Shown: piece by piece, positions 1-49,951 of the stretch | How positions within the stretch are numbered: the first letter of the stretch is position 1 | Layout of the letters: every line of letters starts with the position of its first letter | Made by a program: the position numbers and the translations under genes | Notes under the pieces: model-generated | What the model saw: only the letters and a program-made list of their open reading frames with translations | Told to the model about the DNA's origin: nothing | Databases searched by the model: none | Origin: Desulfomonile tiedjei | Lineage (GTDB): Bacteria; Desulfobacterota; Desulfomonilia; Desulfomonilales; Desulfomonilaceae | Length of the DNA: 49,951 nucleotides | Assembly (NCBI GenBank): GCA_016218715.1 | Contig: JACRDG010000116.1 | Location: 1 to 49,951 of the forward strand | Direction: 5' to 3'

Positions 1-2
1 AA

Positions 3-827
3 TACAGCGCCTTCGCTGTGGAGGCTATCCGAGAGGGCATACGGGACCATGAAGTGGACCCTGAAGTGGAGGTTATCCTCGTTCTGGAGATGATTTTCGG
101 CGCGATCGACAGCATTGTTTTGCGATGGCTCTTCTTCGGCGATCCCTATGATCCCAATGAGGCAGCGGATGCTCTGTGCTCGCTGGTAAAAGCAGCGATA
201 TGGAGTTGCGAACAACAGCCGGTTGGATACGAAAATGGCGATGAGCCAACCCGAGGAGAGCTCAGGCGGCGTACTATAGTGGAAGTCGCCTCGGAAGTAT
301 TCGGCAAGAAAGGTTACGGCGGTGCCACCATCTCCGAAATTGCAGGAAAAGCAGGCATAGCCGAAGCTTCCATTTATCAATACTTCAAGAGCAAAGAACA
401 ACTTCTGCTCTCAGTGCTGGGCACCTGGTTCATCGAATTGGCTGACGAGTCGGAACGCGTTTTCTCGGGCGCGTTGAATCCATACGAACAACTCTTATAT
501 TTGCTGAGGAGGTGGGCGCTGGATTTTCAGATCCGAGAATCGGAGACCCGAGTTTTAATACTTGAGCTGTACAGAAATCCCAAGTTTTATGAATCTCAGG
601 AATATCGGAATACCAGGCGCTTCTTGGAGTTGATAAGATCCATCGTCGAGGCCGGGCAGCAGAGTGGCCATTTCCGCAAGGATTTCGAGATCAGCTATTA
701 TCTGCATCTCGTCCAAGGGGCCTTCGAGCATGAGGCACTTGCCCGCATGATGCTCTCCAAGAAACAACCCACCGTAGCGAGATCGGAACAGATGATCAAC
801 CTTTTGCTCCGGGCTATCAAGGCGTGA
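3..827 (+). CDS. TetR/AcrR regulator with two fused TetR units (5' end outside window)
   Basis: The reading frame is open to the left edge, so the gene is truncated by the window; an in-frame GTG at 18 is unlikely to be the true start. The first ~70 visible residues look like the C-terminal ligand-binding half of a TetR protein (helix with IFGAIDSIVLRW). They are followed by a complete second TetR unit: helix-turn-helix at about 255-413 (ATISEIAGKAGIAEASIYQYFKSK) and an all-helical ligand domain ending LLRAIKA. Known TetR proteins are ~200 residues with one DNA-binding domain acting as dimers, so a tandem fusion is unusual. It may recognise acyl-CoA-like or hydrophobic ligands as related regulators do, but the ligand is not visible. 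A palindrome at 942-953 downstream is a possible operator. Confidence 0.85.
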   Translation, partial: YSAFAVEAIREGIRDHEVDPEVEVILVLEMIFGAIDSIVLRWLFFGDPYDPNEAADALCSLVKAAIWSCEQQPVGYENGDEPTRGELRRRTIVEVASEVFGKKGYGGATISEIAGKAGIAEASIYQYFKSKEQLLLSVLGTWFIELADESERVFSGALNPYEQLLYLLRRWALDFQIRESETRVLILELYRNPKFYESQEYRNTRRFLELIRSIVEAGQQSGHFRKDFEISYYLHLVQGAFEHEALARMMLSKKQPTVARSEQMINLLLRAIKA

Positions 828-925
828 TCGTGCCGGTTGCAAAGTTCGGGGGTTTTCGTGCATGGGATTCGGTCTGACTTGAGGGCCCCGATTCACCGAT
901 CTCGGGTTACGCTAAATTTCTTTAA

Positions 926-960
926 GGCGTTACAATATCCGCCAATTAATTGGGCGTTAC
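926..960. promoter_or_regulatory. palindrome flanked by direct repeats, possible operator
   Basis: A perfect 12-bp palindrome, CCAATTAATTGG, lies at 942-953. The octamer GGCGTTAC occurs on both sides, at 926-933 and 953-960. It sits in the 237-bp gap between the TetR gene and the VOC gene. Binding by the TetR protein is inference only. Confidence 0.35.
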
Positions 961-1064
961 GACGGCGTCCGGCCAGGCGGTGAATTGTATTGCTGAAATC
1001 AATCATGGTCGACCGGCGCTTTGCAACTGCGAGTGGACGCTATCTAAGAATGGAAGGGCGTGAA

Positions 1065-1505
1065 ATGAAGGTGAACAAAGTTGACCACATCTGCATCGCG
1101 GTGATGAACCTCGACGAGGCTCGTGAGAAATGGGAACCGCTGCTGGGAAAAAGCGGCCCTGATGAGGTATATGTCGACGCATCGGAAAAGATCCGGGTCT
1201 CCCGGTACTGGATCGGTGAGATCGGCTTCGAGCTGATGGAATCCACGGAGCCTGACGGCGATGTCGCAAAGTTCATCGAGAAGCGCGGCGAAGGCGTGAT
1301 GCTCATCAGTTTCAACGTGGACAGCACCCGGGAAGCCATAACTGAGTTGGAGGCCAAGGGATATCCCTTCATCCCTGACGCACGGGGTGAGAAAGCCCGG
1401 CCGTTCCGCGAGTGTGAGTTCGCTTTCATCCGCCCGAAGAAGCTCAACGGCGTCCTGACGGAATTGATCGATTACAGATGGGACGACCTGAAGAAACAGC
1501 CGTGA
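1065..1505 (+). CDS. VOC-superfamily protein, methylmalonyl-CoA epimerase-like
   Basis: A 146-residue protein starting at ATG 1065, preceded by GGAAGGG six bases upstream; in-frame codons further upstream lack such a site. The fold is that of the vicinal oxygen chelate family: an N-terminal module opening KVDHICIAV (metal-ligand His at residue 7), an acidic GFELMES strand, and a second module ending LTELIDY (likely ligand Glu). Methylmalonyl-CoA epimerases carry a second His in the strand G-x-G-x-H-H; here the equivalent stretch reads GEGVMLISF, so that ligand is missing. It may be a degenerate epimerase or a different VOC enzyme or binding protein. It lies downstream of the TetR gene on the same strand and may be under its control. 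Confidence 0.75.
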   Translation: MKVNKVDHICIAVMNLDEAREKWEPLLGKSGPDEVYVDASEKIRVSRYWIGEIGFELMESTEPDGDVAKFIEKRGEGVMLISFNVDSTREAITELEAKGYPFIPDARGEKARPFRECEFAFIRPKKLNGVLTELIDYRWDDLKKQP

Positions 1506-1776
1506 TCCCGCGTTGCACACCGGCGTCAAGAGGCGCTGTGTAGCCTATGAGGCCGTTACGAGCGCTACGGCGATTGCTGAAGGCCGGTCGCATTCCGAAA
1601 CCAGGTCGATCGCGCGACGGGGCGCAGGCGGCCCACCCCCCAAGTTCAGGTGGTCGCTCCACGCCCGCAGCGCTACTTTACCGGCTTGAAATCTGCTTTC
1701 GGGATGCACGTGTTCGCTCGTTCAAATCCGAGTGACGCGAACACAGGGCCACATGTGCTCCCCACAGAGCATCAGG

Positions 1777-3027
1777 TCAATACTTTGCCTTTATAGAGGC
1801 CAGCGATTCATCGATTGCGTTCAAAGTCAGTTCCAGGTCCTTTTCAGTATGCCGAAAGCTGATATAAGCGTGATGGAAGGGTGAAAAGAAGAATCCCCTG
1901 CGGATCAGCTGGGTGTAAAAATCCTCACGTTTGCCTTTGTACGCTCCCGTTTCATCCTTCTTGAAGGTAACGTAGAACATGGGGGCCACTCCCGTCAGTT
2001 CAGCTCCTACATCATGTTTGTCAATTGCTGCCTGAATGCTTTTCAAAAACCTCTCGCCCTTTTCCCAGATATTGTCGAGCACATTGTCCCGCTCAAGGAT
2101 CTCTATGGTCTTCAGCGCGGCAATGAAAGCATCGCTGTTTGGGAAAAAGGTTGAGGAAATAAACAGCTTGTGGCCGGCAACCATCATGACATCCTTCTTC
2201 CCGGTCACGACGGAGATGGGATATCCGTTGGCGAGCGCTTTTCCAAGAACGGTCAGGTCCGGGGTAACGCCGTAGAGTTTCTGAGCACCGCCCATTGAAA
2301 GCCTGAAACCGGTACGGATCTCGTCGTAGATCAGCACCGCACCATACTTGTCAGCAAGCTTTTTTACGCCTTCGAGAAACCCGGGTTTGGGGATCTGCAT
2401 TTTCTGATGGTTGGGATGACCGAAGGGAGTCATGATAATGGCCGCGGTATCGTCCCCATGGGTTGCCATCAGGTCTTCCAGTTGGCCAAGGTTATTGTAT
2501 TGAAATTCAAAGACATCCTCGTATAGTTTTGGCGGAACGCCTCCCTTCATTTCAACACACCAGTCGTGCCAGCCATGGTACCCGCAGCGTATCACCTTGA
2601 GCTTATTCGTATATGCTCTGGCGATACGTATACTTGCAGTGGTGGCATCGGAGCCTGTTTTCAAGAAGATGCTCAGCTCGGAGCAGGGCACAAGTTCAGT
2701 CAGCTTTTTGGCCAGGAGGTTCTGGTACTTTTGTGTCAGGGTGAAACAGAAACCTTTCTCGCTTATCTGCCTGTAAACCGCTTCATCCACCTCTTCTTCA
2801 CGGTAACCCAGGATGATTGGGCCGTAACCGCAGAGAAAATCGATAAACTCATTGCCGTCAACATCGGTCAGGCGGCAGCCTTTACCGGTTTCAAGAAATA
2901 TGGGATATTCTCCGTCGATAAAATCGGTCGGCTTTCTGGCACCCAGAACGCCTCCCGGTATCAACCCGGTTGCCTCTTCAAACAGTTGTCGGCTTTTGGC
3001 GATGTTCAGTTTTGGTATCTCTCTCAT
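1777..3027 (-). CDS. class III PLP aminotransferase, glutamate-1-semialdehyde aminomutase type
   Basis: A 416-residue protein. The start at 3027 is chosen because AGGAG lies seven bases upstream and the family N-terminus (about 20 residues, then IPGGV) begins there. The fold-type I features are present: phosphate-binding region GSDATTASIRIARAY (~125-139), YHGWHD (~150-155), the Asp that holds the pyridine nitrogen in IYDEIRTGF (D235), and the PLP lysine in LGKALANG (K263). The sequence is closest in style to HemL-like aminomutases but deviates from HemL motifs, so a true role in tetrapyrrole synthesis is doubtful. It is the second gene of a two-gene operon, 20 bp after an NAD(P)-dependent oxidoreductase. 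The pair probably acts on one amino or keto acid pathway, which I cannot name. Confidence 0.85.
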   Translation of the reverse strand: MREIPKLNIAKSRQLFEEATGLIPGGVLGARKPTDFIDGEYPIFLETGKGCRLTDVDGNEFIDFLCGYGPIILGYREEEVDEAVYRQISEKGFCFTLTQKYQNLLAKKLTELVPCSELSIFLKTGSDATTASIRIARAYTNKLKVIRCGYHGWHDWCVEMKGGVPPKLYEDVFEFQYNNLGQLEDLMATHGDDTAAIIMTPFGHPNHQKMQIPKPGFLEGVKKLADKYGAVLIYDEIRTGFRLSMGGAQKLYGVTPDLTVLGKALANGYPISVVTGKKDVMMVAGHKLFISSTFFPNSDAFIAALKTIEILERDNVLDNIWEKGERFLKSIQAAIDKHDVGAELTGVAPMFYVTFKKDETGAYKGKREDFYTQLIRRGFFFSPFHHAYISFRHTEKDLELTLNAIDESLASIKAKY

Positions 3028-3047
3028 GGAACGTCTCCTGTCCTGCC

Positions 3048-4190
3048 CTAAACCTCCAGCATGGATGAAATCTTCTCCGACTGATGGATCCTTGCGCCTC
3101 TCTTCAAGAATGCCGTGAGGAATTTGCTCGGATCGATGCACCCTTCAGGGGCCACCACACCTTTTTCGGTCACATCACCTGCGTCCATCATGAGCGCGGC
3201 AATGGATGCGGGTAGTCCTGTCCCGGGAGCCATCCTTCCTACCATGTCGGCTGTGTAGGTTATCTTTTTGCCTGCTCTCTCCCCTATGACAATGACCTTA
3301 AGACCCGAAGCCTGGGGACCGTTATCCCGTCCCGCGGGAATGGTCTCCCAAAGCTTAAGCGCAAGGTCGTACGGTCTTATCCTAGTCTCTTTGATATCAA
3401 GGGGTTCTGTGCCCAAGAAGCCGGTATCTTTCTGCTGTTTTATCAGTTCATCCACCCACAGAGGTATGAGTGCGCCTTTGATCACTACATTCCGAACCCC
3501 TTTGATGTACTTGGGGATGGTCAGAGGCTGCGGATGGCCCACGTAGCGGACATGGCAGGTGCCAAGCGGTTCCAGGAACTCTTCCGCCACTTCTTCGGTC
3601 CCGCCTTCCACAAGGACCAGTTCACCATTCAGATATTGCGGGATCTTCCCTAGGGTCATATGAAGGCTGTGGTCCCAGGCAGCTCCGGCAAGTTCGGCAA
3701 TGCTGACCACCCAATACAGGTAGATCTCGTCCACACGGTCCAGATGGTCGGCATACCATTTAACCAGAACGTTGTTGGTTCCAGGGTCGGAGCCCATGCC
3801 GGTAAGGACAGTGATGCCCGCTTCTCGGGCCATTTTATCTATCTCCGAGTTGAAAATGATCTCGGTTCCTTCATAGTCATCACAGATATCAATATAGTTT
3901 ACCTTTGCGTCAACAGCCGCTCTGGCTACAGGCACGGCAGTTTTGTAAAACGGGCCTGCACAGTTAATCACCACATCAATTCCCTTGAATCTACTCACCA
4001 TGCTGTCATGATGATTTACATCCATCTCGATCAGTGTTGCTTTTTCACTGGCACGTAATTTCGGCGCCAATCTTTCCGGGTCCGGGTATAAATCAGCCAG
4101 GACAACCGCTGTGACCTGTTCTTGTTTTATCAGGTCCCGGGCAACGCCTTGCCCCATACCACCGGCTCCGCCCAATACCAATGCACGCAT
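3048..4190 (-). CDS. saccharopine dehydrogenase-like NAD(P)-binding oxidoreductase
   Basis: A 380-residue protein starting ATG at 4190 behind a strong GAGGAGGG site. It opens with a Rossmann dinucleotide fold, MRALVLGGAGGMGQG (glycines at residues 7-13), then VINCAGPF and VNYIDICDDYEGT, which are typical of the saccharopine dehydrogenase/carboxynorspermidine synthase family. Members interconvert an amino acid plus an aldehyde or keto acid with a secondary amine using NAD(P)H. True saccharopine reductases are somewhat longer. It is the first gene of an operon with the aminotransferase at 1777-3027. The substrate is unknown; a shared route handling an amino aldehyde or diamine is an inference from the pairing. 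Confidence 0.85.
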   Translation of the reverse strand: MRALVLGGAGGMGQGVARDLIKQEQVTAVVLADLYPDPERLAPKLRASEKATLIEMDVNHHDSMVSRFKGIDVVINCAGPFYKTAVPVARAAVDAKVNYIDICDDYEGTEIIFNSEIDKMAREAGITVLTGMGSDPGTNNVLVKWYADHLDRVDEIYLYWVVSIAELAGAAWDHSLHMTLGKIPQYLNGELVLVEGGTEEVAEEFLEPLGTCHVRYVGHPQPLTIPKYIKGVRNVVIKGALIPLWVDELIKQQKDTGFLGTEPLDIKETRIRPYDLALKLWETIPAGRDNGPQASGLKVIVIGERAGKKITYTADMVGRMAPGTGLPASIAALMMDAGDVTEKGVVAPEGCIDPSKFLTAFLKRGARIHQSEKISSMLEV

Positions 4191-5296
4191 ATTCCATCCC
4201 TCCTCAGGATTCGGGAATTATTCCGCGACCGACCGTTTTGATCACCTGCGGTCCCGTGATTAACCATCCGGGGGTCTCCGGCACTCCGAAGCGCCATCGA
4301 CCCGTCCCGTGAAACGGACCGATGACGGGAATTGGCGCATCGGCCCCAGATTATCGGCTCTTTTGATCTTTCCGAGCATACTCCACTCTGCTCCCCCCTG
4401 TCAACCGTGGGAATGACCGGTGCGCCTCACCCAAACACGGTCCGTGAGCGAGGGAGGGGGCTGGGCGTGTGTGGTCCGAGAGCATCCACACTAGCGCAGT
4501 TCGATCTGGCATCCTCGTAGAGGCAGAGGCTCATTGGGATCGATGCAGATTGGGATCGTTCTGTAGGGGCAACGCATCGAAGCCCGGACAGGCCACGCGA
4601 AGGCTGACATGTCATGATTACAGGATGTTATGGCCGGTGGCAAAACTCTTTTTGGGCAATGACCGCGCGATATTGCTGTCGATGTAGGGGATTGTTTGAG
4701 AGTATTTTCTTGCAAAGCCATACGGACACTTCCTCACGAGCCGAGATCACGCTCCTTGTAAGGCGTTTGAAGAGATCCGAGACCCTGGAAGGCCGCGGAC
4801 TCGGTTGAGGCGACTGAACCAGAGGGCGATCGCCCGCTCGCGCATCAGCGAACGGAATTTAGGCAAGCTAATCGACAGGACGATCGAAGCTGGGATCGGA
4901 ACATGAGGGGATATGTTGTCGCGAAAACCTTCAGCCGAATCACCGACTGCTAGAGGGTTCTGGCGATATACAGGAATCATATCAACATGTTAGTGGCCTG
5001 TTTCCAGTTGGCCTGTTTCATGAAACCCCTGACGAAATCTCTATCGGGTTTTGCAACCGGTTGAGGTGAAGATTTTTGCTTGCAAAAGACTGATATCCGT
5101 GATATGTGGCTATTATTACTGTATGTAAGAAGCGACGAGGGGGCTATTCCTTCAAGCCATTGGCCCTGCAATGGCGCAAGAAGGGTTGCCTGGCCCCAGC
5201 GCGCAGTAGGACCCGTAACGTTCGTGGTTAATCTCGGGCGCGATGGCCGCACTTGGCTGTTCGCTTCGCCCGAATGATATTGGGAGGGGGTCGACT
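4191..5296. other. 1.1-kb gene-poor gap
   Basis: I find no convincing gene here. Open frames on both strands are short, lack ribosome-binding sites and resemble no family I know. An interrupted palindrome CGGGAATTATTCCG lies near 4211-4224, close to the start of the saccharopine-like gene, and a perfect palindrome GTTTCATGAAAC lies near 5017-5028. The gap could hold the promoter of the outer-membrane protein gene or decayed mobile DNA. Confidence 0.5.
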
Positions 5297-7132
5297 ATGG
5301 ATTGGAAGACATGGAAATGGGTTGTTCCGGGGCTGTGCCTGGTCCTGATTCTTCTGGGCAGTCCGGCAGGTGCATGGGAGTTTACCGTTCGCGGCACGGC
5401 TCAGTGGGATTACAAGTATTACTCACAAATGGGGAGGGCCGGGTTTTTCGGTCCTTTCGATGTGGATGCAACGGCCCCGGAGTTGGGAATTTTCAACTTC
5501 GCGTCCTTGAATGCCTGGCTGGGAAGTGAGCTCGCCGAAGGGTTCCGGCTGGCCACAGTGGCAACGGGGTCCGACGCTTCCGTTTCTACTCAACACATGG
5601 ATCTCTATCCCGAGTTTCGGGTGAATGAGGCCATCAGAGTGAGAGGCAAGTATCATATCGGGGCGTGGAACGACGATGTCCAGGAGTTGCTGGACCCCTT
5701 GAGACTTGGGGATATCGGGATCGGACGACTGGAATACTCTCGCTATCGCAACAGTTCCTATCCGGGAGTTCGCACATCTTTCTCGCCTGGGTACTGGGAT
5801 TTACTTTGGGTGACGGCAAGAATGCCCATCGGAACTCTCGGTTTCGGCAAGCGCCCCTGGAGCTTCGGGTGCGGCCTCATGTTCAACGGTGCTGAGAACA
5901 CGTCAATCGAATCGCTTAATCTGGATGTACCGTACGGGCCGTTCCGGTTGGGTGGATTCGTGTATCCCTGGCGCCAGAGCCCTCTTGCTCAGAACTATGG
6001 ATCGACGTACCTGGACCAAACGGATAAGAACGATGCGGCTTCAGTCTGGGTGGGGGCGTACGCCGTCTATGAGGCAGGCTCATTCTCGATTGGGATCATG
6101 AACCAGTATGTGCAGGCTCACGCCGGTGCAGAGTCTCAGTGGATTGAACCTTTTAGGCAAGTTTACATCGGCGCGGATTTGGTCAGGCACAACGGATCGG
6201 CGTATGTGAAATTCAACAACGGGCGATTCTTCTTCAACGCGGAAGTTGCTTGGTATGACGAGACTATCAGGCGTCGCTCGAATGAACTGGGGTTAGACTA
6301 CCTGGCGCTGTTTGGCGTTGGTGGCAACGGCAGCTTTTTTGCACCGCAATACACAGAGCATTGGCGCTATATGGCAGAGCTGGGGGTTTTCGCGGGACCG
6401 GCGAAGTTGAGTGTGCTTCTCGCGATGATCCCGGGACCGGATCGGCGGAACGGTGTCCTCATCGACCGGCAGCCGGCGTTGCTCACGACGAACAGGATAT
6501 TCTTCGAGTTCAACAAGGAACTGACCAGCACGGGGGTTTTCCGGCCCTACAGTCTGCTCATGTCTACAAACTACGGCGGCGGACTTAATTCCATCAGCAA
6601 GGCCCGCGAAGGTCACATGAATGATGCCAACGTGATAGCTGGCAGACTCGACTATGCGGTGGCCGCAAACTTCAATTCCTTCGTCAGCGTGTTCTGGGCA
6701 GAGCGCCAATCGAAGGGTTATGGCTGGGGCCTCATCAGGCCCATTCCCGTGTTGGGCATCCTCTACACCCCTCCCGCCGGTCCTGGTGGTTTCGGTCTTG
6801 TCCAGCCTCCTATCAATGCGCTCAACACCTTTATACAAGCTCTTATTGGCGGGGCACTTCCAGCGGTCAACGCAGCACCTGCCATACCTGACAGCTCATT
6901 GGGTCTCGAGATTGACGCGGGATTCGACTGGCAACTTCTCGATGGATACACCCTCAGTACTAATTTCGGGGTATGGTGGCCTGGGAAATGGTTCAGCTAC
7001 GCATGCGTGGACAAGTCTAATCCAGGCGGATGGTTCATTGCCACTCCTGGTAACAATTGGGGCATTGTGAATCCCAACCGGTCAATAGATCCGATCTTTG
7101 GAGCTGAAATTTCAATCAAGACCTACTTCTGA
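5297..7132 (+). CDS. outer-membrane beta-barrel protein of unknown specificity
   Basis: A 611-residue protein. The start ATG 5297 is supported by GGGAGGGGG six bases upstream and by a signal peptide directly after it (WKTWKWVV, hydrophobic core LCLVLILLG, likely cleavage after SPAGA). The mature part alternates polar and aromatic residues with frequent Tyr, Trp and Gly, as expected for transmembrane beta strands, and ends in IKTYF; a terminal Phe is the usual barrel-assembly signal. The opening EFTVRGTAQWDYKYYSQMG is typical of large barrel proteins seen in sulfate reducers and syntrophs. I do not recognise a porin subfamily. It is monocistronic, with a terminator at 7160-7191. Confidence 0.8.
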   Translation: MDWKTWKWVVPGLCLVLILLGSPAGAWEFTVRGTAQWDYKYYSQMGRAGFFGPFDVDATAPELGIFNFASLNAWLGSELAEGFRLATVATGSDASVSTQHMDLYPEFRVNEAIRVRGKYHIGAWNDDVQELLDPLRLGDIGIGRLEYSRYRNSSYPGVRTSFSPGYWDLLWVTARMPIGTLGFGKRPWSFGCGLMFNGAENTSIESLNLDVPYGPFRLGGFVYPWRQSPLAQNYGSTYLDQTDKNDAASVWVGAYAVYEAGSFSIGIMNQYVQAHAGAESQWIEPFRQVYIGADLVRHNGSAYVKFNNGRFFFNAEVAWYDETIRRRSNELGLDYLALFGVGGNGSFFAPQYTEHWRYMAELGVFAGPAKLSVLLAMIPGPDRRNGVLIDRQPALLTTNRIFFEFNKELTSTGVFRPYSLLMSTNYGGGLNSISKAREGHMNDANVIAGRLDYAVAANFNSFVSVFWAERQSKGYGWGLIRPIPVLGILYTPPAGPGGFGLVQPPINALNTFIQALIGGALPAVNAAPAIPDSSLGLEIDAGFDWQLLDGYTLSTNFGVWWPGKWFSYACVDKSNPGGWFIATPGNNWGIVNPNRSIDPIFGAEISIKTYF

Positions 7133-7159
7133 GCCGCGAGGCTCTTATTCCGCTCGAGT

Positions 7160-7191
7160 GAGAAAGGGGGGTTTTCCCTCCTTTCTCTTTT
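7160..7191 (+). terminator. rho-independent terminator
   Basis: A 12-bp stem (7160-7171 pairing with 7176-7187, one G-U wobble) closes a TTTT loop and is followed by a run of T at 7188-7191. It lies 27 bp after the barrel-protein stop codon. Confidence 0.85.
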
Positions 7192-7251
7192 CCGAATCGG
7201 GTGAATTCCTGGACACCACACTAGCTTGAGTTCTTGGCAGGCAAATCGGTA

Positions 7252-7848
7252 TTACACAATTCGTTTGGGAACGAACGCCGGAACCTGTTCCTTGTAGTGC
7301 GCGTATTCCGGCCCGAACTGAGCGAGGAGCTTCTGTTCTTCTATTCGGGCGCCTACGAAGAGGTAAAGGGATAGAACCACATTGATCACGAGCCCCGTGT
7401 CGGTGAGATCTCTGCTCCACAGGAGGAGAAGGCCGGCCAGGAATTGTGGATGGCGTATTCTTCCGTAAATGCCTCGTGTTATGAGCTTCCGGGACGTGAC
7501 CGCTCCTTTGCGGCCTATCCCCAATGCCGTGAGCCCCAGAAAATCCAGGATTCCAATAGAACTGAAAGATAGGTACGCAGCTGCCAAGGCAACGACCACT
7601 ACGGTAAGCCGAATGGCCGCGAGCTCGCCGGACCAGCTCCACAGGGGTATCGAGGCCTCATTGGGAGTGAGCCACCACACCAACGACAAACTGGCCGCGG
7701 CAAACACGGAATATGCCAGACGGTAATAGGGCTTGAAGCGCGTCCTCAGGAGCCCGGTTTTTCGAACGATTGGCTCCGAGGCCAGCAAGGAATGGACCAG
7801 ACACCAGAGGGTCCACAGGAGAGCTGTTATGATTAGTCTGAAAGCCAT
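7252..7848 (-). CDS. NnrU / isoprenylcysteine methyltransferase-like integral membrane protein
   Basis: A ~198-residue protein with about five hydrophobic segments. Near the C-terminus are the signature TRGIYGRIRHPQFLAGLL and, after another helix, EEQKLLAQFGPEYAHYKEQVPAFVPK, which match the PEMT/ICMT methyltransferase fold shared by NnrU and phospholipid methyltransferases. Known members transfer a methyl group from SAM to lipid or prenyl-cysteine substrates; the substrate here is unknown. The start at 7848 begins at the first membrane helix; a TTG ten codons upstream (7878) has a better GGAGGG site and may be the real start. It is monocistronic and convergent with the barrel-protein gene. 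Confidence 0.75.
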   Translation of the reverse strand: MAFRLIITALLWTLWCLVHSLLASEPIVRKTGLLRTRFKPYYRLAYSVFAAASLSLVWWLTPNEASIPLWSWSGELAAIRLTVVVVALAAAYLSFSSIGILDFLGLTALGIGRKGAVTSRKLITRGIYGRIRHPQFLAGLLLLWSRDLTDTGLVINVVLSLYLFVGARIEEQKLLAQFGPEYAHYKEQVPAFVPKRIV

Positions 7849-8022
7849 TTCACCGGGACCTTCTTCTGAAGGAATCAACCACCGGCCCTCCGAGCATCAT
7901 GGCCCGGCCGACGCCACTTCATCACGGAGGCTTGTGGCATGTCAAGGTCAGGGCCTGAGCTTCACCTCTCCGGCAGTGATCTGCGTGTTGTCCCCTCTTG
8001 GAAGGCTCCCCGCCTCATTTGC

Positions 8023-8051
8023 TTGCGGGCCGCGCCCTCGCGTGTTAGCAT
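8023..8051 (+). promoter_or_regulatory. possible sigma-70 promoter for the ABC importer operon
   Basis: TTGCGG at 8023-8028 and TAGCAT at 8046-8051 are separated by 17 bp, ahead of the ATPase gene at 8109. The match is moderate and was found by eye. Confidence 0.3.
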
Positions 8052-8108
8052 GATCGCCAGCTTCGGGAGATCTAGGGGGCATCACATGTCAATTGCCCGG
8101 GATGACAC

Positions 8109-8843
8109 ATGATTCGGTTTGAAGGTGTCCACAAGTGGTTCGGAAATCTCCATGTCCTGAACACCATCAACCTCCACGTGCGGCAAGGGGAAGTGGTGGT
8201 GATCTGCGGTCCGTCCGGTTCGGGCAAATCTACGCTTATCCGTACAATAAACCGGCTCGAACCCATCGATAAGGGGAAACTCATCGTAGACGGAATGCAT
8301 GTGTCCGATCAGAAAACGGACATTAACAGACTGCGCACCGAAATCGGCTTCGTTTTTCAACAATTCAACCTCTATCCACATCTGACCGTTCTCCGCAACA
8401 TCACCCTGGCCCCCATAAAGGTGCGTAAGGTTGGTAAGAAAGAAGCACAGGAGCAGGCCATGGCCCTTCTGGAACGGGTTGGGCTGTCTGAGAAAAGGGA
8501 TGCTTACCCATCGCAGCTATCGGGAGGAGAACAGCAACGGGTCGCCATCGCTCGAAGTCTGGCGATGAAGCCGCGAATCATGCTGTTCGATGAGCCTACG
8601 TCCGCCCTGGACCCGGAAATGATAGGCGAGGTGCTGGCGGTTATGAAAGACCTTGCCGAGTCAGGGATGACGATGTGTGTGGTCACTCATGAAATGGGGT
8701 TTGCCCGCGAGGTTGCGGACCGTATCGTCTTTATGGATCACGGCGTGATACTGGAGGAACGCGAGCCGGCAGCGTTCTTCACGTCTCCGCAACACGCGAG
8801 GGCACAGCAGTTTCTCAAACAGATCCTATCGCCGATGCACTGA
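8109..8843 (+). CDS. glnQ: polar amino acid ABC transporter, ATP-binding protein
   Basis: A 244-residue ATPase of the GlnQ/HisP/AapP family, which powers uptake of polar amino acids such as glutamine, glutamate or histidine. Walker [10 protein letters not shown] (34-42), Q-loop [10 protein letters not shown], signature LSGGEQQR (137-144), Walker [10 protein letters not shown] and the switch histidine in VVTHEMGFA are all present. It is the first gene of a four-gene importer cassette: binding protein 31 bp downstream, then two permeases. The symbol denotes family, not a proven substrate. Confidence 0.95.
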
Positions 8844-8874
8844 CGGCCTGACAGGCCGCAAGGGAGTGAAGAGA

Positions 8875-9693
8875 ATGACAAAGCTTGCGAACCTCCTTCT
8901 CGCAATCGTGATCCTCGCCGCACTTTCCACCGCGGCCATAGCCGCAGGGGACACCCTGGCCGAGATAAAGCGAAAAGGTGTTCTGGTCGCGGGGGTGAAG
9001 GATTCTCTCCCGCCTTTCGGTTATATCGACGAGCAAACCCGCCGGATTGTCGGGTACGATGTGGACTTTGCAAGGGCGATTGCCGATAAGCTCGGGGTGA
9101 AATTAGAACTCAAGCCTGTCTCGTCGGCGAGTCGCATACCGCAACTGATGGAACGGCATATCGACATCATCGTCGCCACCACGAGCAATACTCCACAGCG
9201 ACAGCAGCAGATCGATTTCAGCTACGCCTACTTCTTCACGGTGCAGAAGTTCCTGGTCAAGAAGGGGACTGTGAAGAGTCTCGCGGATCTCGAGGGAAAG
9301 AAAATCGGCACGGCCAAAGGGTCGGACTCCGAACAGAACGCGAGCGAAGCACTGCCTTCGGCCACGATACTATCGTTTGATGACTATCCCCAGGCCTTTC
9401 TGGCGCTTCAGCAAGGGAAGATCTTCGCGGTGACCACGGATGAGGCGATCCTCGCGGGAATTCGCCAGAAGGCTCCGAACAAGGAGAAGTTCGAGATTCC
9501 CGACTTCCAGATCTCCGACGAAGCCTACGGAATCGCCATGCGCAAGGGTGACAGCGCCTTGCGGGATTTCGTCAACAAGACACTCCTCGAAATGGAAGCG
9601 AGCGGTCAGGCAAAGGAGATCTTCGAGAAGTGGTTCGGTCCGCAGAGCGCAACTCCCATGAGCCGTGCGTTCTCGATCACAGCGGACAAGTAG
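8875..9693 (+). CDS. polar amino acid ABC transporter, periplasmic binding protein
   Basis: A 272-residue SBP family 3 protein. The start ATG 8875 has AAGGGAG eight bases upstream. A signal peptide (LANLLLAIVILAALSTAAIA) is followed by the domain opening LAEIKRKGVLVAGVKDSLPPFGYID, typical of glutamine/glutamate/cystine receptors, and later GYDVDFARAIADKLGV and QIDFSYAYF. The mature protein captures the amino acid in the periplasm and delivers it to the two permeases encoded next. Ligand specificity cannot be read from the sequence by eye. Confidence 0.95.
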   Translation: MTKLANLLLAIVILAALSTAAIAAGDTLAEIKRKGVLVAGVKDSLPPFGYIDEQTRRIVGYDVDFARAIADKLGVKLELKPVSSASRIPQLMERHIDIIVATTSNTPQRQQQIDFSYAYFFTVQKFLVKKGTVKSLADLEGKKIGTAKGSDSEQNASEALPSATILSFDDYPQAFLALQQGKIFAVTTDEAILAGIRQKAPNKEKFEIPDFQISDEAYGIAMRKGDSALRDFVNKTLLEMEASGQAKEIFEKWFGPQSATPMSRAFSITADK

Positions 9694-9796
9694 CGGCAGG
9701 ATTGTATCAAATCGTGCGGGCACCTGGCTCCGCTCATGGAACGACTAGCGAGCAGGCGGTCGACAAGTCCAAGACCATTCTGAGGACTATCAGGAA

Positions 9797-10504
9797 GTGT
9801 TTCACTACCAGTTCGACTGGGGGATCGTCACCTCCGGCAAGTATTTCGAATGGCTGCTGTCGGGATTGTATACCACGGTGCAACTCTCCGCGGTATCCAT
9901 CGTGCTCGCTTTCTTGCTCGGCCTTATCATCGCAATGATGCGGATGAGCCGTGTTTTGCCCGTGCGCTGGTTCGCGTACGGGTACCTGGAGTTTTTTCGC
10001 AATACGCCGCTCCTCGTGCAGATGTTCTTCTGGTACTTCGGGTCGTACAAGTTGTTGCCTGAAGCCGTAAACGATGTTCTGGCGCAGACGAATTTCGAAT
10101 TCACCGCTGCGGTCATCGCACTGACGATATACACCTCGGCATTCATTGCCGAAGATATCCGCTCCGGCGTGCGCTCCATCCCGAAAGAGCAGATGGAGGC
10201 CGCGCGCAGTTCGGGTTTTTCCTATATCCGGGCAATGCAGTACGTCGTTTTGCCTCAAGCCATACGCATCACCATCCCGCCGCTCATCAATCAATTCCTC
10301 AACTTGACGAAGAATTCGTCGCTTGCCATGACCATCGGTGTGGCGGAGCTGACCTATCAGGCGAGGCAGGTGGAGAGCTATACGTTCAGGGGATACGAAG
10401 CGTTCACCGCAGCGACGCTGGTCTACCTGGCGCTGTCGCTGTTTATCACTGGCCTGGTAAACTTGTATAACAAGATGGTTCTCATGAGGATGCGAGGCGA
10501 GTGA
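9797..10504 (+). CDS. polar amino acid ABC transporter, permease 1
   Basis: A 235-residue HisM/GlnP-type permease with a GTG start at 9797 (AGGA just upstream). Membrane helices alternate with loops, and the cytoplasmic EAA loop that docks the ATPase is present: EDIRSGVRSIPKEQMEAARSSG followed by VVLPQAIRITIPPLINQF. It starts 103 bp after the binding-protein gene and ends 1 bp before the second permease gene, suggesting translational coupling. It should form a heterodimer with the product of 10506-11207. Confidence 0.93.
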   Translation: MFHYQFDWGIVTSGKYFEWLLSGLYTTVQLSAVSIVLAFLLGLIIAMMRMSRVLPVRWFAYGYLEFFRNTPLLVQMFFWYFGSYKLLPEAVNDVLAQTNFEFTAAVIALTIYTSAFIAEDIRSGVRSIPKEQMEAARSSGFSYIRAMQYVVLPQAIRITIPPLINQFLNLTKNSSLAMTIGVAELTYQARQVESYTFRGYEAFTAATLVYLALSLFITGLVNLYNKMVLMRMRGE

Positions 10505-10505
10505 C

Positions 10506-11207
10506 ATGGATCCGTGGCTCGATTTTACCGTCATCCGAAACAACCTGACCTACTTCTTCATCGGAAGCTACCCTCACGGGAATCTCGGCGGGGTCGCGCT
10601 CACTCTCTACTTGGCCGTGACGTCGTGCGTGATCTCCTTTGTGGGCGGTCTGATATTGGGGCTCTTGAGCGTCTCCCGACACCGAGCGATAAGGTACCCA
10701 ACACTGGCGGTGATCAACACCGTCCGGGGCGTGCCCCTCCTGATGGTCATTTTCTGGATGTACTTCCTCCTGCCGTCGCTCCTCGGTCACCCCGTTCCCG
10801 AGAGTCGAACGGTGATCGCGGCCCTGGCCCTTTTCACGTCGGCGTACATGGCAGAGATCGTTCGCGCGGGCGTGGAGGGCATACCCAGGGGACAGACGGA
10901 AGCAGCGCTGGCGACGGGATTGCGCCCGTGGCAGGCGTTGGTTTACGTGGTTCTTCCCCAGGGGTTGCGCAACATGCTTCCGTCGTTCGTGAACCAGTTC
11001 GTCTCGCTTATCAAGGACACGTCGCTCGCATACATCGTGGGAGTGTCGGAGCTTACTCAGGTGGCCACTCAGGTGAATAATCGCAGCATGGTCCACCCGA
11101 CGGAGATCTTTTTCTTCATCGCGGCGGTCTATTTCATCATCTGTTTCACGTTCACGAGCATTTCTCGCCGGCTGGAGAGTCGCCTGGCTTGGCGCAAATC
11201 GATCTGA
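10506..11207 (+). CDS. polar amino acid ABC transporter, permease 2
   Basis: A 233-residue permease of the same family as its upstream neighbour, with the EAA loop EIVRAGVEGIPRGQTEAALATG and VVLPQGLRNMLPSFVNQF. The membrane part includes SCVISFVGGLILGLLS and an NTVRGVPLLMVIFWMYFLLP helix. Its ATG follows the stop of permease 1 after one base. With the ATPase and binding protein it completes an importer; nothing appears missing. Confidence 0.93.
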   Translation: MDPWLDFTVIRNNLTYFFIGSYPHGNLGGVALTLYLAVTSCVISFVGGLILGLLSVSRHRAIRYPTLAVINTVRGVPLLMVIFWMYFLLPSLLGHPVPESRTVIAALALFTSAYMAEIVRAGVEGIPRGQTEAALATGLRPWQALVYVVLPQGLRNMLPSFVNQFVSLIKDTSLAYIVGVSELTQVATQVNNRSMVHPTEIFFFIAAVYFIICFTFTSISRRLESRLAWRKSI

Positions 11208-11242
11208 CTCGTAGTCTTTCCCTGGGCCGATATAGAGGCGAA

Positions 11243-12040
11243 ATGATTACCATTCTATTGATTTATACTGCCGTGGGGGCGATTGCCGGGATACTCGCCG
11301 GATTACTGGGGATCGGCGGAGGCATCGTCGTCGTCCCAATGCTTCTCTACTGTTTCACGGGACAAGGGGTGTCTCACGAAGTAATCATGCACTTGGCCCT
11401 GGGAACCTCGATGGCCAGTATCATGTTTACCGCGATATCCAGCTTCATAGCCCATCACCGGCACGGAGCAGTCCACTGGGACATTGTCCGACAGATCGTC
11501 CTGGGAATCTTGATCGGCACGTTTCTCGGCTCGTGCATTGCTGCCAGATTGTCGACCGGTTTCCTCAGCGGCTTCTTCGTGGTCTTCCTCTATTATGTCG
11601 CAATTCAGTTGATTCTGAACCGCACCCCACGCCCCTCAAGGCATCTGCCGGGCAAATTGGGCATGTTCGGCGCGGGGAACATAATCGGCGCAGTATCGAG
11701 CTTCGTAGGCATCGGCGGGGGAGCATTGTCAGTACCGTTCATGGTGTGGTGCAACATTCCGATGCACCATGCCATCGGCACCTCCGCAGCAATCGGTTTT
11801 CCCATTGCCGTGGCAGGTACCATCGGATATGTCTACACCGGCCTGTTTACCGCTGACCTCCCGCGCTACTCCGTGGGGTACGTCTATCTCCCCGGGCTCG
11901 CCGGGATCGTTTGTGCAAGCGTGCTCACAGCGCCGCTCGGCGTCCGGTTCGCACACACCTTACCGGTCAAAAGGCTCAAACAGGTTTTTGCCGTGCTCCT
12001 CGCGATCATGGGGACTCGGATGCTTCTCGGTCTTCTCTAA
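11243..12040 (+). CDS. TauE/SafE family membrane permease
   Basis: A 265-residue integral membrane protein of the sulfite exporter TauE/SafE (DUF81) family. The family's two internal repeats are both visible: GAIAGILAGLLGIGGGIVVVPMLL in the first half and NIIGAVSSFVGIGGGALSVPFMVW in the second. Members export or import sulfite, sulfoacetate or other organosulfur anions. The start ATG 11243 has GAGG at 11234-11237; an earlier in-frame codon overlaps the permease gene. It lies 35 bp after the ABC importer and may be co-transcribed. The link could be a sulfur-containing amino acid or its breakdown product, but that is inference. Confidence 0.9.
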   Translation: MITILLIYTAVGAIAGILAGLLGIGGGIVVVPMLLYCFTGQGVSHEVIMHLALGTSMASIMFTAISSFIAHHRHGAVHWDIVRQIVLGILIGTFLGSCIAARLSTGFLSGFFVVFLYYVAIQLILNRTPRPSRHLPGKLGMFGAGNIIGAVSSFVGIGGGALSVPFMVWCNIPMHHAIGTSAAIGFPIAVAGTIGYVYTGLFTADLPRYSVGYVYLPGLAGIVCASVLTAPLGVRFAHTLPVKRLKQVFAVLLAIMGTRMLLGLL

Positions 12041-12546
12041 CATCGGGTGCCGTGAAGGGTTCCCGCCGACAAAGAATCAGGTACGCTCCCCTCTCAGGTC
12101 ATTGCCGCTGGAGCGGTTGCACAGTACGACATACCTCTCGTCGGCCAGGGTACCTGAAACGACAACAGCCAAAAAGTGGAAACAGATTTCCCGTCCAGTT
12201 GACATAGAGAACAGGGAGAAGGATAGCGTCTGCTCATGGCGTGAACGAACCGTGCATTCGGCGGAAGATTCTCCTCAACGAAGGGAGCATTTGGAGCCTA
12301 TTCCGTGAAGTGGACCATTCTTGTCCCCGCGGTCACTACCATTGATGTTCACGATATATCGCACGAGGCTCCGCAGAGGCGATTTCGGGAGATTTAGGGC
12401 CGGCGAGACGGAGGATGGCGCGACCACACGGTTCCACGTTGTGTCGTTATAACCGGTGTTGAACGTGTTCGACACGGCCGACGCGTTTGGCAGTAACGGA
12501 ATGTTGGCTCAGTCCTTGTCTTACGGACAGGAAAGGAGAGAATGCC
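12041..12546. other. 506-bp intergenic region
   Basis: No gene is visible. It holds a candidate operator palindrome at 12456-12475 and the ribosome-binding site AAAGGAGAG of the next small gene. I see no convincing terminator for the upstream importer/TauE operon. Confidence 0.5.
12456..12475. promoter_or_regulatory. imperfect palindrome, possible operator
   Basis: GTGTTGAAC and GTTCGACAC flank a 2-bp centre, with one mismatch in nine positions per arm. It sits 71 bp upstream of the 97-residue orphan gene. Confidence 0.35.
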
Positions 12547-12840
12547 ATGAAGGCCGGGATCTTCTTTACAGGTTCAGGACCTATCGTCTTGTTGACCTCT
12601 TACGAGTCGCTCACCCACCCGGACCTGGTCAACAAGCTGGCCACCAAGGGTATCAAGAAGTTCATCGCGTATGAACTCACCCCGGAACAAGCCCAGGAGA
12701 CGTACGGACACCATTTCACCGTGATCATGGGGGATCTTCATCAGTCGGATGACCTGCGGATTCTCGATTACGACGGACACCACGTGTTCTCGAGGTTCAC
12801 CTTCAAGAATCTCGGCCAACCGATCTACCACGAACCATAG
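12547..12840 (+). CDS. small conserved-looking protein of unknown function
   Basis: A 97-residue protein with a strong start (ATG 12547, AAAGGAGAG eight bases upstream). It has no signal peptide and no membrane segment. The N-terminus MKAGIFFTGSGPIVLLTSYES suggests a beta-strand/turn/strand start, followed by a helical KLATKGIKKFIAYELTPEQAQETYG and a C-terminal strand pair around ILDYDGHHVFSRF. Composition and codon use look like a genuine gene. I do not recognise the family. It is followed by a large inverted repeat and is convergent with the molybdoenzyme gene. Confidence 0.7.
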   Translation: MKAGIFFTGSGPIVLLTSYESLTHPDLVNKLATKGIKKFIAYELTPEQAQETYGHHFTVIMGDLHQSDDLRILDYDGHHVFSRFTFKNLGQPIYHEP

Positions 12841-12845
12841 ACGCG

Positions 12846-12957
12846 GAGAGAGTTCCCCCCATCCGTTAGTCCAATCCGAATTCGCATTCAAGAGTAATCC
12901 GGGGGGGAACTTCTTTGCACAGAGAAGTTCCCCCCGATATTCTCTGAATGCGAATTC
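12846..12957. repeat. nested inverted repeat between convergent genes
   Basis: Outer arms 12878-12890 and 12945-12957 are perfect 13-bp complements (GAATTCGCATTCA / TGAATGCGAATTC). Inside them, 12902-12914 and 12923-12935 are perfect 13-bp complements (GGGGGGAACTTCT / AGAAGTTCCCCCC) closing a short loop. A further near copy of the inner arm (GAGAGAGTTCCCCCC) lies at 12846-12860 and could pair instead. There is no T tract. It may act as a bidirectional terminator or be a small repeat element. Confidence 0.75.
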
Positions 12958-12966
12958 CGGCGGGCT

Positions 12967-15207
12967 CTACAGAGGTTCGACCCGGCACGGGACGAATCGG
13001 TGGAGTGGGGTTGCTGCAATCGGGTCGCGATGGGTATTCTTGGTGAGGCGGTTCACATTTGGCCCGCGTTTTTCACCTTGGAACACGAGGCCGAAACCGT
13101 GCGGCATCACGACATGGCCGGGCCGGCACGAATCGGCAAGTTCGAGTTCTATCTCCTCTTCTCCTGCCTCGGTCCGGACGAGAACCGTTTGCCCGTCCGA
13201 AAGACTGAGGCTTTCCGCATCGGCAGGATGCATGAGCAGGGTGCAGACGCGCGCCTTGTCCGCATTCCACGCAGGATCGCGCATAATGGTGTTGGCATTG
13301 TGGTCCATGTGGCGACCGGCCATCAGGACAAGCGGATAGTTGCTGTCCATGCGAAGGGAAGCTTCCTCGGTCGCCGCGTCCAAGCGTTGCACTGCATCGG
13401 CCAACTCGGGGATAAAGAGGTTGATGCATCCGTCCGCCGTGCGTAGCTCTCCCAGGTTGTTGTTCTCGTCGCTCTTGCCGATCCAGATCCCCTCAGGATG
13501 GTCCAGCAGCGCTTTGAACATCTGCTCCCCCATACCGAGTCCCGGATCGAACCCCATCCGAGCGGCCTTCTCCCGGAACGCTTTCGGCGCGACCTGTAGC
13601 ATCCCCCACATCGCGGCCAGATTCACGGAACCGAGTGCGGGTCCCAGCGTCTTGCCGAGGATAAACGGCATGAATTTCATGGCACGCGGCTCGCTCTGGG
13701 CAAAGCCGAGCAGTTCGGCTCCGAAAAGCATCCGGTCCTTGGATGCCGCGTCATAGAGCGATTGCGGAATCTCCGGAAGCAGGCCCAATCGATCGGCAAG
13801 CCGGATCAGGATCTCGCTCTCCTCGAGCGGTTCTCCTTCGGGCTCCACCACCGGGGGGCGCATCTGGAAAAAGACCTCGGGGAAATTCCAGGAGAAGAAC
13901 GTCGCATCCCATTTCTCGTACGCGGATCGAGCCGGGAGAACATAATGGGAGAGCTGAGCAGCCTCGGTAAAGGCCACGTCGACGGTAACCAGCAGATCGA
14001 GCTTCCGGAACGCCCGTTCGTACGCGGTTGTGTCCGCATAGGAGCGGAGCGGATTCGCTCCGCTGACGATCACGGCCCGGATGCTGTCGTCCCGGTCTGC
14101 CATGATCTCCTCGGGGAGGACGTTGGGCGGAAAGGTCCCCATGATCGCGGGGAAATCCGTGGCAAGCGTACGCCACGTCTTCGGCTCGCGCTCGTCGGAA
14201 TGGGCGCCCATCGGCATGAGATGGCCGGGGATCACATTGCCGCCCCGCACGCCGATCCGTCCGCACAGCGTGAGCAGAATCAGCTCCAAGTACGATGCTA
14301 CGGTGCTGTGGCGTCCCATGAGGATCCCGAGGTCTGCGTGGTACGACCAGTTGCGGGTCCCAAAGAGTCGGCAGAGGTCTTTCACCTGCTCGTACTCGAG
14401 TTGGCAGACCCTGATCGCGGATTTCGCGTCGAAATCGGCAAACCACGGGAGCACTGATTCAAGCCCGCTGGCATGGCCCGCAAGGTACTCGGGCTTGTGC
14501 CACCCTTCCTGCAGAATCATGGCTATCATGGCCCGCGTGAGGAGCGCGTCGGTCCCGGGGCGGATCGGAAGGTGAATATCGGCTCTCTCCGCGGTTTCGG
14601 AACGCCGCGGGTCAATAACCACAAGGAGCTTGTCCGGGTCTTCGGAGAACTCCTTCAAGCGGCGTCTTGCCTGGGGCATCTGGTGGCTCAGCCATCCGTT
14701 CCACCCCACGGCCACCAGCATATCGCTGTGCTGATGATCGGGAATGGTCCCCATGTACTGCCGGCCCAGCGCTCGGCCGTTCGCCCAGAAATAGCCGGTC
14801 AACTCCTGGGCCAGAGGGCTGTAGTGATACTGGGAGCCCAAGCCTCTGAGGAGACGCACGCCGAAAGCAGCCTCGAAGTGACATCCCTGCCCAGCGCCTC
14901 CCATGTACGCGAGCGACCGGGGACCGTGCTTGTCCAGAACACCTTTGAGCCTATCTGCGATCTCCTCCAGGGCCTGATCCCAGGATATCGCCTCGAATTG
15001 CTCTCCTACCCTCTTCAGCGGCTGCGTGAGGCGATCCTCATGGTGTTGGTACCGGGCGATCTTCAGCCCCTTCCGGCAGTTGTACCCCTCACTGCGCAGG
15101 TGGCTCTTGTCGGGGCGCACCTTGGTGATGCGGTTGTTCTCGACCAGAACTTCAAGGCCGCAGTTCTGGGCACAGCAGATGCAAGCCGTTTTCTTCCATG
15201 CGTTCAT
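12967..15207 (-). CDS. molybdopterin oxidoreductase (DMSO reductase superfamily) catalytic subunit
   Basis: A 746-residue protein; ATG 15207 has AGGAGG six bases upstream. The N-terminus carries a [4Fe-4S] site C9-x2-C12-x3-C16 and C44 (YNCRKG), followed by the Mo/W-bis-MGD domains (VVIDPRRSETAERADIHLPIRPGTDALL; VIVSGANPLRSYAD; C-terminal molydopterin-dinucleotide domain with LHRFV). Formate dehydrogenases carry Cys or Sec at the metal; here the region reads SPLAQELTGYFW (~130-141), with no Cys or Sec nearby, so it is not an ordinary formate dehydrogenase. No Tat signal is present, so it is probably cytoplasmic. It is the third gene of the MarR/Fe-S/Mo operon, 67 bp after the Fe-S protein, its likely electron partner. 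The substrate is unknown. Confidence 0.9.
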   Translation of the reverse strand: MNAWKKTACICCAQNCGLEVLVENNRITKVRPDKSHLRSEGYNCRKGLKIARYQHHEDRLTQPLKRVGEQFEAISWDQALEEIADRLKGVLDKHGPRSLAYMGGAGQGCHFEAAFGVRLLRGLGSQYHYSPLAQELTGYFWANGRALGRQYMGTIPDHQHSDMLVAVGWNGWLSHQMPQARRRLKEFSEDPDKLLVVIDPRRSETAERADIHLPIRPGTDALLTRAMIAMILQEGWHKPEYLAGHASGLESVLPWFADFDAKSAIRVCQLEYEQVKDLCRLFGTRNWSYHADLGILMGRHSTVASYLELILLTLCGRIGVRGGNVIPGHLMPMGAHSDEREPKTWRTLATDFPAIMGTFPPNVLPEEIMADRDDSIRAVIVSGANPLRSYADTTAYERAFRKLDLLVTVDVAFTEAAQLSHYVLPARSAYEKWDATFFSWNFPEVFFQMRPPVVEPEGEPLEESEILIRLADRLGLLPEIPQSLYDAASKDRMLFGAELLGFAQSEPRAMKFMPFILGKTLGPALGSVNLAAMWGMLQVAPKAFREKAARMGFDPGLGMGEQMFKALLDHPEGIWIGKSDENNNLGELRTADGCINLFIPELADAVQRLDAATEEASLRMDSNYPLVLMAGRHMDHNANTIMRDPAWNADKARVCTLLMHPADAESLSLSDGQTVLVRTEAGEEEIELELADSCRPGHVVMPHGFGLVFQGEKRGPNVNRLTKNTHRDPIAATPLHRFVPCRVEPL

Positions 15208-15274
15208 CCGACACCTCCTGGCTGAGTGGCAAAAAGGTCAGACCGGCCCGTACGACGGGGAATCAGGATCGGCC

Positions 15275-16369
15275 TTACGATTTCTTCGTCATTGAAAGCG
15301 GGATAAGGGATGTCCCTCGCACTGACGCCAGTTGCATGAAATAGTCCCGCCCGGTTGCAGGCGGCTCCTGGCGTTGGTCTTCGGGCTTGGAGCGTAACGA
15401 GACTGCTTCGCTGGGGCACGTGGTAACGCACAACCCGCAGCCGATGCACCGGTCACGGTCCACCTCCGCGACATCATTGGCTCCTATCTTGATCGCATCC
15501 ATCTGACAGCGGTCCACGCAGGTTTCGCACGCGGAGCAGGCATCGGGGTCGACCGCTGCGTAGTAATTGGTCAACACCTTTTCCGCAGGCTTGGGTTGCA
15601 TCTTGATGGATCGGAGGATTCCGCAACAGTCTCCGCAGCAGTTGCACATCCCGCCCGCGTCCTGGGAGATGAACGGCTGTGGAACGAGACCGCTTTCGTC
15701 GCACTGGTCTATGACACGAAGCGCTTCTTCCGTCGTAATATAGCGGGCCATACCCCTGTCAACATAGAAGTCCGCATGGCTGCCAAATTGGAAGCACACT
15801 TCCACCGGTTTGTCGCACCCCTTGTCCAAAAGGCCTTGCTGCACCCTGCAGATGCACTTTGCCAACGCGATCTTGTCCTTGCTCTCGATAATCTTCTTCA
15901 CGTCCTCGTACGGCGCAACCGGCCACAAGTGATCGACCGACTTATTCACCGGGATGGTTCGCAGTGGAGGTTTTACCCCGATCCCGATCTTGCCGAAGGC
16001 TTCCACAAAGTATCTTTCGAACAGGTCTGCGAATTCCTTGTCCATGTCTTTGAGCTGATACTCGAAGGAGCCGACTACAAACGGGACAGCTCCGTACCTG
16101 GTCGTGCTCCCCTTCTTAAGGCGAAAGATCAGGCCGCTGTCCACCATGCGCTCCAGCAGGGCCGCGACTGCAGCCGTTTCCCCGCCGGTGCGTTGGGCTA
16201 TCGCCTCGGGGGTTTCCAGCATCATGCTGAGTTTGAGATAGAGTTCGGCCTCCTCTTCCGAGAAGAGCTTCTGCAGGAGCTCCATTTCAACTCCGGACTC
16301 CGTTGCAGGGAATCCCATCGAATACTGATCCAACTGTTCACGCAGGTCGTAGTACACCTTTGCTGTCAT
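15275..16369 (-). CDS. iron-sulfur protein with winged-helix-like N-terminus and two [4Fe-4S] clusters
   Basis: A 364-residue protein starting ATG 16369 with AGGAGG six bases upstream. Residues ~30-100 look like a winged helix (TPEAIAQRTGGETAAVAALLERMVDSGLI). A cysteine-rich middle follows: KCICRVQ near 171, C185, C192, then GGMCNCCGDCCGILR (240-253). Last are two ferredoxin motifs, CSACETCVDRC (278-288) and CIGCGLCVTTCP (308-319). This architecture is seen in electron-carrier or sensor proteins of anaerobes. It lies between a MarR regulator and a molybdoenzyme in one operon and probably passes electrons to or from the latter. The winged helix may serve in protein contact rather than DNA binding. 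Confidence 0.85.
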   Translation of the reverse strand: MTAKVYYDLREQLDQYSMGFPATESGVEMELLQKLFSEEEAELYLKLSMMLETPEAIAQRTGGETAAVAALLERMVDSGLIFRLKKGSTTRYGAVPFVVGSFEYQLKDMDKEFADLFERYFVEAFGKIGIGVKPPLRTIPVNKSVDHLWPVAPYEDVKKIIESKDKIALAKCICRVQQGLLDKGCDKPVEVCFQFGSHADFYVDRGMARYITTEEALRVIDQCDESGLVPQPFISQDAGGMCNCCGDCCGILRSIKMQPKPAEKVLTNYYAAVDPDACSACETCVDRCQMDAIKIGANDVAEVDRDRCIGCGLCVTTCPSEAVSLRSKPEDQRQEPPATGRDYFMQLASVRGTSLIPLSMTKKS

Positions 16370-16421
16370 CTTGGCCTCCTGAATCCGATTTCCGCGAACG
16401 GGTTGCGGCGTCTTGCGCTGT

Positions 16422-16871
16422 TTACTCGCCTTCCTCACGCACTCTCGCCAGTACTTTCGCGAGTGTGGCCTTGGTCACATTGAGATCCTCTTCCGGGATT
16501 CCTCCAAAGCATTCGTCAAGGACTTGAAGGGTTTCGGCGATTACGGGGTTCTGAATCCTTTTCCCTTCGTCGGTCAGGTAGATTCTTAGGGTTCGTCTGT
16601 CCGTCATGTCCGCGGTTCTCATGACGAGCCCGTCACGTTCCATGCGGTCGAGCAGGCCGGTCATGGTGGAAGTGTCCAGGCGAGCCCCTCGGGCTATGTC
16701 GGTCACCTTCAGGCCGTCCTCGACCCACAGGCTCATCAGCGCCCACAAATACGCAGGTTTGAAGTGGCCGAGGCCGGCTTCGGTGAGCCGCTTCTTCAGG
16801 GCTGACGTGATGACGAGGCTGAGCCTCGACACCAGGTACAACGGGCATTCCATGGGATCAATGAGTAACAT
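16422..16871 (-). CDS. MarR-family transcriptional regulator
   Basis: A 149-residue protein with the MarR winged helix: recognition region VTDIARGARLDTSTMTGLLDRMERDGLV and wing TADMTDRRTLRIYLTDEGKRI. It starts ATG 16871, although the ribosome-binding site is weak. It is the first gene of a three-gene minus-strand operon and probably represses or activates that operon in response to a small aromatic or acyl ligand or redox signal, as family members do. The ligand cannot be told from the sequence. Confidence 0.9.
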   Translation of the reverse strand: MLLIDPMECPLYLVSRLSLVITSALKKRLTEAGLGHFKPAYLWALMSLWVEDGLKVTDIARGARLDTSTMTGLLDRMERDGLVMRTADMTDRRTLRIYLTDEGKRIQNPVIAETLQVLDECFGGIPEEDLNVTKATLAKVLARVREEGE

Positions 16872-16950
16872 GTATCGATCGCTCTCAGGAGTCCGAAGGA
16901 GATTGCTCTCCGTGGATTGCGGGACGACTGGCTTTCCGTTTCCAAGCTAA

Positions 16951-17184
16951 CCTCTTGCCAGTATTCCGTATGCCAAATACTTTGTCAAGGAAAATCTTCC
17001 GACCGGCCGCGACGTGCAGCCCTGCGTCTTCACGCACGTGGCGGTCGACAAGACCTGCAACAAGAGCCTGATCGATGTGCTGAAGACTGATTGCTTCGAG
17101 ACAACGTGGTTGACCGGAGGCCGCACGGTGAGGTATTCTGATCAGCCGTTCCTAACAGATTTTTTCAATAACTTCACGAGGTGA
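16951..17184 (+). pseudogene. 77-residue C-terminal gene remnant, family not recognised
   Basis: An open frame begins straight after a TAA (16948-16950) and runs to TGA at 17182-17184. No ATG starts it and no ribosome-binding site is present. The translation is strongly protein-like: PYAKYFVKENLPTGRDV, then PCVFTHVAVDKTCNKSLIDV and FETTWLTGGRTVRYSDQ. It looks like the tail of a larger enzyme whose front has been lost. It sits divergent to the MarR gene and 12 bp before the methyltransferase start. I cannot name the family. Confidence 0.45.
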
Positions 17185-17196
17185 GGATTGGGAATC

Positions 17197-17907
17197 ATGC
17201 CTGAGGTGAAATCTAAATACAGTCCACAGGAGATCCTGCGAGCGATCGAAGAACTCGGCAAGGAAGAGCCGTGGTTCCATTGTATAGACCTGGGTGATGG
17301 GCTACGAACCATGCAGGAACCATTGCCGCACCTTCAAAACTTGTGGGATGGTATTGCCGCCCATATCACCCACGACCTGTCGGGAAAGTCGGTTCTCGAC
17401 ATCGGGTGCAATGCAGGTTTTTTCAGCGTTCAAGCAAAGAAGCACCATGCAGACTACGTGCTGGGGATAGACCTGTCTGACGGCTTCCTCAAACAGGCCG
17501 AATTCGTCAAGAGCGTCCTCGGTCTGGAGATTGACTACCGGAAGATGAGTGTGTTTGACGTCCCGAAACTTGGCAGAACCTTTGATATCGTCTTCTGTCT
17601 CGGCGTGATCTATCATTGTGCCAATCCCTTCGAGGCCGCACGATGCGTGGAGTCGATCACGGAAAGCATGGCTATCGTCGAGTCGGCTGCGGTGGATTAC
17701 CAAACGGTAGCGGACAGGCCTCTGTGGGAATTCGTCTTTTCCGGATATGAAGCTCCATTGAGTGCCGGCGAAAAAGACGAGAGGTGCTACAACTGGTGGT
17801 TCCCCAACAAGGCGGGACTCCGGACGCTGTTTCAAGCTGCCGGTTTTCCAAGAGTGGAACCCGTTTATGAGGTGGAGGATCGCGTTACCATAGCATGCTA
17901 TAAGTGA
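17197..17907 (+). CDS. SAM-dependent methyltransferase, CmoB/DUF1698-like
   Basis: A 236-residue class I methyltransferase. The SAM-binding motif I is VLDIGCNAGFFSVQA (66-80), followed by GIDLSDGFLKQA (acidic residue for ribose), and FDIVFCLGVIYHC (motif IV region). The combination of PWFHCIDLG near the N-terminus, the GCNAGFFS motif and GVIYH resembles CmoB, the tRNA U34 carboxymethyltransferase, but the protein is much shorter than CmoB and may act on a small molecule. Start ATG 17197 is preferred over TTG 17188. It is monocistronic, and a hairpin lies downstream at 17935-17968. Confidence 0.8.
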   Translation: MPEVKSKYSPQEILRAIEELGKEEPWFHCIDLGDGLRTMQEPLPHLQNLWDGIAAHITHDLSGKSVLDIGCNAGFFSVQAKKHHADYVLGIDLSDGFLKQAEFVKSVLGLEIDYRKMSVFDVPKLGRTFDIVFCLGVIYHCANPFEAARCVESITESMAIVESAAVDYQTVADRPLWEFVFSGYEAPLSAGEKDERCYNWWFPNKAGLRTLFQAAGFPRVEPVYEVEDRVTIACYK

Positions 17908-17934
17908 TAGCGATTCGTTTTCACAGCAGTAAAA

Positions 17935-17968
17935 TGGGGAGAGCCTTTTGGAAAAAGATTTCTCCCCA
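17935..17968 (-). terminator. hairpin terminator, best oriented for the minus-strand operon
   Basis: TGGGGAGA (17935-17942) pairs with TCTCCCCA (17961-17968), with an inner CTTTT/AAAAG stem. Read on the minus strand the stem is followed by TTTTAC, so it would end the operon finishing at 18016. It may also stop transcription from the methyltransferase gene. Confidence 0.55.
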
Positions 17969-18015
17969 AAGTCACTCTGTGGATTGCGCCTTGGGATGAG
18001 GCAGCATCGTCGCTA

Positions 18016-19515
18016 TCACAGGAAATTGAGACTGAACTGGTTCCACCGAGGCTTCAGCCGATGCCCAATGGCTGAATAAATATTGGTATCCTTCGTGTAT
18101 ATCCTGCCAATCCCCTTCATTCCAACCTTCAGGCCTGGAACGCCGTCACCCTCGATGGTGGCCCGCACCCGATAGACGTTCCCAAGACGTTGCAGGACCT
18201 CCGCCCTGGGCGCAACCTCCTGGACTACAATCGGGCACGCCTGCCCCGGTTCGCTGTTCAGATAGAGGCTGCCGTTCTGACCGGTCTGGATCTGGGCTAC
18301 ATTTTCCTCGGAAACCCACATGTCCACACACAAATCTCCCGGAACTGCAATCTCGCAAAAGGATTCGCCCGGTTTAAACTTCTTTCCGACCATCGTTTCG
18401 ATTTGCTTGGTCACCACAACCCCGGACGCGGGAGCAACGACATTGAGGAATTGCTTCTGCCATTCCAGGTATTCCAGCTCTGCCAACACGGACTTTCTCT
18501 TGAGTTCGACTAGTTGACTTTCCGCGAGCTTGGTCAAATCCTGAGACGAGGACTTCCTGAGCAGAACCATCTCGTTGTTCAGCATCTCCGCCTGTCGTTG
18601 AGCCGTATTGATCCTGTGGTCGAGCTCGGTGGCGTCCAACGTGGCAATCACCTGGCCTCGTTGGACATGCATCCCTTCGGTGACGTGAATCTTGTCGACC
18701 AATCCTTCCATCCTACAAAAGGCCAGGTGCCGGTCCTTCGGGACGATTTCCGCTTCCCCGCCGACGGGGTACGCAAAGGGGAGTAAGAAAAGCAACCCGG
18801 CAATCAGGACAAGAACCCCGGCCACGATGCCGAGAGTGCGCGGTCTTGTGCCGAGCACGCGTCTCTGGTGCCAGCCCGGGACCCGCGTGAGCGATGCCAG
18901 GTTCGGGTTTTCGTGTACCATCCATTTCTCGGCCAGCGCTGCCGCCAGGAAAGGAGCCAATTTGATGAGAGCCATCAACGTCGGAGACGTGGGGGTTTTC
19001 CCGTCGAGATACTCCAGTAGCAAATGACCCAATGTTTCATTGTTATGATTGAGCGGGACACAAAAGAAGCCGGTAGAGCCGGAATATCCCATGAACGCGG
19101 CCACTCCATCTTTCATCGCCTCGGTAAGGCTAGCGTCGGACACCTTGGCAAGGTCAGCCGGGTTTGAGACGTACAAAGGTTTTTCCAGTCCTTTGAGATG
19201 GGAGGCAAGGGTGGTGACTTCTTCGTGAATCTTCGGGGTGGTCTCAAGGACGGCCTGATTACCGGCTGCGACGAACGAGGATTCTCCCTGCATGTGGGTG
19301 ACCAGAAAGCATCTGTCGAATTCGATCAGGGAGCGAATATCATTCGTCACCAAGAAATACAGCTCTTCCAGAGTCTTCGCTTCCACTGCTCTTCGCGACA
19401 ATTCCAGGCTCAACACGATAAGTCGTTCGCGATCATCGGGGGTCGGAGCAGGACGGGGCCCGGTGGCCCCGATGGAGACCGCTTCGGATTGCCCACTACG
19501 TAGTTCCAAAGCCAT
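18016..19515 (-). CDS. GAF-domain / HlyD membrane-fusion hybrid
   Basis: A 499-residue protein. Residues ~30-200 form a cytoplasmic GAF-like sensor (TNDIRSLIEFDRCFLV; GFFCVPLNHNNETLGHLLLEYLDG). One membrane helix follows at ~227-249 (IVAGVLVLIAGLLFLLPFAYP). The rest is an HlyD-type periplasmic adaptor: lipoyl half-motifs GLVDKIHVTEGMHVQRGQVIATLDATEL and FLNVVAPASGVVVTKQI, separated by a short helical hairpin, then a beta-barrel part ending near GLKVGMKGIG. Start ATG 19515 has GAGGG seven bases upstream. It lies 12 bp after the M50/HlyD fusion gene and is surely co-transcribed. A cytoplasmic GAF on a secretion adaptor suggests that export is gated by an intracellular ligand (inference). Confidence 0.85.
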   Translation of the reverse strand: MALELRSGQSEAVSIGATGPRPAPTPDDRERLIVLSLELSRRAVEAKTLEELYFLVTNDIRSLIEFDRCFLVTHMQGESSFVAAGNQAVLETTPKIHEEVTTLASHLKGLEKPLYVSNPADLAKVSDASLTEAMKDGVAAFMGYSGSTGFFCVPLNHNNETLGHLLLEYLDGKTPTSPTLMALIKLAPFLAAALAEKWMVHENPNLASLTRVPGWHQRRVLGTRPRTLGIVAGVLVLIAGLLFLLPFAYPVGGEAEIVPKDRHLAFCRMEGLVDKIHVTEGMHVQRGQVIATLDATELDHRINTAQRQAEMLNNEMVLLRKSSSQDLTKLAESQLVELKRKSVLAELEYLEWQKQFLNVVAPASGVVVTKQIETMVGKKFKPGESFCEIAVPGDLCVDMWVSEENVAQIQTGQNGSLYLNSEPGQACPIVVQEVAPRAEVLQRLGNVYRVRATIEGDGVPGLKVGMKGIGRIYTKDTNIYSAIGHRLKPRWNQFSLNFL

Positions 19516-19527
19516 GTTTTCCCTCTA

Positions 19528-21642
19528 TTACAGTGAGTATTCTTTGTTAAAGGTTTGTATCAGCCTGTTGGTCACACGCGTCAACAGGCTCCGTGGGGGT
19601 GAGTCGACGATCAGTTTCCCGGACATCCCGAGCGGAAGTGTTTCGGCACGGTCGGTCGGCTTCACCGAACAGCGGTAGAAGTCTTCCAGAGGAACCTCCG
19701 AGGATTCCGGCCCCTTAGGCTCGGTGGCTATTTCTCCGCCATAACGGCTCGAAAACGGAGAATCCTTCAAGTCTTGTTCGCTGTACGGTCTGATCTCACT
19801 GATTTCACCGGTAACCATCTTTCCTCCATTCAGAGGAAACCACATCCGGACCACCTGTCCGGTGCGAACCTTGTGAAGGTCGGCCGAGGGGACGAGCGCC
19901 TGTACGAGACAATCACTCGGGGCTTCCACCTCACCCACGACCACCCCTTCTCCCGGTTGAAATCCTTCTTGGAGCCGGAAATCGAGCCGAGTGATTACGC
20001 CGTCGAAGGGGGCTACAATCCCTCCCTGAGCGATGGCAAGATCCCGTGCGACACGTTTGATTTGATCCTCGACACGCCGGATCTCTATAGCCTTGCCCGC
20101 GGCTCTATCTCTCCTGCGCTCGTCCAGCAGAAGGAACCTGAGATCTTTCTGGAGCCTCTCACGCTCGATCTTCCTTGCGGCCAGCTCGAGCTTCAGCTGA
20201 GAGCTGTCCAGGGTGAACAGCAGGTCGCCGCATGCTACCTGTGCGCCTTCCCGGATAAAGACCTGGTCCACGCAGCTTTGGAGCGGCACGGTCAGCTTTT
20301 GACTTTGGGCTGAAGCGGCTGTGGCCGGATAAATGGACCTGCTCGCAACAGGCACGCTCAATGCCGCAATGACCAGAGCCACCAGCAGCCCAAATCCCAG
20401 AAGGCCGGCTGGCTGGAGATGCAGCTCCGCACGCTGAGCATAGATTGTCTTGATCCCCCGGATCAGGGGACGCACGATGAAGAGAGCAAAGGCCACGACC
20501 GCGAGTAAGATGCCCAGCGTCTTGTCAAAGCGAAAGTAGACGCCCGACACGATTCCGACATAGAGAAAAATGCGATAGAGAAACGCACTGACCCCGTAAA
20601 CCGCAAATATGGCGACCTCTCGCCGCGTTGTCGCCGGGTTGGCCACCTGCGACATGCCGAGCACTCTGTTAAGGAACAGGTACTTGCAGTAGGCCATGGA
20701 ACGCGTCGACAAATTGGGCAGCTTGAGCAGGTCCATCAGGACGAAATAGCCGTCGAAACGCATCAGCGGGTTTCCGTTGAAGAGCACGGTTGAAATGAAC
20801 GAGACAGCCATGAGATAAAACGCGAGTGAATTTACAATGCCCGGACTGGTAAAGTACCATACATACGCGGATATGATCGCAACAGCACCTTCTACAAGTA
20901 TCCCAGCGGCGCTAATGGCAATACGCTGCTTTCGATCCGCCAACTGCCATGCATCGGTCGTATTGCAGAAAAGACAGGGAAAGAAAATGAGGAACGCAAC
21001 GCCCATCTGAGGGACGTGAATCCCGTAGTGCTTGGCAACGTATGCGTGTGCGAACTCATGAACCAGTTTGGCGAGGGCTAGCGTTGCCCAAAGACACAGA
21101 AGGTTGTGCATGTTGAAAAAAAACAGGTACTCGGTCTGGATTTTGGGGATGCCCGATATGATACAGTAGATGGCTCCCGGCAACGCGAGCGCCAGCAGCA
21201 TGACGGTCCACATGTTGCCTATGAGCCGAGCCATCCAGAGCGTTCGTTCGAGGAACTTGTCCGGATTCAGTAGAGGAATGAAGAGGAAGTACACGCTGGA
21301 GAACATCTTCGCCTTTTTCGCGGCCTCGGTCTGTTTCTTGAGAAGTGTCTGGTACTCCGCTGTGCCGTACTTCGTGCCGAGCACGAGTCCCAATTGCGCG
21401 GCCTTCCCGACGATGGCAGTAGCTGCTTCAGGAGTATAGTAATAGCCCGCTGCTCCGAGCGCTTCGCGCGCCTCCTCCAGCGAGCGATTGCCATCGAGAG
21501 CCTTCAGGAGCCGGTGCTCGTACACTGACAGATAGAAGTATTTCCCGGACAAGGGGTCCTTCAGGACGACTGTGTCCCGGTGCGCGATGTCGTCGTACGC
21601 GTAGGTTTCGAGATCGACGCGAAATTTGACCTGTTTTTCCAT
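19528..21642 (-). CDS. PqqD-like / M50 zinc metalloprotease / HlyD fusion protein
   Basis: A 704-residue multidomain protein. Residues ~15-95 resemble a PqqD-like winged helix (DPLSGKYFYLSVYEHRLLKALD, then EEAREAL), the type that binds leader peptides in RiPP pathways. Residues ~115-440 hold many membrane helices with an intact M50 site: HEFAH (195-199) and the third ligand in NPLMRFDGYF (D297). Residues ~445-690 are an HlyD-like lipoyl/hairpin adaptor (VPLQSCVDQVFIREGAQVACGDLLFTLD; GGIVAPFDGVITRLDF). Related proteins are annotated as putative peptide zinc metalloproteases (YydH-like). It likely binds, cleaves and passes a peptide outward. A sigma-54 promoter lies 41 bp upstream. Confidence 0.85.
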   Translation of the reverse strand: MEKQVKFRVDLETYAYDDIAHRDTVVLKDPLSGKYFYLSVYEHRLLKALDGNRSLEEAREALGAAGYYYTPEAATAIVGKAAQLGLVLGTKYGTAEYQTLLKKQTEAAKKAKMFSSVYFLFIPLLNPDKFLERTLWMARLIGNMWTVMLLALALPGAIYCIISGIPKIQTEYLFFFNMHNLLCLWATLALAKLVHEFAHAYVAKHYGIHVPQMGVAFLIFFPCLFCNTTDAWQLADRKQRIAISAAGILVEGAVAIISAYVWYFTSPGIVNSLAFYLMAVSFISTVLFNGNPLMRFDGYFVLMDLLKLPNLSTRSMAYCKYLFLNRVLGMSQVANPATTRREVAIFAVYGVSAFLYRIFLYVGIVSGVYFRFDKTLGILLAVVAFALFIVRPLIRGIKTIYAQRAELHLQPAGLLGFGLLVALVIAALSVPVASRSIYPATAASAQSQKLTVPLQSCVDQVFIREGAQVACGDLLFTLDSSQLKLELAARKIERERLQKDLRFLLLDERRRDRAAGKAIEIRRVEDQIKRVARDLAIAQGGIVAPFDGVITRLDFRLQEGFQPGEGVVVGEVEAPSDCLVQALVPSADLHKVRTGQVVRMWFPLNGGKMVTGEISEIRPYSEQDLKDSPFSSRYGGEIATEPKGPESSEVPLEDFYRCSVKPTDRAETLPLGMSGKLIVDSPPRSLLTRVTNRLIQTFNKEYSL

Positions 21643-21682
21643 GGCATCCCCGAGAAAATGGCTGAGTCAACACGAAATCTAT

Positions 21683-21698
21683 TGCAAACCGTGTGCCA
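21683..21698 (-). promoter_or_regulatory. sigma-54 (RpoN) promoter
   Basis: Read on the minus strand, 21698 to 21683 is TGGCAC-ACGGT-TTGCA, matching the -24/-12 consensus TGGCAC-N5-TTGCW. It lies 41 bp upstream of the M50/HlyD start, inside the 181-bp gap after the TolC-like gene. Transcription would start near 21671. An enhancer-binding activator would be required. Confidence 0.7.
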
Positions 21699-21823
21699 TC
21701 CTCGGCCGCTGAGTGTCAAAAACCCACTCTCCTATCACAAGTAATCCCAGGTCGGGGAATCAATTTCTTACGTGAGCAGAACAAGCAGGGGTGCAGTCGG
21801 TGGGAGGACCGGAATCGGAAGGC

Positions 21824-23320
21824 CTAGTCGGCAGGGATCGGCTCGCGGTAGTTTGTTCCCATGGCACTCTCGAGCACGGCCGAGGCGGCATTTGCTTCAG
21901 CCATGGCTTTCAGGCGGTTGATCTTGCCTTCGAGCAGGTCGCCTCGCGCTTCCTCCACGGAGAGTTTGTCGAGATCCTGGACGGAGAGCCGCTTTTCCAG
22001 GCTATCGTACAACCGGCCGAAACTCGCCAACGACGCTTGCGCGGCCCTCACCTCCTCGAGACTGTCGACGAACTTTATGGCTGACTGCCGGACCTGAGAG
22101 GTGATCGCCAGGGCCACAGCGCCCATCTCGCGTTCGGTCTTGGCGGCAGTCGTCCTGGCAGCCCCCAATTCCTGGAGGTTGGCTACCCAGTCGATAAGGT
22201 CGAAATAGATAGAGACACCCACCTCTTTCCATTCCTTATCATACATGAACTTGTCCTTGTCCCGGGTGTGCCTCCAGAAGCCGCTCGTTCTGGGAAAGGT
22301 CTTGACAATGGTGCGCCGGACATCGTTGGAAGCATTGAGATGAGTCAGGCCCGCTTCAAAGGCTTCAGGCCTGTTCTGCACGGCAGTCATCTCCAGCGTG
22401 CAGATCTGGGGCGCACATGGAGGCACCAACAGCACCCCTGAGACGCAAAAACCCCCGTCAATGCAGGCATCGGGGGAGATTGCCATCGCGGTTGCAAGGA
22501 GGTCCCGCTGGGCGGCCATGTCCGCTTGCAGTCTCGCGAACAGTCTCGTGGCTCGTATCGTCTTTTCCTCGCCTCGATGGACGTCCTCTATGCGAGCCAG
22601 CTTCTCTTTCAGCAATTCCTCGAACTTGCCTCTGGTGCCCTTCCGAATCGCCATGAGACCCTGGGCCAGCGGCAGGCATTCCTGCAGGGCCAAAAGCCGG
22701 TAAAACGCTCCGTCAACCGCTTCCAGAATCTTCTGCGAGGTCCTGACCCTCCGGTAGTAGGCCTTCAGGCGGTCGTTGCCGCTGCTCTTGCTCACATAAT
22801 AGGCCAAAGCGGCATCGGTAGCGCTCCACCTCGCTTCCATGATCTGCACCCACGTGCTACGTTCGTGCCCTGTGGAGAAGCTGGTGACTCCGGTCCCGGG
22901 CGTCAGAGGGTTCGGTGCACTCCCTTCAAGTCCCAACACTTCGCTGTACGAGTAGCGGATGTTGTCGCGCTGGCTCAAATCCCCGGAGTACAGGAAATGC
23001 GGCAGCATTCTCGTCATATTGCTGTAGCGAATGGCCCGCTGAGTCAGCTCGTCCAGGCGGCCCGCCTGCAATTCGAGACTGTTGCTCAGTGCCATCGCTC
23101 GGCAATCCTCCAACGTGAGGACTCGTTTGCCGGTTGCCGCGGAGACGGGCTTCACGCGATGGTTCATCAAGGCATCGGCCGCGTGAGCGTGCACCAGCTG
23201 CCGGTGGTTGTCAGCGGAGAAAGCGACCATGCTGGGAAATCGGCATGAACTCAGCACCATCAAGACCAGACACAAGATCAAGAGGAACGCCGATCTCTCT
23301 GCCGCACGGGATTGCGCCAT
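21824..23320 (-). CDS. TolC-like outer-membrane efflux lipoprotein
   Basis: A 498-residue protein starting ATG 23320. The signal peptide ends in a lipobox (MVLSSC, Cys 26), so it should be lipid-anchored like OprM/CusC. The body is largely helical with two related halves, as in the outer-membrane efflux family: LTLEDCRAMALSNSLELQAGRLDE near the front, long coiled stretches, and KLSVEEARGDLLEGKINRLKAMAEANAASAVLESAMG near the end. It would form the outer-membrane duct for the adaptors encoded around it. It starts 12 bp after the first HlyD gene. Four Cys cluster in CIDGGFCVSGVLLVPPCAPQIC, which is unusual for a TolC protein and may form disulfides. Confidence 0.85.
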   Translation of the reverse strand: MAQSRAAERSAFLLILCLVLMVLSSCRFPSMVAFSADNHRQLVHAHAADALMNHRVKPVSAATGKRVLTLEDCRAMALSNSLELQAGRLDELTQRAIRYSNMTRMLPHFLYSGDLSQRDNIRYSYSEVLGLEGSAPNPLTPGTGVTSFSTGHERSTWVQIMEARWSATDAALAYYVSKSSGNDRLKAYYRRVRTSQKILEAVDGAFYRLLALQECLPLAQGLMAIRKGTRGKFEELLKEKLARIEDVHRGEEKTIRATRLFARLQADMAAQRDLLATAMAISPDACIDGGFCVSGVLLVPPCAPQICTLEMTAVQNRPEAFEAGLTHLNASNDVRRTIVKTFPRTSGFWRHTRDKDKFMYDKEWKEVGVSIYFDLIDWVANLQELGAARTTAAKTEREMGAVALAITSQVRQSAIKFVDSLEEVRAAQASLASFGRLYDSLEKRLSVQDLDKLSVEEARGDLLEGKINRLKAMAEANAASAVLESAMGTNYREPIPAD

Positions 23321-23332
23321 AAGACAGGATCC

Positions 23333-24361
23333 TTATTGCAACGACTCCAGCGAGCCACTCATTCCAATTTCCAAAGGGTGCTGCGCATTGTCGATCAAGA
23401 CAAAGACCTTTCGGGTGTCGGTCTTGGGATCGATGATCGGCTCCACCCGTTCCACCCGGCCGCGAAATTGCCGGCCCGATGCTTCCACGAAGACCGCTTC
23501 TTTCCCTTTGGAGAAATTTCCCATAAAGGTCTCGGGGACGTAGGCGACAGCGAACACTTTCGCATTGTCGACCAAGGTAAAGAGCTTATCGAGAGGGGCC
23601 ACGGCCTCATGAGGTTCTTTGTGCCGCGCAGCGAGATACCCGGTGAAGGGCGCCCTGACCTGGCAAGCTTCCACATCGAGTTCGGCTTGTTCGAGCGCTG
23701 TTTCAGCCTCTTTCACCTTGTGCTCGGCAACTTCCGCCTCCGACTCCGCGCGGCCAAGCTCTTGCTCGCTGCTCACGTCCATCGCAAAGAGCCTTGCCTT
23801 GATCTCCTTGTCTTTTCTGGCTCTATCCAATGCCACGCGCAGGGCTCGTACGTTTTCCTTGGCTCTCTTCACCACGAGGCGAAAACGTTTTGCCGAAATC
23901 TCAGCGACCACTTGCCCGTGATGCACGAGATCGCCCAACTCGAAATAGAACTCATCGACCCGCCCGCCAACCTCACCGGCAACAGCCGCGGCACGAAACG
24001 GATTGATGATCACCGCCTCAATCCTACGAGATTCGGCTTCCGTGGCGAACTCGGATCGTTTCTCGTCAAGGACCGACTCCAACTCTCCCCTATGGGAAGG
24101 GAGCGCAGGTGAGCGAAGGCCGGCTCCTGAAGGAGCTTCATCCTGGCCTGTCACTGCAGGGGCGGCGCCAGAAGGAGATTGTACCCTATGTTGGTCGCGA
24201 CGAGACGCGTGCTCCGGCCGGTCGACTTCGTCGAGTGGCTTCGGGGCAGGCTGTTGTGTCACGGCAGGGGATTCGCTTGGATCGGCACCGGCCTGGTGCA
24301 GGACTTGCAGCAGGGAAAACAAAACAAACAACGATATCAGGGCAAACTTCTTTAACCCCAT
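23333..24361 (-). CDS. HlyD/RND-type periplasmic adaptor (membrane fusion protein)
   Basis: A 342-residue protein starting ATG 24361. An N-terminal signal or anchor (FALISLFVLFSLLQVLHQAGA) precedes a ~70-residue Pro/Ser/Ala-rich linker. The adaptor body comprises a lipoyl half-motif (INPFRAAAVAGEVGGRVDEFYFELGDLVHHGQVVAEI), a coiled-coil hairpin (~150-215), the second lipoyl half (VRAPFTGYLAARHKEPHEAV), and a beta-barrel (RGRVERVEPIIDPKTDTRKVFVLID, typical of RND adaptors). It is the first gene of the four-gene export operon. No RND or ABC pump gene is present nearby, so its inner-membrane partner is either the M50 fusion or encoded elsewhere. Confidence 0.88.
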   Translation of the reverse strand: MGLKKFALISLFVLFSLLQVLHQAGADPSESPAVTQQPAPKPLDEVDRPEHASRRDQHRVQSPSGAAPAVTGQDEAPSGAGLRSPALPSHRGELESVLDEKRSEFATEAESRRIEAVIINPFRAAAVAGEVGGRVDEFYFELGDLVHHGQVVAEISAKRFRLVVKRAKENVRALRVALDRARKDKEIKARLFAMDVSSEQELGRAESEAEVAEHKVKEAETALEQAELDVEACQVRAPFTGYLAARHKEPHEAVAPLDKLFTLVDNAKVFAVAYVPETFMGNFSKGKEAVFVEASGRQFRGRVERVEPIIDPKTDTRKVFVLIDNAQHPLEIGMSGSLESLQ

Positions 24362-24905
24362 GCCTTACATCCCTCTCATAAAGCAAGAAACAAATAATAA
24401 GCGTACGCGATTATATAAGTTATGACTATCACAATGAAACGCGGATGTCAACTCGGATCTTGGTTCGAGCACCGGACAAAAACACTCCAACTGCTTCCTC
24501 GGACCGAGCCTTTCTCCAATATGGACGCGGCACGCCGCCTACACAATCTGGATTTGACCGCCCATACACGAGACATGCATTCCGTAAGCCGGCAAGGGAA
24601 TCGCCATGTCCCGATTTTCTGCAGGGCAATGTCTTTGGAAACCAAGTCGACGAGGAACCCTTCGCGGTGTAAGATTTGTGCAAATTCCATGTCCAATTGA
24701 TGGACACCCGGATCAAGGGAATGTTATTCCAGGTGTTTCTTATATCGAACTGACCGATTTTTGCGGTTTGCCCCGATCGGGCTCGAGAGCTTTTCGGAAT
24801 CGACGTACACGCCCGCGTTTTCGGATCGTTCGGGCCGCAGATGCATCTAAGTTATTGAGAGTTGGACATGATCGGTCATTACCGAGAAAGGAGCGTGGCA
24901 CGGCT
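24362..24905. other. 544-bp divergent intergenic region
   Basis: It separates the minus-strand export operon from the plus-strand twin-CX3C gene. Apart from a candidate promoter at 24410-24439 and the AAAGGAG at 24887-24893, nothing is recognisable. Short open frames on both strands overlap one another and lack start signals. Confidence 0.5.
24410..24439 (-). promoter_or_regulatory. possible sigma-70 promoter of the export operon
   Basis: Read on the minus strand, TATAAT (24415-24410) is preceded 18 bp upstream by TTTCAT. It lies about 50 bp before the HlyD start at 24361. The -10 box is perfect and the -35 box weak. Confidence 0.4.
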
Positions 24906-25121
24906 ATGGACGTAATGGCGGCCATCGGCTTGATAGTGTTGGCAGTCCTGGTCATCGGAAGTGCTCTGTTGCTCAGGAACAGGAGCGCAGGACGAATGGA
25001 GTCATCGACAGGAGAAGGCTCGTTCGCGTTTAAGGACTGCTATGAGCTGTGCGGACATGAGCCCGGCAAAGGATCCTCCGGAGCGTGCAACACCATGTGC
25101 TCTTCCTATGGAGGCGCGTGA
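24906..25121 (+). CDS. small membrane-anchored protein with twin CX3C motif
   Basis: A 71-residue protein, ATG 24906, with AAAGGAG 12 bases upstream (rather long spacing). Residues 4-23 form one hydrophobic helix (AAIGLIVLAVLVIGSALLL) followed by positive residues, so the C-terminus may face either side. The C-terminal part holds four cysteines as C45-x3-C49-x11-C61-x3-C65, ending SSYGGA. A twin CX3C pattern is typical of disulfide-stabilised helical hairpins. I recognise no family. It lies divergent to the peptide-export operon and could be its substrate, an accessory factor or unrelated; substrate status is inference. Confidence 0.6.
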   Translation: MDVMAAIGLIVLAVLVIGSALLLRNRSAGRMESSTGEGSFAFKDCYELCGHEPGKGSSGACNTMCSSYGGA

Positions 25122-25223
25122 GCCGTATCGGGCAAAACCATTTGAGAGTCGGACGCCTGCCCGGAGAGGGTTTCCAGAATTCGTCCCTCATAAAGTACGG
25201 GCGGCCGATGACCCGCTCAAATA

Positions 25224-25290
25224 ACGTACCGTGCAAGAGGTACGTTGAGCCTGTGCGAGACCACCCCCTACGGGACAGGCTCGCACAGGC
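25224..25290. repeat. two adjacent hairpins
   Basis: ACGTACC (25224-25230) pairs with GGTACGT (25239-25245), and GCCTGTGCGAG (25249-25259) pairs with CTCGCACAGGC (25280-25290). They lie ~100 bp after the twin-CX3C gene. No T tract follows either, so classic termination is unlikely. Confidence 0.55.
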
Positions 25291-25317
25291 CGAACCGTCC
25301 ACACAGTACCCCGCCTC

Positions 25318-25518
25318 TCACCAGCTCATTCTCTCATCCCGGCGTCCGTGGGCCAGGTAATTGCTATTTTGAGCATGACCCTGAAATTTCTTGACAGCCT
25401 CGACTGCCTTCTGGGATACTTGAGTAAATCGCTCCGACAATTTCTTCTCATCCACGTAATCCACTAATTGCTCGGGGGGCACAGACCGGAAGAATCGATC
25501 AAGGGAGGGATGAGCCAT
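25318..25518 (-). CDS. possible small protein, 66 residues
   Basis: The translation is protein-like: SLDRFFRSVPPEQLVDYVDEK, then SERFTQVSQKAVEAVKKFQGHAQ, suggesting two or three amphipathic helices, with normal codon use. No Shine-Dalgarno site is visible before ATG 25518. That codon overlaps the ATG of the plus-strand two-CW gene at 25517, so the promoters of both would have to lie inside each other's coding region. It may be a genuine small gene, an older decayed gene or a chance frame. No family recognised. Confidence 0.4.
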   Translation of the reverse strand: MAHPSLDRFFRSVPPEQLVDYVDEKKLSERFTQVSQKAVEAVKKFQGHAQNSNYLAHGRRDERMSW

Positions 25519-25738
25519 GAGAACTTGCTGGGAACATCACCAATGCAAGGTAACGGCAGATTGTCCGGCCTATCCGAACTACGGCCGTGACTGCTTCGCG
25601 GTCACCGGGACTTTTTGCCAGGGCCAACAGCAAGGAAATTACAGAAACAAGATCGAGAAGTGCCGTGAATGCACATTCTATCATGAGGTCATGGGACTTG
25701 TGACCGAGGCACCTCCTCGAAGCGGGCCACCTCGATAA
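25517..25738 (+). CDS. stand-alone two-CW domain protein
   Basis: A 73-residue protein starting ATG 25517 behind AGGGAGGG. It carries the two-CW cysteine pattern seen on signalling proteins of Desulfobacterota: C4-W5, C10, DCPAYP (C16), DCF (C26), GTFCQGQQQG (C34), then KCRECTFY (C49, C52). The domain is thought to bind a metal or act as a redox-sensitive knot; the function is not established. Usually it is appended to receptor or kinase proteins, so a free copy is notable. Neighbours are the possible 66-residue gene and a long non-coding stretch. Confidence 0.8.
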   Translation: MRTCWEHHQCKVTADCPAYPNYGRDCFAVTGTFCQGQQQGNYRNKIEKCRECTFYHEVMGLVTEAPPRSGPPR

Positions 25739-26288
25739 CCTGCTTCTGCAACAATTCCCGGTTCTGCGGACACGGTAGTCAGCATCGTGCCCTCTCTGGA
25801 GCCCAATTCTGACGCGCACCCTCCGAGTGTCTGAGATTGCCTACGCTATGGGCACATCTAACATAATGACATAACGATAGAACTTGCGATAGCCCCTGAT
25901 AATATCGCGTGGACACCTGGACAGGCCCGGCAGGCAGGTCGCCTACGGTCCGGGCGAATGAGCTGGTCCAGGCGCTGCCGAAACCAATTCGGTCGCTCGC
26001 GTCGTTGGAACAGGTTCGGCACGAAAACTGCCAGGTGAAAAACAAGATAACGTTTTCATGGAGCGTCTCGAAAATTGCCGGGGGTCATACTACTGAGCAG
26101 ATGATATGAGGCCTACGTATCAATTCCCGGGGCTCCGTCATGCTCAGCACGGGTAACGCGCAGAATGCTACCATTTGACAAATTGCGGTCCCTTAGTGAG
26201 TATGCGAGGGCGGCTCAGTCGCCGGAGCATTGCCGGATACGGCCTGATATCAGCCGCAAGCCTCAATCATAATGGGAGCGGCCTTCAA
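25739..26288. other. 550-bp region without intact gene
   Basis: No gene is supported. It leads into a remnant of a royal-jelly/yellow-like protein gene at 26289-26516 and may contain its decayed upstream part, but I cannot trace any motif. Confidence 0.45.
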
Positions 26289-26516
26289 GGCAAGGCGATC
26301 GGTGCGATCGCCACGGACCGCCAATACAAGATCCTCGTGGCCGATCCCCGCATTTCATGGCCTGAATCTTTCAGCTTCGGCCCTGACGGCTATCTTTACT
26401 TTGTTGCGAGTCAGTTGCACCTTTCAGCGCCGTTGAATGGAGGGAAGGACATGGCCAAGCCACCGTTTTACGTTTTCCGTATCAAGCCTCTCGCACCCGG
26501 GGTGGTTGGGCGCTGA
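26289..26516 (+). pseudogene. C-terminal remnant of a major royal jelly / yellow-like protein
   Basis: About 75 residues match the end of the bacterial MRJP (L-dopachrome tautomerase-related, six-bladed propeller) family: AIATDRQYKILVADPRISWPE, FSFGPDGYLYFVASQLH, LNGGKDMAKPPFYVFRIKP and the terminal APGVVGR. Full-length members have ~350-400 residues with a signal peptide. Upstream of 26289 the frame continues but the family resemblance is lost, so most of the gene is gone. It is on the plus strand, convergent with the response regulator at 26563. Confidence 0.7.
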
Positions 26517-26562
26517 ACCCGCTGGATAAGAAACGCTTGTTCGTCAGGGCGATCGCGGCGCG

Positions 26563-26967
26563 TCAACCCGTTGTCTTTCCGGTGCCCGCTGCCTGCTTGA
26601 TTTTCTCTACGAGATCGTCGAAGTCGCACGGTTTGAGCAAATAGTCGTAAGCGCCGTACTGGATTCCGTCACGGGCAGCCTCTTCCGATCCATGGCCGGT
26701 CAGCATGATCACCGCCATTTTCGGAACCAGGGCCTTGAAGATCTTAAGCACCTCGATGCCGTCGATATCTTCCATTTTCAGATCGAGCACCGCGACGTCG
26801 AACTCCGCCTTGCGCACCGCTTGCACGCCCTGGATACCGCTGAAGGCCGTGCTTACTGCAAAATTCCTCTTCGTCAGTCGCTTCTCGAGAATCCTGACGT
26901 ACGCTTCTTCGTCATCGACGAGCAAGACCTTGATACGATCGGCTTTGTTGGATTCACTGGCGCTCAT
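26563..26967 (-). CDS. receiver-only response regulator 1
   Basis: A 134-residue CheY-like protein; ATG 26967 is chosen because residues upstream are not receiver-like. It has the acidic pair VDDEE, phospho-acceptor D62 in VAVLDLKMEDIDG, T90 in IMLTGHGS and K112 in LLKPCD. The usual KMPGMDG loop is altered to KMEDIDG. There is no output domain. It is the last gene of a long minus-strand signalling/transport cluster and follows the sensor kinase gene after 201 bp. It is probably a phosphorylation target of that kinase. Confidence 0.92.
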   Translation of the reverse strand: MSASESNKADRIKVLLVDDEEAYVRILEKRLTKRNFAVSTAFSGIQGVQAVRKAEFDVAVLDLKMEDIDGIEVLKIFKALVPKMAVIMLTGHGSEEAARDGIQYGAYDYLLKPCDFDDLVEKIKQAAGTGKTTG

Positions 26968-27050
26968 GGTGCACTCTCGTTCGTCAAAACTTGCACAGTC
27001 GCGACTTAGTGGTCCCCTCCGCAAATTCAGCCACGCATTTCGGGGAGCAT

Positions 27051-27111
27051 GGTTGGACAGGAATCTCGCCTGTCGTTTCATCAGGGACAGGAAAGAACCA
27101 TGTCCCGCCAA
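27051..27111 (-). repeat. dispersed extragenic repeat, copy 1
   Basis: Read on the minus strand it opens TTGGCGGGA and ends near GACAGGCGAGATTCCTGTCC. The second copy at 29224-29302 shows the same order (TTGGCGGGA..., GGCAAGATGCCGGCCCCAC), and part of it recurs at 38415-38456. It lies between the kinase and receiver genes. Confidence 0.5.
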
Positions 27112-27168
27112 TAGAGCAGGCCGCGGCGTTAAACGGAAACCGCGTGCCGCTAGAATGTGCGACCGCAC

Positions 27169-28881
27169 TTAGCATATGCCTTCCTGAGCTGTTGGCGTCT
27201 TGGGAAGCGGAATCCGAAGATTAAACGTCGTGCCGATCCCTACGGCGCTGTTGACACTGATCTGGCCGCCCATCCTCGTGATGATGCCGTAACAGATCGA
27301 CAAACCGAGGCCGGTCCCCTTGCCTACCGGCTTCGTGGTAAAAAAGGGATCGAAGATCCTCGGCAAGTACATTTCCGGGATTCCGGGGCCGTCGTCCGCC
27401 ACCTGCAGAAGTACGAAGTTTCCTTCCGTTCTCGTCTTGACCTCGACTTTTCCTCCTCTGCTATCGATGGCATCAAGGCTATTGTTGATCAGGTTCATCA
27501 AGACCTGCTGCAATTCCGTGGGGGAAACATGTACCAGCGGGAGCTGCGGGTCCAAATCAACGTTGATCTTGATCGTCGCGTACCGGGCTCGCTGCTGACA
27601 CAGATCGACCACCTCGCCAACCAGTTCGTTCAGTTGAACGTCCTTTGGTCGAGGATCGGTCTTCCGGGCGAAACTGAGCAGTTTGTGGGTGATCTCTTTA
27701 CAGCGGATACCCTGCGTCCTGATCTGCCGGAGCGATTGCTTGAACTCCTCCAGGTTCTTGGACTCCTGCAGTTCTTCTTCACCCAGCAGATCTTGCATCC
27801 AACCTGCTTCTTCCACCATGACCGCGACGGGATTGTTGATCTCGTGCGCGATCCCTGCAGCCAACTCGCCCAGAGACGCCAACTTGCCCGCTTCGATGAC
27901 GCGCTCGTTCATCATCTGTTTTTCCTGGTCCGCTTGCATGATGCGTCGCACGACCCTCTTGGACAAGAGGACCGCAACCACAACCACGCCGAGAACCCCC
28001 AGTACGAAAATCGCCATGGAAATTCGCCGCGCCGTATACAGGGCTAAATAGGCGTCCCCCGCGGTTTGCTGGAAGGCCAACAGCCAGTGCCCGTCCTTCA
28101 ATCGGGACACGACGTACACGTAATCATCCCCGGCGGCGTTGGCTTTCTCGACGAGAGACACGTCATCGCCTCCCTTGGAGGGCGCGGTCAGGAAACTCAC
28201 ATATGGCTCTCTGGACGGATCGATCTCCGTACGCGGTTTAGTTTGGAACTCTCCTTTACTATTGAGAATAAACGCAAATCCCGTCGATCCGATGCGTATG
28301 CTCTCCACGAGCGAATTGAACGCGTCAAAATCGACCGTGGCCCTCAATATCCACTTGGCCCCTCCGTGCTCGCGTTGCACGGTAACGATAAAATGGGGCA
28401 ATCCCCGCAATCCCGGGAACACGTCACTGATATGCGTCTGATTCTGCATCGCCTCCCGGAACCACGCGGCCTGGGAGTAGTCGGCTTCCTGCAACCTGAA
28501 TGGACCTGCATAGGCAATCTGAATCCCGTGATCGTTCACGACTCCGAGATCGACGAACGCTCGGCCGTACACGTCCTGGAGGACCTTTAGCCGATCCTTC
28601 AGGAATACCTCATCGCTGAGCTGGTCAAACGTATAGGAGTCGGCCACAACGCGAATATCGGCAAGTTTCTCATTCAAGAAAGTGTCAATGTTCTGCCGGT
28701 GTTTCTTTATCAAGACCTTCAGGTGGTCCGCCACCTTTTCCTGATACGACACCTGGAAAAAGTAGCGAATCGTCCCCGATATCAACAGCAGTGGTATCAG
28801 GGACACCACTACCATGATGATAACGATCCGCCGCGTCAGCGATCGATAGTACGTTTCGTTTTCACCATTCTGATCGCTCAT
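27169..28881 (-). CDS. membrane sensor histidine kinase with Cache-like sensor
   Basis: A 570-residue protein; ATG 28881 follows AGAGG. It has a membrane helix at ~19-41, a periplasmic double-Cache-like sensor at ~42-285 ([50 protein letters not shown]), and a second helix at ~287-307. The kinase core follows: H-box [16 protein letters not shown] (phospho-His 346), N-box [14 protein letters not shown]1 VADDGPGIP and G2 [14 protein letters not shown]. It has no attached receiver, so it should phosphorylate free ones, several of which lie on either side. Cache domains commonly bind small carboxylates or amino acids; here the ligand may be what the SLC13-type carriers move (inference). Confidence 0.93.
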
Positions 28882-28957
28882 AGCAAACCTCTGAGGGATC
28901 GTCCCAAAATAACCGTGTCTATTATGCCTCCCAATAAGGACGCGCGCAATCCCCATC

Positions 28958-28985
28958 CGTCATTCCGGCAAAGGCCGGAATCCAG
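28958..28985. repeat. extragenic palindromic repeat (CGTCATTCCGGC type), copy 1
   Basis: CGTCATTCCGGC-aaa-GGCCGGAAT-CCAG forms an 8-bp hairpin. It is followed about 28 bases later by a TTCAGTATCTTCCGGACCC segment. Copy 2 is at 40243-40270 with the same extended order. Related repeats are common in Proteobacteria. Confidence 0.8.
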
Positions 28986-29223
28986 TGACGCCGGGGGCGG
29001 GATTCAGTATCTTCCGGACCCGGGCCGTCGCCGAGGTGACGGCGCAGGTCGATCGGTTCTCCGGTCTTGCATTGCAGCTCGCGTGCTCAACCGGAGGGTC
29101 GCCTCGGCCACATCACACACACGCAAATTGCGGAACGCGACACTAAGCGGGCCATTTCCTGAATGCGGTCGCGTATTCCCGCGGGATGCTGTTTGTGCCA
29201 ACCACCGCGGCCTCTCTGGCTGT

Positions 29224-29302
29224 ATTGGCGGGAAAGGCGTCCCGCCTGTCATTTCCTCATGGACCGGCAAGATGCCGGCCCCACTGAACAGCCACGGGCA
29301 GG
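29224..29302 (+). repeat. dispersed extragenic repeat, copy 2
   Basis: It opens TTGGCGGGA and contains GGCAAGATGCCGGCCCCACTG. Bases 29261-29302 match 38415-38456 at 33 of 42 positions by my count, and the whole resembles the complement of 27051-27111. Confidence 0.6.
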
Positions 29303-29564
29303 GACCCCAAGGGAGACATCGTGTTTGCGACAAGGTGTACCTGGCGGCCTCTCTTTCGGGAATCGGTCCATGCGGCCCCGCGTGCTAGATTGGCTCTCGA
29401 TCATTCCTCGAGACTTCGAACGATGCGGTTCCCGTTGGTCTCGGCATCCCACGCCTGCTCCGGCAATCGCTTAGAATATACTCCGGCGAGGATCGGACGG
29501 TCAATCATTGCTTGTGAAAACCAATCGTATCAGGGACCGTAACTGCGATTCTCGTTGGGAAATC

Positions 29565-30005
29565 TCACCTGCCTCGTTTCCTCCTCAACTCTATACCGAC
29601 GGCTTCCAGTATCTTCTCTTGATGCGCACGTTTCTTCGTTTTCGCTTCATTAACTTTCTTGAGAAGGTCCTCAACGTCGCACGGTTTCATCAGGTAGTCG
29701 TACGCTCCGAGTTTCATCCCTTCGATAGCCGACTCGACCGTTGCATGGCCGGTCAACATGATCACCTCGACAATGGGATGCGCTTTCTTGATTTCCCTCA
29801 AGGTAGCGATCCCATCCATGCCCGGCATTTTCACGTCGAGAAGCACGACGTCCACGTCTGGAGCCCCGTCGAGAGCGGCAAGGCCCTGCTTGCCATCGAA
29901 CGCTGTCAACACATCCACGTCTCGGATGGAGAGCCGTTTCTCCAGCGCGGACACGAAGCCTTCCTCATCATCGATCAAGAGCACCTTCGTGTTTATGCCA
30001 TCCAT
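29565..30005 (-). CDS. receiver-only response regulator 2
   Basis: A 146-residue protein; ATG 30005 has AGGA upstream. The receiver is canonical: IDDEE, D57 in LLDVKMPGMDG, T in MLTGHATVES, K107 in LMKPCD. A charged helical tail of about 30 residues (KKVNEAKTKKRAHQEKI, ending RRKRGR) replaces any output domain. Its core is nearly identical to receiver 3 (shared ATVESAIEGMKLGA and DYLMKPCD), so they are recent paralogs. The receivers resemble those of NtrC-type regulators without the ATPase and DNA-binding parts. It lies 66 bp after the CBS protein 1 gene. Confidence 0.93.
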   Translation of the reverse strand: MDGINTKVLLIDDEEGFVSALEKRLSIRDVDVLTAFDGKQGLAALDGAPDVDVVLLDVKMPGMDGIATLREIKKAHPIVEVIMLTGHATVESAIEGMKLGAYDYLMKPCDVEDLLKKVNEAKTKKRAHQEKILEAVGIELRRKRGR

Positions 30006-30071
30006 GATAGTGTCCTCATGAAAACGGAATAATGTCAAGAGACTGTCACTGCTTCAGAGGTCAGCTTCCCA

Positions 30072-30572
30072 TTACAGGCGAAAGTCGCGCAGCAGGGCGC
30101 GTTCTTCCTCAGGCGTGACCTGATTGAACATCAGTGCTGCCACGGTATTGAAGATATCCGAGAGCTTGACTATTCCCTGGAGCTTGCCCTCCTTCAAGAC
30201 CGGCACCAGAGACACATTGTGATCCATCATGATGTCCAGGGCCTTGAGGATGCTGTCTTCCGGCACAACCGATGCAGCGAAAGGGGTGACGAGTTCGCGA
30301 ACGGGATTTGTGGCTTGGCCGAGTGCGCACGGTTCATCGGTTTTCTCGCACAGATGTCGCACCGCCTTCAACAGGTCGGTGAGATGGACGAAGCCGAGCA
30401 GGCTGTAGTTCTCATCGAAGACCAACGGCGTGGAACGGCCGTGTTCCAGCTTCTCGTCTTCGGAGATAATCCTCAGGATCTTGATGGTCGTGCTGACGTC
30501 GGCCTCGCCTCTGAGCTGAGGCCACTGACTGGGAGGGATCATGAGTTTCGACACAGGAACGGAATGCGGCAT
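30072..30572 (-). CDS. CBS-pair protein 1
   Basis: A 166-residue soluble protein with two CBS motifs: residues ~8-70 (LVFDENYSLLGFVHLTDLLKAV) and ~90-150 (SILKALDIMMDHNVSLVPVLKEGKLQGIVKLSDIFNTV). CBS pairs bind adenine nucleotides or SAM and regulate enzymes or transporters. ATG 30572 follows AAGGAGAG. It lies between two receiver-only genes and near two membrane carriers. A second CBS protein (34634-35188) occupies the matching place on the other side of the carriers. Likely role: nucleotide-dependent control of a carrier or kinase (inference). Confidence 0.9.
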   Translation of the reverse strand: MPHSVPVSKLMIPPSQWPQLRGEADVSTTIKILRIISEDEKLEHGRSTPLVFDENYSLLGFVHLTDLLKAVRHLCEKTDEPCALGQATNPVRELVTPFAASVVPEDSILKALDIMMDHNVSLVPVLKEGKLQGIVKLSDIFNTVAALMFNQVTPEEERALLRDFRL

Positions 30573-30698
30573 ATCTCATCTCTCCTTCTGAATTCCTTAC
30601 CGAGGAGTATCGAACCAATGGTTGTCCAGCCGATCGAGTGCCACTGCCGGCTTGCCCAGCAGTAGCACCCGCAGAGGCCGTCGTTCCGCGCAAGGCAC

Positions 30699-31130
30699 TC
30701 AGTCTCCGCGTCGCAACGCAATATTGAGCGCCCGGGCTTCTGCGATCTTCTCTTCGTGCTTGCTCTTCTTATTCTTGGCTTCCTGAACTTTGGACATGAG
30801 CAGCTCGATGTCGCAGGGTTTCATGAGATAATCCAACGCGCCGAGCTTCATCCCCTCGATCGCGGACTCCACGGTCGCGTGTCCGGTGAGCATGATGACC
30901 TCGACCAACGGGTGCGCGGCTTTGATTGCTTTGAGAGTCTCCACGCCGTCCATTCCCGGCATCTTCACATCCAGCACTACCACGTCGATCCGAGAATCGG
31001 CAGCTAGTTTCTCCATGGCTTCAGGTCCACTGAACGAAGGCAGCACCGTGAGGCCTCTCTTCTCGAGGCGTTTGGTCAGAGCTTCCACAAAGGGAGCTTC
31101 ATCGTCGACTAAAAGTACTTTGGCGATCAT
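30699..31130 (-). CDS. receiver-only response regulator 3
   Basis: A 143-residue receiver; ATG 31130 follows GAGGAGAG. It has VDDEA, D54 in VVLDVKMPGMDG, MLTGHATVES and K104 in LMKPCD, plus a charged helical tail (VQEAKNKKSKHEEKIAEAR). No output domain is present. It is a close paralog of receiver 2 and lies 87 bp after the ArsB/NhaD-like carrier gene, suggesting co-transcription with it. Confidence 0.93.
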   Translation of the reverse strand: MIAKVLLVDDEAPFVEALTKRLEKRGLTVLPSFSGPEAMEKLAADSRIDVVVLDVKMPGMDGVETLKAIKAAHPLVEVIMLTGHATVESAIEGMKLGALDYLMKPCDIELLMSKVQEAKNKKSKHEEKIAEARALNIALRRGD

Positions 31131-31217
31131 CCTGATCTCTCCTCTTCAGAGTGCGGGCATCATCGCGAGCACGAGCTTTTCTGAGGCCCTCTATACCTTT
31201 CATCCCACACCAGGCTG

Positions 31218-32957
31218 CTAGTAGCGCAGCAACAGGAACACGGACGAGATGATGAGGCTTATGATGGTTATGGGCGCGGCCTCTTTCACGAAGGCCCCGA
31301 AGCTTATCTTATATCCGGCTCTCTCCGCTATACCGGTGGTGACGACGTTGGCGGAAGCGCCGATGATGGTCCCGTTGCCTCCGAAACAGGCTCCCAGAGC
31401 CAGTGCCCACCAGAGGACACCGCTTTCAGCTCCCGGCATGGTCTTCGTCAGGAACAGGGTGATCGGGAGCATGGTGGCGGTGTACGGGATGTTATCCACG
31501 ATCGCGGAGGCGATGCCGGAAACCCAGAGGATCATCAACACAGCGACCCAGAGTTTCCCCTGGCAAACCGCAAGGATCCAGTCTGCAATGACCTGGAGTA
31601 TTCCCGTCTGTTCCGCCGCGCCCACTACGATGAAGAGCATGATGAAGAAGACGAGCGACGGCCACTCGATCTCTTTCTCGAGCATCTCCACGATGTCCAG
31701 CTTGGTCACGAGCAGGATGAGGCCTGCACCGAAGAGCGCCGCAACGCTGACCTCCATGTGGAACAGACCGTGAAGAATGAACAGCGCGATGACCCCAAGA
31801 AGTACGATGCCGCCCAGGGTGAGCACTTTCGCGTCGGTGATCTTGTACTTCTCCTTCAGGAACGCGATCATCTTCGGGACGTCCTCGACCTTGGCCTTGT
31901 GATACTCGGCTCCGTACAGGAACTTGTTGTAGACGATCTGAGCGATCAGTACCACGACCACAACTGGTGTGAGATTGAGGACAAAATCGTTGAAAGTTAT
32001 CCCCGCGAACGATCCGATCATGATGTTGGGCGGGTCGCCGATAAGGGTCGCGGTGCCTCCGAAGTTGGATGCCAGGATCTCGGGCATGAGAAAGACGAAC
32101 GGCGAGACACCCAGCACCACGGCGATTTCCAGGGTCACCGGCGTGAGGAGGAGCATGGTCGTCACGTTGTCGAGAAACGCGCTCGTCACCGCGGTGACGA
32201 TGCACAGGGCCGAGGAAAGGACGAAGATGTGGCCCCTCGCCACCTGGAACGACTTGTACGCCAGCCACTGAAACACACCCGAGACTTTCAGCACGCCCAC
32301 GATGATCATCATCCCCATGAGGAGGAAGATGACGTTCCAGTCCACCGCACGGAGGGCCTGATCGTAGGTGAGGATATTATACGCCTCGTCGAAGTGCCCG
32401 AAGGTATGCGTGATGAAGAGGAGCGTCGCTGCCCCGAGAAACGCGGCCAGGGTCCTGTGAAGTATTTCAAAAGCGATGAGCACGTAAACCGCTATGAACA
32501 CGACGAGCGCTATCCAGAAGGCTTTGCCCTGGAAGCGTTGCATCTTCAACGAGGTGGACGCGACGAAACGGGTGATCCCCTCTTCGCCTGCGCCCTCGTC
32601 GAACACCTTGAGCGGAACGAGCTGGGATGGCTTGAAACTCGGCCGGGTAATCTTTACCGACCACTTGCCGTCCTTGATCTTTTCCGCGGGAGCTGGGATC
32701 TCTAGCGAAAAGAGGCCGTTCTTGCCGGTTTCCACGGGTTTGTACTCGTGATCGCCCGGTGCGGGGACGAGATACGGTTTACCGTTGAGATAGGGCAGGA
32801 TGTTCGCCTCGCCCAGCGGACTACCCGCGGAGTCGAGGACCTTGCCCTGGACTACGAGGACCGCGTTGGGGGACTTGGAATCGGCTGCCATGGCAAATCC
32901 CAAGCCTACGAAGAGGGCAAGGAACATCAAACCTATGGTCTGAAAACGACGCGTCAT
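31218..32957 (-). CDS. ArsB/NhaD-type (SLC13 superfamily) carrier with N-terminal beta-sandwich domain
   Basis: A 579-residue protein; ATG 32957 has AAAGGG eight bases upstream and opens a signal peptide (TIGLMFLALFVGLGFAMAA). Residues ~33-140 look like a carboxypeptidase-regulatory or Ig-like beta domain (VVQGKVLDSAGSPLGEANI; NGLFSLEIPAP), presumably periplasmic. From ~146 on come about a dozen membrane helices with ion-transporter-superfamily motifs: SAFLDNVTTMLLLTPVT, SNFGGTATLIGDPPNIMIGSF, and in the second half IVDNIPYTATMLP and GGNGTIIGASANVV. Relatives are Na+/H+ antiporters, arsenite exporters and citrate/sulfate carriers. It is adjacent to a second carrier (55 bp gap). Substrate unknown. 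Confidence 0.88.
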   Translation of the reverse strand: MTRRFQTIGLMFLALFVGLGFAMAADSKSPNAVLVVQGKVLDSAGSPLGEANILPYLNGKPYLVPAPGDHEYKPVETGKNGLFSLEIPAPAEKIKDGKWSVKITRPSFKPSQLVPLKVFDEGAGEEGITRFVASTSLKMQRFQGKAFWIALVVFIAVYVLIAFEILHRTLAAFLGAATLLFITHTFGHFDEAYNILTYDQALRAVDWNVIFLLMGMMIIVGVLKVSGVFQWLAYKSFQVARGHIFVLSSALCIVTAVTSAFLDNVTTMLLLTPVTLEIAVVLGVSPFVFLMPEILASNFGGTATLIGDPPNIMIGSFAGITFNDFVLNLTPVVVVVLIAQIVYNKFLYGAEYHKAKVEDVPKMIAFLKEKYKITDAKVLTLGGIVLLGVIALFILHGLFHMEVSVAALFGAGLILLVTKLDIVEMLEKEIEWPSLVFFIMLFIVVGAAEQTGILQVIADWILAVCQGKLWVAVLMILWVSGIASAIVDNIPYTATMLPITLFLTKTMPGAESGVLWWALALGACFGGNGTIIGASANVVTTGIAERAGYKISFGAFVKEAAPITIISLIISSVFLLLRY

Positions 32958-33012
32958 TTTGCAACCCTTTCCGGATGGTAAGCGGACGGGGTGTGGCCCC
33001 GCCCGCAATCCA

Positions 33013-34488
33013 CTACTTTATCAGGACCGGCATGCCCATAAGCGGCCAGACCACATAACACATCAGGGCGAGAACCGCCATCAGCATGAGACTCGGCGGA
33101 ATCCCATACATGAAGAACTCGCCGGTGGAGAACTGCTTGGAATCGTAAGCAATGGCATTGGGCGCCGCGCCCACCAGCAGGATGAACGGCATGCCCGCGG
33201 TGGCGAGCGATGAGAACATGACCACGTCCGGGGCCACCGAGAGGTACTTGGCAGTGACCAGCGCGACCGGCAGCGAAATGGCGATGGCCGCCACGTTCAT
33301 GATGAAGTTCGTCAGCACCAGCACGAAGAAGGCAACCCCCAGCACAAAGATCAACCAGTGGGCCTTCTGAAACAGTGCCAGCCAGTTGATGGCCAGCCAT
33401 TCGGCCGCGCCGGTCTGCCACAGGCAGTAGCCGATGCTCATGGCTCCGGCAAAGAGGAGCACGATATTCCAGGGTATGAGTTCCAGGTCGTCGATGTCCA
33501 GGATCCCCAGCACGAAGAAGAGAATCGTGGAGACCAGAAAGATCGCCGACTTGTCCAAGGCCCTGAGGGGAGGAATCATGACCTGCAGCGACATGACAAC
33601 GATCGCAGCGCCGACGATCGCGAGCGAAATGATTTCATTCTTCGATATAGGGCCGAGGTTCTTGCTGAGTTCGCTCACTCGCTCCCGTAAACCGACTATC
33701 ACCGGTTTCTCCGGTTTCATCACAACGCAAAAGTAGATCCAGAGCAGGAACACCATGGTCCACCCGAGCGGGGCCATGTAATAGGTGAGCTGGAAAAAGC
33801 TCACCTCCGTGCCCGCCATCTCCTTGAAGAAGCCCAGAGCCACGATACCGCGGGCCGCGCCAAGCAACGTGATAATGCTCCCGGCGCCGCACACGTACGC
33901 CATTCCCATGAAGAGGCCTTTGCCGAATTTTGTCGGCTTGTCCCCCTCCTCGTACAGGCCGTAGATGGCCAGAAGCAACGGATACACCGTCGCGGCCACG
34001 CCTGTGTGTGCCATGATGTGCGTGAGAAGAGCTATCAAAAGGAAAACACCGAGGTAAATGGTAGTGGTCTTCTCACCGACAAGCGCGAGCATCTTGTATG
34101 CCATGCGCTTCGTGAGCCCGGTCTTGTTGAATACCAGGCCGATCACCAGCGATGCAAAGATGAACAGCACAGCGGGGTCCATGAAATCGTTGAAGGCTTC
34201 CTTTGCCGGACGAATCAGGAACAGAGCCTGCGTCACGCCGATGACCAGGCTGGTGACGCCGATCGGCACCACCTCGAAAACCCACCATGTGCCGGCCAGA
34301 GCGAAAACCGCTAAGGCTCCTTTGCCCTGCGTAGACAAGACAAAATGCTTGCCCAGCGGATCGATCGCGTCGGACCACGGTGGCGAATAGTAGATCGCCA
34401 AGAAGAGCCCGACACCCGTGAACAAGGCTATGAGCCTCGTCCAGTCTATCTTTATCCCTTGCGAAAGGGGCATGGCATCTGCAGTCAT
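33013..34488 (-). CDS. SLC13/DASS-family anion transporter
   Basis: A 491-residue membrane protein; ATG 34488 follows AAGGAGGA. It has around 12 helices with two inverted repeats typical of divalent-anion/sodium symporters: FNKTGLTKRMAYKML early, HTGVAATVYPLLLAIYGL (first substrate loop), and late LTNFIMNVAAIAISLPVA and LVGAAPNAIAYDSKQFSTGEFF (second substrate loop). Family members move sulfate, succinate or citrate with Na+. In a sulfur- or acid-metabolising anaerobe sulfate or a dicarboxylate is plausible but not shown. It lies between CBS protein 2 and the ArsB/NhaD-like carrier; the latter may be its counterpart for the opposite direction or another anion. Confidence 0.88.
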   Translation of the reverse strand: MTADAMPLSQGIKIDWTRLIALFTGVGLFLAIYYSPPWSDAIDPLGKHFVLSTQGKGALAVFALAGTWWVFEVVPIGVTSLVIGVTQALFLIRPAKEAFNDFMDPAVLFIFASLVIGLVFNKTGLTKRMAYKMLALVGEKTTTIYLGVFLLIALLTHIMAHTGVAATVYPLLLAIYGLYEEGDKPTKFGKGLFMGMAYVCGAGSIITLLGAARGIVALGFFKEMAGTEVSFFQLTYYMAPLGWTMVFLLWIYFCVVMKPEKPVIVGLRERVSELSKNLGPISKNEIISLAIVGAAIVVMSLQVMIPPLRALDKSAIFLVSTILFFVLGILDIDDLELIPWNIVLLFAGAMSIGYCLWQTGAAEWLAINWLALFQKAHWLIFVLGVAFFVLVLTNFIMNVAAIAISLPVALVTAKYLSVAPDVVMFSSLATAGMPFILLVGAAPNAIAYDSKQFSTGEFFMYGIPPSLMLMAVLALMCYVVWPLMGMPVLIK

Positions 34489-34633
34489 AAACTGAGTCCT
34501 CCTTGAACACTCCCAAGGTAGAGTCGAAACCACATATCGCGGCAAGAAAACTCTGCGTTTTCTTGGAATCGTGCGGAACGGTGAGCGAGCCGGTTTAACC
34601 TGGGAGGCAACCGCCAGGCCCGGAGCGTTCACG

Positions 34634-35188
34634 CTAAATCTTGCAGGCCTTTATCCTGTCTCCCACTTCCTTGAACACATCGGTCAGCCGGAGAATGCCG
34701 ACGATTTGTCCGCCCGCAGTCACCAACAACGACTGATGATGGCCCATGATCAGTTGGTGAACCCCTTTATCGAGGGTCGCATCCTGGTCGATGTACTCCC
34801 CTTCCAGCGGCGCGGCCACAATGCTCCCGAGCCGTACGCGGGCAGCCTTGCGGCAGAGGTCGTCGAGCGGGGCTTTCCACAGTTCGTATTTAGCCATCGT
34901 GGATTTCATGAACTCAGCACTGAGTCCGAAGCCCGAAACTCTCTTCAGATCTCCCAGTTCGGAGTACCTCGGTTCCAGGCTTCTCAACACGTCGAGTAGC
35001 CCGACCTTGCCGATGACCTTTCCGTCCTTGTCACACACGAGCACCGCGCGGTGCGGGTGACCTTTTCCCTCAAATTTTGCTTGGCCCTCTTCCAACGCCA
35101 TCACTGCTTCCGCGAGTGTGGTCTCCGCCGATACGCAAACGTATTGGTCAAGAGGCACCATCAAATCCTTGACCTTGATACCTTCCAT
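34634..35188 (-). CDS. CBS-pair protein 2
   Basis: A 184-residue soluble protein; ATG 35188 follows GGGAGG. Two CBS motifs are seen: KVKDLMVPLDQYVCVSAETTL...HRAVLVCDKDGKVIGKVGLLDVLRSL (~6-75) and IDQDATLDKGVHQLIMGHHQSLLVT...GILRLTDVFKEVGD (~130-180). An insert of about 45 residues between the two motifs is longer than in CBS protein 1. It precedes the SLC13 gene by 145 bp and probably senses a nucleotide to control the carrier or the phosphorelay (inference). Confidence 0.9.
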   Translation of the reverse strand: MEGIKVKDLMVPLDQYVCVSAETTLAEAVMALEEGQAKFEGKGHPHRAVLVCDKDGKVIGKVGLLDVLRSLEPRYSELGDLKRVSGFGLSAEFMKSTMAKYELWKAPLDDLCRKAARVRLGSIVAAPLEGEYIDQDATLDKGVHQLIMGHHQSLLVTAGGQIVGILRLTDVFKEVGDRIKACKI

Positions 35189-35473
35189 CGAGTACCTCCC
35201 CATGGCAGACCGCCACACCAGCGGTCCTACCGACTACTGCTCCTTGCTAGACTTCTCCCTACCGAAGACCTACAAAAATGAGGCTCCGGGTAAACTCATG
35301 CCCGATCGAATAGCTTGTGATATTGCCGCCATCCTGTACGGCATGAAGTCTTGCGCTTAACTATCCGGTCCGATCGTGTGACGAGCGCTCCAGACCATCA
35401 TCGCAAGCACGAACTCTGTTGACGCTAGGTACACCGCCATCCCTTGCTCTCAAAATGCGCCAGGAATGCGTCC

Positions 35474-35902
35474 TCACCAGCCTCTGGTTTTCACCAGACG
35501 ATCGACCTCCGCCTGGCGAATTCTATCCTCCTGGTCTTTCTTCCGCTGGTGTGCCTTGGTGATCTTGTCCACCAGCTCGGTGGTGTCCGTCGGTTTCATG
35601 AGATAATCGTACGCACCGAGTTTCATACCTTGAATCGCTGTTTCCACCGTGCCGTGGCCGGTCAGCATGATCACCTCGACGAGAGGCTTTATGCGCTTTA
35701 TCTCGCGGAGCGTTTCGATCCCATCTCTTCCCGGCATGAGCACGTCGAGAACCACCACATCGACCTCGTGAGCATTGATGAACTCGATTGCATCATCCCC
35801 ATTGAATGCCGATTCGACGTGGCAATTCCGCGCTTGAAGGCGCTGGGCCAGGACTTCGACAAACTGTTCCTCATCATCCACCAAGAGCACCCTGATGTTC
35901 AT
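35474..35902 (-). CDS. receiver-only response regulator 4
   Basis: A 142-residue receiver; ATG 35902 has GGAGAG upstream. It has VDDEEQF, D53 in VVLDVLMPGRDG, MLTGHGTVET and K103 in LMKPTD, plus a charged helical tail (KAHQRKKDQEDRIRQAE). No output domain. It is the first gene of the carrier cluster, and a sigma-54-like site lies ~165 bp upstream. The layout receiver-CBS-carrier-carrier-receiver-CBS-receiver-kinase-receiver suggests duplication of a receiver-CBS module. Confidence 0.93.
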   Translation of the reverse strand: MNIRVLLVDDEEQFVEVLAQRLQARNCHVESAFNGDDAIEFINAHEVDVVVLDVLMPGRDGIETLREIKRIKPLVEVIMLTGHGTVETAIQGMKLGAYDYLMKPTDTTELVDKITKAHQRKKDQEDRIRQAEVDRLVKTRGW

Positions 35903-36204
35903 GTAACTCTCTCCGTTGATCTCTTTTAACCGAGCTGTGCCGACGGCACGTGTTCGCGCGGCACTGCACTTCTCGAACAAGGATCTTGAACGTAATGCTG
36001 TGGTATCTGAAACAGCCTCGGGCAAGACGCGAGGCGCGTGGGCCGAGACTTTGATTTTTATTAGAGCACAGACCGTGCCAAGAAAGTGATATCTCGTGAA
36101 AACAGGGTGATAGCTTGAAGAGGGGTGCGTGACCTGGGGGAGGAATTTACACTATGAAACGGGGGTATTACGTTATGAAACAAAATGAGCCAATTTCGCA
36201 ACCG
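35903..36204. other. 302-bp intergenic region
   Basis: No gene. It contains the sigma-54-like promoter candidate at 36064-36080, oriented toward receiver 4. Confidence 0.5.
36064..36080 (-). promoter_or_regulatory. sigma-54-like promoter candidate
   Basis: On the minus strand, TGGCAC-GGTCT-GTGCT (36080 to 36065) matches the -24 box perfectly and keeps the -12 GC, with one mismatch in TTGCT. A sigma-54 activator gene lies just upstream. It is weaker than the site at 21683-21698. Confidence 0.4.
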
Positions 36205-36621
36205 TCACCGCTTCGAGAAACGCCGTTCCCGGGCGTCGAGCAAGATGTCTCCACTGGCGAGGTTCCCCTGACTGAGGCGATCGAGGACTCGCGTGTACGG
36301 CCCGACAACGGAGTCGATCACCTTTACCTTCTTCCAGCACAGGTATTGGTAGTATTCCTCCTCGAGGCCGCAGCAGACTACCATGTCAACCTTTTCGGTC
36401 AGGATGAGGTTGCAGAGGGCTTCCGCGGAGGCATGGGGGAGGATGATTGTCTTTTCTTCCACTACCGCGCCGTCTCCGCGGATCACCGCCACTAATGCTT
36501 CCGGCGCGAGATCGAAGCGCGGGGCCACGTCGTCTCCACTCAAGGGAATCAGGACCTTGGTGGAAACGGCCGGGACTTCCGGTTGCGCCTTCTTTGGGTT
36601 GTCGACCGGTCGTTTTTTCAC
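36205..36621 (-). CDS. NifX/NifB-like dinitrogenase cofactor-domain protein
   Basis: A 138-residue protein if it starts at GTG 36621, which overlaps the upstream stop (GTGA, translational coupling); an ATG at 36672 inside the upstream gene would add 17 residues. The domain begins TKVLIPLSGDDVAPRFDLA and includes TIILPHASAEALCNLILTEKVDMVVCCGLEEEYYQYL, matching the dinitrogenase iron-molybdenum cofactor biosynthesis family (RNase H-like fold). Such small proteins bind Fe-S-containing cofactors or act in redox or metal regulation. No nitrogenase gene is nearby, so a nitrogen-fixation role is doubtful. It is coupled to a sigma-54 activator, a pairing seen in other anaerobes. Confidence 0.8.
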   Translation of the reverse strand: MKKRPVDNPKKAQPEVPAVSTKVLIPLSGDDVAPRFDLAPEALVAVIRGDGAVVEEKTIILPHASAEALCNLILTEKVDMVVCCGLEEEYYQYLCWKKVKVIDSVVGPYTRVLDRLSQGNLASGDILLDARERRFSKR

Positions 36622-38027
36622 GATTCCATCCCGTAATGTTTCATTTTTCGCCACAAGGTAGCCCTGCCCCATCCCAACAGTTTGGCTGCAACGGTCCTTC
36701 GGCCCCGGGCTTTCACCATGGCGTCCAGAATCATCTTCCGTTCCGCGTCGGACCAGTTGGCGGCCTGCGTCTGTTCGATCGACGTGGACTGGGAGGCCAT
36801 CAGTCCGTTGTCATCGCCATCCTCGTACTCCAGGGCATCGGGATCGTACTCAAAGATGTACGCGGGCAGGTGTTCCCTCCGGATCTTGCTCCCTTGGCAC
36901 ATGTTGACCGCATATTCGACCACATTCCTCAGTTCGCGGACATTCCCCGGAAACGGGTAGGCGAGGAGGAGCTGTTTGGCCTCGTGGCTGAACTCGGTGA
37001 CCTTCTTCTTGAACCTGTGGTTGAAAAGGTGGAGGAAATGGTCCAGGAGAATCTTTCTGTCGTCTCCGCGTTGGACGAGCGGCGGCAGGTGGAGGCGAAT
37101 CACGTTGAGCCGGAAGAGGAGATCTTTCCGAAACTGGCCCTTCATGACCATCTTCTCGAGATTCCGGTGGGTCGCGGCTACCATGCGCACGTCCACGTGG
37201 ACTCCCGTGGTGCTCCCCAACGGATAGAGGACCTTGTCATCGAGGAAAGAGAGGAGTTTGACCTGCAAGTTGAGCGGCAGGTCGCCGATTTCGGTGAGGT
37301 AGACGGTGCCGTTATGTGCGAGACGGAATCTCCCGGGCTTGTTTTCCACCGCGCCGGTGAACGCACCCTTCTGATGGCCGAAGAGCTCCGATTCGAGCAG
37401 TGTTTCCGGCAGGGCTCCGCAGTTGATCTTGATGAACGGTCCTTTCGTACGGGTCGACGCGTGATGTATCGCCTCTGCCACACAATCTTTGCCGGTGCCA
37501 GTCTGGCCGGTGATGAGAACGGACGAATCTGTTTCTGCGATCACGGGGATGACCTTGAGAATTCGTTGCATCTCAGGGCTCCTGCCAAGCAGCTTGCCGG
37601 CAAGGAACGACTGACTCGCCTCATCTGCCGGGGTTGCTAGAGCCCGCAGGTCTTCGACGGATTCGACGAATCCCACCAGGTTTCCTTTCACATCCAGGAT
37701 CGGCGAGACGGTCAGGCGTACCGGGATCTTCTGCCGGTTCTTGTTGACGATGTTTGCCTCGGTGCAGACTTGTTCCTGGCCTTGCGCAGCCTGTTTGAGC
37801 TGACATCCGTGAAGGCACAGGCTGCTCCTGAGAACGAAACAGCAGGGAATCCCAGCGACCTCCTCCTGGACGAACCCGGTCAAGGCCTCGAGCGCTCTGT
37901 TGAGGAGCATCACCCTCCGATCCGCGCTGAGCACCATGATGCCCAGGGAGATCTCATCGAGAAATTGAGTCAGCGCGACGGGGCTGCTGTAAAGCCCTCT
38001 GATCTCAAGTCGGGAGAATGGTGACAA
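36618..38027 (-). CDS. PAS / sigma-54 interaction (AAA+) / Fis-type HTH activator
   Basis: A 469-residue enhancer-binding protein with a TTG start at 38027 and a GGAGAGGAG site. Residues ~18-130 form a PAS domain with four cysteines (IPCCFVLRSSLCLHGC), possibly for a cluster or redox sensing. The AAA+ core spans ~145-375: Walker A GQTGTGKD (174-181), the sigma-54 loop GAFTGA (221-226), and FRKDLLFRLNVIRLHLPPL (arginine fingers). A Fis-like HTH lies at ~425-465 (TVAAKLLGWGRATLWRKMK). Oddity: Walker B, normally FLDEIG, reads YLTEIGD, so the Mg-binding Asp is a Thr. It likely drives nearby RpoN promoters such as 36064-36080. Confidence 0.93.
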   Translation of the reverse strand: MSPFSRLEIRGLYSSPVALTQFLDEISLGIMVLSADRRVMLLNRALEALTGFVQEEVAGIPCCFVLRSSLCLHGCQLKQAAQGQEQVCTEANIVNKNRQKIPVRLTVSPILDVKGNLVGFVESVEDLRALATPADEASQSFLAGKLLGRSPEMQRILKVIPVIAETDSSVLITGQTGTGKDCVAEAIHHASTRTKGPFIKINCGALPETLLESELFGHQKGAFTGAVENKPGRFRLAHNGTVYLTEIGDLPLNLQVKLLSFLDDKVLYPLGSTTGVHVDVRMVAATHRNLEKMVMKGQFRKDLLFRLNVIRLHLPPLVQRGDDRKILLDHFLHLFNHRFKKKVTEFSHEAKQLLLAYPFPGNVRELRNVVEYAVNMCQGSKIRREHLPAYIFEYDPDALEYEDGDDNGLMASQSTSIEQTQAANWSDAERKMILDAMVKARGRRTVAAKLLGWGRATLWRKMKHYGMES

Positions 38028-38513
38028 CTTGCGGCTCCTCTCCTGCTGCCCGAAGAATTGTTGCAGATAGCAACGGCATCACGTATGATAAGCAAAAATG
38101 CACCTGATTTCAAGACGGATCCAACAGCTCTTTACACAAACGGCCCGCTACGATTTAGGGATCTCTTTCTGAGACTCAGTGCCTTCTTTCAGGCAGATGG
38201 TCGGTGCATCAGATGTAAAGGCGGGGTCCATCCCCGCCCGGCAGGTCATCCTGCCCACGCAATTTCCGAGAAGCGAGAGGGGATAATCCCCGGCCCTACG
38301 ATACTGCTGACTTGCCAAGAATTGCCTTACCGGAAGCAGCGGTGGGCTCGCCAGCAGCGGTACCCATGCGAGCACCCTGGAGTCGGTCACCGGATTACCG
38401 CCCAAGGAGGAGAGTGGTCGGCAAGATGACTGCTCCACTGAATAGCCAAGAGCAGGCGGTTCAGATGAGAGCCTGTAACTGAGAGCCGCAGTATCAAGTC
38501 ACCCGTGCTCGCA
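38028..38513. other. 486-bp intergenic region with repeat sequences
   Basis: No gene is supported. It holds small GC-rich inverted segments (GGCGGGGTCCATCCCCGCC near 38220) and a third partial copy of the dispersed repeat at 38415-38456. Confidence 0.5.
38415..38456 (+). repeat. dispersed extragenic repeat, partial copy 3
   Basis: It matches 29261-29302 at 33 of 42 positions, sharing GGCAAGATG, CCACTGAA, AGCCA and GCAGG blocks in order. Confidence 0.55.
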
Positions 38514-39899
38514 CTATCCAAACCAACCCACCAGCCTCTTCAGCAGTGGCAGCTTATTCCCATAAGGAGGGTATCGCAGGTCGACGTCAAGAACCAGCCA
38601 CCGTTTGATAACCGATTTCTTGTGGGAAAAGGTATCGAAACTCGCTTTTCCGTGATATCGGCCCAGACCGCTGTCACCCACACCACCGAACGGCAATTGC
38701 GCGGTGGCGCAATGGATCAGCGTGTCGTTCATCGTTCCACCGCCAAAAGAGGTTTGCGCCAGTACGCTATCCTGCTTCTGTTTGTTGGTGGAGAAAAAGT
38801 AGAGTGCCAAGGGCCTGGGAAGTCTGTTGACGAACGAAACCGCTTGCGTCAAGTCATGGTACTCGATCACCGGGAGGATCGGCCCGAATATCTCGGATTG
38901 CATGATCTTATAGTCAGGCGATATGTTGTCGATCACAGTAGGGGCTATATAATTGTCAGCAGGATCGGTTTGGCCTCCTGCGATCACATCCCCCTCACCG
39001 AGCAGTTCCACCAGCCGTTCGAAATGCCTTGCGTTCACGATTCTGGCATAGTCGGGGCTCTGCTTTGGATCTTCACCGTAGAATTCCTTGATCCCCGATT
39101 TGAGCAGATCCAATAACTTCGTTTTGATGTCCGCGTGTGCGAGGAGATAATCCGGCGCCACGCAGGTCTGCCCTGCATTGAAGAATTTTCCCCATACTAT
39201 TCTCTTTGCCGCGCATTGCAGGTCGACGTCACGGTCCACAATACACGGGCTCTTTCCGCCGAGTTCCAGGGTCGTGGGAATGAGATTCTTCGCTGCGGCC
39301 TGAGCGACGACCCTTCCCACCGCAGTGCCGCCGGTAAAGAAGATATGCGCGAACTGTTGGTCCAAAAGGGCCGTGGCGGCTTCCACTCCACCCTCGACCC
39401 CGGCCACGACCGCGGGATCGAACGCCTCCCTGATAATCCCGGCGATCAGCGCTGACGTGTGGGGCGCCAGCTCCGATGGCTTCAGCACTGCACAGTTTCC
39501 GGCTGCCAGGGCGCCCACGAGCGGCGCAAGAATCAGTTGAACCGGATAATTCCACGGCCCGATGATGAGCACCACTCCGAGGGGCTCTGAATAGACATAC
39601 CCGGCCGCGGGGAAGTGAATCAAGGGAGTGAACACCCTTTTTGGCTTCATCCACCTGCGCAGTTTGCGCATGGCGTAATCGATCTCTTTGATGAGAACCG
39701 CTATCTCGCCAAGGTAAGCTTCAAAGCGCGGTTTGTTCAAGTCGCGCTTGAGGGCCTCACAAAGTGCATCTTCATTACGCTCGACCGCTCCCTTCAACGC
39801 AGCCAGTTGGCTGAGTCGAAACTGCACGCCTCTGGTCTTGCCACTCTCGAAGAAGTCGCGCTGCTGCTGAATCGTGCTCATTATAGTCGATCGGTCCAT
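38514..39899 (-). CDS. aldehyde dehydrogenase, ALDH3-like
   Basis: A 461-residue NAD(P)-dependent aldehyde dehydrogenase; ATG 39899 follows AAAGGAA. Motifs: IIGPWNYPVQLILAPLVGALAAGN (oxyanion Asn), VLKPSEL (cofactor), FFTGGTAVG, LELGGKSPCIVD (catalytic Glu 212) and NAGQTCVAPDY (catalytic Cys 246). The short length and the hydrophobic C-terminal tail (KLPLLKRLVGWFG) are typical of ALDH3 enzymes that oxidise fatty or aromatic aldehydes, often at membranes. It is monocistronic. No link to the neighbouring signalling genes is evident. Confidence 0.95.
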   Translation of the reverse strand: MDRSTIMSTIQQQRDFFESGKTRGVQFRLSQLAALKGAVERNEDALCEALKRDLNKPRFEAYLGEIAVLIKEIDYAMRKLRRWMKPKRVFTPLIHFPAAGYVYSEPLGVVLIIGPWNYPVQLILAPLVGALAAGNCAVLKPSELAPHTSALIAGIIREAFDPAVVAGVEGGVEAATALLDQQFAHIFFTGGTAVGRVVAQAAAKNLIPTTLELGGKSPCIVDRDVDLQCAAKRIVWGKFFNAGQTCVAPDYLLAHADIKTKLLDLLKSGIKEFYGEDPKQSPDYARIVNARHFERLVELLGEGDVIAGGQTDPADNYIAPTVIDNISPDYKIMQSEIFGPILPVIEYHDLTQAVSFVNRLPRPLALYFFSTNKQKQDSVLAQTSFGGGTMNDTLIHCATAQLPFGGVGDSGLGRYHGKASFDTFSHKKSVIKRWLVLDVDLRYPPYGNKLPLLKRLVGWFG

Positions 39900-40405
39900 G
39901 AGGAATTCCTTTCACCGTAGTCCCTGGCGTTGCTTGCAGACAGTCAACGGGCCTGGCGCGGATGATATATTGTACGCGCTAGCAGGCTGTGCCAGGTCTG
40001 CCGGGGTCTCCGTGACGACGTACCACGCGTTGCGGCGAGTCCCGAAGTGTTCCGACCGCTGGACAGGGCTGGTGGCGGACAAGAACCTTCCCGCTACGAA
40101 CAGGTTGCCGCGGCCTGTTTCAACCGTACTTCATAGCAATCCCCGCAGTCAATTACAATCTACCCGGAGACACCGTAACCCTTCACTTACGCGGGGCGCC
40201 TTGAGGCCCGACCGAAACCATGAATACGACGAGCACCTCTTCCGTCATTCCGGCGGAGGCCGGAATCCAGGTTCTTCAACATTTTCTGGACCCCGGCCTT
40301 AGTTGGGATAACGTACTGGAATGCGAGACCGTATTTACGAAATCCTGTACTAAGCTATCAACGAAGATCCGTTCCGAATCGGTCCGCCATCTGCAATGCG
40401 CTCAT
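39900..40405. other. 506-bp intergenic region
   Basis: No gene. It contains the second CGTCATTCCGGC repeat (40243-40270) and, next to it, a GGACCCCGGCC segment that also follows copy 1. Confidence 0.55.
40243..40270. repeat. extragenic palindromic repeat (CGTCATTCCGGC type), copy 2
   Basis: CGTCATTCCGGC-gga-GGCCGGAAT-CCAG is followed by TTCAACATTTTCTGGACCCC. It shares hairpin and trailing segment with copy 1 at 28958. Confidence 0.8.
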
Positions 40406-43400
40406 CTATGTTACTGCCGTTTCCTCGTCCAGCACCGCGCGAACGGTCTCCAGAACCTGACGCATATCGTAAGGCTTGTGTACAAACCCCTTGGCACCCC
40501 AGGTCACCGCTTCCGTAGTACCGTCCGTTGAATAGCCGCTGGCTATGAGAACCTTTACTGCCGGGTTGAGACCCAGGAGGCCTTCGAGGCACTGTTTCCC
40601 ACCCATTTCCGGCATGATCAGGTCGAGGATCACCAGGGAGATCTCATCTCTGCGTGCCTGGTACTCTTCCAGGCCCTTCTTGCCATTTGAGGCCACAATC
40701 ACCTGGTACCCGGCCCTTGTCAGTATCCTGACGCCGAGGTCACGAATCAGCTCTTCATCATCTACGAGAAGAATCGTCTCCGATCCGCCGCGCGGCAATA
40801 CTGTGGTCTCAGGCTGCCGTGATTCTTCTTCCGACACCAATGCGGGAAAATACATCTTGAACGCCGTTCCCTTGTCCGGTTCGCTGTAACACATGATGTA
40901 GCCGCCATGTTGTTGAACGATCCCGTAGACCATGGCGAGCCCAAGCCCTGTCCCTTCACCCGGCCCTTTTGTGGTGAAGAACGGCTCGAAAATGTGCTGC
41001 ACCGTCCCCTTATCCATGCCTTGTCCCGTATCCGATACCGTGAGAAGCACGTAGGGACCCGGCATCGCCCCGAGGTGAGTCCTGGCGTAGTGTTCTTCGA
41101 GTGTTGCGTTTTCGGTTTGAATAGTGAGCCTGCCTCCCTCGGGCATGGCATCCCTCGCGTTTACGGCCAGGTTCATCAGGATCTGTTCGATCTGTGTGGG
41201 GTCGGCATTTATCGCGGCAAGATCACCGGCCAAGACGAGTCTTATCCTAATCATCTTGGGAATGGTCCGGGAGAGCATTTTCTGAAATTGCTCGATGCGC
41301 CTGTTCAAGTTGAGCGGTCTCGGCTTGACTTCCGTCTTTCTGCTGAAGGTAAGCAGCCTCTGGACCAGGTCCGCGCCGTTCCTCGCCGCGTGGTTGATCC
41401 GTTCCAGGTCGGCCCTGTACACTGCAGGAAGGTGCTCGTCAGAAAGAACCAGCTCGGAATACCCGAGAACGACCTGCAAGAGATTGTTGAAGTCATGAGC
41501 GACACCGCCTGCCAGCGTCCCGACGGCTTCCATCTTCTGGGCCTGGGAAAGCTGCCTTGACAGCTCCAGGTGCTCGGTAATATCACGCTTCACCGCGACG
41601 AAATCGGTGATCTTGCCCGATGGGTCCTTCACCGGCGAGATCGTGGCCTCTTCATGAAACAGGCGCCCATCTTTCCTCCTGTTGATCAATCGTCCCGACC
41701 AAGTGTCGCCTCCCTGAATGGTATCCCACAACTGCTGGTAAAACGCATCATCATGTTCGCCGCTCTTAAGGATGCGAGGGTTCCGGCCGATAGCTTCTTC
41801 TCGTGTGTAGCCCGTAATGCTCTCGAAGGCCGGGTTGACGTAATGGATGGTTCCTTCGACGTCCGTGATGACAACCGCCTCCGCAGCCTGCTCGATTGCG
41901 GATACGAGACGCTCGCGCTCGGCAAGGCTTCGGGCCAGTTTGATGTTGCCGTAGCTCTGTGTGGACAGTATCTCGGCCAACCTTCCGTAAAAGGTCATGG
42001 CCCCTTCCACCATTTCCCTGCTCCAGCGGGGCACGTTCTCAAGCGCTGCGAGGTACGCTTGCTCGTCAAATCCATATCGACGGGCCTGAGACTGGAAGGC
42101 CTTGCGATCGGGCTCCTCGTCCTCGAAGAGAAACTGTCCAAGAAAGAGATTGCCGAGGTGTTTCTCTCCGACAATGATGGGGGTGGCGAGATCCCACATA
42201 TTGTTCTTGCACCGGTACAGTCTGAACGATCCCGGTTCAAGATCGCGGGTCAGAACCGTGTCGCTTTCTATGCAGTATTGGCAAGTTTCGGGATGGCTCC
42301 GATGAAATGTGGTACAGATCTCCTGCCAGCCTGTTGCAACCAGAATCTTGCCGCTCAGGTCGATTATTCCCACAGGGATCCGGGTCAAGTTGTAGAAGGC
42401 GTCCATAAGGGACTGGATTGCCGCAGTGTCTATCACATCCGCCAGATCCAGGTTTGAGATATCGCCTTCAGGGGACAGGATCGAATCGAGCTTCATTCGG
42501 ACACGGGCCTGGCTCTCCTTCAGCGCTTCCTCTGCCTGCTTGCGCTCAGTGATATTGTCGAAGACAGCAACAAAGTGTTCTCGTTCCGTGCTATACACGG
42601 AGAGAGAGAACCAAATTCCCAGGAGCTCCACATATGTCTCAAGCTTTTCTGGGTTGCCCGTGAGAGCAACTCTGCCGTAAACCTCGAACAATGCCGGACT
42701 AGCTTCTCGTATCCCGGCGATTACCTCGGTCGCTTTCTTACCGATGACATTCTTCAAACCTGTCAGTCGTTCAAATGCATCGTTTACATCGATATAGACA
42801 AAATCTTGCGGATTTCCGTCCTCGAAGACCATCCTGCAATAGGCAACACCCTCAAGCATGTTATCGAATAATGACCGGTAACGCTGTTCACTCTTTCGTA
42901 GGCATTCCTCCGCTCGCTTTCGCTCGGTGATGTCAAAAGCATAGTGCATGTAGAGGTCCGGTGCTATCGGAATCCAATGGGCGTCAAAGACGATTCCAAG
43001 TGCCTCCACTTCTTGGTGCTGGGCTTCTCCCGTCTCCCACAGCTTCGGCGCAAGACACCACGGACAAGGGTCTGAACGTTGTGCCCACGTCGAGAAGCAT
43101 CGAGCTCCCACAACGGCCCCGACCTGCCTCGCCGCTTTGTTGGACGCAACGATCTCTCTGGTATGGGGACGCAACAGCAAAGCCACGCAAGGCATACTGT
43201 CCAGAAGGATTTCCGTCAGTCTGGTCTTCTCCCGCAGCACCTCTTCCGCATGGCGTAAGGCCATGATATCTCGTGCAATGCCCAGCACTCCGACGAGTCG
43301 GCCCTGGGCATCGAGCATCGGGGTCTTGATGGTCTCAAACAGGGCACGGTGACCATCATCTGCAAAAGTAAGCCACTCCTCGTTGGCAGTGGGGTGCCCT

Positions 43401-45391
43401 GCGGCAACGGCCTCTCTGTCTTTCCGGCGAAAGAAGTCGGCCAGTTCGGCATCCACGAAGTCGTAGTCGGTCTTGCCGACGATGTCGGCTTCCTTGGCTC
43501 CGTAAAGACCCTCGAACACGGGGTTGCAGGTAATGTACACCCCCTCGGGGTCTTTCAACCAGACAAGGTCCGGGATTGTCTGGACCAACGTGCGCAGATG
43601 GGCGCGTTCGTTCGCGAGGCTCTGAACGGCCAAATGGGCTTCGGTGATATCCCTCGCGGTGGACAACGCTCCGATGACGTTGCCGCTGCCGTCTTTGAGC
43701 GCTCGGCACCACCAGGCAAGCAAACGCTTCTCCCCATCTCGGCGCCGCTGCCAGCTCTCCACATAGAACACCTCTTCCTCTCCCCGGAAGAGTGGTGCAA
43801 CCGTCTCGTAGGTCTCCTGCTCGCTCTCGAAATAGTATGACGCTTCCTTGCCGAGAACGTCCTCCCCGAAGAACGCTATGCCGGCCGGATTGGCCCAGGT
43901 GTACACTTTGTCGGTGTCCACTTGCATTATGATGTCCGGAACAGAGGCAAGGATGGCTTCGAGTCGGGAAGATACAGCCCGAACGGATTCCTGAGCCCCG
44001 CGCTCCTCGGTCTGGTCGCGGAAGACGAGCACCACTCCTATGATGGCGTCGTTTTCGTCGCGTATGGGTGCGCCGCTGTCAGCTATGGGGTGCTCGGCGC
44101 CGTCCTTGGTGATCAGCAGGGTATGATTGGCGAGCCCGACTACGATCCCTTCCCGCAGGACCCGTTGAACAGGGTTTTCCACCACGTCTCGGGATTCCTC
44201 GTTCACGATGTGGAAAATCGTATCGAGGGGTTTTCCCGTGGCTTCGGCCTCGATCCAGCCGGTGAGCCGCTCGGCCACATGGTTCATCTGTTTAACCAGT
44301 CCGTAAGTGTCCGTGGTGATCACCGCGTCGCCGATACTGTACAGAGTTGTGCGAAACTCGCTCAGCGCGGCCCGCTGCTCGTGCTCCGACCGGTAAAGCT
44401 CCCGATAGAGTCGGACCTGCCGGTGCCTGTACAAATAGGCTGTCCCTCCCGCTGCCAGCGCAATGAAGAGCACGGCAAAGAGGGCCACTATCCCGCCGCG
44501 ATAACGAGCCTCGGCCAGGATCTCGGCCGCATCTACCTTGGCCACCATGAACCACGGAGAGCCGGCGACGGGGCGCAGGTCCGCGAGCACCTCTACCTCG
44601 CGGTAGTCCTCCCCCCGGAATATCCCCTCCTTTCCCAGGACTGCTTGAACGGCCGGAAGGTTGTGGAGCGTCAGGGGTTCTCTCAGGGACAGTGCGGTAT
44701 TCTGTACGTGACGGAGTTCGTTCAAGAAAAGAACGCCGTCGCCGTCTCTTCGGACCAGGAGCGTTTCAGCCGTTCGGCTCGGTGTAGGCCAGGACTGGAT
44801 CAGAGGATACAGATGGGTTTCCGCATTGCTCCTGAGCACGAGAGCGGCAAGGGGCCGTCCATCCTCTCCCAGGATCGGCGCGACCGCGTCCAGGTGCACA
44901 AACCCCTGCGGGCAGCGATACAGGTCGCTCAGCATCGCGGTCCGGTCAGCGACAGCCTGATTGATGACCTGCTTTGTCGAAGGGCTCAGCGGGTGCGGTT
45001 CGGGTTCAGCCGACAAAAGGATCTGACCATCCAAGTCCAGGAGGAGGACGTCCGCGTACCCTTGCTCTCTCCGTTCAACCACCAACCGGTCGTGCAGCCT
45101 CGCCTGGAGCGCGGAGTTGCTCCGGTCTCGGAGCCACTCTCGCAACGCCCGTCCGAAGAAAGGAGCCTTGACGGACCTCCGGACATCACTGAGCCGCTCC
45201 TGCCGCCACTGCTCGATCTGCCCGACCTTCAGCGTTCCGATGGCAGCAAGTTCCCGGTGTTTCTCCTGCCGGATTCGCTCGGTTTCGGTTTGGTAATAGG
45301 TGTAACCTCCCGCCAATACAGCGGAGGTCGCCACGACGAAGAGGGCTATCCAGAGCCATCGGGCTGAGCCGGAACGAACGCCTTGTTCCAT
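40406..45391 (-). CDS. giant hybrid histidine kinase: sensor, six PAS, PocR, kinase, receiver
   Basis: A 1661-residue protein; ATG 45391 begins just before the first membrane helix and follows AGAGG. Order: helix ~12-30; periplasmic sensor ~33-298; helix ~299-321; PAS 342-465, 470-590, 595-715; a Cys-rich PAS-like unit 722-825 (ARCFSTWAQRSDPCPWC); PAS 830-950; PocR ligand domain 983-1147 (cysteines in TCQYCIESD); PAS 1160-1278; kinase with H1299 in GGVAHDFNNLLQVVLG; ATPase ~1395-1518 (GEGTGLGLAMVYG); receiver ~1538-1655 with D1590 and K1639. PocR domains bind small hydrocarbon derivatives or form redox-sensitive pockets. It probably feeds the downstream Hpt and receiver proteins. Confidence 0.92.
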   Translation of the reverse strand: MEQGVRSGSARWLWIALFVVATSAVLAGGYTYYQTETERIRQEKHRELAAIGTLKVGQIEQWRQERLSDVRRSVKAPFFGRALREWLRDRSNSALQARLHDRLVVERREQGYADVLLLDLDGQILLSAEPEPHPLSPSTKQVINQAVADRTAMLSDLYRCPQGFVHLDAVAPILGEDGRPLAALVLRSNAETHLYPLIQSWPTPSRTAETLLVRRDGDGVLFLNELRHVQNTALSLREPLTLHNLPAVQAVLGKEGIFRGEDYREVEVLADLRPVAGSPWFMVAKVDAAEILAEARYRGGIVALFAVLFIALAAGGTAYLYRHRQVRLYRELYRSEHEQRAALSEFRTTLYSIGDAVITTDTYGLVKQMNHVAERLTGWIEAEATGKPLDTIFHIVNEESRDVVENPVQRVLREGIVVGLANHTLLITKDGAEHPIADSGAPIRDENDAIIGVVLVFRDQTEERGAQESVRAVSSRLEAILASVPDIIMQVDTDKVYTWANPAGIAFFGEDVLGKEASYYFESEQETYETVAPLFRGEEEVFYVESWQRRRDGEKRLLAWWCRALKDGSGNVIGALSTARDITEAHLAVQSLANERAHLRTLVQTIPDLVWLKDPEGVYITCNPVFEGLYGAKEADIVGKTDYDFVDAELADFFRRKDREAVAAGHPTANEEWLTFADDGHRALFETIKTPMLDAQGRLVGVLGIARDIMALRHAEEVLREKTRLTEILLDSMPCVALLLRPHTREIVASNKAARQVGAVVGARCFSTWAQRSDPCPWCLAPKLWETGEAQHQEVEALGIVFDAHWIPIAPDLYMHYAFDITERKRAEECLRKSEQRYRSLFDNMLEGVAYCRMVFEDGNPQDFVYIDVNDAFERLTGLKNVIGKKATEVIAGIREASPALFEVYGRVALTGNPEKLETYVELLGIWFSLSVYSTEREHFVAVFDNITERKQAEEALKESQARVRMKLDSILSPEGDISNLDLADVIDTAAIQSLMDAFYNLTRIPVGIIDLSGKILVATGWQEICTTFHRSHPETCQYCIESDTVLTRDLEPGSFRLYRCKNNMWDLATPIIVGEKHLGNLFLGQFLFEDEEPDRKAFQSQARRYGFDEQAYLAALENVPRWSREMVEGAMTFYGRLAEILSTQSYGNIKLARSLAERERLVSAIEQAAEAVVITDVEGTIHYVNPAFESITGYTREEAIGRNPRILKSGEHDDAFYQQLWDTIQGGDTWSGRLINRRKDGRLFHEEATISPVKDPSGKITDFVAVKRDITEHLELSRQLSQAQKMEAVGTLAGGVAHDFNNLLQVVLGYSELVLSDEHLPAVYRADLERINHAARNGADLVQRLLTFSRKTEVKPRPLNLNRRIEQFQKMLSRTIPKMIRIRLVLAGDLAAINADPTQIEQILMNLAVNARDAMPEGGRLTIQTENATLEEHYARTHLGAMPGPYVLLTVSDTGQGMDKGTVQHIFEPFFTTKGPGEGTGLGLAMVYGIVQQHGGYIMCYSEPDKGTAFKMYFPALVSEEESRQPETTVLPRGGSETILLVDDEELIRDLGVRILTRAGYQVIVASNGKKGLEEYQARRDEISLVILDLIMPEMGGKQCLEGLLGLNPAVKVLIASGYSTDGTTEAVTWGAKGFVHKPYDMRQVLETVRAVLDEETAVT

Positions 45392-45645
45392 CACACAACC
45401 TCTGATGACAATTCGCCTTCGTACGGCTGGAAGTGGTGTGGACGGAGGCCCGCTGTCACCATAAAACGGTGGGACGCGGCCTCTCCGTAAACCATTCCCA
45501 GTGTAACCTGTTTGAGCGCGAATTGCTATGAAAGTAGGAATGAAGAATCGAATTTGGTGAGAGTAGCCCCCCTTGAAAATTGCGGAAGATGATGGATCAC
45601 GGACCCCAGTGAGAGACTGCATTTACGAAACTGAGTACCAGGCAC

Positions 45646-46035
45646 TCAGCCGCCGATTTCCATGCTACGCTCCAGGACCTCAGTCACCGCGTCCAGCAAT
45701 TCTTGCTTGCTGAAGGGTTTTGCCAGTGTCCTGGCTGCGCCCAAACGCTTGGCCAGATGCAGGCACGTGGCGCCCGGTGTCGCCTGCCCGCCCCCGGAGA
45801 TCGCGATGATCTGCACGTCCGGAGACTCCCGCTGGAGTTCCATTATCGTTTCGATGCCCTCTTTTTCTGGCATGATGATATCCGTTATGACGAGGTCTCG
45901 ATGTTTTTGCCGGTATAGCCGCAACCCGACGCTGCCGTCCGGCGCCTCGGTTACCGCGTGTCCGGCTTGGGACAGGATGCGACAGTAAAGGGCTCGAATG
46001 TCCGCGTCGTCCTCTATCACGAGAATGGAAGCCAT
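45646..46035 (-). CDS. receiver-only response regulator 5
   Basis: A 129-residue receiver: IEDDADIR, phospho-acceptor D52 in VITDIIMPEKEG, S in IAISGGG and K in TLAKPFSK. The ISGGG stretch and KPFS ending are of the type found in stand-alone phosphorelay receivers of hybrid-kinase systems. No output domain. It lies 254 bp before the giant hybrid kinase on the same strand and probably shares its phosphorelay. Confidence 0.92.
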   Translation of the reverse strand: MASILVIEDDADIRALYCRILSQAGHAVTEAPDGSVGLRLYRQKHRDLVITDIIMPEKEGIETIMELQRESPDVQIIAISGGGQATPGATCLHLAKRLGAARTLAKPFSKQELLDAVTEVLERSMEIGG

Positions 46036-46079
46036 GTGTCAGGTTCCTTTCGCCAACTTTTCCTGTCCGGTCGAAGGTC

Positions 46080-46616
46080 TTAACCGCATATCGTAAGCGC
46101 TTGAATGAGTTTTTGGAGTTCCTGCATGGCTCCATCGGAGATGTCGGTGATCTCGAAACCGGCAACAGACTCGTCAGGATCGCTTTCCGATTTGACCCAT
46201 CTGCAGTGAGCCTCAAAAGCAAACGGATGGATATCCGCGAAATCAGCGGCTTGCAGAAGGAGAGTCTTTCCCTGACCCACAGCCGCCGAGAGCCCCGCGA
46301 CCTGTAGCCCTTTTTCCGTGATGTCCCTCACATGCCCTTCGACGATCAGGTTCTCCGCTTCGTATACCGGAAGCCGCACGACGCAGTAATTGCGCCGCGC
46401 CTCTCTCTTTTGGTCGAGCCCGACCGTGTCATCGGCAGCAGCCGTGCGACCGTCGAGTTCACCGTCGTTGACTGCCTTGGCTTCGATCAGTTTGCTGAAA
46501 ATGCTCTGTAAACCCTTTGCTGACAGCTTATACCTATCCATGAGCTCCAGATTTGTCAGTCCCGCCCGTATGTCGTTTACCATATCCTTGGCTTTGATCG
46601 TGCGTTTGTTTGCCAT
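46080..46616 (-). CDS. PilZ-domain protein with N-terminal small repeat domain
   Basis: A 178-residue protein, ATG 46616. Residues 6-48 form a helical domain (AKDMVNDIRAGLTNLELMDRY, then LSAKGLQSIFSKL) that recurs twice in the protein at 48460-49164. Residues ~80-175 are PilZ-like: the basic motif REARRNYCVVRLPV and the DITEKG variant of D/N-x-S-x-x-G, which together bind c-di-GMP in known PilZ proteins. It lies directly downstream of a diguanylate cyclase gene (23-bp gap), so it is the likely effector of that enzyme's product. Confidence 0.82.
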   Translation of the reverse strand: MANKRTIKAKDMVNDIRAGLTNLELMDRYKLSAKGLQSIFSKLIEAKAVNDGELDGRTAAADDTVGLDQKREARRNYCVVRLPVYEAENLIVEGHVRDITEKGLQVAGLSAAVGQGKTLLLQAADFADIHPFAFEAHCRWVKSESDPDESVAGFEITDISDGAMQELQKLIQALTICG

Positions 46617-46639
46617 AGTACGCTCTCTTTCTCCGCAGC

Positions 46640-47620
46640 CTACTGAATCCACATTTTGGCGTGAGCTTCGATTGTCATATTATTGGCGACGAGACCGGCA
46701 TCGGAGCCGGGGAAGTGGCCGACCTGGACACGGTTACGGCCCAGTGCCTTGGCGCGGTAGAGCGCTTCATCGGTTGCACGAACAACAGAATCTGCATCGC
46801 ACATGGTGGCACCTGGAACCGAAACGACCCCCAGGCTCATGGTGACTTCAAAAGCCCCCTCAGAAGTCAGAACCGCGTTGCCACTGAACGATTCACACAG
46901 CCTCTCCGCCACGGCCTCTGGGGCCTCTGCATCGCGACTTGGCAAAACCATGAGAAACTCTTCTCCGCCATAGCGACCCACAGCGTCGTACGGCCTGACC
47001 GTGGCAACCAGCCTTGAGGCAACCTCCCGGAGGACTGCGTCTCCTGCCAGGTGGCCGCAGGAATCGTTGATGCATTTGAAGTGATCCAGGTCCGCAATGA
47101 TGACCCCCACGTTGGCGGTCTCCCGACCCGCGCGGGCCAGTTCTCCGTCGAGCCGTTCCACGATCGCCTTGCGGTTCCAAAGTCCTGTAAGCGGGTCATG
47201 GGAGGCTTGATATTCCGACGCGCTCAGGGCGGACATGAGGTCCTGTTGGAGGCGGATGATTCTGGATCCTGCTCGCACCCGCACCTGCAACTCGTGGGCA
47301 TCGAAAGGCTTGAGGATGTAATCGTCCGCGCCCGCTTCCAGTCCCTCGATCACATCTTCCTTCCTGGTCTTCGCGGTCAACAGGATGATGTACGTGTACT
47401 GCTGCCTCTCGATTTTCCGGATCTCACGGCATATGGTCACTCCGTCCATTCCGGGCATCATCCAATCGAGAACCACCAGGCTGGGAGCATCGTCCCTGCT
47501 GAGCATTTCCCAGGCCTGGGAGCCGTCTGCGCAGGCTGCCACGTCGTATCCTCCTTGTGAGAGCCGCGCTTCGAGCAACCTCCGGGTGATAGCATCGTCT
47601 TCAGCCACCAGTATTCTCAA
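46640..47620 (-). CDS. receiver-GGDEF diguanylate cyclase
   Basis: A 326-residue PleD-type protein. The receiver (1-120) has AEDDA, D52 in VVLDWMMPGMDG, LLTAK and the lysine in ILKPFD. The GGDEF domain (~138-305) has DPLTGLWNRKA, DLDHFKCINDSCGHLAGD and the active-site GGEEF (218-222); the inhibitory RxxD site is present as RPYD (209-212). It should make c-di-GMP when phosphorylated, with product feedback. The start overlaps the end of the Hpt gene by 20 bp, so the two are translationally linked. About 20 extra residues follow the domain. Confidence 0.95.
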   Translation of the reverse strand: MRILVAEDDAITRRLLEARLSQGGYDVAACADGSQAWEMLSRDDAPSLVVLDWMMPGMDGVTICREIRKIERQQYTYIILLTAKTRKEDVIEGLEAGADDYILKPFDAHELQVRVRAGSRIIRLQQDLMSALSASEYQASHDPLTGLWNRKAIVERLDGELARAGRETANVGVIIADLDHFKCINDSCGHLAGDAVLREVASRLVATVRPYDAVGRYGGEEFLMVLPSRDAEAPEAVAERLCESFSGNAVLTSEGAFEVTMSLGVVSVPGATMCDADSVVRATDEALYRAKALGRNRVQVGHFPGSDAGLVANNMTIEAHAKMWIQ

Positions 47621-48092
47621 GGCGAACCTCCTGGTCGAGAGTCACAAGTTCTTCTTTGACCCAGTCTATTTCTCTTTCCAACTGCATGAGCGCCTCTGAG
47701 GCTCCGGTGAGATCGCGAGATCTCCCCATGCTTTCCAGTTTGAACGCCGCTTGCACCGCCGCTTCGGCGGCAAAGTTGCCCACCGAGCCTTTCAGCGCAT
47801 GGGCCACTTTTTCCACGCGTGCAGCATCGCCATCCAGAAACGCCTCTCGTATCTCGCTCAGAAGCCTCGGACAATCGTCAATGAATAGCCCCACAACCTC
47901 TTTCAGCAGTTCCGCGTCACCACCGACCCGATCCAAAATGCCTGCTCGATCCAGGACCGAATCCTTCGTGGGAGTGGGAAGGATCTGCCGTGCATCCGGT
48001 TCCAACTCGTGCATGATGCGCTCCAGGGTCCTTTGGAATTCTTGAACGTTGATAAGCTTCGAGACATATGCCTCTATCCGGTGTTCGGGCAT
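47601..48092 (-). CDS. Hpt phosphotransfer protein with N-terminal receiver remnant
   Basis: A 163-residue protein, ATG 48092. The Hpt domain covers ~45-140 with the phospho-His in KVAHALKGSVGNF (H98). The first ~25 residues, HRIEAYVSKLINVQEFQRTLERI, closely resemble the last strand and helix of a receiver domain (the usual EAYVSKPI pattern), yet a stop codon lies four codons upstream of the start. The gene therefore looks like the 3' end of a longer hybrid kinase or receiver-Hpt gene. The Hpt would relay phosphate from the giant hybrid kinase to the overlapping receiver-GGDEF protein. Confidence 0.88.
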   Translation of the reverse strand: MPEHRIEAYVSKLINVQEFQRTLERIMHELEPDARQILPTPTKDSVLDRAGILDRVGGDAELLKEVVGLFIDDCPRLLSEIREAFLDGDAARVEKVAHALKGSVGNFAAEAAVQAAFKLESMGRSRDLTGASEALMQLEREIDWVKEELVTLDQEVRLENTGG

Positions 48093-48459
48093 TTGCTTCT
48101 TTCACCTTTTACCGCTCAGGGAGCCAAAGCAATCACAGAAAATCCTAAAATGTCATCTGTCGGCATATCGTCACCTAAGGAGAGCATCGCCTGCACAGAT
48201 CGGCGCCAAGAAGACGGCCGACAGGTTAATGACTCTGTATGGTTTCATGGCGCGTCCTCCCTTGCAAAGCGCAACCTGCACCAATAACCGCAATGAGTTT
48301 TGACCGTCATGGAGCCGTGCTGCTTTTCCATCGAATTCCATACGCTCTATCCTTATGCTGGTGTCTCACATTCCCCGGGGTTGACTTGTTCAGTGAAGTT
48401 GTCCGATCGAGCCGCACAGTCCTGCACGGGTCCGAACCAGCGAAGGACCGCCTTCTCTT
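48093..48459. other. 367-bp intergenic region
   Basis: No gene or clear signal. It lies where the missing front part of the Hpt gene would be expected, but no receiver sequence is visible in any frame. Confidence 0.45.
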
Positions 48460-49164
48460 TCAGTCCCACACTGCCGGACCGCCGCGTTTTTCCTCGCCCT
48501 TGACCTTTGCGAAAACGACACCGCAGTGCTGGCAGGTTTCAGGGGACTCCGTGACCCTCGGTCTTCCGCACTGCGGGCATGGAGCTGAAACCGACCCCAT
48601 ACGAGTCCGCCGACGAGCCAAGCCGGCGTCTTCCTGTTGAAGAGGTCCATCCTCGACCCACGACACCCGCTTCACTGACGCTATGCTTGGAAGGTTGTCC
48701 CCGATCTTGTGATAGTCCTTCAGCGATCCTGACAGCTCCTGGGTGAGATCGACCGCGGTGGTTTCGTCGATCTCAGGGAGTTCCATCTGCTTCAGTTCGG
48801 GCGACTTGGATTGCCGATTGTGGAATTCGTATTCCATCAGCAGGCCTTTCCCCAGGAGCTGTTCGTATATCTGTTGCAACTGTCTTGGGTTGAGCGAATA
48901 CTTTTCCATCAACGCGAAGTCGTCGGGGGTTTCTCGGAAGCTCGTTATGAAGCTCTTCGCACTGACGGAAATCTTCTCGGAGACGGGACATCCGTTCCCG
49001 CAACCCAGATCTGCCGGCGTGGCCATTCCTTGCTTCAGCAGATCGTCCTTTATCTTCGGCAAGCTGCGAACGGACAGGCCGTACTTTTCCATGAGCGCTC
49101 CGTCGCTCATGCCTGCTCTGATGTCCGTCAAAATCTCTCGGGCGCTGATACGGATGTTTTTCAT
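48460..49164 (-). CDS. protein with two copies of a small helical domain and a C-terminal zinc ribbon
   Basis: A 234-residue protein; ATG 49164 follows AAAGG. Residues 6-46 (AREILTDIRAGMSDGALMEKY, then LSVRSLPKIKDDLLKQG) and 66-108 (AKSFITSFRETPDDFALMEKY, then LNPRQLQQIYEQLL) are two copies of the domain seen at the N-terminus of the PilZ protein at 46080. A CGNGC pair lies between them. The C-terminus has a zinc ribbon, CPQCGRPRV...CQHCGVVF. The domain may be a small HTH-like or protein-interaction module; the family name is unknown to me. It is probably part of the same signalling cluster. Confidence 0.78.
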   Translation of the reverse strand: MKNIRISAREILTDIRAGMSDGALMEKYGLSVRSLPKIKDDLLKQGMATPADLGCGNGCPVSEKISVSAKSFITSFRETPDDFALMEKYSLNPRQLQQIYEQLLGKGLLMEYEFHNRQSKSPELKQMELPEIDETTAVDLTQELSGSLKDYHKIGDNLPSIASVKRVSWVEDGPLQQEDAGLARRRTRMGSVSAPCPQCGRPRVTESPETCQHCGVVFAKVKGEEKRGGPAVWD

Positions 49165-49831
49165 GTCGCAACCTTTCTTCCTCGGGCTTCGGCCTGAGGG
49201 CCCACAACAGCGAATGTGCCGAGCGAGTTATCAACCGGCAACCGGAGAGACACGAGGCCTTTGACACAGCCGCCTGTGCCTGCGCAGCATTCGATCCAAG
49301 AGATTCCTGTTCTTTCGTGATTCGTGCCGGCCGACTGAGAGAGTCATCGCGATCCTTTTGTCTGCTTGCTGGAATAACCACGTAGCAAATCTCGTGCCGC
49401 GACCCGCGGCGTCCGCGGCCCGCGTGAAATCCATTGCCAGAGCTGTCTTTCTGTCTCACCGCTTTAGAGCCGGGAGCGCGGACGAGGCATCCTTCGAACC
49501 CTGGTATGCACAAAAAACCAACAGCGACAGACGTGTAATGGAAAAACAGGCTGTTATGATAAGCTCCTGCGTGTTTTCTAAACAGAAGAGATGCAGGCGG
49601 GGACAAATCGCACGCCGGCCGAGCATCCTGCAGGAAACTACTGTGGCGAGCACTGGCTTACGGCCTTATGGTTTGTCCGCAAACGACGTTGGCAAGACAC
49701 CCCGGAAATGCCACAGATCCGGCCTGCAAGAATTGACAGGTCAGCGTATTCCAAGGCCAGGAGATCTTTCAGGCTGTGGGAGATCGAATCGGACATTATT
49801 CTCGGCAACTGCTAGAAGTGGTTGCAAAACC
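49165..49831. other. 667-bp region before an insertion sequence
   Basis: No gene is supported; short frames on both strands lack start signals. The right part runs into the presumed end of an IS element, with the sequence TAGAAGTGGTTGCAAAACC at 49813-49831 as a candidate terminal inverted repeat. Confidence 0.45.
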
Positions 49832-49951
49832 TCATGGACATTTCCTCAACACAATGATCACGACGGCTAACTCGAGGAAGGCGACGAACATACTGATATG
49901 ATTCTCGTATCTTACAACCAATCTTCTGAAAGCACCGAGCCAAGCGAAGGT
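49832..49951 (-). mobile_element. IS5-like transposase, C-terminal fragment (cut by window edge)
   Basis: The minus strand from 49951 to the TGA at 49834-49832 encodes 39 residues opening TFAWLGAFRRLVVRYENH, followed by FVAFLELAVVIIVLRK. The pattern (R)TFAWLGRFRRLxxxYE is the characteristic C-terminus of IS5-family DDE transposases. The rest of the gene lies outside the window. The stop is within ~20 bp of a likely terminal repeat. Confidence 0.8.

Follow-up and report, generated by a model that had tools for sequence, protein, structure and literature searches.

A four-gene RRE-M50-HlyD operon of Desulfomonile tiedjei as a probable exporter of large, motif-bearing surface proteins

Four adjoining genes of Desulfomonile tiedjei encode periplasmic adaptor domains, an outer-membrane channel and a predicted membrane protease, and Pfam finds neither an ABC family nor an RND pump among their four proteins. 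What such an operon moves, and how it recognises its cargo, is the question addressed here. A module that includes a SecA paralogue was described by Kamneva, Poudel and Ward in 2015 (PMC4452313), whose main text lists a secondary SecA_DEAD protein, a Peptidase_M50-HlyD protein, a GAF-HlyD protein, an HlyD protein and sometimes an OEP protein, reports no ABC transporter at the locus, and already proposes M50 as a possible inner-membrane pore. The same main text names no cargo and makes no mention of PqqD, LEPR, cadherin or adhesin. A related locus occurs in Methylobacterium extorquens AM1, an organism named there. From our analysis of a 49,951-nucleotide stretch of DNA (the window) and of related loci, we consider it probable, at roughly 0.7, that the operon is a dedicated exporter of large, often giant, repeat-rich surface proteins.

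The operon lies on the minus strand at positions 18016-24361, where all four ORFs were recovered at the coordinates assigned to them by a first-pass annotation, with intergenic gaps of 12, 181 and 12 bp in the order gene 1 to gene 4. Gene 1 (23333-24361) encodes an HlyD-family periplasmic adaptor of 342 aa (HlyD_D23, E 6e-18; RND_mfp, 148 bits) with a hydrophobic, Sec-type N-terminus. Gene 2 (21824-23320) encodes a TolC/OEP-type outer-membrane channel protein of 498 aa (OEP, E 1e-10), in which a lipobox-like LSSC is read straight off the sequence. Gene 3 (19528-21642) encodes a 704-aa RRE(PqqD)-M50-HlyD fusion, and gene 4 (18016-19515) a 499-aa fusion of GAF and HlyD (HlyD_D23, E 9.8e-16), the GAF match of which is weak (15.6 bits against a Pfam cut-off of 22.4; E 0.024). 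Pfam HlyD_D23 or HlyD_3 matches thus occur in genes 1, 3 and 4, and the composition that the first-pass annotation gave for the operon holds for every gene, weakly for GAF. This one genome has the fusion in five full-length copies, the window copy included, and the gene is therefore far from a chance occurrence. Gene 4 relatives (cluster c1) were found in 19 of 21 mapped stretches, the window among them, and HlyD and OEP genes are frequent neighbours of the fusion in the mapped loci. Because ORFs for these neighbourhood maps (21 stretches; 80 loci) were picked by simple scoring or by length, some mapped genes may be wrong. A promoter and terminator scan gave counts at or below those of shuffled sequence.

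The fusion protein was examined part by part. The Pfam scan of the 704-aa protein gave no PqqD match. A profile built from 67 N-terminal domains nevertheless retrieved TfuB1 (E 3.6e-4), TbiB1 and PqqD from the PDB, and an AlphaFold2 model of residues 1-104 (pLDDT 84) matched the same three proteins, with a best Foldseek E of 1.6e-3 and, against TfuB1, a VIA Z of 9.7 (rmsd 3.0, 82 aligned). The modelled domain (residues 1-89; 21376-21642) has the three-stranded sheet and three helices of the winged-helix PqqD/RRE fold. These models support a PqqD/RRE fold at the N-terminus, as had been claimed from the sequence alone.

The M50 membrane core (residues 136-430; 20353-21237) and the adaptor part were both recognised by Pfam in this one protein (Peptidase_M50, E 6.6e-9; HlyD_D23, E 3.9e-10). 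Site-2 proteases carry HExxH and a distal NPxxxxDG-type motif in membrane helices, and gene 3 has both, as the zinc-binding HEFAH (residues 195-199; 21046-21060) and NPLMRFDGYF (residues 291-300; 20743-20772). In an alignment of 48 rows from several phyla, H195, E196, H199, N291, P292, L293, F296, D297, G298 and Y299 were invariant, and the model of the core, with its predicted helices, matched the RseP orthologue 7w6y over residues 176-309 (Z 10.6, rmsd 3.2, 132 aligned). The protease site, earlier described as intact, is thus also conserved. The C-terminal part (residues 432-684; 19591-20349), with a helical hairpin at 481-540, is likewise supported as a MacA/EmrA/MexA-like adaptor by its model, residues 410-691 of which matched MacA with a Z of 15.8.

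Among profile matches, the closest to the RRE-M50 part is the leader protease of daptide systems. The daptide protease MpaP (NF041824), described as an RRE-dependent leader peptidase, matched residues 31-390 of gene 3 at 161.3 bits over profile positions 24-363 of 379, below the equivalog cut-off of 300 bits. In both proteins an RRE is joined to an M50 core; in contrast to gene 3, the 379-position MpaP profile ends before the HlyD part, and the cargo of MpaP is a small peptide. The YydH/LiaK epipeptide protease (NF058609) shares the M50 core, but its match (38.5 bits against a cut-off of 225) is limited to residues 165-312, within the protease core, and takes in neither the RRE nor the HlyD part.

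A different kind of cargo is suggested by the neighbours of the fusion. In several phyla its relatives adjoin large, often giant, cadherin- or Ig-repeat proteins that have in common an N-terminal motif, LExR-h-h-[FL]-[DS]-[AG], and no Sec signal; a Sec-like hydrophobic stretch was missing from 56 of 57 N-termini of motif proteins. The Desulfomonilaceae form of the motif is LEERIVLDA, and in the tag there LEERIVLDA[AS] follows a short basic N-terminal stretch. All 20 exact matches in Desulfomonilaceae were N-terminal, and a backwards-pattern control gave 0 matches. Seven of the 11 Desulfomonilaceae genomes having the RRE-M50 fusion contained the motif, as compared to 0 of the 30 without it; the four fusion-bearing genomes from which the exact motif was absent are all 81-86% complete. 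The association was also seen among 98 genomes of one Nitrospira family (that of genome G050, with fusions of the G050 type), where 36 of the 37 fusion-bearing genomes contained the motif, as against none of the 61 others (Fisher p 4.6e-26, uncorrected for kinship). A same-strand motif ORF lay at most 2 kb downstream of 36 of the 39 fusion genes in this family, and 47 of 52 motif matches fell in frames 500 codons long or longer.

Across the 80 loci, drawn from several phyla, the strict motif occurred within the first 90 residues of 17 of 94 non-machinery ORFs of at least 700 aa, against 0.005 expected, while shorter ORFs gave 1 in 531, machinery ORFs 0 in 243, and positions beyond residue 90 a single occurrence in 340,958 aa. 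The 77 large neighbours without the strict motif include some cut at their start and many that are unrelated. Motif proteins are not all giant, since 4 of the 20 in Desulfomonilaceae stop about 300-500 residues past the motif. DUF4347, considered as the common cargo element, was found in five of seven proteins scanned (L028, L029, L032, L105 and L128) and is absent from L037 and L130; the motif is therefore the part common to these candidate cargo proteins. The passages on DUF4347 that we consulted in open-access papers hold nothing bearing on export.

The window operon itself encodes machinery only. A motif search of the 50 kb of the window returned a single match with three mismatches, which is at chance level, and no motif protein beside the operon; all ten motif proteins of this genome are encoded elsewhere. 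Among 20 Desulfomonilaceae loci, neither a repeat protein nor a motif ORF was seen in six (the window counted; one of the contigs is 4.7 kb). The cargo of the window operon would then be at least one of the ten proteins encoded elsewhere.

The motif resembles LEPR-XLL (NF012209), an N-terminal motif of very large proteins with the same spacing, LExRxhLxA, but the Desulfomonilaceae form LEERIVLDA falls below its cut-off of 17 bits (13.1 bits for L029), and candidate cargo proteins L028, L032 and L037 gave no match at E <= 0.1. In other phyla, NF012209 was above the cut-off in 14 of 19 fusion-bearing genomes versus 1 of 14 controls; at E <= 1 this short model reached 18 of 19, but also 7 of the 14 controls. 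A published passage on LEPR-XLL describes a Vibrio protein of about 8000 aa, and HlyD and TolC are absent from the text of that paper.

If the operon is an exporter, what drives it? The first-pass annotation had noted the lack of a pump, and this stands for the four genes. An ABC system in the window (8109-11207), about 7 kb from the operon, is of the amino-acid importer type, with a solute-binding protein, two permeases and an ATPase. Among the 14 largest neighbour clusters from the 80 related loci, c6, whose three scanned members are ABC ATPases, was the only ABC cluster that could be a transporter; it occurs in only 9 of 80 loci, 2.3-9.5 kb from the fusion, and was rejected as a pump of the operon's own. 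Within these clusters, homologous operons do not always carry an ABC pump of their own. Cluster c10 (four loci) is an ABC protein with an ABC_tran_Xtn linker in the one member scanned, and single members of c8, c11, c12 and c13 are a PQQ/BamB-like propeller, an FMN dehydrogenase, a PD40 protein and a PEP mutase, respectively; the one c9 member scanned, and a neighbour of that member, had no Pfam match.

The absence of a pump may not extend to all relatives of the fusion. A tree of the fusions, built by a quick method with SH-aLRT support only and with some long branches, has three clades; many loci of one carry a SecA paralogue, and the window lies in a separate clade without it. Its genome has a single SecA_DEAD match (448 bits, in an 889-aa frame on another contig), and a secondary SecA was therefore rejected as the missing pump there; the same holds for the sampled Desulfomonilia, in which 38 of 41 genomes have one match, two have none and one (G017) has two. 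As compared with the locus in the main text of PMC4452313, the window has the Peptidase_M50-HlyD fusion, with relatives in the same phyla, a GAF (below cut-off)-HlyD protein, a separate HlyD protein and an OEP protein, but the published locus was found through the SecA paralogue, and the window has no secondary SecA and a fusion of a separate clade.

The motif varies with the presence of SecA. Where position 8 is D, 0 of 13 loci have SecA, and where it is S or A, 5 of 9 do (Fisher p 0.005; the loci are related to each other), so that a strict rule equating an S-type motif with SecA fails. Of the 12 genomes reached by way of clade-I loci, two (G054 and G058) have a second long SecA match, and both of these also have LLS-type leaders; of seven other genomes, five have such a second match. 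In G054, the first fusion is SecA-less and stands beside an FDAA-type motif, and the second stands beside SecA with a LEPRLLLSA protein a few kb away. Genome G044 gave no SecA match whatever, and is therefore incomplete.

Export might proceed as follows. By sequence, co-occurrence and gene order, the cargo is made with an N-terminal LExR-type tag and no Sec signal, and the tag is the putative export signal. The cytoplasmic PqqD/RRE domain, modelled as such, may bind the tag in the way that RiPP leaders are bound by RREs, and by analogy with MpaP the M50 core probably clips it during or after passage. A nine-residue motif by itself shows neither binding nor cleavage, and both stay predicted. 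The HlyD parts of the fusion, the GAF-HlyD protein, the separate adaptor and the TolC-type lipoprotein could together form the path through periplasm and outer membrane. The inner-membrane step may be served by the SecA paralogue in one clade, and would have to be taken without it in the clade of the window.

The RRE, M50 and adaptor parts of the peptide exporter first envisaged stand, and both RRE and M50 are found in RiPP pathways. The nearest named relatives are daptide and epipeptide proteases, and EpeP, which we take to be YydH, is thought to cleave and export its epipeptide. All this would suit a small, RiPP-like peptide that is recognised, cut and exported, but no such cargo is supported by the neighbourhoods. 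Of 587 small ORFs that lay near 20 fusions and outside large genes, none was widely conserved: the commonest family, DUF3467, was found in only 3 of 20 loci, and two further matches, each between two loci, look like chance or non-coding repeats. When 17 other genomes were searched for relatives of a 71-aa Cys-rich ORF adjoining the operon (24906-25121), considered as a precursor, a single one emerged, on a contig that bears none of that genome's fusions; the ORF shows no link with fusions. The presence of the fusion is matched far more closely by large motif proteins, and we regard a small-peptide cargo as very unlikely.

It is less improbable, but still unlikely, that the fusion does no more than process, retain or release motif proteins that take another route across the inner membrane. 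M50 proteases usually have membrane-bound substrates, docking on TolC would not require the adaptor part to be a pump, and the SecA-less clades have no known energy source; yet the near-complete lack of Sec-like stretches would make any other route unusual too, and the HlyD and TolC parts point to transport. Since GAF domains are sensors of small ligands, M50 proteases take part in regulated intramembrane proteolysis, and genes for a response regulator and a histidine kinase are found upstream (26563-28956), the operon might be a signalling device regulating surface-protein genes, with co-occurrence reflecting shared regulation; the main text of PMC4452313 suggests that the GAF protein has a sensory function. 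We give this very little credence, since the GAF match is below cut-off, the conserved cargo element is an N-terminal protein motif, and HlyD and OEP genes are such frequent partners.

The preferred reading, a dedicated exporter of large surface proteins, invites comparison with type I secretion (HlyBD-TolC), which is known to export giant repeat adhesins in one step. The HlyD adaptor and TolC-type channel are shared, but the operon has no ABC exporter, and its candidate signal lies at the N-terminus, in contrast to the C-terminal signals of classical type I secretion. The odds seem evenly balanced that these loci form a separate Gram-negative export class, in which a PqqD/RRE domain, a leader device so far known from RiPP biosynthesis, reads the leader of a giant protein, and recognition, leader removal and passage are combined in one polypeptide, driven by a SecA paralogue in one branch and by some other source in the two others.

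No exporter for LEPR-XLL proteins was found in the open-access literature, and the operon provides a likely one for these giant proteins. For a module that since 2015 had been no more than a gene neighbourhood, this supplies a likely function and cargo. If this is true, leader recognition by RREs would not be confined to small natural products but would take in protein secretion as well. The motif also predicts export candidates in environmental genomes, including those of Nitrospira and Pectobacterium.

Four minus-strand genes stand in series in the window, separated by 12, 181 and 12 bp: those for an HlyD adaptor (24361-23333), an OEP/TolC-type protein (23320-21824), the 704-residue fusion (21642-19528) and another HlyD protein, whose GAF match is weak (19515-18016). 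The four-gene operon of the first-pass annotation was thus right: the ORFs are in place and their names are backed by Pfam and NCBIfam, except for the GAF match, which falls below the cut-off. The fusion matched no PqqD model in Pfam/NCBIfam. The operon is flanked by genes for a methyltransferase (17188-17907) and for a response regulator and histidine kinase (26563-28956); the window also encodes an ABC importer of the amino-acid type (8109-11207). Divergent from the operon, at 24906-25121 (+), we noted a 71-aa ORF (MDVMAAIG...CSSYGGA) that has a membrane helix at its N-terminus and is Cys-rich at its end; it had a single relative (44%) among 17 other genomes, on a different contig from those with that genome's fusions. 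The source genome (5.55 Mb, 124 contigs) holds four more full-length copies of the fusion at 53-58% identity, and the closest named relatives among the matches listed were from Desulfomonilaceae.

The PqqD-like fold claimed for the N-terminus of the fusion was borne out by structure prediction and profile searches. Residues 1-104, modeled with 67 related N-termini, formed three strands followed by three helices (pLDDT 84.4). A profile from the 67-N-terminus alignment found the leader-binding RRE domains TfuB1 (E 3.6e-4), TbiB1 (0.0081) and PqqD (0.0098) as its top PDB matches, the top seven Foldseek matches of the model were all RRE/PqqD structures (best E 1.6e-3), and VIA-align gave Z scores of 9.9 for TigE, 9.7 for TfuB1, 9.2 for TbiB1 and 8.8 for MccB. 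One distant fusion, L073, gave a direct but sub-threshold PqqD match (E 0.0082).

In the full-length model (pLDDT 86.6, pTM 0.70), residues 176-309 aligned with an RseP orthologue (Z 10.6) and residues 410-691 with MacA (Z 15.8); EmrA matched with Z 14.4. The domain reading of the first-pass annotation was a good one. Across 20 close and 48 wide relatives, no variation was seen in the HExxH residues or in most of NPL..FDGY. The model nearest to the RRE-M50 unit was the daptide protease (161 bits, residues 31-390), yet this score and those of four other fusions (142-200 bits) were each below the 300-bit cut-off. In the available text of the daptide paper, this protease, MpaP, is an RRE-dependent intramembrane peptidase that takes the leader off, and in that of a review, EpeP is thought to both cleave and export its own epipeptide.

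A scan of genome contigs gave at least 544 relatives, the best 80 loci of which came from Planctomycetota, Verrucomicrobiota, Alpha-, Beta- and Gammaproteobacteria, Nitrospirota, Elusimicrobia and others. In these best 80 loci, the commonest neighbors of the fusion were GAF-HlyD (58 loci), HlyD (56) and OEP (24) proteins. An approximately 670-aa neighbor occurred in 17 loci and was a SecA paralogue in all four members scanned, a second OEP group (one member scanned) occurred in 10, and an ABC ATPase was present in 9, in none of them adjoining the fusion. A small DUF3467 protein (three members scanned) may be an accessory factor; it stood beside the fusion at L032:6887-7228, L040:8461-8841 and L042:2487-2804, and its cluster was found in 6 of the 80.

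When the window and 20 related stretches were mapped, very large ORFs lay near many fusions, and four of these ORFs, when scanned, carried cadherin, Ig, tandem-95, ELWxxDGT or DUF4347 domains. Where their start was present, the large ORFs had a common N-terminal stretch like LEQLEERIVLDAA. Counting the window, a large repeat or motif protein was within reach in 14 of 20 loci, eight by regular expression and six by repeat-like make-up, one of which (L030) carries MEDRIVLDAA; no such protein was in reach in the other six, the window's included. By eye, several Desulfomonilaceae cargo candidates, the large ORFs of L034, L039, L042, L043 and L045, seem to end in short imperfect repeats of ~30-45 residues, possibly an anchor or second signal. 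Among 41 Desulfomonilia genomes, the exact codon pattern E[ED]RIVLDA had 20 matches, in seven genomes that all have the fusion, and the backwards-pattern control had none. All 20 were N-terminal in their ORFs, four of which end ~300-500 residues past the motif; therefore, not every putative cargo is giant. M50-bearing fusion genes were present in 11 of the 41 genomes, leaving out three further genomes in which the HlyD part alone matches, and the four fusion-bearing genomes without the exact motif were 81-86% complete. In one genome (G000), motif proteins are paired ~4-14 kb apart (C65:70550/74660, C4:432021/437373 and C101:95060/109227), which suggests local duplication.

Within the first 90 residues, the strict motif LE.R.[LMV][LMF][DSA][AG] was found in 17 of 94 non-machinery ORFs of at least 700 aa from the best 80 loci of at least 544 relatives, versus 0.005 expected; one shorter ORF of 531 had it, and none of 243 machinery ORFs did. 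Past residue 90 it occurred once in 340,958 residues. Its variants include LEPRVLFDG, LEERVLLSA, LESRLMFDA and LEKRMMLDA. Of 19 genomes reached via fusion loci, 14 had a match to the LEPR-XLL model NF012209 above its cut-off, versus 1 of 14 controls. At E <= 1 these counts were 18 of 19 and 7 of 14, so this short model is noisy at such a threshold. Open frames with LEPR-XLL reached 14,158 codons (G049 C1:3701230); this one and another of 8,687 codons (G056 C1:478437) are very large for bacteria. A 15-residue hydrophobicity of 1.8, a simple estimate of a Sec signal rather than a trained predictor, was reached by 1 of 57 motif N-termini, far upstream of the motif and probably in an over-extended start. 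By the same measure, the window's HlyD and OEP N-termini reached 2.5 and 2.9.

Co-occurrence was determined in 98 genomes from the family of a Nitrospira genome, counting same-type fusions (at least 48% identity to the query) and leaving out more distant ones (22-29%), some in further genomes. The fusion was present in 37 genomes; a 23-residue N-terminal motif model matched in 36, all within those 37, and in none of the 61 fusion-free genomes (p 4.6e-26, a value that ignores kinship). A same-strand motif ORF lay within 2 kb downstream of 36 of 39 fusion genes, and 47 of 52 motif frames had at least 500 codons, 34 at least 1000. While the first-pass annotation had proposed a leader-bearing peptide as cargo, this tight link (36/37 vs 0/61 genomes) makes a large surface protein the more likely one. 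The fusion was present in all 25 Pectobacterium genomes sampled, so this genus gives no contrast; in one of them (G174 C1:4172556-4174644), a fusion gene is seemingly broken by several stops, and the genome has an intact second copy.

A tree of 81 fusions, built by a quick method, had three deep branches. Branch I (Proteobacteria and Nitrospirota, 30 rows) lacked SecA at its loci and had a D-type motif in all 11 with a motif seen. Branch II (Desulfomonilaceae, the window included, 11 rows) also lacked SecA and had an LDA-type motif where one was seen, some rows being tagged D-type without a motif of their own shown. Branch III (40 rows) held the tree's 18 SecA-bearing loci, with S/A-type motifs in all eight with a motif seen. 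At position 8 of the motif, 13 loci had D, with no SecA among them, and nine had S or A, five of these with SecA. SecA_DEAD matches numbered one in 38 of the 41 Desulfomonilia genomes, none in two and two in one. In genome G054, a SecA-less fusion has an FDAA-type motif 99 bp past its match, and a distant second fusion adjoins a second SecA, with LEPR-XLL proteins a few kb away on the same contig, a layout that fits two matched machine-leader pairs in this single genome.

The module is already known as a gene neighborhood. In the available text of Kamneva, Poudel and Ward 2015 (PMC4452313), M50-HlyD, GAF-HlyD, HlyD and sometimes OEP genes stand beside a secondary SecA_DEAD gene, an ABC transporter is noted as missing, and M50 is proposed as a pore and SecA as the ATPase; that text names neither a cargo nor a PqqD domain. 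What appears new relative to the open-access literature searched is the cargo, together with the RRE and the SecA-less branches. The analysis establishes the domain folds, the invariant protease site and the frequent partners, and it ties the fusion closely to large proteins that bear an N-terminal tag and lack a Sec-like stretch. In the likely scheme, the RRE of the fusion would bind the tag, the M50 protease would take it off, and the HlyD and TolC parts would form the conduit. As the operon's one large membrane part, the M50 core would be the leading candidate for inner-membrane passage.
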